Part shown: positions 1-64,000 of the stretch, piece after piece
Position numbering within the stretch: the stretch's first letter is position 1
Layout of the letters: each line of letters opens with the position of its first letter
From: Pseudomonadota bacterium
GTDB lineage: Bacteria; Pseudomonadota; Alphaproteobacteria; SHVP01
Direction: 5' to 3'
DNA length: 64,000 nucleotides
Assembly (NCBI GenBank): GCA_027622715.1
Contig: JAQBYN010000012.1
Coordinates: forward strand, 1-64,000
Made by a program: the position numbers and the translations under genes
Notes under the pieces: model-generated
What the model was told of the DNA's origin: nothing
Databases searched by the model: none
The model's input: the letters and a program-made list of their open reading frames with translations, nothing else

Positions 1-80
1 GCAATGGCGACGGAGGACACAATGCACTAACATTCAAACCGGACTACCTAATGGGGGCCGATCACAGCCTAATGGCCAAT

Positions 81-818
81 ATGCATCGATTCGCAAATCC
101 CGCGCGTTTTACCCGCATCAGCAATGCCTTGCTGCCATGGCTCACGGGCGCGACCGTGGTGTTTTTTGGGATCGGACTGTATCTCGGCCTTTTTGTCTCG
201 CCGCCGGACTATCAGCAGGGAGACAGCGTACGGATCATGTACGTGCATGTTCCCGCCGCGACGCTCGCGTCCGGGGTCTACGCGGTCATGGCGATCGCCA
301 GCGCCATTGCGTTGATTTGGCGCCACCCCTTGGCGGACATTGCCGCCAAGTCGTCGGCGCCCATCGGCGCTGTCTTCACACTCATTGCACTCGTGACCGG
401 AGCACTTTGGGGTCAGCCGACGTGGGGTACCTGGTGGGTTTGGGACGCACGGCTAACGTCCGTTCTCATCATGCTCTTCTTGTATCTGGGCTATATGGGT
501 CTTTGGGAGGCATTCGATGACGACCGTCGAGCCGCCAAAGCAGCCGCCATCTTGGCGTTGGTGGGCGCCGTCAATCTTCCCATCATCAAGTTTTCGGTCG
601 AATGGTGGAACACGCTGCACCAGCCAGCGAGCATCATTCGGGCAGATGGCCCGACCATCCACACGGACCTCCTGATCCCCCTCGCCCTGATGTGGGGCGG
701 GTTTCTGTGTTTCTTTGCCGTCGTGCTCATAATTCGCATGCAGCGTGAAATTGTCGCACGGCGGATTCAGGCCTTGCAGACGTTGTATGTTGCGTCGGAC
801 GGTCATGCGGCCGCTTAG
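81..818 (+). CDS. ccmC: Heme exporter/handling protein CcmC
   Basis: Inner-membrane protein of cytochrome c maturation System I that holds heme with CcmE before it is passed to apocytochromes. The protein has several hydrophobic segments, the tryptophan-rich motif GTWWVWDARLTS near residues 114-125, and two histidines expected to ligate heme (YVHVP near residue 56 and NTLHQPAS near residue 180). This is the usual set for the family at about 245 aa. The reading frame is open from an ATG at 51, but the ATG at 81 (MHRFANPARF) matches where family members normally begin, so I prefer it; no start has a convincing ribosome site. The operon continues with ccmD to ccmI. ccmA and ccmB would be expected upstream; bases 1-50 are too short to show this. 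Confidence 0.95.
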   Translation: MHRFANPARFTRISNALLPWLTGATVVFFGIGLYLGLFVSPPDYQQGDSVRIMYVHVPAATLASGVYAVMAIASAIALIWRHPLADIAAKSSAPIGAVFTLIALVTGALWGQPTWGTWWVWDARLTSVLIMLFLYLGYMGLWEAFDDDRRAAKAAAILALVGAVNLPIIKFSVEWWNTLHQPASIIRADGPTIHTDLLIPLALMWGGFLCFFAVVLIIRMQREIVARRIQALQTLYVASDGHAAA

Positions 819-901
819 CTGTCCGCACTTTGTGGACCCATCTTCGGTGGGTTCCTATATTGGCGCGCGGTCGGCCCGTGCGGCTGCGGCAAAACAACGG
901 C

Positions 902-1111
902 ATGGATCTGGTGGACGAGTTTTTTCGAATGGGCGGCTACGCGGCCTATATCTGGCCCGCGTTCGGCGTCACCGTTGTACTGTTGATCGGCCTTTTCGTG
1001 CGGAGCCGCTTGGCGCTGAAAACGGACCAAAAGACGCTGGATATTTTGCAGCAAGCGCGGCGCGATCAGCGCGCCAGTGCCGGCACTGCCAAGACAGAAT
1101 CGGACGCCTAG
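902..1111 (+). CDS. ccmD: Heme exporter protein CcmD
   Basis: A 69-aa protein with one N-terminal membrane segment (near residues 11-33, GYAAYIWPAFGVTVVLLIGL) followed by a charged cytoplasmic tail. CcmD is a small, poorly conserved subunit that helps release heme-loaded CcmE from the CcmABC complex. The call rests on size, topology and position between ccmC and ccmE. The ATG at 902 is preferred over an upstream in-frame start at 830, because the extra 24 residues are not membrane-like and the family protein begins just before its helix. ccmE begins 1 nt after the stop, so the two are probably translated together. Confidence 0.88.
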   Translation: MDLVDEFFRMGGYAAYIWPAFGVTVVLLIGLFVRSRLALKTDQKTLDILQQARRDQRASAGTAKTESDA

Positions 1112-1112
1112 C

Positions 1113-1556
1113 ATGAGACCAAAGCGGCGGCGCCTCTATTTCGTGTTGGCCGGCATGGCCGCCCTGGGCATCGCTGTAGCCCTCGTTCTTGCTGCATTCG
1201 AGGACAATTTGGTGTTTTTCAGCAGCCCGACCGATGTTTACGCAAGAGACCTCCCGAGTGATCGAAAATTCAGGCTCGGTGGTCTCGTCGAGGAACAGTC
1301 GGTCAAGAAATCCAACGACGGGTTGACCACAACGTTCAGGATTACCGATCTCACAAGCGCCGTTCCGGTCGCCTATACCGGTATCCTGCCCGATCTATTT
1401 CGCGAAGGTCAGGGCGTCGTGACAGAGGGGCACCTTGGGCCAGACGGCGTTTTCATCGCCGAGAGTGTTCTGGCAAAACACGACGAGAACTACATGCCGC
1501 CTGAAGTGGCTGAGGCGCTGAAAAAGAGCGGCCAGTGGAAAGGTGCGGCGCAGTGA
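1113..1556 (+). CDS. ccmE: Cytochrome c maturation heme chaperone CcmE
   Basis: Periplasmic heme chaperone, tethered by an N-terminal membrane anchor (residues about 8-28), that carries heme covalently from CcmABCD to CcmF/H. The heme-binding histidine lies in the conserved motif LAKHDENYMPPE (His near residue 123, with the accessory Tyr four residues on). The beta-barrel (OB-like) core precedes it. Length, 147 aa, is normal. The ATG at 1113 follows the ccmD stop by 1 nt. The 3' end overlaps the GTG start of ccmF (GTGA, 1553-1556). Confidence 0.97.
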   Translation: MRPKRRRLYFVLAGMAALGIAVALVLAAFEDNLVFFSSPTDVYARDLPSDRKFRLGGLVEEQSVKKSNDGLTTTFRITDLTSAVPVAYTGILPDLFREGQGVVTEGHLGPDGVFIAESVLAKHDENYMPPEVAEALKKSGQWKGAAQ

Positions 1557-3550
1557 TCCCAGAGCTCGGCCACTTCGCCGTCATTCTAGCGCTCACTGTC
1601 GCGCTCGCGCAGGGCATCTTGCCGTTGATCGGGGCACAGCGCGGTATTGCGTCGCTTACGGCGATCGCAAGACCGGCGGCGGTTATGCAGTTCTTGTTGA
1701 TCGCGCTCGCGTTTATCGCCCTCACCGCGGCATTCGTGTCGTCCGACTTCTCGGTCCTCAACGTCTGGCAAAATTCGCACACCGATAAACCGCTGCTGTA
1801 CAAAGTCAGCGGCGTGTGGGGAAACCACGAAGGTTCGCTGCTCCTTTGGGTATTTATCTTGGCGCTCTTCGGGGCGGCGGTTGCGACCCTTGGCAACAAC
1901 CTGCCAACCGTGCTTCGGACCCGCGTGATCGCCATCCAGGGGTTGATCGGCGTGGGGTTTCTCTTGCTCCTGGTGTTTCTGTCCAATCCTTTTGAGCGGG
2001 TGTTCCCGGTTCCGGCGCAAGGGAACGGACTCAATCCTTTATTGCAGGACCCCGGCCTCGCGTTTCATCCGCCGTTTCTCTACATCGGCTATGTCGGATT
2101 CTCGATCGCGTTCTCCTTTGCGGTCGCGGCCTTAATCGAAGGCAAGGTCGATGCGGCCTGGGCGCGTTGGGTTCGACCGTGGACACTTGCCTCATGGACG
2201 GCCCTGACCATCGGGATCGCGATGGGTAGTTGGTGGGCCTATTACGAGCTCGGTTGGGGCGGTTGGTGGTTTTGGGATCCGGTCGAAAATGCGTCTTTCA
2301 TGCCGTGGCTACTCGGCACGGCCCTGCTGCATAGTGCGATCGTCGTCGAGAAACGGGATTCCCTGAAGGCTTGGACGGTTCTTCTTGCCATCCTGACCTT
2401 CTCTTTCAGCCTGCTCGGCACATTCATCGTTCGCTCCGGCGTGCTGACCTCGGTCCACGCCTTTGCAACGGACCCTGAGCGCGGGGTCTTCATCCTCGCG
2501 TTCCTGGTCGTGGCGATTGGCGGATCGCTCGCGCTTTACGCCTGGCGCGCACCAGCGCTTAAGGGCGGTGGGATATTTGCGCCGGTGAGCCGCGAAGGCG
2601 CGTTGGTGCTCAACAACCTATTGTTGGTCGCAGCGACTTCAACGGTCTTTATCGGCACGATGTATCCGCTCTTTCTTGATGCGATCTCAGGCGAGAAAGT
2701 TACCGTTGGGCCGCCCTTCTTCACCGCGACCTTTGTGCCTTTGATGGTGCCGTTGCTCGCCGTCATGGCAATCGGCCCGATGATGCCGTGGAAACGCGCC
2801 GATCTCGCCGGCACTCTGAGCCGTTTGAAAATTGCCGCCGCACTGACTGTCTCGGTCGCATTGGTGACGCTGTATCTCTCAGGGGTGGATCAGATTTTGG
2901 CCGTTCTTGGAATGGCGTTGGGCGCCTGGCTGATCTTCGGCGCGGCGACCGATATCGCCGAACGTACAAAACTGTTTCGGATATCGATCGGCGAGTCTTT
3001 CCGACGCGCGCAAAACCTGCCGCGATCGGCGTGGGGCGGCGCTATTGCCCATGCCGGCCTTGGCGTCGCGATACTGGGAATGACCGGAACCCTTTCATGG
3101 GAAACCGAGCAGCTGCAAATCATGCGCCCTGGCGATCGTGTTGAGATCGCAGGCTATGAGTTGGAGTTCGATGGGGTTGAGCCCGTCACCGGACCAAATT
3201 ACGACGCGGTTCGAGGCACATTTCGGATCTATCGAAACGGCAGATTGGTCGACGTGATGCGACCCGAAACGAGACGATTCTCGGACCCGCCGATGGTCAC
3301 CACTGAGGCCGCGATCCGCCCGCGAAACTTCGGTGATCTTTATGCCGTTGTCGGCGAATCGAACGGTGACGGCGGTTATGCTGCACGGATCTATCACAAG
3401 CCGATGATCAACTGGCTTTGGATCGGCGCCCTTTTGATGGCGGCGGGCGGTTTGGTTTCTCTGACGGACCGCCGGCTTCGGGTTGGCGCCCCGGCCCGGC
3501 GAGCCGCAACCGCGAGTCCGGATTTGCGGGCACAGCAACGGGCCACTTAA
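1553..3550 (+). CDS. ccmF: Cytochrome c heme lyase subunit CcmF
   Basis: Large polytopic membrane protein that attaches heme from CcmE to apocytochrome c together with CcmH. It carries the WWD signature WGGWWFWDPVENASFMPW, and many hydrophobic segments run through the 665-aa product. The C-terminal third includes a periplasmic soluble loop before a last membrane helix. I chose the GTG at 1553, which overlaps the ccmE stop (GTGA) and gives an N-terminus VIPELGHFAV like that of homologs; an in-frame ATG at 1535 would add six residues. The following gene starts immediately at 3551. Confidence 0.97.
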   Translation: MIPELGHFAVILALTVALAQGILPLIGAQRGIASLTAIARPAAVMQFLLIALAFIALTAAFVSSDFSVLNVWQNSHTDKPLLYKVSGVWGNHEGSLLLWVFILALFGAAVATLGNNLPTVLRTRVIAIQGLIGVGFLLLLVFLSNPFERVFPVPAQGNGLNPLLQDPGLAFHPPFLYIGYVGFSIAFSFAVAALIEGKVDAAWARWVRPWTLASWTALTIGIAMGSWWAYYELGWGGWWFWDPVENASFMPWLLGTALLHSAIVVEKRDSLKAWTVLLAILTFSFSLLGTFIVRSGVLTSVHAFATDPERGVFILAFLVVAIGGSLALYAWRAPALKGGGIFAPVSREGALVLNNLLLVAATSTVFIGTMYPLFLDAISGEKVTVGPPFFTATFVPLMVPLLAVMAIGPMMPWKRADLAGTLSRLKIAAALTVSVALVTLYLSGVDQILAVLGMALGAWLIFGAATDIAERTKLFRISIGESFRRAQNLPRSAWGGAIAHAGLGVAILGMTGTLSWETEQLQIMRPGDRVEIAGYELEFDGVEPVTGPNYDAVRGTFRIYRNGRLVDVMRPETRRFSDPPMVTTEAAIRPRNFGDLYAVVGESNGDGGYAARIYHKPMINWLWIGALLMAAGGLVSLTDRRLRVGAPARRAATASPDLRAQQRAT

Positions 3551-4096
3551 GTGCGTCTTCGCTATCTGATCCCGGTCCTTGGGTTCGTTGTGCTTTTCAT
3601 AGGACTGGCCGTCGGCCTCACGCTAAAACCGCGCGAAATTCCCTCGGCCCTGATCGGCAAGCCTGTGCCGGTGTTCGACCTTGCGCCGGTAAAGGGACGC
3701 TCAATCGGGCTTTCCACGGCCGACCTAAAACTTGGGACCCCCGTGTTGGTCAATGTATTTGCGTCATGGTGCGTCCCATGCCGTCAGGAACATCCCCTCT
3801 TCATGGAGCTGGCGCGCACGACCGACTTCAAGATTTACGGCCTCAATCAACGCGACGAACCCGACGATGCAGCACGGTGGCTCGATGCTTTCGGTGACCC
3901 GTACGACCGAACCGGCGCTGACATCAGCGGCCGGACGTCGATCGATTGGGGCGTCTACGGCGTACCGGAAACCTTTGTCGTCGATGGCAACGGATGTATC
4001 CAGTACAAGCACATCAGCGTGTTGACCCGAGAGATTCTCGAAGAAGAGATTCTGCCGCGTTTGCGGGGCGAGAAACACGTTCCTTGCGAAGGATGA
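3551..4096 (+). CDS. ccmG: Thiol:disulfide oxidoreductase CcmG (DsbE)
   Basis: Membrane-anchored periplasmic thioredoxin that keeps the heme-binding cysteines of apocytochromes, or of CcmH, reduced. It has an N-terminal anchor (residues about 5-25) and the active-site motif ASWCVPCRQEH (Cys near 74 and 77). The cis-proline region GVYGVPETFVVDGNG is typical of DsbE/TlpA-type proteins. Translation starts at a GTG directly after the ccmF stop. The stop overlaps the ccmH start (ATGA at 4093). Length, 181 aa, is normal. Confidence 0.96.
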   Translation: MRLRYLIPVLGFVVLFIGLAVGLTLKPREIPSALIGKPVPVFDLAPVKGRSIGLSTADLKLGTPVLVNVFASWCVPCRQEHPLFMELARTTDFKIYGLNQRDEPDDAARWLDAFGDPYDRTGADISGRTSIDWGVYGVPETFVVDGNGCIQYKHISVLTREILEEEILPRLRGEKHVPCEG

Positions 4097-4566
4097 GAAT
4101 GCGCCACTTTGCCCTACTCGCTGTTGTCATGGTCGCGTTGGCGGCGCCGGCAAGCGCCCAATATGTCGACCAAGTTCTCGCCGACCGCCAGCAGGAAAGT
4201 CGCGCACAGAGTCTTCACAAACAGATTCGGTGCTTGGTCTGCCAGAATCAGGCGATTGCGGACTCGAACGCCGAACTTGCGCGCCAGCTTCGAACCATCG
4301 TGCGTGAGCGCATCGTCGCGGGCGACGACGACACCCAGGTGAAGGCCTACCTGGTCGACCGCTATGGCGACTGGGTCTTGATGCGGCCACCGCTCAAGGC
4401 GAGCACGGCCGTTCTTTGGATCAGCCCGTTTGTGATACTCGCCGCCGTCCTGGTTGGAGCGCTGCTCTTCGCTATCCGCCGGCGGAAGCAGACGCAATCG
4501 CCCGCCAACCCGCTCAATGCGGACGAAGAATCGCGGCTCGCCTCGATCCTGAACGATCGTGCCTGA
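4093..4566 (+). CDS. ccmH: Cytochrome c maturation protein CcmH (CycL-type)
   Basis: Periplasm-facing thiol protein of the heme ligation complex. It has a signal peptide ending near ASAQ (residue about 23), the CcmH motif RCLVCQNQAIADSNA (Cys near 47 and 50), and a C-terminal membrane helix at about 105-125. At 157 aa it corresponds to the short CcmH form, with the TPR part encoded separately by ccmI. The ATG at 4093 overlaps the ccmG stop; a second in-frame ATG at 4099 is equally possible. Confidence 0.95.
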   Translation: MRMRHFALLAVVMVALAAPASAQYVDQVLADRQQESRAQSLHKQIRCLVCQNQAIADSNAELARQLRTIVRERIVAGDDDTQVKAYLVDRYGDWVLMRPPLKASTAVLWISPFVILAAVLVGALLFAIRRRKQTQSPANPLNADEESRLASILNDRA

Positions 4567-4587
4567 ACGCGGTTCGCGGGCGCTGCC

Positions 4588-6231
4588 ATGATTTGGATAG
4601 CCATCGCACTTGTTCTTCTGGTGACGGTGGTCGCTATCGCAATCCCCGTATTGAATGCCAAGGCACCGCGAAACTCGTCTGCCGATCACGACCTCGCAGT
4701 CTTTGCCGACCAGATGAAGGAAGTTGAGCGCGACAAAGAGCGGAACACGATAAGCGAAGCCGAGTATGAGTCGGCACGGACCGAAATCGGCCGGCGCATA
4801 CTGTCAGCCGAGCGAGACGCTAGTGCCGGTGGTCCTGTGAGGGGTCCTGGAAGCAATTTTGCCGTTGCGGTCGGGGTGCTCTTGCTGGTCCCGTTGATCG
4901 CCGCCCCGATCTATCTGTTGCGTGGCAATCCAAGTCTCGTCGGTGAGATCGGCACCACCCAAAACGGAGCGACTGCGTCGCCAGGTAACGCGGAAACGCG
5001 CGCGGGCCTCCAGGATTCCATAACACGTCTCAAGGTGCGCCTCGAGAACGCGCCGGACGACTTCGACGGCTGGGTTCTTTTGGGGCGTTCCTACATGGTG
5101 ACCCAAGAACCGTTGCTGGCCATCAGCTCGTACGAGAAGGCGATTGCCTTGCGACCCGAAGACGGCGCCATCCATTCATTCTTGGGCGAGGCGATCGTAT
5201 TCTCATCGGGTGGCACGGTGACCGAAACTGCGCGAGCCGCATTCGAGAAAGCGATTGGCGTCGATGGCACCGACCCCGCCGCCCGATTCTATCTGGCCTT
5301 GGCCAGCGCGCAGGGCGGTAACTTGCGCGGCGCATTCGACGCTTGGTTAGCGCTGGCTGCGGACACCCCCCTAGACGCGCCGTGGCGCGGGGTGCTGATG
5401 CAACAACTTGAGACCGCGGCACGAGACTTGAACGTGGATCTCGCCGCGGTGATGCCTGTCAGCCCTGGTGCATCGCCGGTGCAGACCGCGCGAGGACCGA
5501 CTAGCGAGGATGTCGAGGCCGCGCAGGAAATGTCGCCGCGGGATCGGGCGCAGATGATCCGCGGCATGGTGGAGCAACTCGCTGCGCGCTTGAACGACAA
5601 CCCGAATGACGCCGAGGGATGGGAACGTCTTGGCCGGTCTTACCGCGTCCTTGGTGAAACATCGAAGGCTGCCGAAGCGGAAGCGCGGGCGCGGGCCCTT
5701 CGCAATTCAAGCGACGCCGGGCAAACCGCGCAATTGGACCGAGACCAGGGCAAGGGCGGAGCGCCCACGGGTGCGGGCGCCGAGGGCGCGCAGCAAGAGA
5801 TGATCGAGGGCATGGTGGCCGGCCTTGCTGCTCGGCTCGATGACGATCCGCAAGATCGGGAGGGTTGGTTGCGCCTCACCCGGTCTTACCAAGTCCTAGG
5901 CAAAGAAACCTTGGCGCTTGAGTCATTCGAAAAGGCGGCAGCCCACTTTCCGCAAGACGCGGAACTTTTGCAGCTCTTTGCGCGCGCCGTTGTCGCGCAA
6001 TCGTCGCCTGATGCGCCGTTGTCCAACCGCGCGTTCAATCTATATCGCCGGGTGCTGGAAATTCAGCGCGACAATGCCGAGGCGCTCTATTTTGTTGGGC
6101 TCGGTGAAGCTGAGCGCGAGAATCATGAGGAAGCGCGCCGGCTGTGGTCCACTTTGCTGGAATCGCTCGCGCCGGACTCGAATGCTCGAAATATCGTCGA
6201 GGAGCGATTGCGCCGCCTGAGCACCCAGTAA
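4588..6231 (+). CDS. ccmI: Cytochrome c biogenesis TPR protein CcmI
   Basis: Apocytochrome chaperone that delivers the C-terminus of apocytochrome c to the CcmFH lyase. Two N-terminal membrane segments (about 1-23 and 91-110) flank a charged CcmI-specific cytoplasmic loop. A periplasmic domain of about 430 aa with tetratricopeptide-like helices follows. Three related modules are visible (residues about 140-190, 321-371 and 403-453), each with a pattern like 'RLxxxPxDxxGWxxLxRSYxVxG'. Modules 2 and 3 are especially similar. Last gene of the operon, 21 nt after ccmH, followed by a strong hairpin. Confidence 0.93.
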   Translation: MIWIAIALVLLVTVVAIAIPVLNAKAPRNSSADHDLAVFADQMKEVERDKERNTISEAEYESARTEIGRRILSAERDASAGGPVRGPGSNFAVAVGVLLLVPLIAAPIYLLRGNPSLVGEIGTTQNGATASPGNAETRAGLQDSITRLKVRLENAPDDFDGWVLLGRSYMVTQEPLLAISSYEKAIALRPEDGAIHSFLGEAIVFSSGGTVTETARAAFEKAIGVDGTDPAARFYLALASAQGGNLRGAFDAWLALAADTPLDAPWRGVLMQQLETAARDLNVDLAAVMPVSPGASPVQTARGPTSEDVEAAQEMSPRDRAQMIRGMVEQLAARLNDNPNDAEGWERLGRSYRVLGETSKAAEAEARARALRNSSDAGQTAQLDRDQGKGGAPTGAGAEGAQQEMIEGMVAGLAARLDDDPQDREGWLRLTRSYQVLGKETLALESFEKAAAHFPQDAELLQLFARAVVAQSSPDAPLSNRAFNLYRRVLEIQRDNAEALYFVGLGEAERENHEEARRLWSTLLESLAPDSNARNIVEERLRRLSTQ

Positions 6232-6236
6232 ACGAA

Positions 6237-6266
6237 AAGAGGCGCATCAGTGATGATGCGCCTCTT
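6237..6266 (+). terminator. Hairpin terminator of the ccm operon
   Basis: Perfect 13-bp inverted repeat (left arm 6237-6249, right arm 6254-6266) with a 4-nt GTGA loop, starting 5 nt after the ccmI stop. The 3' side ends in CTCTTATT rather than a pure T-run, so termination may be less sharp than at a classical intrinsic terminator. Position and perfect pairing support the call. Confidence 0.7.
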
Positions 6267-6586
6267 ATTCGATTACGGACGGATTGGGGGATCGTTCCGT
6301 AACTTGCGGCCGAATATCTACAGTGCCAGACCCCGAGCCGCCGGCCCTGACCCCCCAATAAAAGCAAACGCCATACCAACCGGCGCCACAACGGTCTTGG
6401 CCTTAAGTAATTGTTTTTGCTCTGATTTATGTTTCGGCGACCGCCGCCGCGCGACCGGTTACGCCAAAACTGGGACGGCCCGTGTGCCAATTTGGGATGA
6501 TTCTCCCACGGCCCGGCCTGGGTCACCATGTTAACGGTTCTCCGTGATTTGCCAGAGACTTAAACTGGGATTAAGGTTAACGCACC
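6267..6586. other. Gap without a recognisable gene
   Basis: About 320 bases between the ccm terminator and the next small gene. Short frames exist, but their products are arginine/proline-rich and resemble no protein I know. An AAGG sequence about 7 nt before the ATG at 6587 could serve as a ribosome site. I see no clear promoter, RNA gene or repeat. Confidence 0.5.
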
Positions 6587-6895
6587 ATGGTTCAGATAGG
6601 TTTTGGCGGCGTTAGTGCCGCACCGACAACTGTAACGGGGCTCGCGCCGAGTGAGACGCCGCCGCGCCGTGTGCAGGATCAGCAGACCTCCAGGCCGGTG
6701 CGAGAAACCGAAGAGAGCGACGACGGCGGTGATCGTCAGCCGTCAACCATCATCGACAGCCGCGAGCGCTCCGAGAAAATTCGCGCCCGAAATTCGGCAG
6801 ACGAGGAAGCGCTTCGGGCTGCCCAGGAAGAGCGTCGACGCGAACGCGAAGATCGCGACCCGCGGCCCGGCGATCAGCTGGATGTGCGAATCTGA
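6587..6895 (+). CDS. Small hydrophilic protein of unknown function
   Basis: Predicted 102-aa protein, very rich in Arg, Glu and Asp. The N-terminus (VQIGFGGVSAAPTTV) is apolar, the middle is a disordered Ser/Thr/Asp stretch, and the C-terminus (about 60-95) is a charged helix with EEALRAAQEERRREREDRD. No signal peptide or membrane segment is evident, and I recognise no family. It is taken as real because it has a plausible ribosome site (AAGG), stands alone, and is followed after about 20 nt by a good terminator. The sequence would also fit a low-complexity random frame, so confidence is moderate. Confidence 0.5.
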   Translation: MVQIGFGGVSAAPTTVTGLAPSETPPRRVQDQQTSRPVRETEESDDGGDRQPSTIIDSRERSEKIRARNSADEEALRAAQEERRREREDRDPRPGDQLDVRI

Positions 6896-6918
6896 TTCAA
6901 TAGGCGGGTCTAGTAAAC

Positions 6919-6943
6919 AAGGCGCCGGTTAGGCGCCTTTTTT
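6919..6943. terminator. Intrinsic terminator between convergent genes
   Basis: Eight-base perfect stem (AAGGCGCC with GGCGCCTT) around a 5-nt loop, followed by a run of six T on the plus strand. Flanking A- and T-rich bases let it work in both directions. It lies between the plus-strand 102-aa gene and the 3' end of minus-strand yciB. Confidence 0.85.
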
Positions 6944-6972
6944 GTTTGAGAGATCCGTTCCGCTCGCCGATC

Positions 6973-7560
6973 CTAGATATCGGTCGTCGAGTCGGGCTCC
7001 AGCTTGTAGCGCTGCAACAACGGAAGTTGCGAAAGGCTGAAAGCAATCGTGAGCGGCATGATGCCGAACACCTTGAAGTTCACCCAAGCGTCGGTCGACA
7101 CATTCCGCCACACCAGTTCGTTGAGGACAGCGAGCGCGACAAAGAACCACGCCCATCGCCAGGTCAGTTTGCGCCAGCCAATATCGTCTAGAACGAACAC
7201 GGCGCCGAAGACGACCTTGAGAAAAGGTCGCCGGAGCGCAAGACCCACAAACAATGCGCTAGCGATCAAAACGTTCGCGATCGTCGGTTTGAGTTTGATG
7301 AACGTCTCATCGTTTAGAATCAGGGTCAGGCCGCCGAACACAAGCACCACCGCCGCGGTCACCATCGGCAACAACGGCAGGCGCCGCTCAAGCGCAAAAG
7401 AAACACCTAACGAAATAAGTATGGCCGCCATGAACGCGGCGGTCGCCGCGAAGATGTCCCACCGCGCGTTGGCGAGAAAGAAAACCACCAAGGGGCCGAG
7501 ATCGATGGCAAATCGTACGAAGGGTCCGACGGTTCGTGTGTTTTCTGACTTGGCGGTCAT
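6973..7560 (-). CDS. yciB: Septation protein A family inner-membrane protein (YciB/IspZ)
   Basis: A 195-aa polytopic membrane protein with about five hydrophobic segments. It matches the septation protein A family by the opening FAIDLGPLVVFFLANA, the central LNDETFIKLKPTIAN segment and the later WRKLTWRWAWFFVALAVLNE segment. Members affect cell division and envelope integrity by an unclear mechanism. The ATG at 7560 is preceded by AAGGA at good spacing. It lies about 70 nt downstream of ftsY in the dapF-mtaB-ftsY-yciB group, an order common in alphaproteobacteria. Confidence 0.93.
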   Translation of the reverse strand: MTAKSENTRTVGPFVRFAIDLGPLVVFFLANARWDIFAATAAFMAAILISLGVSFALERRLPLLPMVTAAVVLVFGGLTLILNDETFIKLKPTIANVLIASALFVGLALRRPFLKVVFGAVFVLDDIGWRKLTWRWAWFFVALAVLNELVWRNVSTDAWVNFKVFGIMPLTIAFSLSQLPLLQRYKLEPDSTTDI

Positions 7561-7630
7561 TTGGCGTCCTTGATCCGAGCACCGAGATAATAGGAAGGGC
7601 CGCTAGAGGGACCAAATGCAATGGCCCTGG

Positions 7631-8575
7631 TCACGCGCTTTCAGGCTCCTCAGCGCCTACCAACGCGCGCGCGAATGCCCCCGCATCAAAATGACGAAGG
7701 TCACCCATCTGTTCGCCAACGCCGACGGCATGTATGGGGAGACCAAACCGTTCAGCGACGGCCACAAGCACACCACCACGGGCAGTTCCATCAAGTTTCG
7801 TCATGATCAATCCACTAACGTCGCACGCCTGCCGAAAAAGTTCGACTTGGCTATGGACGTTTTGGCCGGTGGTCGCGTCAAGCACGAGTATGACACTGTG
7901 GGGCGCAGTCGAGTCCTGTTTCCTGATGACTCGCACGATCTTCTCCAACTCGGCCATCAAACCGGTTTTGTTCTGCAGACGTCCCGCCGTATCGATTAGG
8001 AGAACGTCTTTCTTGTTCGCCTTCGCGGCGGCCCAGGCATCGAACGCGAGCCCAGCGGGATCAGCACCGACATCCTTGGCAAAGACGTCGGCCCCGGCGC
8101 GCTCACCCCAAACCTTCAACTGATCAATCGCCGCCGCGCGGAAAGTATCGGCCGCGGCGATAGAGACGGACAGCCCCTGCGATATGAAGAGATGGGCCAG
8201 TTTGCCGATGGTGGTGGTCTTCCCAGTCCCATTGACGCCGACGACGAGAACGACGAAAGGCGCGCGGGCTGGATCAATTTCCAGGGCGATGGCAACTGGC
8301 GACAGGATAGCCTCAATATCTTCGGCTAGAAGGCGGCGGATATCGGCCGCTGCATTTCCGTCGATGCGGCGCGATGCAATTGAGCTGACGATCCGGCGCG
8401 CGGCGTCGACACCCATGTCCGCGCTCACCAGCAAGTCTTCAAGTTCTTCCAGCGTCGCATCGTCGAGCTTTCGACCGCTGAAAATTCCTGTGATTCCCTG
8501 GCTTAGACTGTCCGCGGAACGCGACAGACCTTGCCGAAGTCGGCCCAACCAAGTGCGTTTTGCCGCTTCAGCCAT
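7631..8575 (-). CDS. ftsY: Signal recognition particle receptor FtsY
   Basis: GTPase that docks SRP-ribosome complexes at the membrane. The NG domain is complete: helical N domain at about 1-95, P-loop GVNGTGKTTTIGKLA near 113-127, DTAGRLQN box, and the TKLDGTARGG region near the end. The 314-aa product has almost none of the acidic A domain found in E. coli FtsY, which is usual for alphaproteobacteria. The start overlaps the 3' end of mtaB by 8 nt. The partner gene ffh lies in the same window at 10852, in the opposite orientation. Confidence 0.97.
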   Translation of the reverse strand: MAEAAKRTWLGRLRQGLSRSADSLSQGITGIFSGRKLDDATLEELEDLLVSADMGVDAARRIVSSIASRRIDGNAAADIRRLLAEDIEAILSPVAIALEIDPARAPFVVLVVGVNGTGKTTTIGKLAHLFISQGLSVSIAAADTFRAAAIDQLKVWGERAGADVFAKDVGADPAGLAFDAWAAAKANKKDVLLIDTAGRLQNKTGLMAELEKIVRVIRKQDSTAPHSVILVLDATTGQNVHSQVELFRQACDVSGLIMTKLDGTARGGVLVAVAERFGLPIHAVGVGEQMGDLRHFDAGAFARALVGAEEPESA

Positions 8576-9806
8576 CGACGGTGCCGACGAGCGCCTCGCT
8601 TGTGCAACCGGTCAGTCGCACTTGGACCGAGTGCCCAGGCGGAGCGTCCGAGTCGATTGCGACGGGCAGGAAGTGCGCCGTTCGAGCGAACCGTGGGACC
8701 TCAACGACCGCGTCGACGCGCGTGCCGATGAGACGATCGAATGTCGCGGCTAGGCACTGCTGCCCGGCAGCACGAAGCGCAGCTGCGCGCTCGCGACGGA
8801 CGGCCTTCGGTAGCGCGGGCATACGCGCGGCCGGCGTTCCCGCTCGTTCCGAGTAGGGAAAGACATGAAGCAACGCAAGATCAGCATCCGACACAAGAGC
8901 GAGCGTATTGGCAAACTGTTCGTCTGTTTCGGTTGGAAAGCCAGCAATGAAATCAGCACCAATCACGGTGTCGGGTCGCGCCGATCGCAACGCGCGGCAG
9001 ACGGCGACGACGTCCGCGCGTCGATGGCGGCGTGCCATACGCCGCAACACCATGTCGTCCCCCGACTGCACACTGAGGTGCCAGTGCGGCAGCAACCTTG
9101 GGTCGCGCGCATAGAGGTCGATCATGCGATCGCTAACCTCGACCGGATCGATAGAGGTAATGCGGACGCGCATGTCAGCTGGCAGCGACCCAAGTAACTC
9201 ACCGACCAAGTCGGCCAGTCCGGTTCGCGGCTGGAGATCCTTCCCGTAATCGCCGATATCGACGCCGGTCAGAACGACTTCCCGATATCCGTTCTCATAC
9301 AAGAGCGTTGATTGGGCGAGAATCTCCGGCAGTGAAACGCTGCGCGACGGACCTCGACCGAAAGGGATAATACAAAACGTGCACCGATGATCGCAGCCAT
9401 TCTGAATCTGCAGAAACGCCCGCGACCGCCCCTCGAACCCTTCAATCAAATGTCCCGCCGTTTCACTGACCGCCATGATGTCGCCGACCATTGGCGTCGC
9501 GTCGAGTTCGGCGAAGGCACGCGCGGTTAACTTTTCTTGGTTGCCGATGACCGCGTCGACCTCTTCCATCGCGGCGTAGCGCTCTGGGGTGATCTGTGCG
9601 GAGCAACCCGTGACGATGAGCGTCGCGTCAGGTTGTTCGCGGCGGAGTCTGCGAATCGCTTGGCGGGCCTGACGTTCGGCCTCTGCCGTTACCGCACAGG
9701 TATTGACGATCACGGCGTCGGTCAGCCCAGCCTCGGTCGCGCTGCGGCGAATAACTTCCGATTCATAGGCGTTGAGGCGGCAGCCGAAGGTGATCACATC
9801 GATCAT
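8568..9806 (-). CDS. mtaB: tRNA t6A37 methylthiotransferase MtaB
   Basis: Radical SAM enzyme that converts t6A37 to ms2t6A37 in tRNAs reading ANN codons. The N-terminal UPF0004 domain has the three cluster cysteines (TFGCRLNAYES, NTCAVT, GCSAQ). The radical SAM core carries GCDHRCTFCIIPFGRG, and a C-terminal TRAM-like domain completes the 412-aa protein. The short opening without extension and the FGCRLN motif favour MtaB over MiaB or RimO. It overlaps dapF by 4 nt upstream and ftsY by 8 nt downstream. Confidence 0.94.
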   Translation of the reverse strand: MIDVITFGCRLNAYESEVIRRSATEAGLTDAVIVNTCAVTAEAERQARQAIRRLRREQPDATLIVTGCSAQITPERYAAMEEVDAVIGNQEKLTARAFAELDATPMVGDIMAVSETAGHLIEGFEGRSRAFLQIQNGCDHRCTFCIIPFGRGPSRSVSLPEILAQSTLLYENGYREVVLTGVDIGDYGKDLQPRTGLADLVGELLGSLPADMRVRITSIDPVEVSDRMIDLYARDPRLLPHWHLSVQSGDDMVLRRMARRHRRADVVAVCRALRSARPDTVIGADFIAGFPTETDEQFANTLALVSDADLALLHVFPYSERAGTPAARMPALPKAVRRERAAALRAAGQQCLAATFDRLIGTRVDAVVEVPRFARTAHFLPVAIDSDAPPGHSVQVRLTGCTSEALVGTVDG

Positions 9807-10654
9807 GGCGCCACCGATCCAAGCCGGTCGGGATCGACGCTCCCGGAGAAACTTATTGCCACTGGTCCGGTCATCAGGACGTGGTCGTCCTCAGCGCGCC
9901 ATACGATCTCAAGCAGTCCGCCTGGGAGATGAACGGCAGCGCGGCGACCGCACAGGCCGCGGCGCGCCGCCGCAACCAGGGCTGCGCACGCTGCGGTGCC
10001 ACAAGCCAGTGTCAGTCCGACGCCGCGCTCCCACACCTTGAGCGTGATGTCCGTGCCATTGACTGATGCGAGGCTGATATTGGCGCCTTGCGGAAATGCA
10101 ACATGGTGTTCGAGCTCGCGCCCGAACTCACCAAGGTCGTAGCGCGTCGGATCATCGACAAAAAACACGGCGTGAGGGTTTCCCATATTGACCCCAACGG
10201 GGTCACCCAATGGGCCGGCGCTGGTTTCGATCGACACATCGAGATGCAGCGTATCCATCGCGTGCGCCAGTGGTATTTCCTGCCAATCGGTTCTGGCCGG
10301 GCCCATATCGACGGTCGTGTCGCCCACTGCGGTTCGGGATGCCGCCACCAGGCCGGATGCGGTTTCCAGTGTGATCGACTCGCGCTTTGACTCGTCGAGC
10401 AGCAGCGCCGCGACGCAGCGGGTTCCATTACCGCATGCGCCCACCTGGGCGCCGTCAGCATTGGCCATCGTGAGACTGGCATCGGCCCTGTGAGAATCGC
10501 CGATGATCATAATCTGGTCGAATCCAATGCCCCGGTGCCGGTCGGCGAGCGCCCGGACGCGGTCTGCCGACAATGCGACCGACCGCCCACGCGCGTCGAT
10601 AACGACGAAGTCGTTGCCCAGTCCATGCATTTTGACGAATTCAAGCGCGGCCAT
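9803..10654 (-). CDS. dapF: Diaminopimelate epimerase DapF
   Basis: Converts LL- to meso-diaminopimelate, the last shared step before lysine and peptidoglycan cross-linking. Both catalytic cysteines are visible: ACGNGTRC (Cys near 74) and TLACGTAAC in the C-terminal half. The N-terminal MHGLGNDFVVID signature is intact. Length, 283 aa, is normal. It is the first gene of the minus-strand group and is divergent from ffh across about 200 nt. Confidence 0.97.
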   Translation of the reverse strand: MAALEFVKMHGLGNDFVVIDARGRSVALSADRVRALADRHRGIGFDQIMIIGDSHRADASLTMANADGAQVGACGNGTRCVAALLLDESKRESITLETASGLVAASRTAVGDTTVDMGPARTDWQEIPLAHAMDTLHLDVSIETSAGPLGDPVGVNMGNPHAVFFVDDPTRYDLGEFGRELEHHVAFPQGANISLASVNGTDITLKVWERGVGLTLACGTAACAALVAAARRGLCGRRAAVHLPGGLLEIVWRAEDDHVLMTGPVAISFSGSVDPDRLGSVAP

Positions 10655-10712
10655 GCCGCGTTATATGGCTCAAACCGCTGAAAATCCAAGGTTTTCCCTG
10701 AAACCGTCATTC

Positions 10713-10741
10713 TTGACCCAATTCGGAGCCAAGCGTAAGGT
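10713..10741 (+). promoter_or_regulatory. Possible sigma70-type promoter for ffh
   Basis: TTGACC at 10713-10718 and TAAGGT at 10736-10741, separated by 17 nt, lie about 110 nt before the ffh start in the divergent dapF-ffh gap. The -35 element is good and the -10 is weak, so this is only a candidate. Confidence 0.35.
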
Positions 10742-10851
10742 CCGGCCCGTTCATTACGGTTTCCCCGTAAACCCGGCCCAACGCCGGTACGCCAGTCCGC
10801 GAAGTTTCGCGCACTGGCGCTTTTGGCGTTGTGCGTAGGCGATGAGATTCG

Positions 10852-12222
10852 ATGTTTGACGCCCTCCAAGAGAGACTTGGGGCCGTATTCGGCAGGCTAA
10901 CCGATCGCGGCGCCCTAAAAGAAAGCGACGTTGCCGAGGCGCTGCGCGAGGTTCGCGTTGCCCTGTTAGAGGCTGACGTCTCGCTCTCCGTCGTCAAAGA
11001 CTTTATCGCCCGGGTCCAGGAAAAGGCCGTCGGTGAGGAGGTTCTACGGAGCGTCACACCGGGTCAAATGGTCATCAAGGTTGTCCACGACCACCTTGTG
11101 GAGATGCTGGGCGCCGAGTCCGTTGGGCTGAACCTACGCGCAAATCCGCCTGTTCCCATCCTTATCGTTGGCCTCCAAGGCTCCGGCAAAACGACGACGG
11201 CCGCGAAAATCGCGATGCGCCTTCAGGAACGCGACAAGAAGAAGGTTTATCTCGCATCGCTTGACGTTTACCGCCCCGCCGCACAAGAGCAACTGCGGGT
11301 GCTAGGCGAACAAGCTGGCGTTCCGACCCTTCCTATCATCGCCGGACAGATGCCGATCGATATCGCACGCCGGGCGATGCAAGCCGCAAAACTACAAGGG
11401 TTCGACATCGTCGTCCTCGATACCGCCGGTCGGCTTCACGTCGACGGCGCGCTCATGAACGAGGTCGCCGCGATTCGGGATGCGGTCACGCCGTCCGAGA
11501 CCCTTTTGGTCGCGGACGCGTTGACCGGACAGGATGCCGTCAATGTTGCAGGTGAGTTCCACAAACACATCGGGCTCACAGGCATTGCCCTCACGCGGAT
11601 TGACGGCGACGGCCGCGGCGGTGCGGCGCTTAGCATGCGGGCGGTTACCGGGTGTCCGATCAAACTCCTTGGGACCGGCGAAAAACTCGACGCGCTAGAG
11701 GACTTTCATCCGAGCCGAATCGCCTCTCGCATCCTGGGCATGGGCGACATCGTCAGCCTTGTGGAAAAGGCGCAAGAGACAATCGACGCGGACGACGCGG
11801 CGCGCCTAGAAAAGAAGTTTCTCAAGGGCCAGTTCGACCTCAACGACATGGCCGCGCAGTTTCGCCAGATGCGGCGTATGGGCGGTATGAGTGGGTTGAT
11901 GGCGCTGCTGCCCGGCGTTGCAAAGGCGAAAAAGCAAATCGCTGAATCGCAATTGGACGACCGATTACTGCGTCGGCAAGAGGCGATCATTGGCTCGATG
12001 ACCGCGAAGGAACGCCTCGATATCCGCGTCCTTAATGGGTCCCGCCGCCGCCGGATTGCTGGCGGCGCCGGGGTCGAAATTCAAGACGTCAATCGACTGC
12101 TTAAACAGTACAAGCAGATTTCGACCATGATGAAAAAGGTCGGCAAGCTTGGCAAAAAGGGCAAAGGCTTATCGCCCGAGTCCCTGCGCAATCTGATCCC
12201 GCCACAACAATTCCCGCAATAA
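10852..12222 (+). CDS. ffh: Signal recognition particle protein Ffh
   Basis: GTPase and RNA-binding subunit of SRP. The NG domain holds GLQGSGKTTTAAKIA near 105-119, the DTAGRLHVD box and the TRIDGDGRGGAAL segment. The methionine-rich M domain follows from about 300 (MRRMGGMSGLMALLPG, then NGSRRRRIAGGAG for SRP RNA and signal-sequence contact). The product is 456 aa, full length. It leads a block of translation-related genes (rpsP, rimM, trmD, rplS), an order conserved in many proteobacteria. Confidence 0.98.
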   Translation: MFDALQERLGAVFGRLTDRGALKESDVAEALREVRVALLEADVSLSVVKDFIARVQEKAVGEEVLRSVTPGQMVIKVVHDHLVEMLGAESVGLNLRANPPVPILIVGLQGSGKTTTAAKIAMRLQERDKKKVYLASLDVYRPAAQEQLRVLGEQAGVPTLPIIAGQMPIDIARRAMQAAKLQGFDIVVLDTAGRLHVDGALMNEVAAIRDAVTPSETLLVADALTGQDAVNVAGEFHKHIGLTGIALTRIDGDGRGGAALSMRAVTGCPIKLLGTGEKLDALEDFHPSRIASRILGMGDIVSLVEKAQETIDADDAARLEKKFLKGQFDLNDMAAQFRQMRRMGGMSGLMALLPGVAKAKKQIAESQLDDRLLRRQEAIIGSMTAKERLDIRVLNGSRRRRIAGGAGVEIQDVNRLLKQYKQISTMMKKVGKLGKKGKGLSPESLRNLIPPQQFPQ

Positions 12223-12256
12223 TTTCTGATTTTCCAACCAAGAGGTAGGCAACACA

Positions 12257-12703
12257 GTGTCAACGAAGATTCGCCTTTCCAGAGCCGGCGCCAAAAAGCG
12301 CCCCTACTACCGGGTCGTGGTCGCCGACGTACGCAGCCCACGCGACGGCAAATTTATCGAGCGGCTTGGTTCGTACAATCCGTTGCTGCCAAAGACTGAC
12401 CCAAACCGCGTCAAAATCAACGCCGAACGGGTCAAGTATTGGCTAGACAACGGCGCGCTACCGACTGAGCGAGTGGCGCGTTTCCTCGGCGAGGCTGAAA
12501 TCATCGCAATGCCGGCGCAACGAAATAGCCCGCAAAAAAGCCAACCCAAGGCTAAAGCGCAGGAACGCTTGAAGGCCGCTGAGGATGCGAAGAATGCTGC
12601 CGCCGAGGCAAGCGCTGCGCCGCCGCCGCCAGAACCTGTCGCTGAGCCCGAACCTGCGGACAGCGCGCCGGACGCCGAAGAGGCTGCACCGCAGGCCGAG
12701 TAG
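12257..12703 (+). CDS. rpsP: 30S ribosomal protein S16 with extended tail
   Basis: The first 80-85 residues form the S16 core, starting [20 protein letters not shown]. The remaining 60 or so residues are a low-complexity Lys/Ala then Ala/Pro/Glu tail ([19 protein letters not shown] region). S16 is usually 80-90 aa, and long tails of this kind are known in alphaproteobacteria. Translation starts at GTG 12257, preceded by AGAGG. Confidence 0.97.
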
Positions 12704-12706
12704 TTG

Positions 12707-13222
12707 GTGCAGGAATCGCGAGAGAAAATTCTTATGGGTGTCGTCACCCGAGCACACGGCATACGCGGCGAAGTGGTCGTGAAGTGGTTCGGAGGCGACC
12801 CAGAAGGGGTAAGTTCGTACAAGATGTTTCAGGACGAACAAGGCACACGAGAGTACCGGATCGACCGGGCGAGGCCGCTAAAAGGTGACACCTTTGTTGC
12901 GCACTTCACCGGCGTTGATTCGCGCGACGATGCCGACGCGCTTCGTGGCACCTCGTTGTTCGTGTACCGCGATACCCTGCCGCCCACAGATGGCGAGGAG
13001 TTCTACCTCATTGACCTTGTTGGCCTCGAAGCCATCGACGGTGATGGCCGGCCCGTCGGTCGGGTCTTGGCCATGCACAACTTTGGCGCCGGCGACATTA
13101 TCGAAATCGAGCCGACCGACGGCAGCGCGACAATAATGTTGCTGTTCAATCACGACAGCGTGCCCGAGATCGAGATCGGACGACGGATCGTCGTCAATCT
13201 GCCCGAGGAGTCTGAGAAATGA
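12707..13222 (+). CDS. rimM: Ribosome maturation factor RimM
   Basis: Assembly factor for the 30S head that binds S19. The N-terminal RimM barrel has [18 protein letters not shown], and a C-terminal PRC-barrel begins around residue 95 ([21 protein letters not shown]). I chose GTG 12707, the second codon after the rpsP stop; a TTG at 12704 is also possible. The ATG at 12734 would cut into the conserved N-terminus. The stop overlaps the trmD ATG (ATGA). Confidence 0.95.
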
Positions 13223-13977
13223 CCCCGGCTGTGGGCCAGATCGACCATCCGACCGCGCCGCCCAATTGGACGGCGCAAGTGCTGACAATTCTTCCCGAGG
13301 CCTTTCCCGGGCCCCTTGGCTTGTCGCTGGCCGGCAAGGGCTTGGAGGCCGGGCTATGGGCCCTGGACGTTATCGACTTGCGGGACTTTGCAACCGACAA
13401 ACACCGCACCGTGGATGACGCGCCCTTCGGCGGCGGACCCGGGATGGTGATCAGACCTGACATCGTGGCGCGCGCACTTGATGACGCGGTAGCGCGTCAT
13501 CCGTCCGAGGCGCGTAGACAAATATATCTGTCGCCGCGCGGCACACCTCTGACCCAGCAACTGGTCAGGGATTTGAGCGAGGCTGACGTCGTAACCCTGA
13601 TTTGTGGCCGCTTCGAGGGCATGGACGAACGTGTTCTCCAGGCGCGCGAGATCGAAGAGGTGAGCCTTGGCGATTTCATCCTGTCGGGCGGTGAACCCGC
13701 AGCAATCGCGTTGATTGATGCCGTTGTTCGCCTCCAACCGGGGGTCATCGGCGACCACGAAAGTCTTTCGGAAGAATCTTTTGAGGGGGGACTTCTGGAG
13801 TACCCCCAGTACACCCGACCCAGAATTTGGGAGGGAATGGCAGTTCCCGACGTTCTGATCTCGGGGCATCACGAGCGAGTTCGCGAGTGGCGCAAGAGCG
13901 AAGCAAACAAAATCACCGAACAGCGACGGCCGGACCTCTGGCAGCGGACCGTCGAGTGCAGAAAGGCAAGGATTTAG
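13219..13977 (+). CDS. trmD: tRNA (guanine-N1)-methyltransferase TrmD
   Basis: SPOUT-fold enzyme that makes m1G37 in tRNAs to prevent +1 frameshifting. Recognisable are the opening [12 protein letters not shown], the substrate-binding [11 protein letters not shown], and the trefoil-knot SAM site [24 protein letters not shown] region near 155-178. It is 252 aa. It overlaps rimM by 4 nt and precedes rplS by 2 nt. Confidence 0.98.
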
Positions 13978-13979
13978 CC

Positions 13980-14396
13980 ATGAACATTATCGAGCAACTT
14001 GAGAAGGACCAGGTGCAGCGTCTCGGCGCCGCGGTCCCGGAATTCGGCCCAGGCGATACGTTGCGTGTGAGCATCAAAGTCGTTGAGGGCGAACGCGAAC
14101 GCGTCCAGGTCTTTGAAGGCGTCTGTATTGCCCGCAAGAACCGCGGCCTCAATTCGGCGTTCACCGTCCGTAAGATTTCATACGGCGAGGGAGTCGAGCG
14201 GATCTTCCAGCTTCATTCACCGCAAATCGCGGGGATTGAGGTCATGCGCCGCGGCGCTGTTCGGCGCGCGAAGCTTTACTATCTACGTGGACGAACCGGC
14301 AAGCGGGCGCGCATCGCGGAGAAACGTGATGACCGCCGGCCGACGGACGCGGCCGAGAAAGGCGCCTCAGACAAAGGCGCAACTCCGAGCAAATAG
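13980..14396 (+). CDS. rplS: 50S ribosomal protein L19
   Basis: The core ([15 protein letters not shown] to [12 protein letters not shown]) is typical of L19, which lies at the 30S-50S interface. A charged tail of about 25 residues follows, giving 138 aa against the usual 115-130. The ATG is 2 nt after the trmD stop; the upstream extension of this frame lies inside trmD and is not used. Confidence 0.97.
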
Positions 14397-14421
14397 ACGA
14401 GTAAGCGAAGGCAAGAGGACT

Positions 14422-15834
14422 ATGGCGAAGGCACGTACTCTATTCGACAAGATTTGGGACGCCCATCTTGTTAAGGAATTGGATGACGGCACGGCGGTCA
14501 TTTACATCGACCGCCACCTCGTCCACGAGGTCACGAGCCCTCAGGCGTTCGAGGGTCTGCGGCTGGCAGGTCGTAAAGTGCGCAGCCCTGAGAGAACGCT
14601 TGCCGTTCCAGACCACAATGTGCCGACAACTGCTGATCGGCTTGCGACAGTCAAAGATGAAGAGTCTCGGATTCAACTCGATGCGCTGAAAAAGAACGTC
14701 GCCGATTTCGACGTGCCCTACATTCCCATCGACGATATTCGCCAGGGAATCGTGCACATCATTGGACCGGAGCAAGGCCTGACACAGCCCGGCATGACAA
14801 TCGTTTGCGGTGATTCCCACACCGCGACGCACGGCGCCTTTGGCGCGCTGGCTTTTGGCATCGGCACGTCAGAAGTTGAGCACGTCCTCGCGACCCAAAC
14901 GTTGCTGATGAAACGTCCCGCCAACATGCGAATCTCTGTCGAGGGCGCGCTGAAAACCGGTGTGACGGCCAAGGACTTGATCCTCGCGATCATCGGCCGG
15001 ATCGGCACCGCCGGTGGCACCGGCCACGTCATCGAGTATGCCGGGCAGGCAATCCGCGATCTGTCGATGGAATCTCGGATGACGGTCTGCAACATGAGCA
15101 TTGAAGCGGGCGCACGCGCCGGGCTGATCGCGCCCGACGAGACGACCTATGCCTATGTCAAAGGACGGCCCATGGCACCAAAGGCCGGCCAGTGGGAGCA
15201 GGCCCAGGCGTATTGGGAATCGTTAGGCTCGGATGCAGACGCGACATACGACAAAGAGGTAACGATCAACGCGTCGGACATCGTGCCTCAGGTAACCTGG
15301 GGCACCAGTCCTGAAGACGTTGTTCCCGTGACCGGTCGCGTACCAAGCCCGGACGATGCCGAGGACGAGGCAAAAAAGGCAGCGATCACGCGCGCCCTAG
15401 ACTATATGGGGCTGACGCCCGGGACGCTGATTGCGGACATCAAAGTGGATCGCGTGTTTATCGGGTCTTGCACAAACGCGCGCATCGAAGACCTCCGCAA
15501 CGCGGCGGCGATCACCAAAGGACGCAAGGTCGCCGCCGGGGTGACGGCGTTGGTGGTACCGGGGTCAGGCCTCGTCAAACAGCAGGCCGAGGAAGAAGGT
15601 CTCGATCAGATATTTCTCGACGCCGGTTGGGAATGGCGCGAGCCGGGATGCTCAATGTGTCTTGGCATGAACCCGGACAAAGTCGGACCAGGCGAACGTT
15701 GCGCATCGACGTCTAATCGCAATTTCGAGGGTCGCCAAGGAACCGGCGCGCGGACCCATCTCGTCAGTCCGGCAATGGCGGCCGCTGCGGCTGTCACCGG
15801 GCACCTGACCGACGTGCGCGACCTCGCCACCTAA
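14422..15834 (+). CDS. leuC: 3-Isopropylmalate dehydratase large subunit LeuC
   Basis: Aconitase-family subunit that carries the [4Fe-4S] cluster for isomerising 2- to 3-isopropylmalate. Cluster cysteines are seen in [12 protein letters not shown] and [11 protein letters not shown], and the [17 protein letters not shown] opening is typical. It has 470 aa. The real start is ATG 14422 with AAGAGG upstream; the longer open frame upstream runs across rplS. The LeuD subunit follows after 11 nt. Confidence 0.98.
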
Positions 15835-15845
15835 CGGATCGAACA

Positions 15846-16445
15846 ATGGAAAAATTTGACGTTTTGAAAGGCACGGCGGCGCCGATGCCGCTTAAGAATA
15901 TCGACACCGATATGATTATTCCGGCCCAGTTTCTGAAGACCATTAAGCGAACGGGTCTTGGAAAGGTCGTATTCTTTCGCATGCGGTTCGACGATAAGGG
16001 CGCGGAAAAGCCGGATTTCATTTTGAATCAAGAGCCCTTCCGCGATGCCAAGATCATTGTCGCGGGGGACAACTTTGGCTGTGGATCGAGCCGTGAACAC
16101 GCGCCGTGGGCATTGGCCGATTTTGGCATTCGCTGCGTGATCTCGACGAGCTTCGCCGACATCTTCTTCAACAATTCCGCAAAGAACGGGATTCTGCTGA
16201 TCGTCGTGTCGGCGAGCGACCGAGATACGCTAATGAAGGACGCGCAGCAGGGCGCGACGCTCGCGATCGATCTTGCCAAACAGATCATCCGGCGCGCGGA
16301 CGGCTCCGAAGTGACGTTCGACGTTGAGCCCAATCGCAAGCACAACCTGCTGAACGGGCTCGACGACATCGGGCTGACGCTTAAGCATGAAACGGACATT
16401 ACGGATTTCGAAGAACGCTTGAGCGTCGAGCGCCCCTGGCTGTAG
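15846..16445 (+). CDS. leuD: 3-Isopropylmalate dehydratase small subunit LeuD
   Basis: Swivelling small subunit that completes the LeuCD active site. Diagnostic segments are [34 protein letters not shown] and [16 protein letters not shown]. Its 199 aa are normal. It lies between leuC and leuB. Confidence 0.98.
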
Positions 16446-16458
16446 GGAGGCCACCGAC

Positions 16459-17568
16459 ATGAACAACAAGAAACTTCTGGTTTTGGCCGGCGATGGCATC
16501 GGCCCTGAATGCGTGCAGCAAGCACTACGCGTTGTCGATTGGTTTGGACGCAACCGATCGCTTGCCTTCGACATTGAGGAAGACTTGGTTGGCGGCGCCG
16601 CCTACGACGTGCACGGAACCTCGTTGGCCGACACGACGATGCAAAAGGCCGTCGATGCCGATGCGATCCTTTTTGGTTCGGTCGGCGGGCCGAAGTGGGA
16701 TGGGGTGCCGCGCGATTTGCGGCCAGAGAACGGCCTACTACGCCTGCGAAAGCGCCTCGATTTGTTCGCCAATCTTCGGCCGGCGACAGTTTTTCCGGCC
16801 CTCGCGGAAGCCTCAAGCCTAAAGACCGAATTGGTATCCGGCCTAGACATCATGATCATTCGCGAACTCACCGGCGGGGTCTATTTCGGCGAACCTAAAG
16901 AGATCACGACCCTGCCCGATGGATCCAAGCGTGCGGTCGATTCGCAAATCTATACAACACGCGAGATCGCGCGCACGGCGCGGGTCGCCTTTGATCTGGC
17001 ACGGCAGCGCGGCAACAAAGTGTGCTCGGTCGAAAAATCGAACGTCATGGAAACCGGTGTGCTGTGGCGTGAAGTGGTGAGCGAAATTCACCGCGACGAG
17101 TACCCGGATATCAATTTGAGCCACATGTTGGCGGACGCGTGCGCGATGCAGCTGCTGCGTGCGCCCAAGCAGTTTGAGATCATCGTTACCGACAATCTGT
17201 TCGGCGATATGCTGTCGGATGAGGCCGCCATGTTAACCGGATCAATCGGGATGTTACCGTCAGCCTCGCTGGGTGCCCCGGATGCCCAGGGGCGGCGACC
17301 TGCGCTTTACGAGCCATGCCATGGCAGCGCGCCCGACATCGCGGGCCAGGGTATTGCCAACCCTTTGGCTGAGATATTGAGTTTTGCGATGCTATTGCGG
17401 TATTCGTTTGATCTGGTGGGCGAGGCAGTTCTAATCGAAACCGCGGTCGAGCGGGTCCTCGACGCAGGCCTTCGAACCGGCGACATCATGCAGCCCGGGA
17501 AAACCAAGGTCTCGACAGGCGCCATGGGCGATGCCGTCTTAGCCCAGCTGGACGCACTCGCGGCGTAG
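16459..17568 (+). CDS. leuB: 3-Isopropylmalate dehydrogenase LeuB
   Basis: NAD-dependent oxidative decarboxylase that yields the leucine 2-oxo precursor. It shows the family features [25 protein letters not shown], the metal-binding [17 protein letters not shown] and [22 protein letters not shown]. Length is 369 aa. The start is preceded by GGGAGG. It completes the leuCDB operon; leuA is not in the window. Confidence 0.98.
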
Positions 17569-17591
17569 CGGCGGACAGTGGAGTCAGGACT

Positions 17592-18614
17592 ATGAGCTAC
17601 AAAGTTGCGGTCGTCGGCGCGACGGGAAATGTCGGTCGAGAGATTCTCAACATCCTAGAGGAACGTCAGTTCCCGGTCGGCGAGGTGGTGCCCCTCGCCT
17701 CAAGACGGTCGGTTGGGAAGGAAGTCGCCTACGGCGACAAGAGGATCAAGATTAGGGCGCTGGAGGACTACGATTTCAGCGGAACCGACATTGCGCTGTT
17801 TTCCGCAGGGTCGCCGATCTCTGAGCAATTCGCGCCGATCGCCGCCCGCGCTGGATGTGTCGTGATCGACAATTCATCACAGTTCCGAATGGATCCGGAC
17901 GTGCCATTGATCGTCCCCGAAGTGAATGCGGACGCCGTGTCAGGCTATTCGCGCAAGAACATCATCGCAAACCCTAACTGCTCCACCGCGCAGCTTGTTG
18001 TTGCGCTCAAGCCGATTCATGACGCTGCAAAGATCTTGCGCGTTGTGGTCTCGACCTATCAATCAACGTCCGGCGCCGGCAAGGAAGCGATGGACGAGCT
18101 CTTCAACCAAACCAAAGCAATCTACGTGAACGACCCGATTGTGCCAGTCGAGTTCACCAAACAGATCGCCTTCAACGTCATCCCGCATATCGATGTCTTT
18201 ATGGAAGACGGGTATACGAAGGAAGAGTGGAAGATGATGGCCGAGACCAAGAAGATTCTCGACCCAAAGATAAAGTTGACCGCGACATGTGTCCGCGTAC
18301 CGACATTTGTCGGCCATGCCGAAGCAGTGAACATCGAGCTTGAACGACCCATGTCGGCGGCTGAGGCCCGTGCGCTCTTGCGCGAATCACCGGGCCTTAT
18401 GGTCATCGACAAGCCCGAAGACGGCGGGTACATCACGCCGATCGATTGCGTAGGCGACTACGCGACTTTCGTCAGTCGCATTCGCGAAGACGCAACCGTC
18501 GAAAACGGACTCAACCTCTGGATCGTCTCCGACAATTTGCGTAAAGGCGCCGCCCTCAACGCCGTCCAGATTGCTGAAGCGCTGATCAATCGCTATCTGA
18601 AGAAAGCCGCTTAG
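17592..18614 (+). CDS. asd: Aspartate-semialdehyde dehydrogenase
   Basis: Reduces aspartyl phosphate to aspartate semialdehyde for lysine/DAP, threonine and methionine synthesis. NADP-binding VGATGNVGREIL is at the N-terminus, the catalytic cysteine lies in ANPNCSTAQLV (Cys 130), and the substrate-binding QSTSGAGKEAMDEL follows. Length is 340 aa. It lies 23 nt after leuB and is probably co-transcribed with the leu genes. With dapF and metZ also in the window, several aspartate-family steps are near each other. Confidence 0.98.
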   Translation: MSYKVAVVGATGNVGREILNILEERQFPVGEVVPLASRRSVGKEVAYGDKRIKIRALEDYDFSGTDIALFSAGSPISEQFAPIAARAGCVVIDNSSQFRMDPDVPLIVPEVNADAVSGYSRKNIIANPNCSTAQLVVALKPIHDAAKILRVVVSTYQSTSGAGKEAMDELFNQTKAIYVNDPIVPVEFTKQIAFNVIPHIDVFMEDGYTKEEWKMMAETKKILDPKIKLTATCVRVPTFVGHAEAVNIELERPMSAAEARALLRESPGLMVIDKPEDGGYITPIDCVGDYATFVSRIREDATVENGLNLWIVSDNLRKGAALNAVQIAEALINRYLKKAA

Positions 18615-18789
18615 GCACTGTCGGCAAGACCTACGACGGCGCGGTGGGCACTGCGCGGAAGTTGCGATCAGGGAATCCAGTTGCAACGGCGCTGCCGACA
18701 AATCCCGCGACGACGTGAACCAGAAATGACAGTGCGATCATGTGCGCAGCGCGCTCGCGCGGAGGCCCGCGGCAAATCGTTACGTTCGA

Positions 18790-18818
18790 TTGACTTGATC
18801 GATTGCTCGGTTTCTAAT
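18790..18818 (+). promoter_or_regulatory. Possible promoter of sdhCDAB
   Basis: The 291-nt asd-sdhC gap contains TTGACT (18790-18795), a 17-nt spacer and TCTAAT (18813-18818), about 88 nt before the sdhC ATG. The spacing is ideal and the elements fairly good. I see no other gene in this gap. Confidence 0.4.
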
Positions 18819-18905
18819 TGGCGTTCAATTTCGGCAAATAATCCGTTAGTCATCACCAGTGCAGTCCACCCGCCGTTACTGTCACGAGGCTGAAAGGTCG
18901 CGCAG

Positions 18906-19301
18906 ATGAGTGTGCATGATCGCCCTCTTTCTCCCCATCTCCAGGTATACCGGTGGCCGATATCGATGACCCTGTCGATTCTGCACCGTGTTACCGGTGT
19001 GGGCCTGGGCTTTGGAACCTTATTGATGGCGTACTGGTTGATCGCGGCAGCCGCTGGCCCCGATTGGTTTGCGACCGCGCAGACGTTTGTCGGCAGCATA
19101 TTAGGCAGATTGATTCTCCTCGGATTCACCGCGTCACTGATGTTTCATTTTTGCAACGGCATCCGCCATCTGTTCTGGGATGCCGGCAAGGGCTTTGAAC
19201 TCAGCACCGCACGAGCCAGCGGTATTTCCGTGTTCCTTGGGACCATCATTTTAACGGTCGCGACGTGGGCCATCGCCTACCTCGTTCGGGGGGATCTATG
19301 A
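18906..19301 (+). CDS. sdhC: Succinate dehydrogenase cytochrome b556 subunit
   Basis: Membrane anchor subunit of complex II with three helices. The signature RPLSPHLQVYRWPISMTLSI followed by LHRVTG is present, as is the heme-ligand region LMFHFCNGIRHLFWD. It has 131 aa. The stop overlaps the sdhD start by 4 nt (ATGA). Confidence 0.97.
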   Translation: MSVHDRPLSPHLQVYRWPISMTLSILHRVTGVGLGFGTLLMAYWLIAAAAGPDWFATAQTFVGSILGRLILLGFTASLMFHFCNGIRHLFWDAGKGFELSTARASGISVFLGTIILTVATWAIAYLVRGDL

Positions 19302-19678
19302 GCCTGAGAACGCCAATCGGACGCGCCCGCGGGCTCGGCTCGGCCAAAGAAGGTACCCATCACTGGTGGCACCAGCGTGTTACGGCGGTGGCCCTTGTGT
19401 TGCTTTCGGGGTGGTTCGTCATCTCGCTGATCGTGATGACCGGTGCGTCGTATGAAGAGGTGCGAGCATGGATCGGGCACCCCGTTGTGACCGGCCTTCT
19501 TTTGCTCACCATCGTCTTCACTTTTTACCATCTTAAGCTTGGTCTTCAGGTAGTGATCGAAGATTACGTCCATAGCGAGATGGTCAAACTTGGTTCGCTC
19601 ATGCTGATGTCAGGCGCCTGTCTGGTGGTCGGGCTGGCCTGCGGCCTTTCTGTTCTTTACGTCGCGTTTGGGGGCTGA
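19298..19678 (+). CDS. sdhD: Succinate dehydrogenase hydrophobic anchor subunit
   Basis: Second membrane anchor of complex II, 126 aa with three helices. It opens with the alphaproteobacterial pattern RTPIGRARGLGSAKEGTHHW and contains the His-bearing helix FTFYHLKLGLQVVIEDYVH. The ATG at 19298 overlaps the sdhC stop. The open frame extends 11 codons upstream but only into sdhC. Confidence 0.96.
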   Translation: MSLRTPIGRARGLGSAKEGTHHWWHQRVTAVALVLLSGWFVISLIVMTGASYEEVRAWIGHPVVTGLLLLTIVFTFYHLKLGLQVVIEDYVHSEMVKLGSLMLMSGACLVVGLACGLSVLYVAFGG

Positions 19679-19684
19679 AGCCGC

Positions 19685-21475
19685 ATGAGTGAAGCCTATC
19701 CAATTACAGAGCACCTCTATGATGTCGTCGTCGTAGGGGCCGGTGGCGCCGGGCTGCGCGCGGTTGTCGGGATGGCTGAAAAAGGCCTCAAGACCGCCTG
19801 CGTGACAAAAGTTTTCCCGACACGGTCTCACACTGTCGCTGCACAGGGCGGCATTTCTGCGTCCTTGGGCAACATGGGACCGGACGACTGGCGTTGGCAC
19901 ATGTACGACACCGTCAAAGGGGCCGACTGGCTAGGCGATCAGGACGCCATCGAATACATGTGCAAGGAGGGGCCGGCGGCGGTCATCGAGCTTGAACACT
20001 ACGGCGTTCCGTTTTCCCGCACCGATAGCGGCAAGATTTATCAACGCGCCTTCGGCGGGATGACCACCAATTTCGGCGAGGGAACGGCGCTACGCACCTG
20101 CGCCGCCGCGGATCGGACCGGCCACGCCATTCTGCATTCGCTTTACCAGCAGAGCCTGCGCCACAAAGCCGAGTTCTTTGTCGAATATATTGCCCTAGAT
20201 CTCATTATGGACGATGACGGTAGCTGCGTCGGCATGCTCGCATGGAATCTGGACGACGGCAGCTTACATTTGTTCCGTTCGCATATGACCGTGCTCGCTA
20301 CCGGCGGCTATGGGCGCACGTACTTCTCTTGTACATCGGCCCATACCTGCACGGGTGATGGCAACGCGATGGCACTTCGTGCCGGGTTGCCGCTCCAAGA
20401 CATGGAGTTCGTGCAGTTTCACCCGACAGGTGTTTACGGGGCGGGCGTATTGATCACCGAGGGCGTGCGCGGTGAAGGCGGCTACCTCGTAAATTCGGAA
20501 GGCGAACGCTTCATGGAGCGCTACGCGCCCCATGCGAAGGACCTTGCGTCCCGCGACGTGGTGAGCCGGTCCATGACGATTGAGATTCGGGAAGGCCGCG
20601 GTGTCGGTGCCGGTAAAGATCATATTTATCTCCATCTCGACCATCTCGATCCCGCCATCATTAATGAGCGGCTGCCTGGTATCGCTGAGAGCGCCAAAGT
20701 ATTCGCAGGAGTCGATGTCACCCGGGGCCCAATCCCCGTTCTGCCGACGGTCCATTACAATATGGGTGGCATCCCGACGAACTATCATGGTGAGGTCATC
20801 AATTCGTCGGAGAATAATCCAGACGCCCTCGTCCCCGGTCTCATGGCCGCCGGTGAGGCCGCCTGTGTCTCTGTTCATGGTGCCAACCGCCTTGGATCGA
20901 ACTCGTTGCTCGATCTGGTTGTTTTTGGACGGGCGGTCGCCAATCGCGCCGCGGAGGTCGTTAAAGCCGGCGCGGGGCATCGGACTGTACCGCCAGGAAG
21001 CGTTGAGAAGGCCTTGCAGCGGCTCGATCACTTCCGCAACGCTAAGGGTGGCACACCGACCGCCGATATCCGTGCAAACATGCAGCGGACGATGCAAAAC
21101 AACTGCGCGGTCTTCAGGACCGGCGAAATTCTGGAAGAAGGCAAGACGCTCATTGACGACGTGCGTAAGAGCATGACCGACATCGGTGTCACCGACCGTT
21201 CGATGGTTTGGAACTCGGATCTGGTGGAAACGCTTGAGCTCGACAACATGATCGGGCAAGCGGTGGTCACGATGCACGGCGCCGCAAATCGCGAGGAGAG
21301 CCGCGGGGCGCACGCGCGCGAAGATTTCCCCGATCGAGACGACGAAAAGTGGATGAGGCACTCGATGGTGCGCTATGACGAATCCGGCAAGGTGACGATT
21401 GATTACCGACCGGTCCACGAATACACGCTAACCGACGAAGTTTCATATTTCCCGCCCAAGGCGCGGGTCTATTAG
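19685..21475 (+). CDS. sdhA: Succinate dehydrogenase flavoprotein subunit
   Basis: Catalytic FAD subunit that oxidises succinate to fumarate. FAD-binding [20 protein letters not shown] is at the N-terminus, the covalent flavin histidine is in [18 protein letters not shown], and the active-site block includes [14 protein letters not shown]. The C-terminal flavoprotein domain is complete. Length, 596 aa, is normal. It starts 6 nt after sdhD. Confidence 0.98.
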
Positions 21476-21492
21476 AGCCGGCAGGAGCACTG

Positions 21493-22269
21493 ATGGTTGA
21501 GTTCTCGCTTCCTCGCAATTCCAAAGTTGGCACGGGTAAGACCGTCAAGGCGCCGCCGAGCGCGAAGCGCATCAAGAAGTTCAAGGTCTATCGGTGGAAC
21601 CCCGACGACGGGAAGAACCCCGAGGTCGATACCTACGAGGTCGATCTCGATACCTGCGGCCCGATGGTCTTGGACGCGTTGATCAAGATTAAGAACGAAA
21701 TGGACCCGACGCTGACGTTCCGTCGCTCGTGCCGTGAAGGCGTGTGTGGATCGTGCGCGATGAACATTGACGGGTCCAATACGCTCGCCTGTACGATGGC
21801 GATCGAGGACGTGAAGAAAGACGTAAAGGTCTATCCGCTGCCGCACATGGAGGTCATCAAGGACCTGGTACCGGACATGAAGAACTTCTACGCGCAGTAT
21901 GCGTCCGTGAAGCCGTGGCTGCAGACCGAATCAGAGCCTCCGAGCCGGGAGCGACTCCAGTCGCGCGATGAAAGAGCGGAACTCGACGGACTCTGGGAAT
22001 GCATCTTATGCGCCTGTTGTTCAACTAGTTGTCCGAGCTATTGGTGGAATAGCGACCGATACCTTGGCCCTGCGGTCCTCCTCCAAGCGTATCGCTGGAT
22101 CGCGGACAGCCGCGACGAATATACCGGCGAGCGATTGGACGACCTGGAAGACCCATTCCGCCTCTATCGCTGTCACACAATTATGAATTGCACCGCAGCG
22201 TGCCCGAAGGGACTTAATCCGGCCAAAGCGATTGCGGAGACCAAAAAGCTCATGCAGGAACGTCGCTAG
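21493..22269 (+). CDS. sdhB: Succinate dehydrogenase iron-sulfur subunit
   Basis: Electron-transfer subunit with three clusters. The [2Fe-2S] motif is [16 protein letters not shown], the [4Fe-4S] motif is [16 protein letters not shown], and the last cysteines are in [17 protein letters not shown]. The tryptophan-rich segment next to the second cluster helps form the quinone pocket. It has 258 aa and ends the sdhCDAB operon. Confidence 0.98.
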
Positions 22270-22310
22270 AGCGGTTTGAGGATCGTCCGGTACAGCCGTT
22301 CGAGGAAACG

Positions 22311-23843
22311 GTGAGCGGTACGCCCGACGACGGACGCCCTGAGGAATCGCTCAAGGAAAGCTACAGTCAGCTTCCCTACGAAACGCGTGCACGGCGCAAG
22401 ACGCACCCCGACACGTTGGCCACACTAGCGACGATCTTTGGCCTATCGGCACCGCCAATCGCGCGTGCGAGAATTCTTGAAATCGGCTGCGGTCCCGGCG
22501 AGAATTTGCTCGCCATCGCCAGCGCCCTACCCGGCGCGTCTTGCGTGGGCATCGATTTTTCAGCACCGCAAATTGCGCAAGCCAACGCCCTGGCCGAATC
22601 GATCGCCGCCAAGAACGTTCGGTTTATTTGCTGTGATTTCAATACGTTAGAAGGGTCTCTCGAGCCATTCGACTATGTTATTGTCCACGGAGTCCTGTCT
22701 TGGATACCGCCGGACCGGCAAAACGAATTGATCGCTACATGCAGTCAATGCCTCGGGCCTGGGGGTCTGCTGTTCCTAAGCTACAACACGCTGCCGGGGT
22801 GGCATCAGCGCCAGGTCGTGCGTGATTTCTTGTTGCGGGAAACCACCGACATTGCCGGTGTCGGCGCAAAGGTTCGCCAAGCCCGTGAGTCGCTGTCTTC
22901 GCTCGCGGCGCGCGTCGGGTCGATGGACTGGACCTACGGCCGCATCATTCAAGACGAATGCGACAATGTTGCGAAACTGGGTGATTCATACTTAGCGCAC
23001 GATCTTCTTGAAACTTTCAATAGCGCTTTCTACTTCACCGACATCTTGCGGCGCACTGAAGAGCATGACCTTCACTATGTAGCAGAGGCTGCTTTTGAAG
23101 TGATGGTTCCGGACACCTACCCGCAGGCCATCGCGGATTCGTTGAAAACCGCTACGAACTTGGAACAAAGGGAACAGGACCTCGACTTCCTGATCAACCG
23201 GTCCTTCCGCGAGTCCGTCTTTGTCAAGACGCTCCGCCCGGCGGCGCAACCGGACCAGCGGGCACTGACCAAACTTCTGGTGGCCTCGTCGCTCCAACGA
23301 CTGCCAGATCGCGCCAACAATCCGGGCCCAGCGGTATTTCGAAGCCCCGGCGGGACGGAAATTTCCGTGGAACCAGGCGCGGCTCAGATCGCGCTGGACG
23401 GATTGGCCACGCATTATCCGGAACCGCGATCTTTAGAAGAAATTGTTGGCTCGATTCAGCAGGCGAAACAGGCGGCGCTTAAGCCGAACGAGATTGTCGC
23501 GCTAATCAACACGCTATTTGCAGCGTTCTCGCGTGGACTGATATCGCTGCATAGTGCAAGGCCCCCTATCCACGCCCACGCCGGGTCGCGCCCAATGGCC
23601 TCCGCCCTCGCCCGTAACCAGTGCGTCGGCGGCACTCGAGTAACGACGATGCTGCTCGACAACATCGACCTTGATGATTCCGATTGCCGGGCGATTCTTC
23701 GGCTTCTCGACGGCCGGCGCGACCTGCCCGCAATGGTTCGCGCGCTTCCCCCGGTGCCTGCGGTTGACTCAATGGCCCGTGTGACAACCGCGCTGGCCAA
23801 ACTTGCGCGAGCGGGCCTGATTGCGGACCTACCACGCGAATGA
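22311..23843 (+). CDS. Class I methyltransferase with MTR domain (PKMT-like)
   Basis: A 510-aa SAM-dependent methyltransferase. The N-terminus (YSQLPYETRARRKTHPDTLA) leads into the Rossmann domain: motif I ILEIGCGPGENLL near 59-71 and acidic motif II GIDFSAPQI near 83. From about 215 it has the methyltransferase regulatory (MTR) domain, and a C-terminal winged-helix-like region follows. This layout is that of the rickettsial outer-membrane protein lysine methyltransferases (PKMT1/2); the actual substrate here is not known. GTG start with GAGGA five bases upstream. It overlaps zapE by 4 nt and lies 41 nt after sdhB. Confidence 0.85.
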   Translation: MSGTPDDGRPEESLKESYSQLPYETRARRKTHPDTLATLATIFGLSAPPIARARILEIGCGPGENLLAIASALPGASCVGIDFSAPQIAQANALAESIAAKNVRFICCDFNTLEGSLEPFDYVIVHGVLSWIPPDRQNELIATCSQCLGPGGLLFLSYNTLPGWHQRQVVRDFLLRETTDIAGVGAKVRQARESLSSLAARVGSMDWTYGRIIQDECDNVAKLGDSYLAHDLLETFNSAFYFTDILRRTEEHDLHYVAEAAFEVMVPDTYPQAIADSLKTATNLEQREQDLDFLINRSFRESVFVKTLRPAAQPDQRALTKLLVASSLQRLPDRANNPGPAVFRSPGGTEISVEPGAAQIALDGLATHYPEPRSLEEIVGSIQQAKQAALKPNEIVALINTLFAAFSRGLISLHSARPPIHAHAGSRPMASALARNQCVGGTRVTTMLLDNIDLDDSDCRAILRLLDGRRDLPAMVRALPPVPAVDSMARVTTALAKLARAGLIADLPRE

Positions 23844-24961
23844 CGACGATATCTGAATCGTATCTTCAGCTGCTCGAGCGAGAAGGATGGCAAGCTGACC
23901 CAGTTCAGTCTGCGGCGGTTGAGCGTTTCGCCGAACTGGAGAAAGAACTCGCCCAATTTAGTAGATGTGGCGGACGATTCTTTTCACGCATTGTCGGCAA
24001 AGGTAAGCGCCCTACCCCTAAGGGACTGTACCTGTGGGGTGGCGTTGGCCGGGGCAAGTCGATCTTGATGGATCTGTTTTACCAAAACATCGAGTCGGTA
24101 CCGAAGAAACGCGTTCATTTTCATGCGTTCATGCTTGATGTCCACGCGCGCGTGTTCCAGCTCCGCCGTGACCCGTCCAACAACGGTGACCCGCTCAAGG
24201 AGGTTGCCAAACAGATCGCCACGGAAACAACACTGCTTTGTTTTGATGAGTTTCAGGTTACCGATACCGCCGACGCGATGATTCTCTCGCGGCTATTCAA
24301 GAAGATGTTCGAACGCGATGTGATTGTCGTCGCGACATCCAACCGGCCACCGCTAGACCTCTATCTCGGCGGTCTAAATCGCGACCTGTTTTTGCCGTTC
24401 GTTGACATGTTGATCGATAGAAGCGTGGTCAGCCACCTCGATGGCGCCAAGGACTATCGCTTAGAACAACTTCGGAGCATCGGCGTTTTTCACACCCCGC
24501 TAGGGCCCACCAGTGACAGTGAGCTCGCCGCCGCCTTCCACCAACTCACCGGCAGAGACCGCGGCGACCCCCTAGAACTGAGGGTCCAAGGCAGATCATT
24601 GACCGTTCAGAGCACGGCCAGCGGTGCCGGACAGATGACGTTCGCCGAACTGTGCGAGCGCCCGCTGGGGAGCGCGGACTATTTGGCGATCGCCGAAACT
24701 TTCAACACACTGATCGTTTCGGGGATTCCCTTAATGGGGCCGGAAAAACGCAACGAGGCCAAGCGATTCACCACGCTCATCGACGCGCTCTATGAGCACA
24801 GAGTGAATCTTATTTGTTCTGCCGACGCGGCGCCCGACCAACTTTATCCCGACGGGCACGGATCCTTCGAATTTGCCCGTACCGTTTCTCGTCTCATGGA
24901 AATGCAGTCGCCCGACTATATGGCATTGGCGCATATCGTGACCGGAAGCCCATCAAATTGA
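23840..24961 (+). CDS. zapE: Cell division ATPase ZapE (AFG1 family)
   Basis: AAA-type ATPase of the AFG1/ZapE family, linked to Z-ring stability and, in mitochondria, to quality control of respiratory subunits. Walker A is GGVGRGKSILMDLF and Walker B is LLCFDEFQVTDTADAM. The family-specific VHFHAFMLDVHARV and SNRPPLDLYLGGLNRDLFLPF are present. Length is 373 aa. A position next to sdh is common in alphaproteobacteria, where the gene usually precedes mdh; here mdh is absent. The last 9 nt overlap the convergent HAD gene. Confidence 0.95.
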   Translation: MTTISESYLQLLEREGWQADPVQSAAVERFAELEKELAQFSRCGGRFFSRIVGKGKRPTPKGLYLWGGVGRGKSILMDLFYQNIESVPKKRVHFHAFMLDVHARVFQLRRDPSNNGDPLKEVAKQIATETTLLCFDEFQVTDTADAMILSRLFKKMFERDVIVVATSNRPPLDLYLGGLNRDLFLPFVDMLIDRSVVSHLDGAKDYRLEQLRSIGVFHTPLGPTSDSELAAAFHQLTGRDRGDPLELRVQGRSLTVQSTASGAGQMTFAELCERPLGSADYLAIAETFNTLIVSGIPLMGPEKRNEAKRFTTLIDALYEHRVNLICSADAAPDQLYPDGHGSFEFARTVSRLMEMQSPDYMALAHIVTGSPSN

Positions 24962-25822
24962 CTCGGCGCTCCATTGCAGGGCCGGCAACACGCCGATTGG
25001 ATGGGTGCCGCTGGCCTTAAGAAAGCGATTAAGGCGCTGTTCGTCGATTGGATCGCCGACGTCCGCGCGATATAGACCGCCGGCCACGAACACCGCGTCT
25101 ATTCCAAAGGCGTTAGCACCCGCAATGTCGGTTCGGGGACTGTCACCCACCGCGACAACTTGCGACAACGGCAGATCGCGCGCACCTATGCAGGCGTCGT
25201 AGGCTGGCGCGTAGGGTTTGCCAAATTGAACGACGTGGCCGCCAATGCTGGCGTAGTGGGCAGCGAGCGCCCCGGCGCAGAGCAGCGTGAGCGGTCCACG
25301 CATGACACTGAGATCCGGATTTGCGCAGATAAGGGGCATATCCCGATTGCGCGCGACCTGGAGTTCCGTCTCGTAGTCGGCAACGGTTTCGGTCTCGTCA
25401 TTGCGAAATCCGGTCACCAGCAGAAAGTCGGCGCCATCAAGCGCCGCCGCTTCTTGATACTCGAGGCCGGCCAACAGCTGGGCGTCCTTGGGCGGTCCTA
25501 TGTATCGAAACCGGTTGCGGTTCTCTAGCTCGGGAATCCCTCGTCGAAGTGCGCGGTAGGTGATCTCGCCTGAACTCACAATCCCATCGTAGGCGCTGGC
25601 GGGAACCCCAATGCCGCCAATTTGCCGCCTGACCGCATCGGCACGGCGCGGCGCGTTCGAAAGCAAAATTCGCTCGATCCCCGCCGTCCGCATGCGATCT
25701 AGACAATCAAGGGCATTGGAATATGGGCTGGTTCCGTCGTGAACGACGCCCCACAGATCTATGAGTGCCAGATCGTACTGCGATGCGATCTCGCCGAAAC
25801 CTTCAAATATTTTGTAGGGCAT
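24953..25822 (-). CDS. HAD-type hydrolase, TIGR01459/NagD-like
   Basis: Haloacid dehalogenase superfamily phosphatase of the NagD type. The nucleophile motif is ALIDLWGVVHDG (DxW in place of the usual DxD; the tryptophan form is typical of this subfamily). It also has motif II LLSNAPRRAD and the C-terminal metal motif VVAVGDSPRTDIAGAN. The physiological substrate is unknown. I prefer the ATG at 25822, preceded by GGGGA, giving 289 aa; an ATG at 25882 would add 20 residues inside the end of pyrD. It lies about 34 nt downstream of pyrD. Confidence 0.88.
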   Translation of the reverse strand: MPYKIFEGFGEIASQYDLALIDLWGVVHDGTSPYSNALDCLDRMRTAGIERILLSNAPRRADAVRRQIGGIGVPASAYDGIVSSGEITYRALRRGIPELENRNRFRYIGPPKDAQLLAGLEYQEAAALDGADFLLVTGFRNDETETVADYETELQVARNRDMPLICANPDLSVMRGPLTLLCAGALAAHYASIGGHVVQFGKPYAPAYDACIGARDLPLSQVVAVGDSPRTDIAGANAFGIDAVFVAGGLYRADVGDPIDEQRLNRFLKASGTHPIGVLPALQWSAESI

Positions 25823-25856
25823 TAGGTCCCCGCAGCAGGCAGTCGCACGCGCGAGG

Positions 25857-26918
25857 TCATTGCCTGCCCTCAACGCCGACAACCTCCGATAGCGAGCGAA
25901 CGCCGTCGCGGTCCATTAGCTGTCTTAGGTCGAGCAATATTCTGTGCACTAGGTCAGGCCCCTGGAAGATGAGTCCGGTATAGAGCTGAACGAGCGAGGC
26001 GCCAGCCTTGATCTTTGTGTAGGCGTCCTCGCCTGACCAAACTCCACCAACACCGATCAAAGGCAGACGGCCCTGACTTAGGCGAAACGCGTCTCGCAGT
26101 ACTTCGGTGGAGCGCGCAAATAACGGCCGACCCGAAAGGCCACCCGCTTCCGTCGCGAATTGTTTGGCGAGAAATGGCGGTCGATCGACGGTGGTGTTCG
26201 ATACGACGAGCCCGTCTATCCCGGTTTCAATCGCGATCTCGACGATGCCGCCAAGGTCGTTCGGCGCCAAGTCAGGGGCAATCTTGACCAAGAGCGGCGG
26301 CCGGCGTTCGCTCTGACTTCGCGCGTCGCGCAGGCGGTTTAGGAGTTCGCCGAATTTCGCCCTTGCCTGCAAGTCGCGAAGCCCCGGGGTGTTCGGCGAT
26401 GATATGTTGACGACGAGGTAGTGCGCGAGATCGGAAAAACGCAGCACGCCGTCGACGTAATCCTGAATGGGATCTTTGGCGTCCCGATTTGCGCCGACAT
26501 TTATCCCAATGATGCCAGGATCGCCGTTGCGTTGCCGCCGCATATTTCGCGCGAAGGTTTCATGACCATCATTGTTGAAACCAAGTCGGTTGATCACGGC
26601 ATCGTCGCGCGGCGATCGAAAAACCCGCGGACGTGGATTCCCTTTTTGCGGCTTTGGCGTCACGGTCCCAGCTTCGACAAAACCAAAGCCTGTCTTCAGC
26701 ATTGCCCGTGTAGCGACCGCATTCTTGTCGAACCCAGCAGCCAATCCGACCGGGTTTGGGAATCGAAGGCCTGCGATGGTTGTTTCTAGACCAGCGACCG
26801 TGCGCCGACGAGCAGGAAGCAAACCAGATCGCAACACGCCGAGTGTCAGGGCGTGCGCGCGCTCGGGGTCCAGGGCAAACAGAACAGGGCGAATAAGATC
26901 AAACGGGCGCGCTGACAC
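25857..26918 (-). CDS. pyrD: Dihydroorotate dehydrogenase (quinone), class 2
   Basis: Membrane-associated FMN enzyme passing electrons from dihydroorotate to quinone in pyrimidine synthesis. An N-terminal amphipathic extension precedes NPVGLAAGFDKNA. The catalytic serine lies in NISSPNTPGLRDLQ, and FMN contacts lie in VSNTTVDRP and IGVGGVWSGEDAY. It has 353 aa, normal for class 2. The start is a GTG directly adjoining the stop of the SRAP gene. Confidence 0.97.
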   Translation of the reverse strand: MSARPFDLIRPVLFALDPERAHALTLGVLRSGLLPARRRTVAGLETTIAGLRFPNPVGLAAGFDKNAVATRAMLKTGFGFVEAGTVTPKPQKGNPRPRVFRSPRDDAVINRLGFNNDGHETFARNMRRQRNGDPGIIGINVGANRDAKDPIQDYVDGVLRFSDLAHYLVVNISSPNTPGLRDLQARAKFGELLNRLRDARSQSERRPPLLVKIAPDLAPNDLGGIVEIAIETGIDGLVVSNTTVDRPPFLAKQFATEAGGLSGRPLFARSTEVLRDAFRLSQGRLPLIGVGGVWSGEDAYTKIKAGASLVQLYTGLIFQGPDLVHRILLDLRQLMDRDGVRSLSEVVGVEGRQ

Positions 26919-27662
26919 CTAAAACAAACTCGCCTGACGGGGTTCCACGGGTTCTACTGAATCGACCGGATCGAGGCAGCCCGCGTCATCGTTCTTGACG
27001 CTATTGACGCTCGGGCTCACGGCTATAACGGTCAGGTCGACGTGCGATGGAACGACTAGGCGCGCAAGGTCGCCGGGGCCTGCGTGGGGATCAAGCCAAG
27101 CGTCGAAATTTTCTGGGTCTAGGACGACCGGCATGCGGTCATGAGTGTTGGCGACCGACGGCAACGCGGGGCCAGTGACAATCGAGTAAGTCTCGATGAC
27201 TTGACCGGCCGGGCCGACGTCGCGGGGACTGCCGGTCTGGACATCGAGGGGGCGCGTCCACGCGTCCCATATCGCGGCAAACGCCATCAAAGCGCCATTC
27301 GAGGGGCGAATCAGGTAGGGCTGACGTTTGCCATCGACGACCTTCCACTCGTAATACCCATCGGCGGGAACCAAGCACCGTCGCTGCGCGAAACTTTCGC
27401 GAAAGGCACTTTTGGTCGCGACTGTCTCACCTCGCGCGTTAATCATGCGCGATCCGACCGCAAGGCCGTCCGCCCATGAGGGCACCAAACCCCAGCGAAG
27501 GAGGGCCAACTCTCGGTCACCTGTGCTTGTCATCCGCATGACCGGCATCGTGTCGGTCGGCGCCACGTTGTAGCGCGCCGGAAAGTTGGGCATCCCGCCG
27601 ACCAGCAGGAAAAGACGCCTCATGGCCTCGGCCGGGGAGAGGAGGAGATAGCGCCCACACAT
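26919..27662 (-). CDS. yedK: SRAP-domain protein (YedK/HMCES family)
   Basis: Suicide enzyme that crosslinks to abasic sites in single-stranded DNA. The catalytic cysteine is residue 2 (MCGRYLLLSP), exposed after loss of Met. The supporting residues are visible in NARGETVATKSAFRE, LVPADGYYEWK and the His of HDRMPVVLD. I chose the ATG at 27662 so that Cys is residue 2; the ATG three codons upstream would bury it. It has 247 aa and directly precedes pyrD. Confidence 0.94.
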   Translation of the reverse strand: MCGRYLLLSPAEAMRRLFLLVGGMPNFPARYNVAPTDTMPVMRMTSTGDRELALLRWGLVPSWADGLAVGSRMINARGETVATKSAFRESFAQRRCLVPADGYYEWKVVDGKRQPYLIRPSNGALMAFAAIWDAWTRPLDVQTGSPRDVGPAGQVIETYSIVTGPALPSVANTHDRMPVVLDPENFDAWLDPHAGPGDLARLVVPSHVDLTVIAVSPSVNSVKNDDAGCLDPVDSVEPVEPRQASLF

Positions 27663-27764
27663 GGCGGGCATCCTAACGATTCGATTGACCGCCGCAATCC
27701 GTCGCGTTTGACCACTCTCGATCTGCGGTCGACAATGGTCCAGGATTAATGATCGAGCCGTGAG

Positions 27765-28631
27765 ATGCCGGATTCAAAGATTGAGGACGAAGGCCGCTTC
27801 TATTTCGAGGGGGAGTGGTTCGATTCGAACCCCAAGATGATCGGCCCTGCAACGCACGCCTTTTGGATGGCATCAGTCGTGTTCGACGGTGCCAGAGCCT
27901 TTGAGGGATTAGCGCCCGACCTTGATCTCCACTGCCAGCGGCTGATTCGATCAGCGTCGGCCATTGGACTGACCCCCCCGATAACCTGGGAGGTCGTTCG
28001 CGACTTGGCCGTGACAGGGATTCGGATGTTGCCGCGGGATTCACAGCTTTACATTCGGCCAGCGATTTTCGCCGAAGATGGCTTCGTCAATCCGGAGGCG
28101 GACAGCGCTAAATTTGTGCTGGCAATCCTGCACTCGCCGATGCCTCGCTTTAAGGGATTTACCGCCTGTCTTTCATCATTGCGGCGCCCGGCGCGGGACA
28201 TGGCGCCAACCGATGCAAAGGCCGCGGCACTCTACCCCAACAGCGGTCGCGCGCTGCGTGAGGCAGCCACGCGGGGTTTCGACAATGCTGTCATGCTTGA
28301 CCCGAACGGCAACGTTGCCGAATTCGCCACCGCGAACTTGTGGTTCGCCAAGGATGGGGTTGCCGTAACCCCCGCCGAGAACGGCACATTCTTGAGCGGC
28401 ATTACCCGCCGGCGGGTCAAAGAATTATTGCGATCCGACGGAATTGCGGTCGAAGAACGGGCAGTGACCTTTGACGACGTGTTAGATGCCGATGAAGTAT
28501 TCAATACCGGCAATTACGGCAAAGTCATGCCGGTGACAAAAATCGAGAATCGAGCACTGCAACCGGGACCGATTGCCCGGCGCGCCTTCGACCTCTACAT
28601 GGAATTCTCGAAGGGCCAGAACGTCTTCTAG
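27765..28631 (+). CDS. Branched-chain amino acid aminotransferase (class IV)
   Basis: PLP enzyme of fold type IV, expected to transfer the amino group of leucine, isoleucine or valine. Features are [12 protein letters not shown], the PLP lysine in [20 protein letters not shown], and [17 protein letters not shown] with GITRRRV for phosphate binding. The YPNSGR variant belongs to a subgroup of alphaproteobacterial ilvE-like proteins, and substrate range may differ from classical IlvE. It has 288 aa. Its stop shares a CTAG with the convergent lysK. Confidence 0.88.
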
Positions 28632-30208
28632 CTTGGCGCCGAAAGAGTCCGGCGCACAAGATCGGCGAAATTACCGACCCCATAGAGCGCGACGAAAGAC
28701 CCAATGCGCGGCCCTTGTTTCTGGCCAAACAAGACCTCGTAAAGAACGCCAAACCAGTCGCGCAAATTTTCAAAGTTGTGGCGCTTGCCCACCTCGTAGA
28801 TCCGGTTCTGAATTGCTTCCGCGTCTGATCCGTCGGGGAGGCCTTCGATTTCGCCGATGAGATCTTCGAGCGCGGTGCGCTCCTTTGACGAAGGCGCCCG
28901 GAAAACCTTCGATGGTTCCACAAAATCCCGGTAGTAGGCGATGGCATAGGTGACCAATCGGTCCAAGAGCGGGTGCGTTTCCGGCGTCGCGCCTTCGACA
29001 TATTGCCCGACAAAACCCCACAGCACCGCAGGGTCGTCGGTGTTACATACGCTCACCAAGTTGAGCAAGATGCCAAAACTAATGGGCAGATCTTCGGTCG
29101 GCGCGTCATCGCCGTGGATGTGCCACACGGGATTGTCCATGCGAGCAATGCGATCGGGTGTCTCATGAAATGTGCGAAGAAAAGCCGCGTATTCGTCGAC
29201 TGCCCGCGGGATCACATCGAAATGTAAGCGCTTCGCTTTGCGCGGCGACTGAAACATGTAGAGAGAGAGGCTCTCCGGAGAGGCATAGCGCAGCCAGTCT
29301 TCAAGTGTGAGGCCATTGCCGCGGGATTTCGAAATTTTCTCGCCATTTTCATCGAGGAACAGTTCGTAAGTGAACCCGTCAGGAGGCCGGCCATCGAGGA
29401 CTTTGCAAATCCGGCTCGACAGCCGTACCGAATCGATCAGGTCTTTGCCTGACATCTCGTAGTCGACGTCCAACGCCCGCCAACGCATCGCCCAGTCAGC
29501 TTTCCACTGGAGTTTGCAATGGCCACCGGTTACCGGAACCTCGGTTTTCTTCCCGGCGTCGTCGATATAAACGATGGTCCCAGCTTGAGGGTTTTGCTCA
29601 ACTACAGGCACCTGTAGGACCTGACCCGTCTTCGGACAGATCGGCAGAAAGGGACTGTAGGTCGCCCGGCGCTCGGCACCGAGAGTGGGCAAGATCACAT
29701 TTGTAACGTCGTCATAGTGCTGCAGCATGAGCAGCAAAATTTCGTCGAATAGGCCGCTCCGGTAGCATTCGGTCGCGCTCTTAAATTCGTAGTCGAACCC
29801 GAACCGATCTAGGAATGACCGAAGCCGCGCGTTGTTGTGGTGGCCAAAGCTCTCATGGGTGCCGAATGGATCTGGAACCGACGTAAGCGGTTTGCCCAGG
29901 TGTTGGGCAAGCTCTTCGCGATTCGGCACATTGTCGGGAACCTTCCGAAGGCCGTCCATGTCGTCGGAAAAGGCATAAAGTCTGGTTGGGATGTCCGAGA
30001 GTTCGGAAAACGCGCGACGGACCATTGTCGTCCTCGCAACTTCACCGAATGTTCCGATATGGGGAAGACCTGATGGGCCGTACCCCGTCTCGAACAGGAC
30101 AAAGCCTTTATCGGGCGGCTGGGCACGATAACGCTCGACGAGGGCTCGTGCCTCGGCGAAGGGCCAGGATTTTTGATTATCAAGGGACACGGTCAGCTCG
30201 CGCGGCAA
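28628..30208 (-). CDS. lysK: Lysyl-tRNA synthetase, class I
   Basis: Charges tRNA-Lys using the class I (Rossmann) catalytic domain, as in archaea and many alphaproteobacteria, rather than the common class II LysS. The HIGH-type motif is [14 protein letters not shown] and the KMSKS-type motif is [16 protein letters not shown]. The helical anticodon-binding part fills the C-terminal 200 residues. Full length at 526 aa. No class II enzyme is seen in the window. Confidence 0.96.
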
Positions 30209-30324
30209 CCTAGGCGGACCAGCCAGGCAGGGTCAATAGTGCAACGGCGCTGGCAAAGGAACCCGGGGTTGCTGCCGGCGACCCCAATCCTTAGATTGCG
30301 CCGTCCGCAGAAGAGGAAATCCCG

Positions 30325-30735
30325 ATGTCCGTAAAACAAGAGCATCAAGCCCTCATATACGTGATGGTGCTGATGTCAGCTGCCGATAGCAACATGACCG
30401 ATAAAGAGCTCTTTACGATCGGCGAAACCGTAAAGACGCTGCCGATCTTTGACGGGATGGACATCGAGACCCTTCCTGAACACGCCGAGCGTTGCGCCGA
30501 TATGCTGTCCAAAGAGAACGGTCTGGACGCGGTGCTTCGCTTCGTTTCGGGCAAGCTTCCGGCGCGCCTTCACGAAACGGCCTACGCGCTGGCATGCGAC
30601 ATTGCCGCCGTCGAGGGCCGCTTGCGCAGCGAGGAAATAAAGCTCCTAGAATTCTTGCGGCACAAACTGGAAATTGGGCGGCTCCCTGCGGCCGCCATCG
30701 AACGTGGCGCCAAAGCGCGCTATCAGGTTCTCTAG
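30325..30735 (+). CDS. TerB-like (tellurite resistance fold) protein
   Basis: A 136-aa all-helical protein. The N-terminal helix ALIYVMVLMSAADSNMTDKE and the later ACDIAAVEGRLRSEEIKLLEFL are the two pseudo-repeats of a TerB fold, each with an acidic metal-binding-like cluster. Stand-alone TerB proteins of this type are common in alphaproteobacteria with no proven link to tellurite; other ter genes are absent here. The stop shares CTAG with the convergent hydrolase gene. Confidence 0.85.
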   Translation: MSVKQEHQALIYVMVLMSAADSNMTDKELFTIGETVKTLPIFDGMDIETLPEHAERCADMLSKENGLDAVLRFVSGKLPARLHETAYALACDIAAVEGRLRSEEIKLLEFLRHKLEIGRLPAAAIERGAKARYQVL

Positions 30736-31346
30736 AGCGCCGAAGCAAACCCCGCCGCACGTTCGATCGCCTCTTCTATGTTTTGTGCGTGAGTACGGCC
30801 GGAGGCCTTGCGCGGTTTCAAATCGTGGTCGCCGTCCTCAAGCCAATGAAGGTTGATCGAGGAACTAAGATCGTAAGTCTCGACCTCCTCTCGGTTGCCC
30901 AGAGGATCACGGGTCCCCTGCAGGACGAGCATGGGGGTGGTGAGCGTCCCGAGATGCGCCGTGCGCGTTGTCTGGGGCCGGCCGGCCGGATGAAACGGGT
31001 AGCTGAAACACAAAAGACCGGCGACGTTCTGTTCGTCAGCAACCATCGTTGCGATCCGCCCGCCCATGCTCTTGCCCCCAATGATCAGACGATCAGAGGT
31101 GCCGACCTGTTCAATTACCCGGCGCCAGGCATCTAGCAATACGGGCGGGCGGTCTGGGCCCGAACGTTTTCCCTCATCGCGGCGCCGCGCCATGTACGGG
31201 AATTCGAACCTAACGACGCGCAGACCGAGTGCCCCGAGGCCCAGGGCAATCTGCTCCATGAAGGCGGAGTCCATGGGCGCACCGGCGCCATGCGCCAAGA
31301 CGACGGTTCGGGCCGCGCTATTCTCACCGTTGATCAAAAGATTCAT
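30732..31346 (-). CDS. Alpha/beta hydrolase of the KANL3/Tex30 type
   Basis: A 204-aa alpha/beta hydrolase. The oxyanion motif is LAHGAGAPMDS, the nucleophile elbow is GGKSMGGRIA, the acid is probably in QGTRDPLGN, and the histidine is in DGDHDLKPRKASGRT. Members are small dienelactone-hydrolase-like proteins of unknown substrate. It lies next to tRNA-Gly, which is on the same strand upstream of it. Confidence 0.88.
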   Translation of the reverse strand: MNLLINGENSAARTVVLAHGAGAPMDSAFMEQIALGLGALGLRVVRFEFPYMARRRDEGKRSGPDRPPVLLDAWRRVIEQVGTSDRLIIGGKSMGGRIATMVADEQNVAGLLCFSYPFHPAGRPQTTRTAHLGTLTTPMLVLQGTRDPLGNREEVETYDLSSSINLHWLEDGDHDLKPRKASGRTHAQNIEEAIERAAGFASAL

Positions 31347-31399
31347 AAAGGACCGTCCGGATCACCCCGCCAGTGCGGGAAACGCCACCACGGTTGAGC

Positions 31400-31473
31400 T
31401 GGAGCGGGTGAAGGGAATCGAACCCTCGTCGTAAGCTTGGGAAGCTTCTGCTCTGCCATTGAGCTACACCCGC
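31400..31473 (-). tRNA. tRNA-Gly (anticodon CCC)
   Basis: A full cloverleaf reads on the minus strand. The acceptor GCGGGTG pairs with CACCCGC, the D-arm contains AGCTCAATGGCAGAGC, the T-arm loop is GTTCGATTC, and an encoded CCA end lies at 31400-31402. The anticodon loop TTCCCAA puts CCC at 31439-31441, like E. coli glyU. Confidence 0.95.
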
Positions 31474-31694
31474 GCGCCATCCGCGATTCTCCGCACCGCC
31501 ACTCGGAATGCAAGCGCCACCTGCAAGTATTAGCCGGTACACAGCGCCGGGATCAAATTCGATTTCAATAGCGAGTGATCAGCGGCGCCAGAGCGTTGAC
31601 ACAACTCAGACCATGCGAAATGGTCGCGATTATCAGGTTCTAGGTCGTTACCACCCCACGCCGTCCCACGAGGACCTGAACCTTGGAGACAATC

Positions 31695-32648
31695 ATGTCG
31701 ATCGTTGAGCGGGACGCTTTGGCCCCGATGTCGGGTAAGTTCCGAAATCCGAACATCACCGCCGATGGAGCCAATCGTGCGTCCATCGGTTTGCGGCAAT
31801 TGGACTCGTTGTGGATTAACACGGGAACTCTTTGCAACCTGACCTGCACGCATTGCTACATTGAATCCAGTCCGACAAATGACCGTCTTGAATACATCAC
31901 CCGTAGTGAGGTCCGCGCCTATCTAGACGAGATTCGAGATCTCGGTCTGCCGACCCGAGAAATCGGTCTTACGGGTGGCGAACCCTTCATGAATCCGGAT
32001 GTAATCGGCATCCTCGATGACATTTTGTCCCGTGGACTCGAAGCGTTGATCTTAACCAATGCGATGACGCCGATGAAACATCATCGGGCCGAACTCCTCC
32101 GGCTGCGCGAATCGTACGGCGACGCGCTGACTTTGCGCATATCGCTGGATCACTACACCCAACAGCGGCATGAAGAAGAGCGCGGCGCGCAATCTTGGTC
32201 GCGGACCGTTGAAGGCTTGCAGTGGCTCGCGCAGAACAGATTTCGGATGGCCGTTGCCGGACGAACGATGTGGCAAGAGCCTGAATCCGCCTTACGCGAG
32301 GGCTACGCCCGCCTATTTTCCGCATTGCGGATACCGATCGACGCGACCGATCCGGGCCAACTCGTAATTTTTCCGGAAATAGATGAATTCGCTGAGGTAC
32401 CGGAGATTACTACCGCGTGCTGGGGCATCCTGAACGTGAACCCCGACGCGATGATGTGCGCGACCTCTCGTATGGTTGTGAAACGCAAGGGCGCGGCTCG
32501 GCCGATGGTCGTATCCTGCACGCTCCTGCCCTACGACGCGCAATTCGAAGTTGGTCATACACTGGCAGACGCGAAAACCAGCGTGCGGCTAAACCATCCG
32601 CATTGCGCCCGATTCTGCGTCCTGGGCGGTGGATCCTGCAGCGCCTGA
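31695..32648 (+). CDS. Radical SAM protein with SPASM/twitch-like C-terminus
   Basis: A 317-aa radical SAM protein of unknown product. The cluster motif is CNLTCTHCYIE (Cys 47, 51, 54), and the GGEP motif is GLTGGEPFMNPD (94-97). The C-terminal part has cysteines at 242, 255, 275, 304, 308 and 315 (ACWGILNVNPDAMMC, then HCARFCVLGGGSC). This spacing resembles SPASM/twitch auxiliary-cluster domains of peptide- and sugar-modifying enzymes. The ATG at 31695 has GGAG seven bases upstream. The next gene is a phosphoesterase-like protein on the same strand, and I believe the two are paired in other alphaproteobacteria. I cannot name the substrate. Confidence 0.85.
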   Translation: MSIVERDALAPMSGKFRNPNITADGANRASIGLRQLDSLWINTGTLCNLTCTHCYIESSPTNDRLEYITRSEVRAYLDEIRDLGLPTREIGLTGGEPFMNPDVIGILDDILSRGLEALILTNAMTPMKHHRAELLRLRESYGDALTLRISLDHYTQQRHEEERGAQSWSRTVEGLQWLAQNRFRMAVAGRTMWQEPESALREGYARLFSALRIPIDATDPGQLVIFPEIDEFAEVPEITTACWGILNVNPDAMMCATSRMVVKRKGAARPMVVSCTLLPYDAQFEVGHTLADAKTSVRLNHPHCARFCVLGGGSCSA

Positions 32649-32683
32649 GGCCGCCGCCACTCGGTTGGCATGATCTTGGCGCG

Positions 32684-33541
32684 CTGACCCCGCCGCTTCT
32701 TTTTTTCGGCGGCCCTTATAGCAATCTTCATGCGACCACCGCACTTGCCAAACACGCCAGCACACTAGGGATCGCCGGCAGTTCTTGCATCTGCACCGGC
32801 GACGTCGTGGCCTACGGCGCGCACCCCCAGGAAACGGTTGGCGTGCTTAGAGAGCTTGGCTGCCACGTCGTCGGTGGAAACTGCGAAGAAGCGTTTTCGT
32901 CAAGGTCGGCCGATTGTGGGTGCGGGTTTGCTGAAGGCTCTCGCTGCGACATTTTGTCGGCGCGCTGGATGGATTATACCCGCCGAAATCTCGACGACGA
33001 TGCGTGCGCTTGGATGAGCACACTTCCTTCAGACATTCGTTTTTCGGTCGGTGGTGTCAATTTCTTCGCAACCCACGGCGCGCCATCGCAGGTGAATCGT
33101 TTCGTTTTCGATTCCACCGACGCATCTGTGAAATTGCGGGAGTGCGCCAACGCTGAGGCGGACGTCATCATCGCCGGACACTGCGGTCTGCCGTTCACTA
33201 ATGAAATTGGAACAAGCATTTGGCATAACCCCGGTGTCATCGGGCTGCCAGCCAACGATGGCACCCCGCGCACGTGGTTCAGCACACTCTCCGAGGATGA
33301 GGATGGGCTTCGTCTCGAGACAACGCCGCTGGATTATGACCATACGGCGGCCCAAACGCAGATGCGGCAGGCCGGACTGCCCGAAGAATATGCAGCAACC
33401 CTATCGACCGGCCTATGGGATAACTGCGAGATTCTGCCAGCCGCAGAAACCAGGGCGCAAGGGACTGCGTTGACGGCGATCAGTATTGCCCTGCCCGCGC
33501 GGCGCCGGCCGTCCAAGATATCCCCATTCGCCGGCGCTTGA
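32684..33541 (+). CDS. Variant metallophosphoesterase-like protein, cysteine-rich
   Basis: Calcineurin-like phosphoesterase relative, about 285 aa. Numbering from the CTG at 32684, the YfcE-type motifs are altered: motif I (normally DxHxN) reads GGPYSNLHA at 9-17, GDVVAYGAHP is kept at 39-48, GNHD is GNCE at 65-68, THGAP is kept at 130-134, and GHTH is GHCG at 165-168. NPGVIGLPANDGTPRTW is typical of the fold. About eleven cysteines are present, including DCGCGFAEGSRC at 77-88. No ATG, GTG or TTG lies in frame between the radical SAM gene's stop and the first motif. CTG 32684 is therefore a tentative start; the frame is open back to 32417 inside the upstream gene. Partner of the radical SAM gene. 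Confidence 0.75.
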   Translation: MTPPLLFFGGPYSNLHATTALAKHASTLGIAGSSCICTGDVVAYGAHPQETVGVLRELGCHVVGGNCEEAFSSRSADCGCGFAEGSRCDILSARWMDYTRRNLDDDACAWMSTLPSDIRFSVGGVNFFATHGAPSQVNRFVFDSTDASVKLRECANAEADVIIAGHCGLPFTNEIGTSIWHNPGVIGLPANDGTPRTWFSTLSEDEDGLRLETTPLDYDHTAAQTQMRQAGLPEEYAATLSTGLWDNCEILPAAETRAQGTALTAISIALPARRRPSKISPFAGA

Positions 33542-33573
33542 CTGAACGAGGGTCCGGGCGTAATTACATTTCT

Positions 33574-33631
33574 GTGGTGATTTGAGCCGACCGGCTTGCG
33601 GCCACGTTAAACAAACTGCTTAAAAGGTCGG
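33574..33631 (+). promoter_or_regulatory. SAM-II riboswitch (metA RNA motif)
   Basis: The sequence GTGGTGATTTGAGCCG, then CGGCTTGCGGCCACGTTAAA and GCTTAAAAGG match the alphaproteobacterial SAM-II motif from memory. GTGG (33574-33577) pairs with CCAC (33602-33605) to close the hairpin. CCGACC in its loop region (33587-33592) is perfectly complementary to GGTCGG (33626-33631), which gives the expected H-type pseudoknot. It sits directly before metZ, a classical target. A weak promoter candidate (TTGACT at 33538, 17 nt, then TAATTA) lies just upstream. Confidence 0.88.
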
Positions 33632-33639
33632 AGCAACAA

Positions 33640-33662
33640 CCCGGCTCCTGGCCGGGTTTTTT
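33640..33662 (+). terminator. Attenuator terminator of the metZ leader
   Basis: CCCGGC (33640-33645) pairs with GCCGGG (33651-33656) around a 5-nt loop, followed by TTTTTT. It lies between the SAM-II motif and the metZ start, 15 nt before the ATG. It is likely the expression platform of the riboswitch. Confidence 0.85.
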
Positions 33663-33677
33663 GTTGGGAGACCGAAC

Positions 33678-34880
33678 ATGACCAGCACTGGGACCAAGAA
33701 AGACAGCCGCGGCTGGCGCCGACAAACCCTTGCGGTGCGGGGCGGCCAATCGCGATCGAATTTTGGCGAGACGAGCGAAGCACTTTTTCTGACCTCGGGC
33801 TACGTGTACGACGCGGCGGAACAGGCGGAAGCGCGGTTCAAGGGCGAGGACGACGGATTCATCTATTCTCGTTTCTCGAATCCGACAGTCGGGATGTTCG
33901 AAGAGCGTGTAGCTGCAATCGAAGGCATGGAACGGGCGATGGCGACGGCGACGGGCATGGCCGCGGTTAACGCCTCGTTGGTGTCCCAACTGAAGGCTGG
34001 CGACCATGTCGTCTCGGCCCGGGCGTTATTTGGGTCTTGCCGCTATATCGTCGACGATATTCTGCCGCGCTTCGGCGTTGACGTGACGCTCGTCGATGGT
34101 GGCGACTTGGCCCAGTGGGGCGCGGCGGTCCGGGGCAACACGGTCTGCGGATTCTTGGAAACACCGTCAAACCCAATGCTCGACATCGTCGATATCCGCG
34201 CGGTGGCGGATATTCTCCATGGTGTCGATGCAAGACTGGTGGTCGACAACGCGTTTGCCACGCCCGCCCTGCAGCGACCGGGTGAGTTCGGCGCTGATAT
34301 CGTGGTTTATTCGGCAACCAAACATATTGATGGCCAGGGCCGCTGCCTCGGCGGCGTCGTGCTCGGTTCAGAAGATTACGTCGAGAACATTCTCAAGCCC
34401 TACCTTCGGCATACCGGGCCCGCACTAAGCCCCTTCAATGCCTGGGTCATGCTCAAGGGGCTAGAAACACTAGAGCTTCGATTGGAAAGACACTGCGCGT
34501 CGGCAGCAACAATTGCCGCGCTTCTCGAAGAAGACGATCGGGTTTCGCGCGTGATCTACCCTTGGCTGGACAGCCATCCCGGCAGTGCATTGGCAAAAAA
34601 GCAGATGAAGGCCGGTGGCGGGATAATAACTTTCGATATCGGGATCGACAAAGACCAAGCATTTCGGTTCTTGAACGGCCTGAATATCGTGGACATCTCA
34701 AACAACTTGGGTGATTCGAAAAGTCTTATCACCCATCCAGCGACCACGACCCACCAACGCGTTCCGGAAGCGGAACGCCACGAGCTTGGGATACTCCCCA
34801 CAACTGTTAGGTTGTCGGTTGGGCTTGAGGACATCGATGATTTGCTGGACGATATTCGGCAGGCTCTAAGCGCGCTATAA
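33678..34880 (+). CDS. metZ: O-succinylhomoserine sulfhydrylase MetZ
   Basis: PLP enzyme (Cys/Met metabolism family) that makes homocysteine directly from O-succinylhomoserine and sulfide. The opening TLAVRGGQSRSNFGETSEALFLTSGYVYD is of the MetZ subgroup, and the PLP lysine lies in YSATKHIDGQGRCLGG. It has 400 aa. ATG 33678 follows GGGAG. Expression should fall when SAM is abundant, through the SAM-II leader. Confidence 0.95.
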   Translation: MTSTGTKKDSRGWRRQTLAVRGGQSRSNFGETSEALFLTSGYVYDAAEQAEARFKGEDDGFIYSRFSNPTVGMFEERVAAIEGMERAMATATGMAAVNASLVSQLKAGDHVVSARALFGSCRYIVDDILPRFGVDVTLVDGGDLAQWGAAVRGNTVCGFLETPSNPMLDIVDIRAVADILHGVDARLVVDNAFATPALQRPGEFGADIVVYSATKHIDGQGRCLGGVVLGSEDYVENILKPYLRHTGPALSPFNAWVMLKGLETLELRLERHCASAATIAALLEEDDRVSRVIYPWLDSHPGSALAKKQMKAGGGIITFDIGIDKDQAFRFLNGLNIVDISNNLGDSKSLITHPATTTHQRVPEAERHELGILPTTVRLSVGLEDIDDLLDDIRQALSAL

Positions 34881-34920
34881 GTAGCAGGCAAACAGGGCAA
34901 AGGTTCAACGCGGGTTACTC

Positions 34921-35313
34921 ATGTACGATAGAACCACACGCGGCATACGTATCGAGGTCCAGCCATTCTATCTTGAGGACCAATCGACCCCTGACCAGGG
35001 GCATTTCGTCTGGGCGTACCGGGTAAGAATCGAGAACGTCGGCCCGGAACGAGTCCAACTCATGAACCGATACTGGAAGATCACCGATGCCATCGGCCGG
35101 ATCAAGGAAGTACGTGGGCCCGGCGTCGTTGGCGAGCAACCGCTTTTGGGACCGGGCGAGTCTTTCGAGTACACGAGCGGAACACCGCTCTCCACGCCAT
35201 CAGGCATAATGGTCGGCACTTACGAGATGACTACCGATAGCGGCGATACTTTTCCGGTCGAGATTCCCCCATTCTCGCTCGATAGCCCGCACGAGCAATC
35301 ATCGTTGAACTAG
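34921..35313 (+). CDS. apaG: ApaG family protein
   Basis: A 130-aa protein of a single fibronectin-III-like beta sandwich. It carries TRGIRIEVQPFYLEDQS, the RVRIENVGPERVQLMNRYWKITDA core and GPGVVGEQPLLGPGESFEYTSG. ApaG is annotated as a Co2+/Mg2+ efflux factor on genetic grounds; its biochemical role is unsettled. It lies 40 nt after metZ, a common neighbour in alphaproteobacteria, and may share its transcript. Confidence 0.95.
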   Translation: MYDRTTRGIRIEVQPFYLEDQSTPDQGHFVWAYRVRIENVGPERVQLMNRYWKITDAIGRIKEVRGPGVVGEQPLLGPGESFEYTSGTPLSTPSGIMVGTYEMTTDSGDTFPVEIPPFSLDSPHEQSSLN

Positions 35314-35343
35314 GCGCCGACGCTGGGCAAGAGGAGCGACGAG

Positions 35344-35967
35344 GTGGATACATCTTTGGAAAAGGCGACCAACGCATTAGATCAGCGTCCATCGCGCGAT
35401 GAAGCCGAAGCCGCGGTAAAAATACTGCTGCGCTACACCGGTGACGACGTCGGCCGGGAGGGACTGCTGGATACCCCAGCGAGGGTGGTTCGATCATTCG
35501 ACGAGTTCTTCGCGGGCTATGGCGATGACGCGGTCGAGTATCTGCAGCGGACCTTCGAGGAGACCGACGGCTACGACGAGATGGTCGTCTTACGGGACAT
35601 TCGGGTCGAGTCGCACTGTGAACACCACATGCTGCCCATCATCGGGCGTGCCCATGTCGGGTATCTGCCCAACAATCGTGTGGTGGGAATAAGCAAGTTG
35701 GCGCGGGTGGTCGACGCCTACGCCCGCCGACTCCAGGTGCAAGAAAAGATGACCGCACAGATCGCGTCGTGCATCGATAGCGTGCTCAAACCTAAGGGTG
35801 TGGCTGTGGTCATTGATGCGGCGCACCAATGCATGACGATGCGGGGTGTTCATAAGCCGGGTGTCAGCATGGTCACCAGCCACATGATCGGCGCCTTCCG
35901 CGAAGATGCGACGACGCGGCGAGAATTCTTAAACATTATCAGCAGCCCGTCGAACCAATCGGGTTAG
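35344..35967 (+). CDS. folE: GTP cyclohydrolase I
   Basis: Opens the purine ring of GTP to form dihydroneopterin triphosphate for folate. The zinc and active-site region [40 protein letters not shown] and the later [11 protein letters not shown] are all intact. It has 207 aa. GTG start at 35344, preceded by AAGAGG. Confidence 0.97.
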
Positions 35968-36005
35968 GACGCGATGCATCGCATGGCCGGCCGCACGGAT
36001 CAGAT

Positions 36006-37454
36006 GTGATCGAGTTTCGGCCAATCGTTTTTTTTCTTGGCGTCCTTCTTATCGCCTTGGCGGCGGCCATGCTGGTACCCGCCGCGATCGATGCGGCTGG
36101 CGGATACTCTGATTGGCAGGCGTTCCTCGGTGGTTCAGCCCTTACGCTTTTTTTTGGCGTTAGCTGCGTTCTTACAACACGTGGGGGATGGACCAGCCTC
36201 ACGGTTCGTCAGAGTTTTGTTCTGACAACGCTTAGTTGGACGATTGCAGCTGCGTTCGCCGCGTTACCGTTCTGGTTTTCCGGCCTTGGCCTCGACTACT
36301 CGTCCGCGTTTTTCGAGGCGATGTCGGGCATCACGACCACCGGCTCGACTGTATTGGTCAATCTTGATAACGCCCCGCCGGGCATCCTCCTGTGGCGAGC
36401 CCTCTTACAATGGCTCGGCGGCGTCGGGTTTATCGTCCTCGCAATCTCGGTACTCCCGTTGCTGCAGGTGGGCGGAAACCAGCTGTTCAAGACGGAATTC
36501 AGCGACCCATCGGGCAAAGCGACCCCTAGGATTGCCTCTCTCGCAAGCGGAATTGGCATGGTCTACGTCGCCGCAACTGCACTTTGCTTTGTCGCCTATT
36601 GGGCCGCAGGCATGTCTGGGTTCGATGCTGTCGCCCATTCAATGACGACAATCGCGACGGGTGGATTTTCCACCTCTGACGCATCGTTCGGCCATTTCTC
36701 AAGTCCGGCGATCGAGTGGATCGCGACTGTGTTCATGATCATTGGAAGCTTGCCATTCGCCCTTCTGCTGATTGCGACACGCGGCGCCCCAATGAGGGTG
36801 ATAACGAGTAGTCAGGTGCAGTGGTTCGCCGGCATTCTCGTTGCGGGCACCCTCGCGATAGCGATCTGGCAGTTCACCGCCAACGACGTTGAGATCGGGC
36901 GGGCGTTACGGTCCTCGGCGTTCAATGTTACATCGATCATTACCGGCACCGGGTACGCGAGCGAAGATTTCTGGCGATGGGGTACTTTTCCCGGCGTTGC
37001 GTTCTTGTTCTTCATGTTTGTTGGCGGCTGCGCCGGTTCAACGTCGTGCAGCGTCAAGATATTTCGCTACCAAGTCCTCTTTCTGGCCCTAAAAGCGCAA
37101 TTGGAACGGTTGTTGCGGCCCCACCGCGTGTACATACCGCACTACGCCGGAAAACCGTTGCCCGATTCGGTGACCGATTCTGTCTTTGCCTTCTTTTTTC
37201 TGTTCCTTTTGCTATTTGCCGTGTTGGCGTTCGCACTTTCTGCTCTGGGGCTCGATTTCGTTACGAGCGTTTCCAGTGCGGCTACTGCTATAACAAACGT
37301 CGGCCCAGGCCTTGGCGATGTTGTTGGTCCGGTTGGTACCTTCGCCAACGTCCCCGAGACGGCCAAATGGCTGTTGGCCGCGGGGATGCTTCTGGGCCGG
37401 CTCGAAGTATTTACCGTGATCGTCCTCTTCACCCGAAGGTTTTGGCGCACCTAG
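36006..37454 (+). CDS. trkH: Trk-type potassium uptake protein TrkH
   Basis: Potassium channel subunit with about ten to twelve membrane segments and four pore-loop repeats (for example EAMSGITTTGSTVL and HSMTTIATGGFSTSDASFG). It usually works with the cytoplasmic NAD-binding subunit TrkA, which is not in the window. It has 482 aa. The start is GTG 36006, inside an ATGTGATC context without a clear ribosome site. Confidence 0.94.
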   Translation: MIEFRPIVFFLGVLLIALAAAMLVPAAIDAAGGYSDWQAFLGGSALTLFFGVSCVLTTRGGWTSLTVRQSFVLTTLSWTIAAAFAALPFWFSGLGLDYSSAFFEAMSGITTTGSTVLVNLDNAPPGILLWRALLQWLGGVGFIVLAISVLPLLQVGGNQLFKTEFSDPSGKATPRIASLASGIGMVYVAATALCFVAYWAAGMSGFDAVAHSMTTIATGGFSTSDASFGHFSSPAIEWIATVFMIIGSLPFALLLIATRGAPMRVITSSQVQWFAGILVAGTLAIAIWQFTANDVEIGRALRSSAFNVTSIITGTGYASEDFWRWGTFPGVAFLFFMFVGGCAGSTSCSVKIFRYQVLFLALKAQLERLLRPHRVYIPHYAGKPLPDSVTDSVFAFFFLFLLLFAVLAFALSALGLDFVTSVSSAATAITNVGPGLGDVVGPVGTFANVPETAKWLLAAGMLLGRLEVFTVIVLFTRRFWRT

Positions 37455-37469
37455 CGCCTATTGAATGCC

Positions 37470-38636
37470 ATGAAACAATACACGCCGTTAGAGTTGACCA
37501 AGAAACTTGTCTCGTTTGACACGACAAGTCGGGAATCGAACCTCAGCCTCATCGCCTTTGCGGCATCCTACTTGGAAACATTGGGCGTATCGTCGCGACT
37601 CATCCATAACGCCGACAGTACGAAAGCCAACCTCTACGCGACCATCGGTCCGGCCGACGTGCCTGGCGTTGTCTTGTCGGGACATACCGATGTTGTCCCA
37701 GTGGACGGTCAGGACTGGACGACGCCGCCTTTCGAGCCGGTGGAATCCTGCGGGCGGCTGTTTGGCCGGGGCACCAGTGACATGAAAAGTTTCATCGCCA
37801 CAGCCCTCGCACTGGCACCGGACATGGTGGCCGCCAATCTAAAAATGCCGATCCATTTCGCGTTCTCATACGATGAAGAGGTCGGCTGCCTCGGCGTCCA
37901 CGGGATCGTCGACCATCTCACCGGCATCACGCCGCTGCCACGCGCCGTGATCGTGGGTGAACCGACCGACATGAAAGTCGTTAACGCGCATAAGGGCGTG
38001 TTTGCCTTTCGTACCTCGGTGCACGGCTTGGAAGCGCATTCAAGCGCGACCCATTTGGGTATCAACGCCGTGATGTTCGCGGCCGAACTAATCGCCCACC
38101 TGTCTGAAATAGCCAAGGAGCAGCGGGAAGGCAACCGAACTAACGATCGTTTCAGCCCGCCATATACAACGGTACACGTCGGCCTGGTTCGCGGTGGAAC
38201 CGCACTGAACATCATTCCCAAGGAATGTTCGTTTGTCTGGGAGTATCGCCTCCTGCCCGGGGAAGACGAGGACGAGATCTTTCAAAAATTCGACAATTAC
38301 GCGAATGAGGTCGTCCTACCGCGGATGAGGGAAATCTCGGAACGGGGCGCAATCGTTACTGAAAGAACCGGACGCGTGGCACCCCTTGTACCAGAGGCTG
38401 ACTCACCCGCCGAGACCATGGCAATGATGCTCGCTGGCACGAATCAGACAGACGTCGTGAGTTACGGCACGGAGGGCGGCATATTCCAGGAAGCCGGAAT
38501 CCCGACCGTCGTGTGCGGTCCCGGCAATATCCTTCAGGCGCACAAACCCGACGAATACATTGAGATCGCTCAGATCGACGCCTGCGAACAGTTTCTCAAG
38601 AAACTGATCGGCGTGGCCGCGACTCAGAGAATATAG
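37470..38636 (+). CDS. argE: Acetylornithine deacetylase ArgE
   Basis: Zinc-dependent M20-family deacetylase that releases ornithine in arginine synthesis. Metal ligands lie in SGHTDVVPVDGQDW and GRGTSDMKSF, with the catalytic DEEVGCLG and later EAHSSATHLG. It has 388 aa. ATG 37470 is preferred over a TTG nine bases upstream. The 3' end overlaps the convergent lipoprotein gene by 13 nt. Other M20 hydrolases look similar, but length and the motif set fit the ArgE subgroup. Confidence 0.9.
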   Translation: MKQYTPLELTKKLVSFDTTSRESNLSLIAFAASYLETLGVSSRLIHNADSTKANLYATIGPADVPGVVLSGHTDVVPVDGQDWTTPPFEPVESCGRLFGRGTSDMKSFIATALALAPDMVAANLKMPIHFAFSYDEEVGCLGVHGIVDHLTGITPLPRAVIVGEPTDMKVVNAHKGVFAFRTSVHGLEAHSSATHLGINAVMFAAELIAHLSEIAKEQREGNRTNDRFSPPYTTVHVGLVRGGTALNIIPKECSFVWEYRLLPGEDEDEIFQKFDNYANEVVLPRMREISERGAIVTERTGRVAPLVPEADSPAETMAMMLAGTNQTDVVSYGTEGGIFQEAGIPTVVCGPGNILQAHKPDEYIEIAQIDACEQFLKKLIGVAATQRI

Positions 38637-39226
38637 GCCGAAAGAAACTCAGCGATCTTTGCCTCTAGCTCGCCGTTAAGATCCGAAATCAGATTTTCGA
38701 CAAGCTCGAACTGAATGGCCTCGCGCTCCCTTAGCGTGAGATTCTCCGACACTGTCTGGTTTCGCTCGGCACGAGCAGTCGCGAACGCGAGCCTGAACCC
38801 CCTGTCGTTCCGAATCTCAAGCGTGACAACGAGTAAGGCGTCGTATCGTTCGGCTTGATCGACCGTGACCGCGCCACGCAGACCTTTTTCGACCGGCAGT
38901 TTCGTTTCGACGACCGATGCGGTCTCGATCACAAACTTAGCGCTGCCCTCAGTTCCCAGCGCCAACAGACGATCAACCGACCACCGACGTGCGGCGCCGG
39001 TCGGCGACGTCGGCAGCAAATGTTCAATGTTGGGGCCTTTGAGGGGGGGAACGTAGTTCTCGACTATTTCGACAGACGCCACGTTCAACCGAATCTTGTC
39101 GAGGTGGGAGAAAGTCAGTTCCGGCAATGGCACCGGCGGCACGGTCTGCGCGCAAGCTGCCAAGAGCGCACACGCAAGGGCCAATCGGCTGAGGGGGCGA
39201 AGATATCTTGCTGCGACGCTTGGCAC
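38624..39226 (-). CDS. Putative lipoprotein of unknown function
   Basis: A 200-aa protein with a lipoprotein signal peptide: basic start, hydrophobic stretch, then lipobox LLAACAQ (Cys near 25). The mature part is about 175 residues of mixed alpha/beta pattern with a charged C-terminal helix (ELVENLISDLNGELEAKIAEFL). I recognise no named domain. It is the last gene of argD-argF-hslO-lipoprotein, 21 nt after hslO. Confidence 0.8.
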   Translation of the reverse strand: MPSVAARYLRPLSRLALACALLAACAQTVPPVPLPELTFSHLDKIRLNVASVEIVENYVPPLKGPNIEHLLPTSPTGAARRWSVDRLLALGTEGSAKFVIETASVVETKLPVEKGLRGAVTVDQAERYDALLVVTLEIRNDRGFRLAFATARAERNQTVSENLTLREREAIQFELVENLISDLNGELEAKIAEFLSAYIL

Positions 39227-39247
39227 GTTCGGCCTCCCGATCTTGGA

Positions 39248-40180
39248 CTATTTGCCTGTCTCAAAAGAGTAGCACTGATTACAAAATTCGCATCGAACTT
39301 CGATCTGACCGCTATCGAGAACCATGTCCTCGACCTCATGCGGCGGAAACTGCTTCAGCACCGCCTCGATGCGTTCGCGCGAACAACGGCATTTCGCGAC
39401 AATTGGCGTTGGGTCGTAGACCCAAGCGCCGTCCTCATGAAACAACCTTCTTAGAAATGCCGATGGTTGCAGCAGCGGATCGCACAGCTCCGATGCCGTC
39501 GCCGTACCCACCAGTGCCCGCGCGTGCTGCCAATCTTCATCCGTCGCAACCTGATCGACGAATTTTGGTCCCTCTAAGCCACCAGCCGAAGCGAGGTTCT
39601 GCACCATGATTGCGCCAGCCCGCCATTGAACCTGCCCGCCGCGAACAATCTCGCGGGCGACCCCGACTCGAACGGCCGCGCGCAACTGCTCGGAACGGCG
39701 AAAATAGTTTTCAGTGCATTCCGCGAGCGTGTTTCCCTCTAGAGCGACGATGCCTTGATGCCGTTCGGTGTCGGCACCTTGATCGACGACCCAGCTGAGG
39801 ACGCCTTCGCCAAAAAACCGGTCGATCCCCTCAACACCTAGCTCAGCTGCCTTCTCAACGTTTCCGGCGTCAAAACTTGCATACGCGCGAATCGACCCGG
39901 GCGTCTGAAAATCTGCGACCATGGCGCGAATCGGGCCATTGCCACGAATCTGCAAGGAAAAAATGCCGTCGAACTTTAGCGCGCTGGACAACGCCACACT
40001 CAGGACAATGAGCTCGCCAAGAAGATAAGACACCGCGTCTGGGTACTGCTGGCCTGAGAGCACCGCGTTGATTGCCGGACCAAGCCGAACGAGGCGACCG
40101 CGAACGCCGATCTTGTCTATCTGAAACGGGTACACGCAGTCGTCGGGCTCAGCCAGTAGGCGACCCTCTAGATCATGCAC
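39248..40180 (-). CDS. hslO: Redox-regulated chaperone Hsp33
   Basis: Cytoplasmic holdase activated by oxidation. The zinc-switch cysteines are present at the C-terminus as KCRCSRERIEAVL and CEFCNQCYSF. The core includes IRGNGPIRAMVADFQ and GEGVLSWVVDQG. The frame is open to 40426, but the upstream part lies inside argF; the GTG at 40180 gives 310 aa and the expected N-terminus. That start lies 13 nt inside argF, so translation is probably coupled. Confidence 0.95.
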   Translation of the reverse strand: MHDLEGRLLAEPDDCVYPFQIDKIGVRGRLVRLGPAINAVLSGQQYPDAVSYLLGELIVLSVALSSALKFDGIFSLQIRGNGPIRAMVADFQTPGSIRAYASFDAGNVEKAAELGVEGIDRFFGEGVLSWVVDQGADTERHQGIVALEGNTLAECTENYFRRSEQLRAAVRVGVAREIVRGGQVQWRAGAIMVQNLASAGGLEGPKFVDQVATDEDWQHARALVGTATASELCDPLLQPSAFLRRLFHEDGAWVYDPTPIVAKCRCSRERIEAVLKQFPPHEVEDMVLDSGQIEVRCEFCNQCYSFETGK

Positions 40181-41103
40181 CAGTTGAGAATCCCTTTTTG
40201 CACGTGAAGACGATTCTCGGCCTCCGCCCATACGACGGAATTTGGACCGTCGATGACGTCTCCCGTAACCTCTTGCCCGCGGTGCGCCGGCAGACAGTGC
40301 ATAAAGAGGGCCTGCGACTGCGCGAGCGACATGATCTCTGAGTTTACCTGAAAGGGACGTAACAGTTCTTGCCGCGTTGTTGTCGCGGCAGCAGATGTTG
40401 GCGTTTCGTCGCTCATCGAGAGCCACACATCGGTGACGACGCAGTCTGCGCCCGCTGCTGCATCAGCCGCGCTGCCCACAATCTGTATCGAGGCGCCCTG
40501 AGCTTGTGCCCAACTCAAGATATCTGCGTCAGGCGATAGTTCGCTGGGACAGGCAAGGTCAAGGTGAAATCCGAACTTCGCCGACGCCTGAATCCACGTT
40601 GCAGCCATGTTATTGCCGTCCCCGATCCAAGCGATCTTGGCACCCTGAACCGGCCCTCGGTGTTCTTCGAAGGTCATGATGTCCCCCATTACCTGACAGG
40701 GGTGGCTGCGGTCCGTTAATCCGTTGATGACGGGAACGTCGGCACCGGCGGCAAGTTCATCAAGGACTTCATGCCGCGGCGTTCGAATCATGATCGCGTC
40801 GACATAGCGGGATAGAACCCGCGCTGTGTCCGCGACGGTCTCACCTCTATCTAGCTGCATAGTCGAACCGCTCATTTCGATGGTCTGACCACCAAGCTGG
40901 CGCATTGCGACATCGAATGAGACGCGCGTCCTCGTCGATGGTTTTTCGAAAATCATCGCGAGAATACGACCCGCGAGTGGGCGGTCGGCGTCCGGCGCCC
41001 CGCGAGGCAAACCATCGCGCAGCCGCTTTCGCGCGTTGGCGTCGTCAAGAATTTGGCGCAACGTTGCGTAATCCAGAACACCGATGTCGGTAAAATCCGG
41101 CAT
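40168..41103 (-). CDS. argF: Ornithine carbamoyltransferase
   Basis: Makes citrulline from ornithine and carbamoyl phosphate. Carbamoyl-phosphate binding EKPSTRTRVSFDVAM, GQTIEMSG and the ornithine-site FMHCLPAHRGQEVT are intact. It has 311 aa. It starts 3 nt after argD and overlaps hslO by 13 nt. Confidence 0.97.
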   Translation of the reverse strand: MPDFTDIGVLDYATLRQILDDANARKRLRDGLPRGAPDADRPLAGRILAMIFEKPSTRTRVSFDVAMRQLGGQTIEMSGSTMQLDRGETVADTARVLSRYVDAIMIRTPRHEVLDELAAGADVPVINGLTDRSHPCQVMGDIMTFEEHRGPVQGAKIAWIGDGNNMAATWIQASAKFGFHLDLACPSELSPDADILSWAQAQGASIQIVGSAADAAAGADCVVTDVWLSMSDETPTSAAATTTRQELLRPFQVNSEIMSLAQSQALFMHCLPAHRGQEVTGDVIDGPNSVVWAEAENRLHVQKGILNWCMI

Positions 41104-41106
41104 GCC

Positions 41107-42279
41107 TCAAAAACTCGTCGCACTAAGGGCATCATCGAGCTTGGCGAGAGCTTCCTCGATGTGACTCTGGTCTATGATTAGGGGCGGAAGAAGACGCACG
41201 ACATTGTCGCCCGCGACCACACTCAGCATCCCGCGCGCGCGCAGCTCCGCAATAACGACGTTCGGATCGCCCGTGCATCGCAACCCAACAAACAGACCTT
41301 TGCCGCGCACCTCTGCAATCTTGTTCCCATGTTTGGCGCGCAGCTTCTCAAGTCCTTGATGGAGCGCATCCGCGCTTCTCCGGACCGCTTCTAAGAAGCC
41401 CGGCCTTGTCACTTCTTTCATGACAGCGAGACCCACTGCGGTTGCAATCGGATTGCCACCAAATGTCGAACCATGGGATCCCGCGACCATTCCCTGAGCC
41501 GCCCTTTCCGTTGCCAGACAGGCGCCGATCGGGAGACCGCCACCTAGTGCTTTGGCAACGGCCATGACATCTGGCGTCACGCCCCAATGCTCATGAGCGA
41601 ATAGTCGACCGGTCCTACCGACACCGGATTGAACCTCGTCGAACATGAGGAGGAGATCGGCCTTGTCAGCGATTTGACGCAACGCCGGCAGGAACGAATC
41701 CGGCGACACCCTGACGCCGCTTTCACCTTGGATCGGCTCGACCAGGATGGCGGCGGTCTCCGAGGAGATCACCTGCTCCACGGCGGCGACGTCGCCGAAC
41801 GGGACTTGGTCAAAACCATCGACCGGCGGTCCAAATCCGTCGAGATGCTTTTTTTGATTGCCTGCTGCCAGGGTGGCCAGGGTACGGCCGTGAAATGCAC
41901 CCTCGAACGTTATGATCCGGTATCTCTCGGGGTTGCCCCCAGCCGACTGAAACTTGCGCGCAACTTTAATGCAGCATTCGAGGGCTTCGGCGCCGGAATT
42001 TCCGAAAAAGACCGTATCGGCGAATGTGTTCGCAACAAGAATCTCGGCAAGTGCCTCTTGGGTGGGAATGCGCACCAGATTGGAGGTGTGCCAAACGCCC
42101 TCTGCCGCCGTCCTCAGCGCTTCGACGAGCTTTGGGTGATTGTGCCCGAGCGTCGTGACGGCGATTCCGGAGGCAAAGTCCAGGTATTTTCGACCGTCGG
42201 CGTCAAAAAGGTAGGGGCCTTCTCCTCGCACAAACGCTAGATCTGCGCGGGCGTAGGTCGGCATTATTGCGGAAATCAC
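41107..42279 (-). CDS. argD: Acetylornithine aminotransferase ArgD
   Basis: Class III PLP aminotransferase of arginine synthesis, possibly also serving succinyl-DAP. Motifs are FGNSGAEALECCIKVAR, LMFDEVQSGVGRTG and the PLP lysine in AVAKALGGGLPIGA. I chose GTG 42279, preceded by GGGAG at good spacing, giving 390 aa (MISAIMPTYARADLAF). The open frame extends to 42390, but that part looks non-coding. Confidence 0.96.
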   Translation of the reverse strand: MISAIMPTYARADLAFVRGEGPYLFDADGRKYLDFASGIAVTTLGHNHPKLVEALRTAAEGVWHTSNLVRIPTQEALAEILVANTFADTVFFGNSGAEALECCIKVARKFQSAGGNPERYRIITFEGAFHGRTLATLAAGNQKKHLDGFGPPVDGFDQVPFGDVAAVEQVISSETAAILVEPIQGESGVRVSPDSFLPALRQIADKADLLLMFDEVQSGVGRTGRLFAHEHWGVTPDVMAVAKALGGGLPIGACLATERAAQGMVAGSHGSTFGGNPIATAVGLAVMKEVTRPGFLEAVRRSADALHQGLEKLRAKHGNKIAEVRGKGLFVGLRCTGDPNVVIAELRARGMLSVVAGDNVVRLLPPLIIDQSHIEEALAKLDDALSATSF

Positions 42280-42475
42280 GATGCTCTCCCGCTCTCGGTT
42301 CAGTAAACCGGCTGTCGGAAAGCGCCAGAATATGAGGCCGTCCGCCGATTCTGTCAATCGACGGATGGCGAAACCGAGATCAGCCCGCATTTGACACCCT
42401 TAACGAACGATTAACCGACGAGCCGCATTGTCCTAGGCGCCAAAGCCTCTTCTGACCTCCAGTGCCGGAGCGCCG

Positions 42476-44707
42476 GTGACCGATTCGATCTCCACGGAAA
42501 TCTTGCCGCGTTCGAGCAACCAACCGACCGGCGCCGCGCTCATTGTCGCGCGCCAGTTGATGGCAGACGGCGATCAAGCGACAGCAATTCAGACTCTTTC
42601 CGAGTTGGCCGAGAACACGTCGGACCCTGAAATCTCCTTCACTCTTGGCATTTGGTGTCTCAATGGCGGCCGCGCTGTCGAGGCGCTGCACCATTTCCAA
42701 AATTCGGCGTCCCTAGCCCCTGGTGTGCCGGAAGTATTCATCAATCTTGCAACGGCCGCAGGCCGCTTGCGCCGCCACGTCGACGCACTCGACGCTGCCA
42801 CTCGAGCGGTGGCGCTTGCCCGCGATAACGACAATGCGCAAGGCGCGCTGGGCAATGCCCTGTTGGCGCTGAAGCGACCGGTCGAGGCGGAAATCGCCTA
42901 TCTTGAGGCACACAAACTCGTGCCGTCATCGGTCACGTGGATGCTCAATCTGGGCCACTGTTTGATGACACGAGGCGACAATTCAGGCGCAAGGAGTTGG
43001 TTCGAAAGAGCCCTTAGCACACAACCAGATTCCAATGTCGCGCTCAACGGATTGGCCTTGTGTGATCAAGTCGCGGGCAACCATTCGAGTGCGATCGAAA
43101 CGTTCAACCGAGCCATCGCGCATGATGAGGGGTACGCCGAAGCCTGGGGCAATATCGCGGTGTCCCTGCAGTGCATCGGGCGTCATCACGACGCGTTAGC
43201 CGCCGCACAACGGTCGATTGAACTGGGGCCGGGGTCTCCCAGTGCACTCCTTAATTTCGGTCACATTCTGCAGGCGCTTGGTCGCCACGACGAAGCGACA
43301 CAAGCCTATGAGGATGCGCTCAAGATTGAGCCAAACCTTCCCGGTGTTCGAGCCTACCTGCTCCACTCCAGGCGCCATGTGTGTCGGTGGGAAGGCGATG
43401 CCGAGCTTGTCGACGCCGTCGTCAAAGATGTCGCCCAGGGCGCGCAGGTGCCGCCATTTGCCCTTGCTGGCACAAATGCATCGCCTCAAACTAGGCTGGT
43501 TGCCGCGAAGCGATCCGCCGCTGCGCACGCGACCCTGGCGCCCACAGCAGACCGGTTTAGCATCTCCTCTCCAGGCAAGAAGCCCCTTCGAATCGGGTTC
43601 GTGTCACCTGATTTTCGCACGCATAGCCTGGCGATGTCGTTTTCCAGTGTGCTCGGCGCCCGCGATAATCCGGATTTCGAGTGGATTGGATACTCGATTG
43701 CGGGTAGTGGATCCGACGCGCTGACCAACGAGTTCCACCTGGCATTTGACCGCATGGTCGATCTCGGGCCCAGATCGATTGAAGAAGCTGTAAGCCAGAT
43801 AGTATCTGACGGGATTGACGTCCTCGTCGATCTTGCCGGGCATACCCGTGGATCGCGGTTGGAGATATTTGCGCACCGGCCGGCACGTGTGCAGGTTCAC
43901 TACCTCGGCTATGGCAGTACCCTCGGTGCTGACTATATCCCGTGGCTTCTTACCGACCGCGTGCACACCCCGCCGACGCTCGTGCGACACTGCTCGGAAA
44001 CATTGGTGTACTTGCCAAATACCTTCATGGCAGCTGCCGCAGTCGACCCGCCGCTAGAGACACCTGATCGCGTTACCGAGGGCCTGCCCGCCGACGGAAT
44101 CGTGTTCGCCTGTTTTAACGCGACCTACAAGTTGGAACCTGACTCATTCGCGAGCTGGATGCGCATACTCACTGGGGTTCCCGGCAGTGTCCTGTGGCTG
44201 CGCGGCACGAGCGAAAGCGTGATGGCGCGGATGCGTCACACTGCCGAGATTCAAGGCGTTGCGGCCGACCGGCTGATTTTTGCCGAGCGCAAGGACCGGC
44301 CAAGCCATTTAGCGCGCCACCGCCTCGCCCACATTTGCCTGGATTCGTTTAATCATGCCGGCGGCGTCACGACGATCGACGCGTTGCTTGCCGGCGTTCC
44401 TGTCATCACCATCGCCGGGTCCAGCCAGAGCGCCCGAACCGGCGCGTCGATCCTATCGGCGTTAGGCATGCCGGCTTTGGTTCAAGCAGGTACCGATGGG
44501 TACGAGAAACTAGCGATCGGACTGGCCACGGACTCTAGGTGGCTGGAGGAGACCAAAGACACGGTGCGGAAACAGGTGACGGTCTCGCCCCTCTTTGATC
44601 CAGCGGCGCTTGCTCGCGACCTAAACTCGGCTTTTCGCACGATGTACGACATCACGGCGAGCGGCAGCGAGCCGGTAACCTTCGACATTGCCTCAGCGCC
44701 GCACTGA
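42476..44707 (+). CDS. TPR-containing O-GlcNAc transferase-like protein
   Basis: A 743-aa protein with roughly eight to ten tetratricopeptide repeats in the first 320 residues. These are followed by a glycosyltransferase-41 (OGT/SPINDLY) domain. In the catalytic part, PLRIGFVSPDFRTHS, LVDLAGHTRGSRLEIFAHRPA, QVHYLGYGSTLGADYIPW, FACFNATYKLEPDSF and LDSFNHAGGVTTIDALLAGVPV line up with known blocks. The usual GYPGT sequence is GYGST here. It is expected to glycosylate protein Ser/Thr; the target is unknown. GTG start with GGAG upstream. Divergent from argD. Its last 15 nt overlap the convergent Fe-S gene. Confidence 0.9.
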   Translation: MTDSISTEILPRSSNQPTGAALIVARQLMADGDQATAIQTLSELAENTSDPEISFTLGIWCLNGGRAVEALHHFQNSASLAPGVPEVFINLATAAGRLRRHVDALDAATRAVALARDNDNAQGALGNALLALKRPVEAEIAYLEAHKLVPSSVTWMLNLGHCLMTRGDNSGARSWFERALSTQPDSNVALNGLALCDQVAGNHSSAIETFNRAIAHDEGYAEAWGNIAVSLQCIGRHHDALAAAQRSIELGPGSPSALLNFGHILQALGRHDEATQAYEDALKIEPNLPGVRAYLLHSRRHVCRWEGDAELVDAVVKDVAQGAQVPPFALAGTNASPQTRLVAAKRSAAAHATLAPTADRFSISSPGKKPLRIGFVSPDFRTHSLAMSFSSVLGARDNPDFEWIGYSIAGSGSDALTNEFHLAFDRMVDLGPRSIEEAVSQIVSDGIDVLVDLAGHTRGSRLEIFAHRPARVQVHYLGYGSTLGADYIPWLLTDRVHTPPTLVRHCSETLVYLPNTFMAAAAVDPPLETPDRVTEGLPADGIVFACFNATYKLEPDSFASWMRILTGVPGSVLWLRGTSESVMARMRHTAEIQGVAADRLIFAERKDRPSHLARHRLAHICLDSFNHAGGVTTIDALLAGVPVITIAGSSQSARTGASILSALGMPALVQAGTDGYEKLAIGLATDSRWLEETKDTVRKQVTVSPLFDPAALARDLNSAFRTMYDITASGSEPVTFDIASAPH

Positions 44708-45373
44708 CCGGAGATACGCGTCCATATGGAACCGCATATGGCCCGGTTCGTACTCATATGCGCGGCCGAAGGGGCAAGCGCGCCGCGCCGCGCAACCGTC
44801 GTAGCGGCATGCTTTTCCCTCGGGGTTTTCGCTCCCCGCACAATCCAGAACGTGATTTCGGATTAGATTGGCACCGGGTACGCGGCAGGCGGTCGTGCAG
44901 GGGCGCTCGGCGCACGCGATACAGGGCGACGGGCGCTCATCGCGCGCTGGCAGCGCGACCGGGTGGTCAAACAGCAGCGCCGCGCGATAAGCATGCCAAA
45001 GTCCAAAATCAGGATGCACAAATAGCCCAAGCGGCGAGGAAAACACGGCGTCACTCCGCACCGCCCAGGTCAGAAATGGCAGGAATGGTGGACCGTTGTG
45101 GGCGTACACCGCACGTGCACCGAGGCCCAAGGCAATCTCGTCCACGACCTCTTCGATCCACTGATTCAACGGATCAGGCGCGTCATCTGATGCGATGGGT
45201 TGCGCCTGAAATGCTTGCCACATCGCCGATCCGGCATTCCCGACAAGGATAACGGTTCCGATTTGGCTACTGAAAGTGCCAACCATTTCGCCGGGGTCCG
45301 GATTGAACCCGCCACGAAACAACAAACCGTACCGGCCAAGTTCCGCCTTGATCGCCTCAATGTCGGCGCTCAT
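44693..45373 (-). CDS. Ferredoxin-like Fe-S protein of unknown function
   Basis: A 226-aa protein. The first 150 residues form an alpha/beta domain (GTVILVGNAGSAMWQAF). The C-terminus carries two cysteine groups: CIACAERPCTTACRV, then CAGSENPEGKACRYDGCAARRACPFG. This suggests two [4Fe-4S] clusters, as in the QueG/reductive dehalogenase neighbourhood, but no cobalamin motif is seen. I know relatives only as hypothetical ferredoxins. It stands 39 nt downstream of the aldehyde dehydrogenase gene and may share its transcript. Confidence 0.78.
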   Translation of the reverse strand: MSADIEAIKAELGRYGLLFRGGFNPDPGEMVGTFSSQIGTVILVGNAGSAMWQAFQAQPIASDDAPDPLNQWIEEVVDEIALGLGARAVYAHNGPPFLPFLTWAVRSDAVFSSPLGLFVHPDFGLWHAYRAALLFDHPVALPARDERPSPCIACAERPCTTACRVPGANLIRNHVLDCAGSENPEGKACRYDGCAARRACPFGRAYEYEPGHMRFHMDAYLRSVRR

Positions 45374-45412
45374 CGGGCTTGGTCCAGCGCCTGCGCACTC
45401 ACGCCTCGGGGC

Positions 45413-46861
45413 TCATAGCTCAGGCGAGCGAAGAACCATCATTTTCTGGATTTGCATGTCATGCATTGTGTGTGGAATTCCACCGACGCCAAGACCTGAC
45501 TGTCGGAGTCCGGCGAACGGCATCCAATCCACGCGGAAAGCAGTGTGGTCATTGATCATGACCGCCGACGCGTCCAACCGCGAATACACGCGCATGGCCC
45601 GATCAATGTCTTTGGTGAATACAGAAGCTTGAAATGCAAACGGCAAAGAATTCGCGCGCTCAATCGCTTCGTCCATGTCGTCATAGGGGTAGACGCAGAT
45701 AACAGGACCGAACACTTCCTGCCGCGACATACGAACATCGTCGGGCGGGTCGTAGAGCACCGTCGGACCGTAGCAATTATGGTCCATCGGTTCGCCACCG
45801 GAGAGAATTTCGGCGCCGCGATCCGATGCCTCGGTGACCCATTCGTGAACACGCGCCACCTCGCGCGGACGGATCAGCGGTCCAACCTCGGTGTCGGCCC
45901 TTGTCGGGTCGCCAACAATCAGCTTCTCGGCACCGTCAGCGAGCGCCTCTGCCAGGGTCCTCGCGAGGCTTTCGTGAGCAAAGATGCGCTGAACAGATAC
46001 ACAAACTTGCCCAGCGTGGTACATCCCACCCTTTAAGAGGGGTGGGACGATCTCGCTAAGATCGGCATCCGGCCCAACAATCACGGGGGCCGCGCCGCCG
46101 TGTTCTAACGCGCAGCGCGACCCCGGCGCGAGTTGCGAGCGAAGCGACCAGCCGACCCCGGGACTGCCTATGAAACTAAAAAATCCCACCCGGGGATCAG
46201 TTACCAACGCCGTCGCCACATCGCGGCTCTCGGTCACGGTGACTTGGCACCACTCTTCCGGCAATCCCGCTTCTCGCAAAATTTCGACAAAGCGAATACA
46301 AGAAAGCGGTGTGTCTTCCGATGGCTTGACGATAACCGGACACCCGGTCGCAACGGCCGGCGCGACCTGATGCGCAATCAGGTTGAGCGGATGGTTGAAG
46401 GCGCTGACAGCAACCACGACCCCGATCGGTTCAAGCGTCGTCGCGGCAAACCGATTGGCAGAAGCCGCGTTGACATTCATCGGGATAATTTCGCCAGCCG
46501 CGTGCTTCAGCTCTTCGACGCAGGCTTCGACGCTACTGATCGCCCGAATCGTTTCGATACGCGAGTCAATCAACGGCTTGCCGCCTTCGCGCGCGGCATC
46601 GACGGCCAGTTGCTCGATCTGACCCTTCATGATCTCGGCAGCCCGCGAGAGTATTTCGATGCGTTTCGGCTTCGAGAGCCAGGAATCGCGTGAGCGAAAA
46701 AGCTTGTGCGCCGTGGTCAGTGCGGCCTCGACCGCATCCCCATTTGTCGCATCGACCGTGGCGATCACACTTCGGTCGTAGGGGGCAAATACCTGCTTTT
46801 GAGCGTCGCCCGGTCTCGCACCCACCACCATCAGACGATGGTGAGATATGACTTCTGACAT
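45413..46861 (-). CDS. Aldehyde dehydrogenase family protein
   Basis: NAD(P)-dependent aldehyde oxidation. It has the Rossmann segment SAFNHPLNLIAHQVAPAVATG with the KPSEDTPLS loop, the general-base region LEHGGAAPVIV, and the catalytic cysteine in HAGQVCVSVQR. The C-terminal EVFGPVICVYPYDD is present. The ATG at 46861 follows a GGAGG at ideal spacing, giving 482 aa; the frame is open a further 19 codons upstream. The sequence resembles the lactaldehyde/phosphonoacetaldehyde/glyceraldehyde-3-phosphate type, and the substrate cannot be told. Confidence 0.9.
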   Translation of the reverse strand: MSEVISHHRLMVVGARPGDAQKQVFAPYDRSVIATVDATNGDAVEAALTTAHKLFRSRDSWLSKPKRIEILSRAAEIMKGQIEQLAVDAAREGGKPLIDSRIETIRAISSVEACVEELKHAAGEIIPMNVNAASANRFAATTLEPIGVVVAVSAFNHPLNLIAHQVAPAVATGCPVIVKPSEDTPLSCIRFVEILREAGLPEEWCQVTVTESRDVATALVTDPRVGFFSFIGSPGVGWSLRSQLAPGSRCALEHGGAAPVIVGPDADLSEIVPPLLKGGMYHAGQVCVSVQRIFAHESLARTLAEALADGAEKLIVGDPTRADTEVGPLIRPREVARVHEWVTEASDRGAEILSGGEPMDHNCYGPTVLYDPPDDVRMSRQEVFGPVICVYPYDDMDEAIERANSLPFAFQASVFTKDIDRAMRVYSRLDASAVMINDHTAFRVDWMPFAGLRQSGLGVGGIPHTMHDMQIQKMMVLRSPEL

Positions 46862-46938
46862 AGATCCTCCGGGCCTTGCGCGTTGGCCCACCTTACCGGC
46901 CACCGATCGGACCGCCAACGGATGGATACGGGAAAAGG

Positions 46939-47015
46939 TGGCGCGCCTGGAGAGATTCGAACTCCCGACCCCTAGATTCGTAGTCTAGTGCTCTATCCAG
47001 CTGAGCTACAGGCGC
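46939..47015 (-). tRNA. tRNA-Arg (anticodon ACG)
   Basis: The minus strand folds into a cloverleaf. The acceptor GCGCCTG pairs with CAGGCGC, the D-arm is AGCTCAGCTGGATAGAGC, the anticodon stem is CTAGA/TCTAG with loop CTACGAA, and the T-arm contains GTTCGAAT. An encoded CCA lies at 46939-46941. The anticodon ACG is complementary to 46979-46981; the wobble A is normally converted to inosine by TadA. Confidence 0.96.
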
Positions 47016-47359
47016 GCAGAACGTGGGCACCCGCTCCCGGGTCGCACACGAAGGCGTGGAACCTAATCAATAAGCCGTTTCCTCGCAAGACAAGCGCGAC
47101 CAGAGGGCTCCGACTGGTGCCCGAACCGGCCCGACGACTAAAAACCGTACCTGAACCCGCTAAATGCAGGGTATGTAGGGCAAATTCGCTTGTGGGTTCG
47201 GTCCGCATTTGTTTAAGATCGCCAAGTTTCAATGAACTTCAAGTTAGCTACCCCGTATTACCTGTATATCGTTGGATAATCTCAAGAAATGGTTGCTCAG
47301 GTAGAGACGATTACCAGTCGCAATCTTTCTCGGTTGTTCGCCTCCGACATGCATATCTG
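47016..47359. other. Gap without a recognisable gene
   Basis: About 344 bases between tRNA-Arg and a lipoprotein gene, somewhat more AT-rich than the surroundings in its second half. The plus frame is open throughout, but its translation looks random and begins inside the tRNA. It probably holds the promoters for the tRNA (leftward) and the lipoprotein (rightward); I see no clear consensus sites. Confidence 0.5.
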
Positions 47360-48565
47360 ATGGTGTTGCCTGGTATGATAGGGAAATACTCCTCGGTCGT
47401 CTTCGCACTGGCGTTCGCGCTTGGTGGGTGTTCGTTTGTCTCGGATGCAGTGTTTCCGGGGCGAGGCGCTGGGCAAGATGTGGAGCAGAGCGCCTCGGCG
47501 AACCAAGGCATTCAGACCGCCCAGTCCGGCGCGACTCAGGTTGCCGCCAATTCAGCGCCCATCGCGCCTGCGCGACCGCCAGCCCTCGGCAATTCGTCGT
47601 TCAACCCGCCGGCCGTTACGCCAGGGGTGAACACCGGAACATTTGTCGGTCAGAAGGTGGCGCAACTGCGCGGCGAACTGAGCCAGCTACAATCCAATAT
47701 CGTCCAACAAAACCAGCGACTGCAGGCGATTCGCGAGCAGCTCGGCGGCACCTCACAGCGGTACCACGGCACCATCGCCGCCATCTCCGCGCGCCTTCAA
47801 GTTGGCACAACGCCTGGCAATCCGGTTTTGGTCAATCAATGGAACCTGGCGCAGGCCGAACTTGACCGGCTTGGTAGCGATATTAACCAGATGAACAGTT
47901 TGGCCAATTCTGTCGCGTCGGACTCCGCTTTTGCGGCTTTTGTATTAGAGAGCACACGGGCCACTTTTGGGCTGTCCGGTGCGATTGACGAGGACCATCG
48001 CCAGCTGGTGATCTTGGAAGACGAAACCAACCGGACGGTGGTTTTGATCGACCGACTCCTCAATGAACTGAGCGAAGACGTCAGTCGGCAGACTGCGTAT
48101 GTGGGCAACGAGCGGTCAAACCTGACAACGCTGTCCTTAGCAATCAAGAACGGCGAGCTGCTAGGACCAAGCTTAGGGAACCGGGCGTTTGCGAACGCCG
48201 CGCCGCTGTCGAGTTCGCCGCCGCAGGCAGCCAACGCGTCCAATCGCAACAGCCAGTTTGCGAACCGTCGTCCCCTTGTCGTGATCCGGTTCGATCGGCC
48301 CGATGTGCCGTATGAGCAGGCGCTTTTCTCGGCAATAAGCCGGGCCCTGGAACAACGGCCGCAATCGCAATTCGATCTGGTCGCGGTGGCGCCCAACCGC
48401 GGATCTCCGGCCGAGGTCGCCCTCAATACGTCGCGATCTAAGGACAACGCCGAACGCGTGCTCCGTTCTCTTAACGATATGGGCCTACCGGCGAACCGGG
48501 TGCAGCTATCCTCATCGTCGAGTGCAGAGGCGTTCACCAACGAGGTTCACATCTACGTTCGCTAG
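47360..48565 (+). CDS. Coiled-coil lipoprotein with OmpA-like C-terminus
   Basis: About 401 aa. A lipoprotein signal ends at lipobox ALGGC (Cys near 28), followed by a long Ala/Ser/Pro linker. A helical, probably coiled-coil part (LRGELSQLQSNIVQQNQRLQ and further heptads) runs from about 90 to 260. The C-terminal 95 residues look like an OmpA/MotB-like peptidoglycan-binding domain (VVIRFDRPDVPYEQ, then RSKDNAERVLRSLNDMGLP). Starts at 47360 or 47375 are possible. It may link the outer membrane to the wall or an envelope machine. Confidence 0.72.
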   Translation: MVLPGMIGKYSSVVFALAFALGGCSFVSDAVFPGRGAGQDVEQSASANQGIQTAQSGATQVAANSAPIAPARPPALGNSSFNPPAVTPGVNTGTFVGQKVAQLRGELSQLQSNIVQQNQRLQAIREQLGGTSQRYHGTIAAISARLQVGTTPGNPVLVNQWNLAQAELDRLGSDINQMNSLANSVASDSAFAAFVLESTRATFGLSGAIDEDHRQLVILEDETNRTVVLIDRLLNELSEDVSRQTAYVGNERSNLTTLSLAIKNGELLGPSLGNRAFANAAPLSSSPPQAANASNRNSQFANRRPLVVIRFDRPDVPYEQALFSAISRALEQRPQSQFDLVAVAPNRGSPAEVALNTSRSKDNAERVLRSLNDMGLPANRVQLSSSSSAEAFTNEVHIYVR

Positions 48566-48592
48566 TTGCGCCCGCGTGTGACGTCCTCGCTG

Positions 48593-49588
48593 CTATTTTC
48601 CGAACATCTCCTTGTACGACGCGAATCCACCTAGCGTTTCCGCGTTATAGACCCCTTTGGCAATCGCACGTGCGGTGGCGTCCGCCGCGAGCAAGCCGAC
48701 CGTCGCGAGTAACGGGGGCGTCACCTCTATCGGGACCGTCCCGGTCGCGAGGACGAAAACACTGTCGCCATCAAAGGGCGAATGGACCGGGCGAATCGCC
48801 CGCGCCAAACCGTCCTGGACCATGATCGCCACACGCTTGGCCTGAGATCGGGTTAGTCGGAGGTTGGTGGCTACGGCGACAAGTGTCGTGTTCGCCCCTT
48901 CCTCTCCTGGCAGTTCATACGGCGTCGCCTCTAGGCCGATCGGCGCCAGCGTCGATTGCCCGCCAAGTTCGTCGGCCATTTCATAGGGCGCAGCCCAGAA
49001 GGTTGATGATCCCGGCGCAACCGTCGAACCAAAGGGATTGGCGATCGCAAGGGCGCCAACCTGAATTCCGTCATCACGGACAAAGGATGCTGTCCCGAGG
49101 CCGCCTTTTAGCGGGCCTGCCGTGGCGCCCATCCCGGCGCCGACGTTACCTTGAGCCACTGAGTGTAGAGCGCTCTCGCAGGCTTTGATGGCCATCCCAC
49201 GATGTGGCGGGTCCTCATGCCAGTCCTGCGGCCCACCAATGGGTGGATCAAAGATAACGGCCGCAGGCACGATGGGGATACGGACCCCGCGCACCGCAAG
49301 CCCTCGCCCCTGGCCGGCTAGCCAAGACGTTGCACCGCTCGCCGCTTCAAGACCAAACGCTGATCCGCCTGAGAACACGAGCGCATCTATGGCTTTGACC
49401 GTGTTAGCCGGATCGAGGAGATCGGTCTCGCGGGTGCCCGGCGCGCCACCGCGAATGTCGGCAGCCGCAACACACGGCTGATCTGGAAGAATGACCGTCA
49501 CCCCGCTACGAATTGTGCGATCGTGGCAGTTGCCAACTCTGATACCATCCACGTCTGTGATGGCGTTATGCGTTCCGACAGCGATCAT
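48593..49588 (-). CDS. P1 family peptidase (DmpA-type aminopeptidase)
   Basis: Self-cleaving N-terminal nucleophile-like aminopeptidase acting on small peptides, amides or D-amino-acid peptides. Typical are NAITDVDGIRVGNC, FSGGSAFGLEAASG, GAGMGATAGPLKGGLG and the probable cleavage region GANTTLVAVATN, where the nucleophile follows Asn. I chose ATG 49588 with GGGA upstream (331 aa); an earlier start 19 codons upstream is less likely. It is divergent from the gamma-glutamyltransferase gene 42 nt away. Confidence 0.92.
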   Translation of the reverse strand: MIAVGTHNAITDVDGIRVGNCHDRTIRSGVTVILPDQPCVAAADIRGGAPGTRETDLLDPANTVKAIDALVFSGGSAFGLEAASGATSWLAGQGRGLAVRGVRIPIVPAAVIFDPPIGGPQDWHEDPPHRGMAIKACESALHSVAQGNVGAGMGATAGPLKGGLGTASFVRDDGIQVGALAIANPFGSTVAPGSSTFWAAPYEMADELGGQSTLAPIGLEATPYELPGEEGANTTLVAVATNLRLTRSQAKRVAIMVQDGLARAIRPVHSPFDGDSVFVLATGTVPIEVTPPLLATVGLLAADATARAIAKGVYNAETLGGFASYKEMFGK

Positions 49589-49630
49589 GGTCTTTTCCCG
49601 CGGCGGCGGTGAGGTGAAGCGAGGAAACGA

Positions 49631-51370
49631 ATGATCAACGAGCATGGGACACTTGGCAACCGCACACGACGTGCCGCGCTCGCAGTGGCGGCGATCGTCT
49701 TCGTTGTTGGTCCGATCAAGGATGTCGCCGCCGAGGGTGCGTCAGTTTTCGCGACCCGACACATGGTGTCTGCAGCCAATCCCCTCGCGGCCAGGGCGGG
49801 GCTTGAGATTCTTCGCCGAGGTGGAAGCGCCGTCGACGCGGCCATCGCCGTCCAAATGGTTTTGAATGTCGTCGAACCGCAATCGTCAGGTATTGGGGGT
49901 GGCGCATTTTTGCTCCACTTCGACGCGGCGACACGACAGGTCATGAGTTATGACGGGCGTGAAACAGCCCCCGCCGCCGCGACCCCTGCGCTGTTCCTCA
50001 CCAAGTCTGGAGCGCCTCTTGGCTTTTTCAACGCGCTCGTCGGCGGCCGTGCTGTCGGTGTCCCGGGCGTCGTGCGCATGCTTGCCCTGGCCCATGAAAA
50101 ACACGGCGTCCTACCCTGGCGCGACCTTTTTGCCACTGCAATCACCTTGTCAGAAGAGGGATTCGCGATATCTCCGCGACTTCACAAGCTGGTGGCGAGC
50201 GATCGTTTTCTCGCGACCTACCCCGAAACACGCAGATATTTCTTTGCGGCGGACGGCACCGCAAAACCCATCGGCCATCTGCTTAAGAACCCCGCGCTGG
50301 CAGGTACATTTAGAAGAATTGCATCCGAAGGTGCGGATAGTTTCTATGAGGGGTCCATCAGCCGTTCGATCGTCTTCGCCGTTCAGTCAGCAAGCGACAA
50401 CCCGGGGCTACTGACCCACGCCGATATGACGGGGTACGAGGCCAAGTCCAGGACCCCAGTCTGTGCTCACTATAGGCGTCTTGAGATTTGCGGGATGCCG
50501 CCACCCACTTCAGGTGGTGTAACAACACTGCAGATTCTGGGAATATTGCAGAACGCCAATCTTGCAGCGAACCCGCCGACCTCGCCAGCCTCAGCCCATT
50601 TGATCGCGGAAGCGAGCCGACTCGCTTTTGCCGATCGCGGCAAATACCTGGCCGATCCGGATTTTGTCGACGTCCCGGTCTCTCGTTTGCTCGACCGCGC
50701 TTACCTGACTAAACGCTATAAGAAAATCTCACCGCACGACGCGATGGAATCGGCGGTTCCCGGCGTTTTCCCGGATCGGCACGGTTCAGGGTTTGGTGTC
50801 GGGGAAACCTTGGAACTGCCCTCTACGACGCATTTCTCAATCGTCGACGACAACGGGAATGCCGTATCCATGACATCAAGCGTCGAGAATACGTTTGGCT
50901 CTCGGCTCATGGTCCAGGGGTTTCTGCTCAACAATCAACTAACCGACTTCTCCTTCCGGCCAGACAATGACGGCGTGCCAGTGGCAAACCGCGTCGAAGC
51001 CGGGAAACGTCCACGGAGCTCGATGTCGCCGATGATCGTCCTTGACGGCAGAGGGCGGTTTCGCATGGCCGTCGGGTCCCCGGGCGGCAGTCGAATTATC
51101 GGCTACGTCGTCAAGACCCTCGTCGGCGTGATCGACTGGCAGCTTGATGTTCAGAGCGCGATCGATCTTCCAAACATCACCAACCGAGGTCGTGCGACCG
51201 AGATCGAGCGAATGGGCGATCACGCTGGAATGCTGCAAGCGCTCTCTAAACTTGGACACGATGCGGTTGCTGTTGAGATGACGAGCGGCATTCACGCCAT
51301 CGTAAGAGATGATCGCGGTTTGTGGGGCGGTGCCGATCCGCGGCGCGAAGGTGCGGCCGTTGGCGACTAG
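49631..51370 (+). CDS. ggt: Gamma-glutamyltransferase
   Basis: Periplasmic Ntn hydrolase that cleaves gamma-glutamyl bonds such as in glutathione. It has an N-terminal signal (ALAVAAIVFVVG, residues about 15-35) and substrate-site GIGGGAFLLHFD. The autoprocessing threonine is in LPSTTHFSIVDDNGNAVS, with downstream FGSRLMVQGFLLNNQLTDFS and SPGGSRII. It has 579 aa, expected to be cut into large and small subunits. The stop shares CTAG with convergent tam. Confidence 0.94.
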   Translation: MINEHGTLGNRTRRAALAVAAIVFVVGPIKDVAAEGASVFATRHMVSAANPLAARAGLEILRRGGSAVDAAIAVQMVLNVVEPQSSGIGGGAFLLHFDAATRQVMSYDGRETAPAAATPALFLTKSGAPLGFFNALVGGRAVGVPGVVRMLALAHEKHGVLPWRDLFATAITLSEEGFAISPRLHKLVASDRFLATYPETRRYFFAADGTAKPIGHLLKNPALAGTFRRIASEGADSFYEGSISRSIVFAVQSASDNPGLLTHADMTGYEAKSRTPVCAHYRRLEICGMPPPTSGGVTTLQILGILQNANLAANPPTSPASAHLIAEASRLAFADRGKYLADPDFVDVPVSRLLDRAYLTKRYKKISPHDAMESAVPGVFPDRHGSGFGVGETLELPSTTHFSIVDDNGNAVSMTSSVENTFGSRLMVQGFLLNNQLTDFSFRPDNDGVPVANRVEAGKRPRSSMSPMIVLDGRGRFRMAVGSPGGSRIIGYVVKTLVGVIDWQLDVQSAIDLPNITNRGRATEIERMGDHAGMLQALSKLGHDAVAVEMTSGIHAIVRDDRGLWGGADPRREGAAVGD

Positions 51371-52128
51371 CGCTGCGCAACCACAAAGAGGCGTTGCATG
51401 GCAAAAAGCGTCGTGCCGTCCGGCCCACGCGGATAGGCATCACGATAGCGCTGCCTCATTTCCTCAACAAAATCTCGCTTCTCGGAACCGCTCAACGCGT
51501 TGACGACCGGACGAAGGGCTGTCCCCATAACCCACTCCAGGACCGGGTCGTCACCCTGAAGAACATGGAAATAGTTGGTCTCCCAAATCTCCACATTCCG
51601 AACCAGCGGCGCCAAAACGTCATGGTAAAATGCCGGGGGTTGGACATGGGTGAAATCCACGAACTGGCGCAGATGATGACGTGAGGGACGGGATTCGATG
51701 CAATCGACGATTTGCGCGTGGGACGGTTGCTCGTAGTTGCGCGGCATTTGGATTGCGAGAATGCCTGCTTCGCCCAGGAACCTAGCGAGCGACGCGATGA
51801 GTCTCGCGTGGTTTGGGACCCAGTTGAATGCGGCGTTGGAGAAGATGAGATCCACGTCGGTCGCGGCAAACTCAGAAATATCCTGTTTGGACCAAGCGAT
51901 CCCGGGATAAATCTCTGCGGCCTTCGTCAACATCTCCGACGAACTGTCGACACCGGTAATGTTCGCGGACGGCCAGCGTTCACTTAACAAGGCCGTCACA
52001 TTGCCCGGACCGCAGCCGAGATCGAACACAACCTTGGGGCGTTCTAGATTAATGTGGGCAAGAAGATCGATCGCGGGTTGGCGCCGGTACTTTTCGAAGA
52101 TCAGATAGAGATTTGGGTCCCACGCCAC
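51367..52128 (-). CDS. tam: Trans-aconitate 2-methyltransferase
   Basis: SAM-dependent methyltransferase that detoxifies trans-aconitate, a spontaneous inhibitor of aconitase. The opening AWDPNLYLIFEKYRRQPAIDLL is specific for Tam, motif I is VFDLGCGPGNVTALL, and later LIFSNAAFNWVPNH and QMPRNYEQPSH fit. It has 253 aa with a GTG start 3 nt after the histidine kinase stop. Confidence 0.93.
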   Translation of the reverse strand: MAWDPNLYLIFEKYRRQPAIDLLAHINLERPKVVFDLGCGPGNVTALLSERWPSANITGVDSSSEMLTKAAEIYPGIAWSKQDISEFAATDVDLIFSNAAFNWVPNHARLIASLARFLGEAGILAIQMPRNYEQPSHAQIVDCIESRPSRHHLRQFVDFTHVQPPAFYHDVLAPLVRNVEIWETNYFHVLQGDDPVLEWVMGTALRPVVNALSGSEKRDFVEEMRQRYRDAYPRGPDGTTLFAMQRLFVVAQR

Positions 52129-52131
52129 CGA

Positions 52132-53589
52132 TCAACCGATGCCGAATACCCGGCCCGTATTTTCGGCCGGTAGTTCAATAACGTTGGTCGGCAGCTCGAT
52201 CCGAAACGTTGTGCCTGCCTCGCCAGTCCGATGCAGCACCAGTACACCGCCATGCGCCTCAATCAGGTCGCGCGCGATCGCAAGGCCCAGCCCGGTACCG
52301 GAAGACTTTGTCGTCGCTTTGAAGGGTTGGAAAAGGCTGTCCTGCGCAGTCTCAGGGATGCCGGGTCCGTTGTCGCTGAACTCGATCACAACGCAGTTTG
52401 CGAGCGACGCAGCGGATATGAAAATCGTATCGCCAGCCTCTGCTGTTATAGCCTCAAGTGCGTTGCGGCCAAGGTTCATGAAGACGCGGAAAAGCTGTTC
52501 GTGATCCGCGCTGATATTCAATTCAACGGGCATTCGAATATCCCACTGGATCAGACGCTCGTCGCCCAGACCTAGAGCCACGCCAACATCGGCGAGCAGC
52601 TCGCTAAGGGAGAAAACGGATCGCTGTGGTTTTTGCTCGCGCGCTTTCCCGAATTGAAGAGTCTGCGTGCAGAGCGAGATGGCCCGATCAATCGCCTTTA
52701 GAAGCACTGGCGTTGCGCGCCTAACTTCCGGGTCACCACTAACGACCAGACGATCCGAAACAAGCTGAGCGGTTGCGAGAATGTTCCGCAGATCGTGGTT
52801 GATCTTGCTGACCGCGGCGCCGAGCTCCGCTAAACGAGTCTTTTGCCGAAGCGCTAGCCGCAAGTCCTCTTGCATCGTCGCGAATTCCCGCTGTGCGAGA
52901 CCAATTTCATCGCGCCTCTGCGCTGAGTCACCGTTCGGCGCAGGGCCCTCTGGATTGTTGCGAAACTCGATCATGTTTTGCGTCAGGCGTCGGACTGGAC
53001 GGACAATAAGAAGGTGCAGCGCTAGGTAGACCAGTCCACCGGTGATCGCGGAAATAAGCAGGGATAGTCCTAGAACCCGGACCGAGAAGCTAAACATCAC
53101 TCTGCGCAGGGGTTCTTCGTCGATGATGATATCGACAAGGGTGTCAGCGTCTTCCAACGCCGGGGCGACCACGCGGATAGTCCGTCCCTCACGCGCCATT
53201 GCGCCGAACGCCTCGACGATTGACGACCATATCGTCGTCTCACGCAGATCGAAAGACGCGCTGATTACCAATGGAACCCCGGCGCTTTCCCCGAGAACGA
53301 GCGCACGTGCCTCTCGCCGCTTGAGCACGATCGCCTTGATCTCGGCGCGATCCAGAATATCTTGCTCGAGTTGGGGCGTTACGAGCCGGTCAGGATCTTT
53401 CGTCAGAGCGAAAGACGCCAATTGAGCTACGGCAATTCGATCTTCAAGGTAAGTCTGTCGGAAACGCGCGATAGAGGGAACGTAGATCAACACCTCGCTG
53501 ACCATTACGAAAAATAGGGTCAGAACCAACAGTCGCCCCGAAAGACTTCGACCCCACGGGACAAAGCGAACCGCGTTTCTTAGGCTCAT
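52132..53589 (-). CDS. Sensor histidine kinase, membrane-bound
   Basis: A 485-aa protein with a membrane helix at about 18-38, a periplasmic sensor part to about 170, and a second helix at about 172-195. A HAMP domain (RPVRRLTQNMIEF), a phosphoacceptor helix with SKINHDLRNILA (His near 265), and a HATPase domain with N-box NLGRNALEAI, DNGPGIPE and GTGLGLAIA complete it. No response regulator is adjacent, so its partner lies elsewhere. The unusual coupling is to tam, 3 nt downstream. Confidence 0.93.
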   Translation of the reverse strand: MSLRNAVRFVPWGRSLSGRLLVLTLFFVMVSEVLIYVPSIARFRQTYLEDRIAVAQLASFALTKDPDRLVTPQLEQDILDRAEIKAIVLKRREARALVLGESAGVPLVISASFDLRETTIWSSIVEAFGAMAREGRTIRVVAPALEDADTLVDIIIDEEPLRRVMFSFSVRVLGLSLLISAITGGLVYLALHLLIVRPVRRLTQNMIEFRNNPEGPAPNGDSAQRRDEIGLAQREFATMQEDLRLALRQKTRLAELGAAVSKINHDLRNILATAQLVSDRLVVSGDPEVRRATPVLLKAIDRAISLCTQTLQFGKAREQKPQRSVFSLSELLADVGVALGLGDERLIQWDIRMPVELNISADHEQLFRVFMNLGRNALEAITAEAGDTIFISAASLANCVVIEFSDNGPGIPETAQDSLFQPFKATTKSSGTGLGLAIARDLIEAHGGVLVLHRTGEAGTTFRIELPTNVIELPAENTGRVFGIG

Positions 53590-53627
53590 ACCCCTGATGT
53601 ATCACAACGTCTCGCGACGATCTATCG

Positions 53628-55049
53628 CTAGCCTAACCGCGCCAGCAAGCGCACAAGGCTCTTCACGCGTCGGCTGGCAAGCGCGGGCGCAAAGAAGGTC
53701 CCTGCCGCGCGTTTACCAAGTTCCGAATAAGTCGGATAGGGTGCCATTAGCCCAGCCATCGTACTGAGTTTTTCGCGGCGCCCCACCGCCATGACCCAGG
53801 GAAGCAAGAGGTCTCCAGCATTGCGCGCAACGATTTGGACACCCAAAACTCGTCCCTTCGTCGTGCTCACAATCTTAATCAAGCCATCCAAGTCGTCTTG
53901 CGCCCGAGCCCGATCGTTCTCGGCGACCGGCCAGCGCACCACCGAGACTTTTCCGAATTTTTCTCTCGCCTCGCTCTCAAGCATGCCGACATGGGCGAGC
54001 TCGGGGTCAGTGTAGGTAACCCACGGAACTACTTGTTTCGTCGTGCGGGCAGGCAAGCGAAATAGAATGTTCCGCAGCACCACGCCGGCGTGAAACGAGG
54101 CGACATGCGTGAATTGAGCGCCGCCGGTAACATCGCCAACGGCGAATATCTTCTTGTTCGTTGTTCTTAAGCGCGAATCAACAATGAGCCCCCGACGCGT
54201 GTATTCGACACCCGCGGCCTCGAGATCAAGATCAAGGTTCGGCGCGCGTCCTGCCGCCACGAGCAAGTGAGACCCGATGATTTGACGGGAGGCGCCGTTC
54301 TGCTCAACCGTCAAACTGATGCCCTCATCCGTTTGGGACACCGCATGGACCTGGGCACCGGATAGCAGCGTGATTCCCTCGGCGCGTAGTCTATCAATGA
54401 CCACTTCCGCGGCGTCTTCATCGTCTCGCGGCAAGAACCGCATCATTTCCAGAACGGTGACCTGCGCACCTAGGCGACGGTGCGCTTGAGCCAGTTCAAG
54501 ACCGATCGGTCCACCGCCAACGATCAACAGATGCTTGGGACAAGAACGGTTCATGAAAACAGTTTCGTTCGTCAAATACGGTACCGAGTCGAGTCCGGCA
54601 ATCGGCGGCACCAAGGGCGATGACCCGGTGGCGACGACAAAGCGGCGCGCGCGAATCGTGTGTTCGCCGGCGATGACTTCTTGGGGGCTTATGAACTTCC
54701 CGTTCTCTCGGATGACCCGAACCCCCATGCCGCGGAATCGTTCCTCCGAATCCGTGGGCGCAATCCCTTCAATGACCGTGCGGACATGGTCCATGGCGCA
54801 GGAAAAATCGATGTGCGGCGCCTTGTAGGTAATTCCGAATCGTGCAGCTCTTGGCCCAGCGATGGCTGCCTCACCGGCAGCGATCAGCGCTTTGGACGGG
54901 ACACAACCGAAGTTCAAGCAATCGCCGCCCATCTCGCCGCGCTCAATCAGGACCACGCTCGCGCCCATCAGGGCCGCGCCCCCCGCGACCACGAGACCAC
55001 CCGCCCCTGCACCAATAACGCAAACGTCTGGACGAAGAGGGGCGGGCAT
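53628..55049 (-). CDS. FAD-dependent disulfide oxidoreductase (MerA/Lpd-like)
   Basis: Pyridine nucleotide-disulfide oxidoreductase with FAD-binding VIGAGAGGLVVAGGAALMGA, redox pair GDCLNFGCVPSKAL (Cys separated by four), NAD-binding VGGGPIGLELAQAHRRLGA and FAD-phosphate VGDVTGGAQFTH. The C-terminal dimerisation domain is present but lacks the HxxxxE active-site region of dihydrolipoamide dehydrogenase and the Cys pair of MerA, so the substrate is open. It has 473 aa. It overlaps the TVP38 gene by 1 nt (TAATG), and such pairs are common. Confidence 0.9.
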   Translation of the reverse strand: MPAPLRPDVCVIGAGAGGLVVAGGAALMGASVVLIERGEMGGDCLNFGCVPSKALIAAGEAAIAGPRAARFGITYKAPHIDFSCAMDHVRTVIEGIAPTDSEERFRGMGVRVIRENGKFISPQEVIAGEHTIRARRFVVATGSSPLVPPIAGLDSVPYLTNETVFMNRSCPKHLLIVGGGPIGLELAQAHRRLGAQVTVLEMMRFLPRDDEDAAEVVIDRLRAEGITLLSGAQVHAVSQTDEGISLTVEQNGASRQIIGSHLLVAAGRAPNLDLDLEAAGVEYTRRGLIVDSRLRTTNKKIFAVGDVTGGAQFTHVASFHAGVVLRNILFRLPARTTKQVVPWVTYTDPELAHVGMLESEAREKFGKVSVVRWPVAENDRARAQDDLDGLIKIVSTTKGRVLGVQIVARNAGDLLLPWVMAVGRREKLSTMAGLMAPYPTYSELGKRAAGTFFAPALASRRVKSLVRLLARLG

Positions 55050-55792
55050 TACGTCGCGGCTCCGGCCCGCCGACGGCGTAGAATTTTGTAACCGATGGGC
55101 AATAAGGCCAATACGAGAAGCCCAACAATCGGTAAGAGGACATCGGGTCGAATAAATAAGCTGAGTCCCGGTACCGCACCACTATCGAGGACCGCGCCGG
55201 TTCCTGCGCCGACACCGACATAGACAAAGGCGCCAGGAATAATGCCGACCGCGGTCGCCAAAACATAGTTGCGTAGGCTGACGCCGAGCAGCGCCGGAAC
55301 AATATTCACCAAGAAGAATGGAAACAGGGGGATCAAGCGCAAGATAAGGAGGTAGCTAAGTTCGTTTTCACGAAAGCCGGACTCCATTCGCCTGAGTGCC
55401 GGTCCGGCGCGCTCATGTAGGAACGCCCCGACGGTCGACCGTGCGATGAGAAACAATGCGACCGCACCGACAGTCGCGCCAACCACGACGCACAGGGTGC
55501 CGATCAGCGTTCCAAACAAGAAACCACCAAGGATCGACACCAAAGTCGCGATCGGTAGCGAGAAGGCGACGACAACGGCGTATGTCGCTACAAAGACGAG
55601 CGCGGCAATTAGTCCATTCCGATCGACGAAAGCACTGAGATCGGCTCGGTTCTCGCGCAGGACCTCGAAGGAGACGAAGCGATTAAGGTCGAACGCGAAG
55701 AATGCCAATAGTCCCAGGACAAGGATCGCTAACGGAAGGAGACGGCGCAAACCAATGCGCCGACCGCTCGCAGGAGGGTCAGAAGGGGCCAC
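55049..55792 (-). CDS. TVP38/TMEM64 (DedA-related) membrane protein
   Basis: A 247-aa polytopic protein with five to six hydrophobic segments. The signature GGFLFGTLIGTLCVVVGATVG and RLIPLFPFFLVNIVPALLGV with GIIPGAFVYVGVG identify the SNARE-associated/VTT domain. Relatives act as lipid scramblases or undecaprenyl-phosphate carriers. GTG start; no good ribosome site seen. It is translationally coupled to the flavoprotein gene. Confidence 0.92.
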   Translation of the reverse strand: MAPSDPPASGRRIGLRRLLPLAILVLGLLAFFAFDLNRFVSFEVLRENRADLSAFVDRNGLIAALVFVATYAVVVAFSLPIATLVSILGGFLFGTLIGTLCVVVGATVGAVALFLIARSTVGAFLHERAGPALRRMESGFRENELSYLLILRLIPLFPFFLVNIVPALLGVSLRNYVLATAVGIIPGAFVYVGVGAGTGAVLDSGAVPGLSLFIRPDVLLPIVGLLVLALLPIGYKILRRRRAGAAT

Positions 55793-55994
55793 CGTTATGC
55801 CTTAGGTGCTGTGGGTAGGGTCATCGGATCGGTGATGTTCTGTGACTGGTGAGGGTTAAACTTTCCCCCATCTATGCGATAATCCACCATTCATTCCAAA
55901 TTTAGCGGATTCCTGAGCCAGCGAGGGGCCTTTTGGCGTTTGTCACCCAACCGTGAAGCGCGGCCCAGTGCGCCTTGCGCCTCCCTCGGGGTCG

Positions 55995-56023
55995 TTGACA
56001 GCGCCCACCACAGCCCGTATACA
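55995..56023 (+). promoter_or_regulatory. Strong sigma70-type promoter for rpmH-rnpA
   Basis: A perfect TTGACA at 55995-56000, exactly 17 nt, then TATACA at 56018-56023, about 50 nt before the rpmH GTG. It is the best consensus promoter in the window, fitting the high demand for ribosomal protein L34. Confidence 0.82.
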
Positions 56024-56073
56024 GCGGGCCTTATTTCGAGGGCTTCCGGCCCGCGAAACCCTGGAGAATAGCC

Positions 56074-56208
56074 GTGAAAAGAACATTTCAGCCCAGCGTC
56101 CTCGTGCGCAAGCGGCGTCATGGCTTTCGTGCAAGAATGGCGACGGCAAACGGTCGCAAGGTTCTCGCACGGCGCCGCGCAAAGGGTCGCAAACGCCTCT
56201 CGGCGTGA
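56074..56208 (+). CDS. rpmH: 50S ribosomal protein L34
   Basis: A 44-aa basic protein with the diagnostic opening [20 protein letters not shown], then [20 protein letters not shown]. Start is GTG 56074, preceded by GGAG. It is followed by rnpA after 10 nt, the near-universal pair. Confidence 0.97.
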
Positions 56209-56218
56209 GCGGGCGCGC

Positions 56219-56593
56219 ATGTCGGCGCGCCTGATACGCTTGACCCGCCGGGCCGATTTCGAACGGCTTACCCGCAGAGGCAAGAAACAAGTCATGCCGG
56301 GCCTAGTGCTACAGTCGATAGAGCGTGAAGACGCACCAGCGCGGTCGGTCTGTCGCCTTGGGTTTACCGTTTCGAAGAAAGTCGGCGGTTCGGTCCAGCG
56401 AAATCGGGCAAAACGGCGGTTGCGTGCCGCGGCGGCGCTCGTCCTCAAAGACGCAAAGCCCGGTCTCGATGTGGTCCTGGTTGGACGAAAAGCTACCTTG
56501 ACCAGACCGTGGTCGCAGCTCATTGCAGATGTTCAAAGCGCTGGCGTTAAGCTCGGCGTGCTCGCACCACAAACACTGCCGGTCAACCGATGA
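56219..56593 (+). CDS. rnpA: Ribonuclease P protein component
   Basis: Protein cofactor of the tRNA 5'-processing ribozyme. It has LTRRADFERLTRRGKK, FTVSKKVGGSVQRNRAKRRL (the RNR-containing signature) and 124 aa. ATG 56219 is chosen because the upstream part of the frame lies in rpmH. It overlaps yidD by 4 nt. Confidence 0.95.
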   Translation: MSARLIRLTRRADFERLTRRGKKQVMPGLVLQSIEREDAPARSVCRLGFTVSKKVGGSVQRNRAKRRLRAAAALVLKDAKPGLDVVLVGRKATLTRPWSQLIADVQSAGVKLGVLAPQTLPVNR

Positions 56594-56868
56594 GCAGCGT
56601 TGGTGGCCAAATGCGCGCAGCGCCTCGCCTCGTCCTTCGCGCCATCGTGCGCGCCTACCAGCTCTTTGTTTCGCCGATCCTTGGCGCCAATTGCCGGTTT
56701 GACCCAACCTGTTCGGCTTATGCCGACGAAGCAATCCAGCGTTTTGGGGCGGTTCGAGGATCTCTGCTCGCTATTAAGCGAATTTCTCGTTGTCATCCTT
56801 GGGGGGGATTCGGACACGACCCAGTTCCCGAACGCGCGCCCACACAACCGGTAGGGCACGATGCTTGA
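56590..56868 (+). CDS. yidD: Membrane protein insertion efficiency factor YidD
   Basis: A 92-aa amphipathic protein with the conserved ILGANCRFDPTCSAYADEAI and SRCHPWGGFGHDPVP. It associates with the inner membrane and helps YidC-dependent insertion. ATGA overlap with rnpA and 8-nt overlap with yidC. Confidence 0.96.
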   Translation: MSSVGGQMRAAPRLVLRAIVRAYQLFVSPILGANCRFDPTCSAYADEAIQRFGAVRGSLLAIKRISRCHPWGGFGHDPVPERAPTQPVGHDA

Positions 56869-58606
56869 ACAGCGGAACCTGATTATTGCGATCGCGTTTT
56901 CGGTTGCGATCCTGGTCGGCTGGCAGTTTTTGCTTCCCAAACCTCCCGCGCCAGCGCCGGTCGCGCAATCCGGCACGGCGGCACCCAGCCAGTCGGACCA
57001 AGTGCGCGTTCCAGGCGCACCAAGTACCTTGGCCCGAGAGAACCCAGGTGCGCCTGCTATCCGAGACCGCGGCGAGGTGGTCAAGGACGTTCCGCGCGTT
57101 CGGATCGAGTCGCCGCGTGTCTCAGGTTCGGTGTCGCTCCTCGGCGCGCGAATTGATGATCTTATCCTCAAGAGTTACCGCACCGACATCGACCTCGACA
57201 GTCCCCCAGTAACGTTCCTTTCTCCTCTCCAAACCACGAACCCCTACTATGCGCAGTTCGGTTGGACCAGCGCGGAAGAGGTGGCGCTCCCGGACGATTC
57301 CTCACTTTGGCAGTCGAGAGATACCGTTTTGTCTCCTGATCGCCCGATTACGATGGAGTGGGACAACGGCGCAGGTCTTCGGTTCTTCAGAACGATTTCG
57401 ATCGATTCCGGCTACATGTTCACCCTTTCTGACCGCATCGAAAACTATGGGACCAACTCGGTCACCCTCGTTCCGTTTGGGGTCATTGTCCGCAAGGGTC
57501 GCCCAGAGACCGAAAACTTCTTCATCCTCCACGAAGGCGCGCTGGGCGTTTTCGATGAGGTTTTGGACCAAGAGGACTACGACGACATTATCGACGCCGA
57601 CAACGGTCGAATCGAAAATACGCCGAAGATCGCTGGCGGCTGGATCGGCATCACGGACAAATACTGGCTGACTGCGTTGATCCCGGATCAAGCGAGCAAG
57701 GCGTCCTTTAGTTACAACCATTGGCCAGACAACGGTCGCGACAATTTTCAGGTGGATTTTCACCGGACCGAAGGACTGCAGATCAGTGGCGGCGGAACGG
57801 CGACAGTCTCGAATAGAGTATTTGCCGGCGCAAAGGTTGTCCGCTTACTAGACGGCTACAAAAATAACCTTGGAATTGCCGGATTCGATCGCGCCGTGGA
57901 TTTCGGTCTGATGTTTTTTCTGACCAAGCCGATGTTCCTCTTGCTCCGCTTCCTAAGCGAGACGATTGGCAACTTCGGCATCGCCATCCTTCTCGTCACG
58001 GTGATGGTGAAACTCGTCTTCTTCCCGCTGGCCAACCGCTCGTATCGAGCGATGAGCAAGATGAAATTGCTCGCCCCTGAGATGACGAAGATTAAGGAAC
58101 GATTCAAGGACGACCGTCAGCGCCAACAACAAGAGATGATGGCCCTCTACAAACGTGAAGGCGCCAATCCGGTCTCAGGCTGCTTGCCGATCTTCGTTCA
58201 AATCCCCGTCTTCTTCGCCTTGTACAAAGTTTTGTTCGTCACGATCGAGATGCGGCACACGCCCTTCTTTAGTTGGATCCAAGATCTATCGGCTGCGGAT
58301 CCGCTGAACTTGTTCACTGGCTTTGGTTTAATTCCCGTTTCTCTACCTGAGATTATTCCGGTAATCGGCATCTGGCCGATTCTGATGGGTCTTAGCATGT
58401 GGCTCCAACAGCGCCTCAATCCACAACCCATGGATAAAATGCAGGCGCGGATCTTCATGCTGCTGCCGATTGTCTTCACGTTCATTCTCGCGCCATTCCC
58501 GGCGGGCCTGGTGATCTACTGGACTTGGAACAACATGCTGTCGATTGCGCAGCAATGGGTGATCATGCGACGGGCGGGGATCAAGAACCCAGCGGCAGCT
58601 GAATAG
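56861..58606 (+). CDS. yidC: Membrane protein insertase YidC
   Basis: Inserts and folds inner-membrane proteins, alone or with SecYEG. An N-terminal helix (6-26) is followed by a long periplasmic beta domain (about 80-350) and the conserved five-helix core from about 365 (IAILLVTVMVKLVFFPLANR, GCLPIFVQIPVFFALYKVLF, FPAGLVIYWTWNNMLSIAQQ). It has 581 aa, full length. Confidence 0.98.
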   Translation: MLEQRNLIIAIAFSVAILVGWQFLLPKPPAPAPVAQSGTAAPSQSDQVRVPGAPSTLARENPGAPAIRDRGEVVKDVPRVRIESPRVSGSVSLLGARIDDLILKSYRTDIDLDSPPVTFLSPLQTTNPYYAQFGWTSAEEVALPDDSSLWQSRDTVLSPDRPITMEWDNGAGLRFFRTISIDSGYMFTLSDRIENYGTNSVTLVPFGVIVRKGRPETENFFILHEGALGVFDEVLDQEDYDDIIDADNGRIENTPKIAGGWIGITDKYWLTALIPDQASKASFSYNHWPDNGRDNFQVDFHRTEGLQISGGGTATVSNRVFAGAKVVRLLDGYKNNLGIAGFDRAVDFGLMFFLTKPMFLLLRFLSETIGNFGIAILLVTVMVKLVFFPLANRSYRAMSKMKLLAPEMTKIKERFKDDRQRQQQEMMALYKREGANPVSGCLPIFVQIPVFFALYKVLFVTIEMRHTPFFSWIQDLSAADPLNLFTGFGLIPVSLPEIIPVIGIWPILMGLSMWLQQRLNPQPMDKMQARIFMLLPIVFTFILAPFPAGLVIYWTWNNMLSIAQQWVIMRRAGIKNPAAAE

Positions 58607-58622
58607 TTCTGCTGGAAATCTT

Positions 58623-59267
58623 GTGGTTGCCGGATCCGTCAAAGACCACGATATCGAGAAAGGGCGCCGGCTTTTTGCCCGCCCTTGCGATTTCTTAACC
58701 TCGGGCGTCGGCCCAGATTCCTTCCCGCTAGAAACGCTCCCCGAAATCGCTTTCTCCGGCCGGTCCAACGCAGGCAAGTCAAGCCTGATTAACGCGCTAA
58801 CCGGGCAACGCGGTCTGGCCCGCGCGTCCAACCAACCGGGCCGGACCCAGTCCATTAATTTCTTTGAAATCAGTGGCGCATTGCGCCTTGTCGACCTCCC
58901 CGGATATGGCTTCGCGCAGGCGCCGAAAGCGACGGCCGCAGCTTGGAACCGACTGGTCCATGGATTCCTCCGCCGAAGAGCACGCGTCTGTCGCGTGATT
59001 CTATTGGTGGATGCCCGACGCGGCCTAATGGCGATCGATCGCGGCATGATGGCCGACCTGGAGGGTATGGCCGTTTCCTATCAGATCGTCCTGACGAAGA
59101 TCGACACGCTGCCGAAGGCGAGAATCGGTGCACTGATCAGCGCGACAACCGAGGCAATTTCAGGCCAGGCTGCGTCATTCCCGCTGGTCTTGGCGACAAG
59201 TGCACGCAAGGCCAAGGGTATTGCCGAGCTGCGCGCATCTCTGGCTGAACTAGCCGATTTCCAATGA
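58623..59267 (+). CDS. engB: Ribosome biogenesis GTP-binding protein EngB (YsxC)
   Basis: TRAFAC GTPase for 50S assembly. G1 is GRSNAGKSSLINAL, G3 is DLPGYGFAQ, and the TKIDTLPK segment is G4. GTG start at 58623 gives 214 aa. It lies between yidC and argB, the usual alphaproteobacterial order. Confidence 0.96.
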   Translation: MVAGSVKDHDIEKGRRLFARPCDFLTSGVGPDSFPLETLPEIAFSGRSNAGKSSLINALTGQRGLARASNQPGRTQSINFFEISGALRLVDLPGYGFAQAPKATAAAWNRLVHGFLRRRARVCRVILLVDARRGLMAIDRGMMADLEGMAVSYQIVLTKIDTLPKARIGALISATTEAISGQAASFPLVLATSARKAKGIAELRASLAELADFQ

Positions 59268-59285
59268 TTCGGATATAAGCGCCGG

Positions 59286-60197
59286 ATGTCCAAGAGCGTC
59301 CACACTGACCCGGCCAAACTCGCAGAGATCGGCAAGACTCTGGCCGAGGCACTCCCTTATATGCGTGAGTTCAGCGGCCAAACATTTGTCGTGAAGTTCG
59401 GCGGGCACGCCATGGGTGACGACGAGCTGGCAATTTTGTTTGCCCAAGATATCGTCATGCTGCGCCAGGTCGGCATTCATCCGGTCGTGGTTCATGGCGG
59501 CGGCCCGCAAATTGGCGAAATGCTCGCACGCCTGAATATCGAGAGTTCGTTTGTTGACGGGTTGCGTGTGACCGACCGCAAGACTGTCGATGTTGTGGAA
59601 ATGGTTCTCTCGGGGTCGATCAATAAGAAAATCGTTGACAGCATTCATCGTGCCGGCGGGACGGCAATCGGTCTATCGGGAAAAGACGGTCGACTTATTG
59701 AGGCGCAGAAACTTAGGCGGACGACGCGGGACCCGGACTCGAATATCGAGAATGTTCTGGACCTCGGATTCGTGGGTGAGCCGGTGCGCATCAACACCAA
59801 GGCACTTGATGTATTGAAGGGATCAGACATCATACCGATCATCGCCCCGATCGGTGTGGGACCCCAGGGTGAGACCTACAATATCAATGCGGATACCGCG
59901 GCGGGTGCCATCGCCGGTGCTTTGGGCGCGTCCAAGTTGCTGATGCTCACGGATGTGGCCGGCGTGCTAGATCAGAACAACGAACTGATTCCGACGTTGG
60001 CGGAGGGCCAGGCACGGGACCTCTTGGACAGAGGAGTCATTACCGGCGGGATGATCCCAAAGGTGGAAACCTGCTTGGATGCTGTCCGGCGTGGCGCAGA
60101 CGCCGTCCACATTTTGGACGGGCGGATCAAACACGTCCTCCTGCTCGAGATTTTCACTGCCCACGGCGTCGGCACCATGATCCGGGCTGACGGTTAG
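59286..60197 (+). CDS. argB: Acetylglutamate kinase
   Basis: Phosphorylates N-acetylglutamate, the second step of arginine synthesis. It has [23 protein letters not shown], the substrate region [20 protein letters not shown] and the end [21 protein letters not shown] with TMI. It has 303 aa. A longer N-terminal helix of the arginine-sensitive class is present (residues 1-20), so feedback inhibition is likely. Confidence 0.97.
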
Positions 60198-60223
60198 AAA
60201 GACCGGACCTTTGGTCATCGTGA

Positions 60224-61501
60224 TCAGCCTGCTTCAGAATCCTCGGCGCCAGCAAAGTGGGCAAGGAACCAAGACATTTCTTCGTCGGTCATGGGGTAAT
60301 CGGTACCGCCTCGCGGGTTCAGAACATCGCTACCTTTGAGATGACACAGGGTTCTTTGAAGCCCGACGGCCGTCCTCATCGCCAAATGGGCCTTCCAACA
60401 GAGTGCGGCCAGTGGGCGACCTGATCGCGCCCTAAAAATTGCGCGCACGACCGCCTCAGGCACGTCCGATTTGAGCGCCAAGGCATGTTCGACGAAGACC
60501 CGTTCGCCGGCCTGGGCCGCGGACAGAACGACCGCGTCGTCCAGCTTTTCCGCGCTAAAGGCACTCCGAGCCCGTGACCGAGATGCCGCGTCATTCTCGT
60601 CGGATGAACCATCATCCTCCTTCAACCGTTCCCGAACACGCTGGCGTACGTATCGTTCCGTATCCGCATCAAGGTCGGAGCGCGCCGCGAGTTCGTCGAG
60701 AAGCGCAGCGGCGACGAAACCGGCGATCCGCCTCACCGCCGTGGAAGAAAGAGTCGGCCGACGGACCAGAGGTTTATGCCAAAGAATGTGATCGGGCGCC
60801 TCATCAATGATGCTGTCCAACGTGTCTTCCCGAACTTGAGCACCATGATTCGCGAGAAGCGACGCAATGGCCTCTTCGTTTCCTGCGGCAACGATCGCGT
60901 CGCAGACAGCGGGGCTAAGTCTCTCTCGCCGCGACACACAGGCCAATATCTCTGGCTGACTGGTGCCCGCGACAACCTCTAACAGGTCGTCGTCAGTGAG
61001 TAGGACGGAGTATTGGAGAACCGGTGCGCTCACAACGATTTCAACGTCCCGCGCGAGCCGGGCCACAATATCGCGTGGCACGTGGGCCGCGCCCTTTATC
61101 TCTTCAGCGATGATCTGCCTGACTTTCGGCAGCTGATCTTGGGCCAGTTTGCTCAGAATCTCGATCGTCAGATCCTGTAGACGGTTGGCCTCGCTTGAGC
61201 TCAAATTGGGGATTAGGCGCCCAATCTTGCGTGCAAGGACTATTCTGACTTCATCGTCTGAATCTGAGGCGAGGAGTTGTTCCGCCTGTCGCGGTGCGGC
61301 AGGATTCTCGGCAACCGCCCGGCGAACAGCAGCCATCGGATCGGCTGCAAGAAAATAGAGAATCTCTGGACGCGCGTCCTGCCTGCTTGCGAGGTCTTGA
61401 CGCACGCCCGCATCTGGATGGCGGGCCACGCCTTTCTCCTGGTCGTACGATATTGCCGGTTTTTCTTTCCCTTCGGTCCACCCGAAGAGGCGATCTAGCA
61501 T
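60224..61501 (-). CDS. DUF2336 domain-containing protein
   Basis: A 425-aa protein of helical repeats resembling HEAT repeats (for example DARPEILYFLAADPMAAVRR and ASDSDDEVRIVLARKIG), which fits the alphaproteobacterial DUF2336 family. A charged Ser/Asp linker lies near 300. Function is unknown; related proteins are often next to signalling genes. It overlaps the upstream diguanylate cyclase by 7 nt (ATGCTAG), which suggests translational coupling. Confidence 0.87.
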   Translation of the reverse strand: MLDRLFGWTEGKEKPAISYDQEKGVARHPDAGVRQDLASRQDARPEILYFLAADPMAAVRRAVAENPAAPRQAEQLLASDSDDEVRIVLARKIGRLIPNLSSSEANRLQDLTIEILSKLAQDQLPKVRQIIAEEIKGAAHVPRDIVARLARDVEIVVSAPVLQYSVLLTDDDLLEVVAGTSQPEILACVSRRERLSPAVCDAIVAAGNEEAIASLLANHGAQVREDTLDSIIDEAPDHILWHKPLVRRPTLSSTAVRRIAGFVAAALLDELAARSDLDADTERYVRQRVRERLKEDDGSSDENDAASRSRARSAFSAEKLDDAVVLSAAQAGERVFVEHALALKSDVPEAVVRAIFRARSGRPLAALCWKAHLAMRTAVGLQRTLCHLKGSDVLNPRGGTDYPMTDEEMSWFLAHFAGAEDSEAG

Positions 61502-63210
61502 GCGCTGCTCTCGGCCTCGTCTATTTCAGGAAATGGAGATACGGCAAAACGGCCTTTGCCGGATCGCTTTGCTCTATACATCGCCTCGTCAGCCCTGGTG
61601 ACGAGTGCCTCGAGCGGCTCAGCGCTGCTGGGATCGGTGACCGCTACCCCGATCGACATGCCCAAAGAATGATCCGCATCGCCGGAGAACTGCTTGAGCG
61701 TCCGCGCCTCTACCAAGAGCGAGTCGGCCTTTGCCGATGCACCGATTTCATCGGTATCCTCCAACCACATCGCAAACTCATCACCACCGAGTCGGGCGAC
61801 GATGTCGCCAACCCGGCTGGTTGCCGTCAACAACTGCGCAACGAAAACCAGCGCGTCGTCGCCCCGCTTATGTCCATGGACATCGTTTACGTGTTTGAAG
61901 TTGTCGAGATCAATAAATAGCAACGATGCTTTTCGGGTGGACCGCCTTAACGCCCGCAGTCTCAGGCCAACCTCTTCTGTGAACGCGCGGCGGTTAAAAA
62001 GCTGAGTCAGCTCATCCGTCCGCGAGAGCTCCTCAAGGAGCTCGCCGTTTTCGATCTGCGCGAATGCAATACCCAAGTGGTTTGCCACGCCGGCAACCAA
62101 AGTTCGGTCGGTCTCGTCCCAATAGATATCTTCATCCCTTGCGACGCAAATAGCCCCGTTAATGCGGTCGCGGTAGAGCGCCACGTTGACCAGTACGTGA
62201 AGCGTCGATTCTTCTGTCTTGACGAAGAGTTCCTCGTCGCCTTGCTTCATCTGTAGGCGCACCGCCTCGACGACCGGGCGGGGCGGGGGACCGTCCGGGC
62301 CTGCAAACTGAACGGCGCCCGTGAACGCTCCGTCTTTTTTCACTCGCACGATCCAACAATACCGGGCGCCCAAGACGCTGGCCGTAGAACGCGCGGCGGC
62401 GCCAAGCATATGCTGCGGCTCCACTTCATTGCGCATCGCGTCAACGACGTCACCGATTAGCTGGTGGCGGAGTTCTGCGGCCTCAAGTGCTCGCTGTTGT
62501 TCTTTCTCCGCGGTTATGTCCTTGCACACGCCACGATTGCCGACCCATCGCCGGTCCTTGTCGAAAACCGGACGAGACGAAATAACCACACAAGCCGGTC
62601 GGCTGGCCGAGTCCTTCAGCCACAATTCGGAATCCTCGACCGGTTCTTGCCCAGTGAATGGGCGCGTACTGTCCGCCGACGACTCAGCGATCAGAAGTTT
62701 TGCGACGTCGGCGCCGACCAAATCGCCCGCCAAATATCCTAGAGCGCCACGCGATGAAACGTATGAAAAGGTGCCGTCAGGTTTCGTTTCCCATGCGAAA
62801 TCGGAAGAACACTCGACGAGATCCCGAAACATCTGGCGCGACGAAACGAGGGCCCCCACGAGGCTTTTTTCAAGCGCCGCTTTCCTGCCCAGCCCAACGA
62901 CATAGGAAGTGATGCCGGGCGCAGATTGCACGGGGATTAGTAGAAATTCGATGGCTTCATCGGCATTTCGAAGCGAGGTCAGGAGAGAACAGGTTTTGAC
63001 GGAGCCATCGCGCGCCGACTCCCTGGCAAGATCGCGAACTTGCGTGTTTGACCCACGATTGAGACTTTCGGCGGCCGCGCCACCGGCGGCGTTGGCCGCT
63101 AAAACTTGACCGTCCGCCGATAGGAGCACTGCCGGGCCGGGAAAAGTGCCGATGATCGACTTGATGTCGATCCCTTGCGCGGACGGCAGAATCTCGTTGT
63201 CTTGGCTCAT
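61495..63210 (-). CDS. Diguanylate cyclase with PAS and GAF domains
   Basis: About 571 aa. The N-terminal PAS-like part (GPAVLLSADGQVLAANAAGG), a second PAS at about 130-250 (DLVECSSDFAWETKPDG), a GAF domain at about 260-400 and a GGDEF domain make up the protein. The active-site motif RLGGDEFAMW is intact, and RVGD five residues before it fits the c-di-GMP inhibitory I-site. No membrane helix. ATG 63210 is preferred; a TTG 45 nt upstream also opens the frame. Confidence 0.94.
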   Translation of the reverse strand: MSQDNEILPSAQGIDIKSIIGTFPGPAVLLSADGQVLAANAAGGAAAESLNRGSNTQVRDLARESARDGSVKTCSLLTSLRNADEAIEFLLIPVQSAPGITSYVVGLGRKAALEKSLVGALVSSRQMFRDLVECSSDFAWETKPDGTFSYVSSRGALGYLAGDLVGADVAKLLIAESSADSTRPFTGQEPVEDSELWLKDSASRPACVVISSRPVFDKDRRWVGNRGVCKDITAEKEQQRALEAAELRHQLIGDVVDAMRNEVEPQHMLGAAARSTASVLGARYCWIVRVKKDGAFTGAVQFAGPDGPPPRPVVEAVRLQMKQGDEELFVKTEESTLHVLVNVALYRDRINGAICVARDEDIYWDETDRTLVAGVANHLGIAFAQIENGELLEELSRTDELTQLFNRRAFTEEVGLRLRALRRSTRKASLLFIDLDNFKHVNDVHGHKRGDDALVFVAQLLTATSRVGDIVARLGGDEFAMWLEDTDEIGASAKADSLLVEARTLKQFSGDADHSLGMSIGVAVTDPSSAEPLEALVTRADEAMYRAKRSGKGRFAVSPFPEIDEAESSAC

Positions 63211-63285
63211 GCTGTGTCGCACGTTGCCCCGAATCGCCAAGCCCGGCAAGATCAAACCCCACCGGGTCTTTGCAGCGACGCTCTG

Positions 63286-63939
63286 ATGAAACCGTCTATT
63301 TTGGACGCATGGCTTTTCGACCTCGACAACACGTTGTATCCAGCGGAATCTGGCCTATTCGAACAAATTCGCGCGCGAATTGGGTCGTATCTTGTACGCA
63401 ACTGTGGGGTGAACGCTGCCGATATGGCCGCAACCCAGCAGAATTACCGTGAGCGGTTCGGATCGACACTGGCCGGCCTCATGGCTGAAAACCGCGTGGA
63501 GCCAGAGCATTTCCTGTCGTTCGTCCATGATGTGAATTATGAAGCGATTAAGCCCAGCCCTCGGCTCGCCCATGCCCTCGCTGGTTTGTCTGGTCGTCTA
63601 TTCATTTTCACGAATGGGTCGCGCGACCACGCCTGTCGGGTCACCGACCGCTTGGGTATTTCGGGTGTTTTTGAAGACATCTTCGACATCGCCCGCGCGG
63701 GCTACGTTCCGAAGCCGATGCCGGACCCATACCGAGATATCGTGCGGGATTTGAATCTAACCCCGCGGAATACTGCCTTTGTCGAAGATATCGAGCGTAA
63801 CCTGGCACCCGCTAAGGCGCTGGGGATGACCACGGTTCTTGTGTCAGACAGCGCAGAGAATTCAGCTTCTGCCGCGGCAGACTACATCGTGTCGGATCTC
63901 TCTGGATGGCTTGTGGACTTTGGAACTCGGTCAAGTTGA
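63286..63939 (+). CDS. Pyrimidine 5'-nucleotidase-like HAD hydrolase
   Basis: A 217-aa HAD phosphatase with nucleophile motif WLFDLDNTLYPAE, motif II FIFTNGSRDHACR, the Lys region GYVPKPMPDPYRD and the acidic motif TAFVEDIERNLAPAK. It matches the Phm8/SDT1-like pyrimidine 5'-nucleotidase group that removes phosphate from UMP/CMP-like substrates. ATG 63286 is the family-like start; the frame upstream is open to 63175. It is divergent from the diguanylate cyclase. Confidence 0.92.
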   Translation: MKPSILDAWLFDLDNTLYPAESGLFEQIRARIGSYLVRNCGVNAADMAATQQNYRERFGSTLAGLMAENRVEPEHFLSFVHDVNYEAIKPSPRLAHALAGLSGRLFIFTNGSRDHACRVTDRLGISGVFEDIFDIARAGYVPKPMPDPYRDIVRDLNLTPRNTAFVEDIERNLAPAKALGMTTVLVSDSAENSASAAADYIVSDLSGWLVDFGTRSS

Positions 63940-63991
63940 CACTACTTGCCACCCCGCTATTTTCGCCGCGCCACTTAGACAGGACCTAGCC

Positions 63992-64000
63992 ATGACCCAG
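63992..64000 (+). CDS. Start of a further gene (cut by window end)
   Basis: An ATG at 63992 (MTQ) follows an AGGA about 10 nt upstream and runs off the window. In related genomes dapD often follows this nucleotidase gene, so that is a guess from context only. Confidence 0.3.

Follow-up and report, generated by a model that had tools for sequence, protein, structure and literature searches.

The window analysed here, a stretch of 64,000 nucleotides on contig C72 (genome size 3.15 Mb, reported completeness 100%), contains two adjacent plus-strand genes, one encoding a radical SAM protein (P0001) and the other a protein with a phosphoesterase fold (P0002), both of which proved to be real reading frames as given in the preliminary description. 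Their boundaries and those of the flanking features are collected in Table 1. With TTG as its start, the phosphoesterase gene shares 46 bp with the end of the radical SAM gene, and homology to related proteins begins at about 32669; a CTG start was dropped as unnecessary because the TTG codon is already in frame. Residues of P0002 are counted from position 32645 throughout. The pair looks like a transcription unit of its own, since a tRNA-Gly gene on the minus strand lies upstream and a SAM-II riboswitch precedes the metZ-like gene downstream.

Table 1. Coordinates of the gene pair and of its flanking features in the window.
Feature	Position	Strand	Remark
Radical SAM gene (P0001)	31695-32648	+	ATG start to stop, 317 aa
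Phosphoesterase-fold gene (P0002)	32603-33541	+	TTG at 32603 is the nearest canonical in-frame start
tRNA-Gly (CCC)	31400-31473	-	upstream boundary, outside the pair
SAM-II (SAM_alpha) riboswitch	33564-33643	+	71.3 bits vs gathering score 36; downstream boundary, outside the pair
metZ-like gene	33678-34880		preceded by the SAM-II riboswitch

P0001 carries a Radical_SAM domain (Pfam, E 1e-16) whose CX3CX2C core (C47/C51/C54) is present in 36/36 homologs. Its C-terminal part contains six further cysteines at positions 242, 255, 275, 304, 308 and 315, as had been noticed before; the last five are invariant in the 36 homologs and C242 is kept in 31/36. The C-terminus reads LNHPHCARFCVLGGGSCSA, and the LNHPHCA-FCVLGGASCS motif at the protein end is a signature of the family. 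No SPASM domain was matched in P0001 by Pfam at E up to 1, its six C-terminal cysteines do not make up the seven-cysteine motif of SPASM proteins, and the earlier term "SPASM-like" therefore describes the cysteine content of the protein only. Among NCBIfam families, none was reached at its cut-off: the best match was the Rv1681 family of radical SAM proteins (NF049973; 99.5 bits, covering the core only, with a cut-off of 380), and the arsenic-adenosylating family ArsS also remained below its own. In a survey of 385 genomes of the class, the radical SAM gene was found in 114, i.e., about 30% of sampled Alphaproteobacteria (gene calls in the surveyed genomes are six-frame open reading frames). 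One homolog, G287:C1:532265-533176 in a 1.2 Mb genome, has an in-frame TAA, and the copy in the close relative G550 is intact.

The cysteine-rich C-terminus raises the question of whether P0001 could be a peptide-modifying maturase of the SPASM type, for which the phosphoesterase would bind the substrate. The five to six conserved C-terminal cysteines fit such an enzyme, and the solved radical SAM folds nearest to a model of a naturally fused form of the two proteins include SkfB and SuiB, together with BlsE; however, besides the missing Pfam SPASM match, no precursor peptide or RiPP gene recurred among the radical SAM neighbours, and the gene co-occurs strongly with genes of sugar or nucleoside type (see below), which makes a peptide maturase very improbable. 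Of the three kinds of target proposed earlier, a peptide was thus disfavoured, and a nucleoside or a sugar is compatible with the gene's company.

P0002 scores above the gathering score of Metallophos_2 in Pfam (36 vs 27 bits) and below the curated cut-off of YfcE (TIGR00040; 21.6 vs 56.25 bits), and its earlier description as a cysteine-rich relative of YfcE-type enzymes is correct for the fold and for the conserved cysteines, the match to YfcE itself being weak. The best PDB matches of its AlphaFold model (pLDDT 92.7, pTM 0.90) are metallophosphoesterases, namely SapH (an asymmetric Ap4A hydrolase, 3qfm), 3rqz, and 1nnw; the target TM-score is 0.80-0.82 for SapH and 0.66 or less for YfcE, and a C-terminal extension is common to P0002 and 3rqz. 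The altered metal site and additional cysteines mentioned in the preliminary description were found again in the homologs. In the window protein, DxH has become GxY, GNHD has become GNCE, and GHxH has become GHCG. Among 76 homologs, the DxH motif, which from general knowledge of the fold we assign to metal site 1, has G in 76/76 and Y in 73/76; GNHD reads GNCE or GNVE, with Cys (60) or Val (16) in place of the catalytic His of GNH, and GHxH appears as GH(C/S)G with its last His changed to Gly in 76/76. In contrast, the ligands that we take to form site 2 (D53, N79, H144, and H179), which P0002 has in common with YfcE, Metallophos_2 proteins, and SapH, are kept in 76/76. Of the cysteines noted in P0002 (C50, C80, C91, C93, and C101), C93 and C101 occur in 76/76 homologs and C50 and C91 in 75/76, so that, compared with those relatives, the family has lost metal site 1 as well as its catalytic His and has gained conserved C50, C91, C93, and C101. 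The window protein retains the residues that are invariant across the 76 homologs. P0002 is thus a metallophosphoesterase by fold and not by a dinuclear active site, and its conserved CGC...C loop could serve for binding a soft element.

The phosphoesterase is much rarer than its neighbour, occurring in 23/385 genomes of the class (24 matches, one of them a canonical relative). It is also dispensable: the same-genus genome G224 is without it, and the closest relative of the window protein (63% identity; L074:8384-9235) contains both an in-frame TGA and an in-frame TAA, reflecting either a decaying pseudogene or an assembly error.

A connection between the two genes is evident from other genomes. 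Both were present in 20 of the 23 phosphoesterase genomes of the class survey (Fisher p 6e-9; this and the other association p-values given here ignore phylogeny and are inflated by common ancestry), of which eight have them adjacent and one fused, several others carrying them on separate contigs. Of the named loci, 80 were selected by similarity to P0002 as the closest of at least 552; in 16 of these the radical SAM gene directly precedes the phosphoesterase gene, and in 19 the two form a single fused reading frame in the reversed order, with the phosphoesterase first. Fused forms include those of Bradyrhizobium BTAi1, Enhydrobacter, Azospirillum griseum, Acidiphilium, and Reyranella, and a model of the Bradyrhizobium BTAi1 protein as a single unit is confident (pLDDT 94, pTM 0.88). 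About five changes are required for the fused forms on a FastTree tree, and a single origin of them is possible. The pairing is therefore not a matter of chance, and the functional link suspected in the preliminary description is well founded; rare adjacency, which was named there as evidence against it, was not what the neighbour count showed.

Part of the adjacency does reflect common synteny, as the radical SAM gene, the phosphoesterase gene, metZ, apaG, folE, and trkH recur in one chromosome region, and one may ask whether the two genes are chance neighbours held together by that region alone. Reversed-order fusion is evidence for linkage that is independent of synteny, and such fusions occur at several positions of the radical SAM tree; together with an exchange with ArsS in phosphoesterase genomes (see below), they are not explicable by one conserved block. 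Chance as the sole cause is ruled out by these fusions and by the co-occurrence, leaving this account with hardly any probability. Other apparent partnerships were rejected as well. metZ adjoins 25/83 radical SAM loci, which was read as conserved synteny because in the window metZ has its own SAM-II riboswitch and no gene of the metZ cluster appears in the listed neighbourhoods of fused forms; zwf/pgi and dcd were found in only 3 and 5 loci, respectively.

The same data do not agree with a self-contained two-gene system, as which the pair had initially been presented. Genomes with the radical SAM gene outnumber those with the phosphoesterase gene about fivefold (114 vs 23 of 385), and the 94 radical SAM genomes without a phosphoesterase rule out a system of fixed partners. 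In addition, the phosphoesterase is found paired with ArsS as well, and TIGR04283 and TIGR04282 accompany the radical SAM gene more closely than the phosphoesterase does. These two families are labelled by NCBI as arsenosugar biosynthesis glycosyltransferases, labels that we treat as annotation names and not as tests of function. TIGR04283 was present in 110/114 radical SAM genomes vs 39/271 others (p 9e-57), and TIGR04282/TIGR04283 genes lie within 6 kb of the radical SAM gene in 15/83 loci, where a MerA-like/VTT reductase (10 loci), MTAP (3), and an SSF transporter (2) were also found. A TIGR04283-TIGR04282 pair is also encoded in the window genome, on contig C59 (202 and 161 bits, both above the curated cut-offs), so that the pathway genes of this genome are split over contigs C72 and C59. 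As the pair is repeatedly adjacent or fused elsewhere and travels with arsenosugar-type genes, it is most likely part of a little-known organoarsenic-like sugar pathway and not free-standing.

A further indication of the pathway comes from phosphoesterase loci that have no adjacent or fused radical SAM gene of the alphaproteobacterial type. In 35 further named genomes of this kind, ArsS was found in 16 and the window-type enzyme in 18, both in none, and neither in one (p 4e-9); among the 18, the copy of L132 lies in the same locus without being adjacent, and that of G574, at the end of a contig, is fragmentary. ArsS was found neither in five fused-form genomes nor in the window genome. Similarly, in 80 genomes tested from the class survey, ArsS occurred only in G212 and G334, which are two of the three phosphoesterase genomes lacking the window-type radical SAM gene, and in both it adjoins TIGR04283 beside the phosphoesterase. 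This mutual exclusion suggests that ArsS and the window-type enzyme fill the same slot in phosphoesterase genomes, which in itself does not prove the same chemistry; the window-type enzyme probably takes over the role of ArsS.

The CX3CX2C core of ArsS (TIGR04167) aligns with P0001 over 149 columns (hhalign probability 98.8), and both enzymes occupy the same slot in phosphoesterase genomes and have the same neighbours (TIGR04282, TIGR04283, the VTT/MerA-like reductase, and the phosphoesterase). However, P0001 reaches 67.1 bits vs the curated ArsS cut-off of 300, DUF3641 (184 bits in the ArsS of L112) is absent from it, the hhalign alignment ends at the core and leaves its C-terminal half unaligned, and window-type enzymes form a separate clade in the tree. 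P0001 is not a member of the ArsS family by cut-off and DUF3641, and it probably works like ArsS. To our knowledge, no phosphoesterase or TIGR04282/TIGR04283 partner is known for ArsL of the arsinothricin pathway (ArsQML). That enzyme offers another likeness, as it forms a C-As bond by radical SAM chemistry (PMC12159101, PMC8552651). It differs in transferring a 3-amino-3-carboxypropyl and not an adenosyl group. In the formation of oxo-arsenosugars, ArsS is described as attaching the adenosyl group to arsenic (Cheng 2021, as cited in PMC12159101).

We consider it an evenly balanced proposition that the window enzyme does the job of ArsS, i.e., an arsenic-type adenosylation, with the phosphoesterase as an optional partner of the pathway. 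In such a scheme, the radical SAM enzyme would cleave SAM and pass the 5'-deoxyadenosyl group to a soft acceptor, for which a methylated arsenic(III) species is the most likely candidate, so that an adenosine modified at its 5' position is formed. In some relatives, a phosphorylase of the MTAP/PNP type would next release adenine from this product; the sugar would be converted into a glycoside by the TIGR04283 and TIGR04282 proteins. With either type of radical SAM enzyme, the phosphoesterase would assist the pathway, most likely by binding or cleaving an adenosyl- or phosphodiester-linked metabolite that the pathway makes or imports, on which its cysteine loop and its one remaining metal site may act.

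The element concerned may also be other than arsenic. The architecture of the pathway could be the same with another soft acceptor (sulfur, selenium, or other) being adenosylated and the glycosyltransferase-like pair and the phosphoesterase processing the product, in which case the arsenosugar label of the TIGR families would be too narrow. The arsenite methyltransferase ArsM, for example, was not found in the window genome (best match 62 bits vs a cut-off of 263), and a recognisable ArsM is absent from 34/40 radical SAM genomes checked; at E 1e-45 it occurred in 6/40 of these genomes vs 5/40 without the radical SAM gene, showing no overall association, which rules it out as a universal companion. 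The window enzyme also falls outside the ArsS family and lacks DUF3641, and no arsenic-resistance family was recurrent, among the families listed, in the 127 remaining neighbour ORFs. On the other hand, ArsM-type genes stand directly in radical SAM clusters at four loci at three separate positions of the tree: in L191, the radical SAM gene, TIGR04282, TIGR04283, MTAP, and an ArsM relative (202 bits) lie side by side, L247 combines the radical SAM gene with ArsM, VTT, and a MerA-like reductase with TIGR04282/04283 nearby, and ArsM is also part of the cluster in L013/L014. The missing ArsM implies either that methylated arsenic comes from outside, in which case its absence would be explained by uptake, or that the acceptor is something else. 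Given these clusters and the strict exchange with ArsS in phosphoesterase genomes, we regard a different element as less likely than arsenic.

The role of the phosphoesterase may be viewed differently as well. It could be an ordinary catalytic phosphodiesterase (e.g., a hydrolase of Ap4A or of glycerophosphodiesters) that acts in salvage or import and has only a loose link to the radical SAM reaction, as might be suggested by SapH among its best structural matches and by its genomic setting outside Alphaproteobacteria. A sodium:solute symporter (SSF) gene adjoins it in most gammaproteobacterial and in all Bacteroidota loci, and the order in Bacteroidota is TIGR04282, SusC, SusD, SSF, and phosphoesterase, followed by ArsS in some loci (SusC and SusD were named by eye). 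The loss of metal site 1, the replacement of the catalytic His by Cys or Val and of the last GHxH His by Gly, and the fusion to the radical SAM enzyme, which argues for a tight link, make this account unlikely. SusC-like, SusD-like, and SSF genes precede the phosphoesterase in 12/12 Bacteroidota loci (L083, L098, L104, L112, L122, L131, L134, L138, L139, L144, L149, and L151), an observation that hints at substrate uptake.

Among the organoarsenicals of marine food webs, arsenosugars hold a major place, yet few of the steps in their biosynthesis have been worked out. None of the papers covered by the literature search dealt with a pairing of a radical SAM protein and a metallophosphoesterase. 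If the ArsS-like reading is right, the arsenosugar pathway would include a radical SAM protein that about 30% of the alphaproteobacterial genomes surveyed encode, together with a partner of phosphoesterase fold distributed from Alphaproteobacteria to Bacteroidota. This would widen the set of arsenosugar producers or consumers and provide a concrete missing component of the pathway for testing, for which natural fusions are available in strains that can be cultured, e.g., Bradyrhizobium sp. BTAi1. More tentatively, ArsS may not be the only class of adenosylating radical SAM enzymes: another class may run an organoarsenic sugar pathway in roughly 30% of the Alphaproteobacteria sampled, streamlined genomes of 1.2-1.3 Mb among them, and the phosphoesterase fold, having lost its first metal site and carrying a conserved cysteine loop, may have been recruited as an organoarsenic-handling partner common to both classes.

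Several additional observations were made in the surveyed genomes. A cluster in a Desulfuromusa MAG (L132:7725-16563), comprising DUF547, SSF, the phosphoesterase, two ORFs, a divergent window-type radical SAM gene, and a MerA-like/VTT reductase, is a deep-branching version of the system. A conserved ORF with a GRGA-NxxGRFE-like N-terminus, presumably another radical SAM protein (probably PA0069-like), was noticed near the TIGR04283-TIGR04282 pair in L288, L293, L296, L301, L306, and L307, the window genome included. Finally, three ArsM-like genes contain one in-frame TGA each within the part that was matched (G282:C75:16268-16837, G377:C88:32865-33449, and G391:C28:31215-31865, the last in L311), and these genes possibly encode a selenocysteine-containing ArsM.
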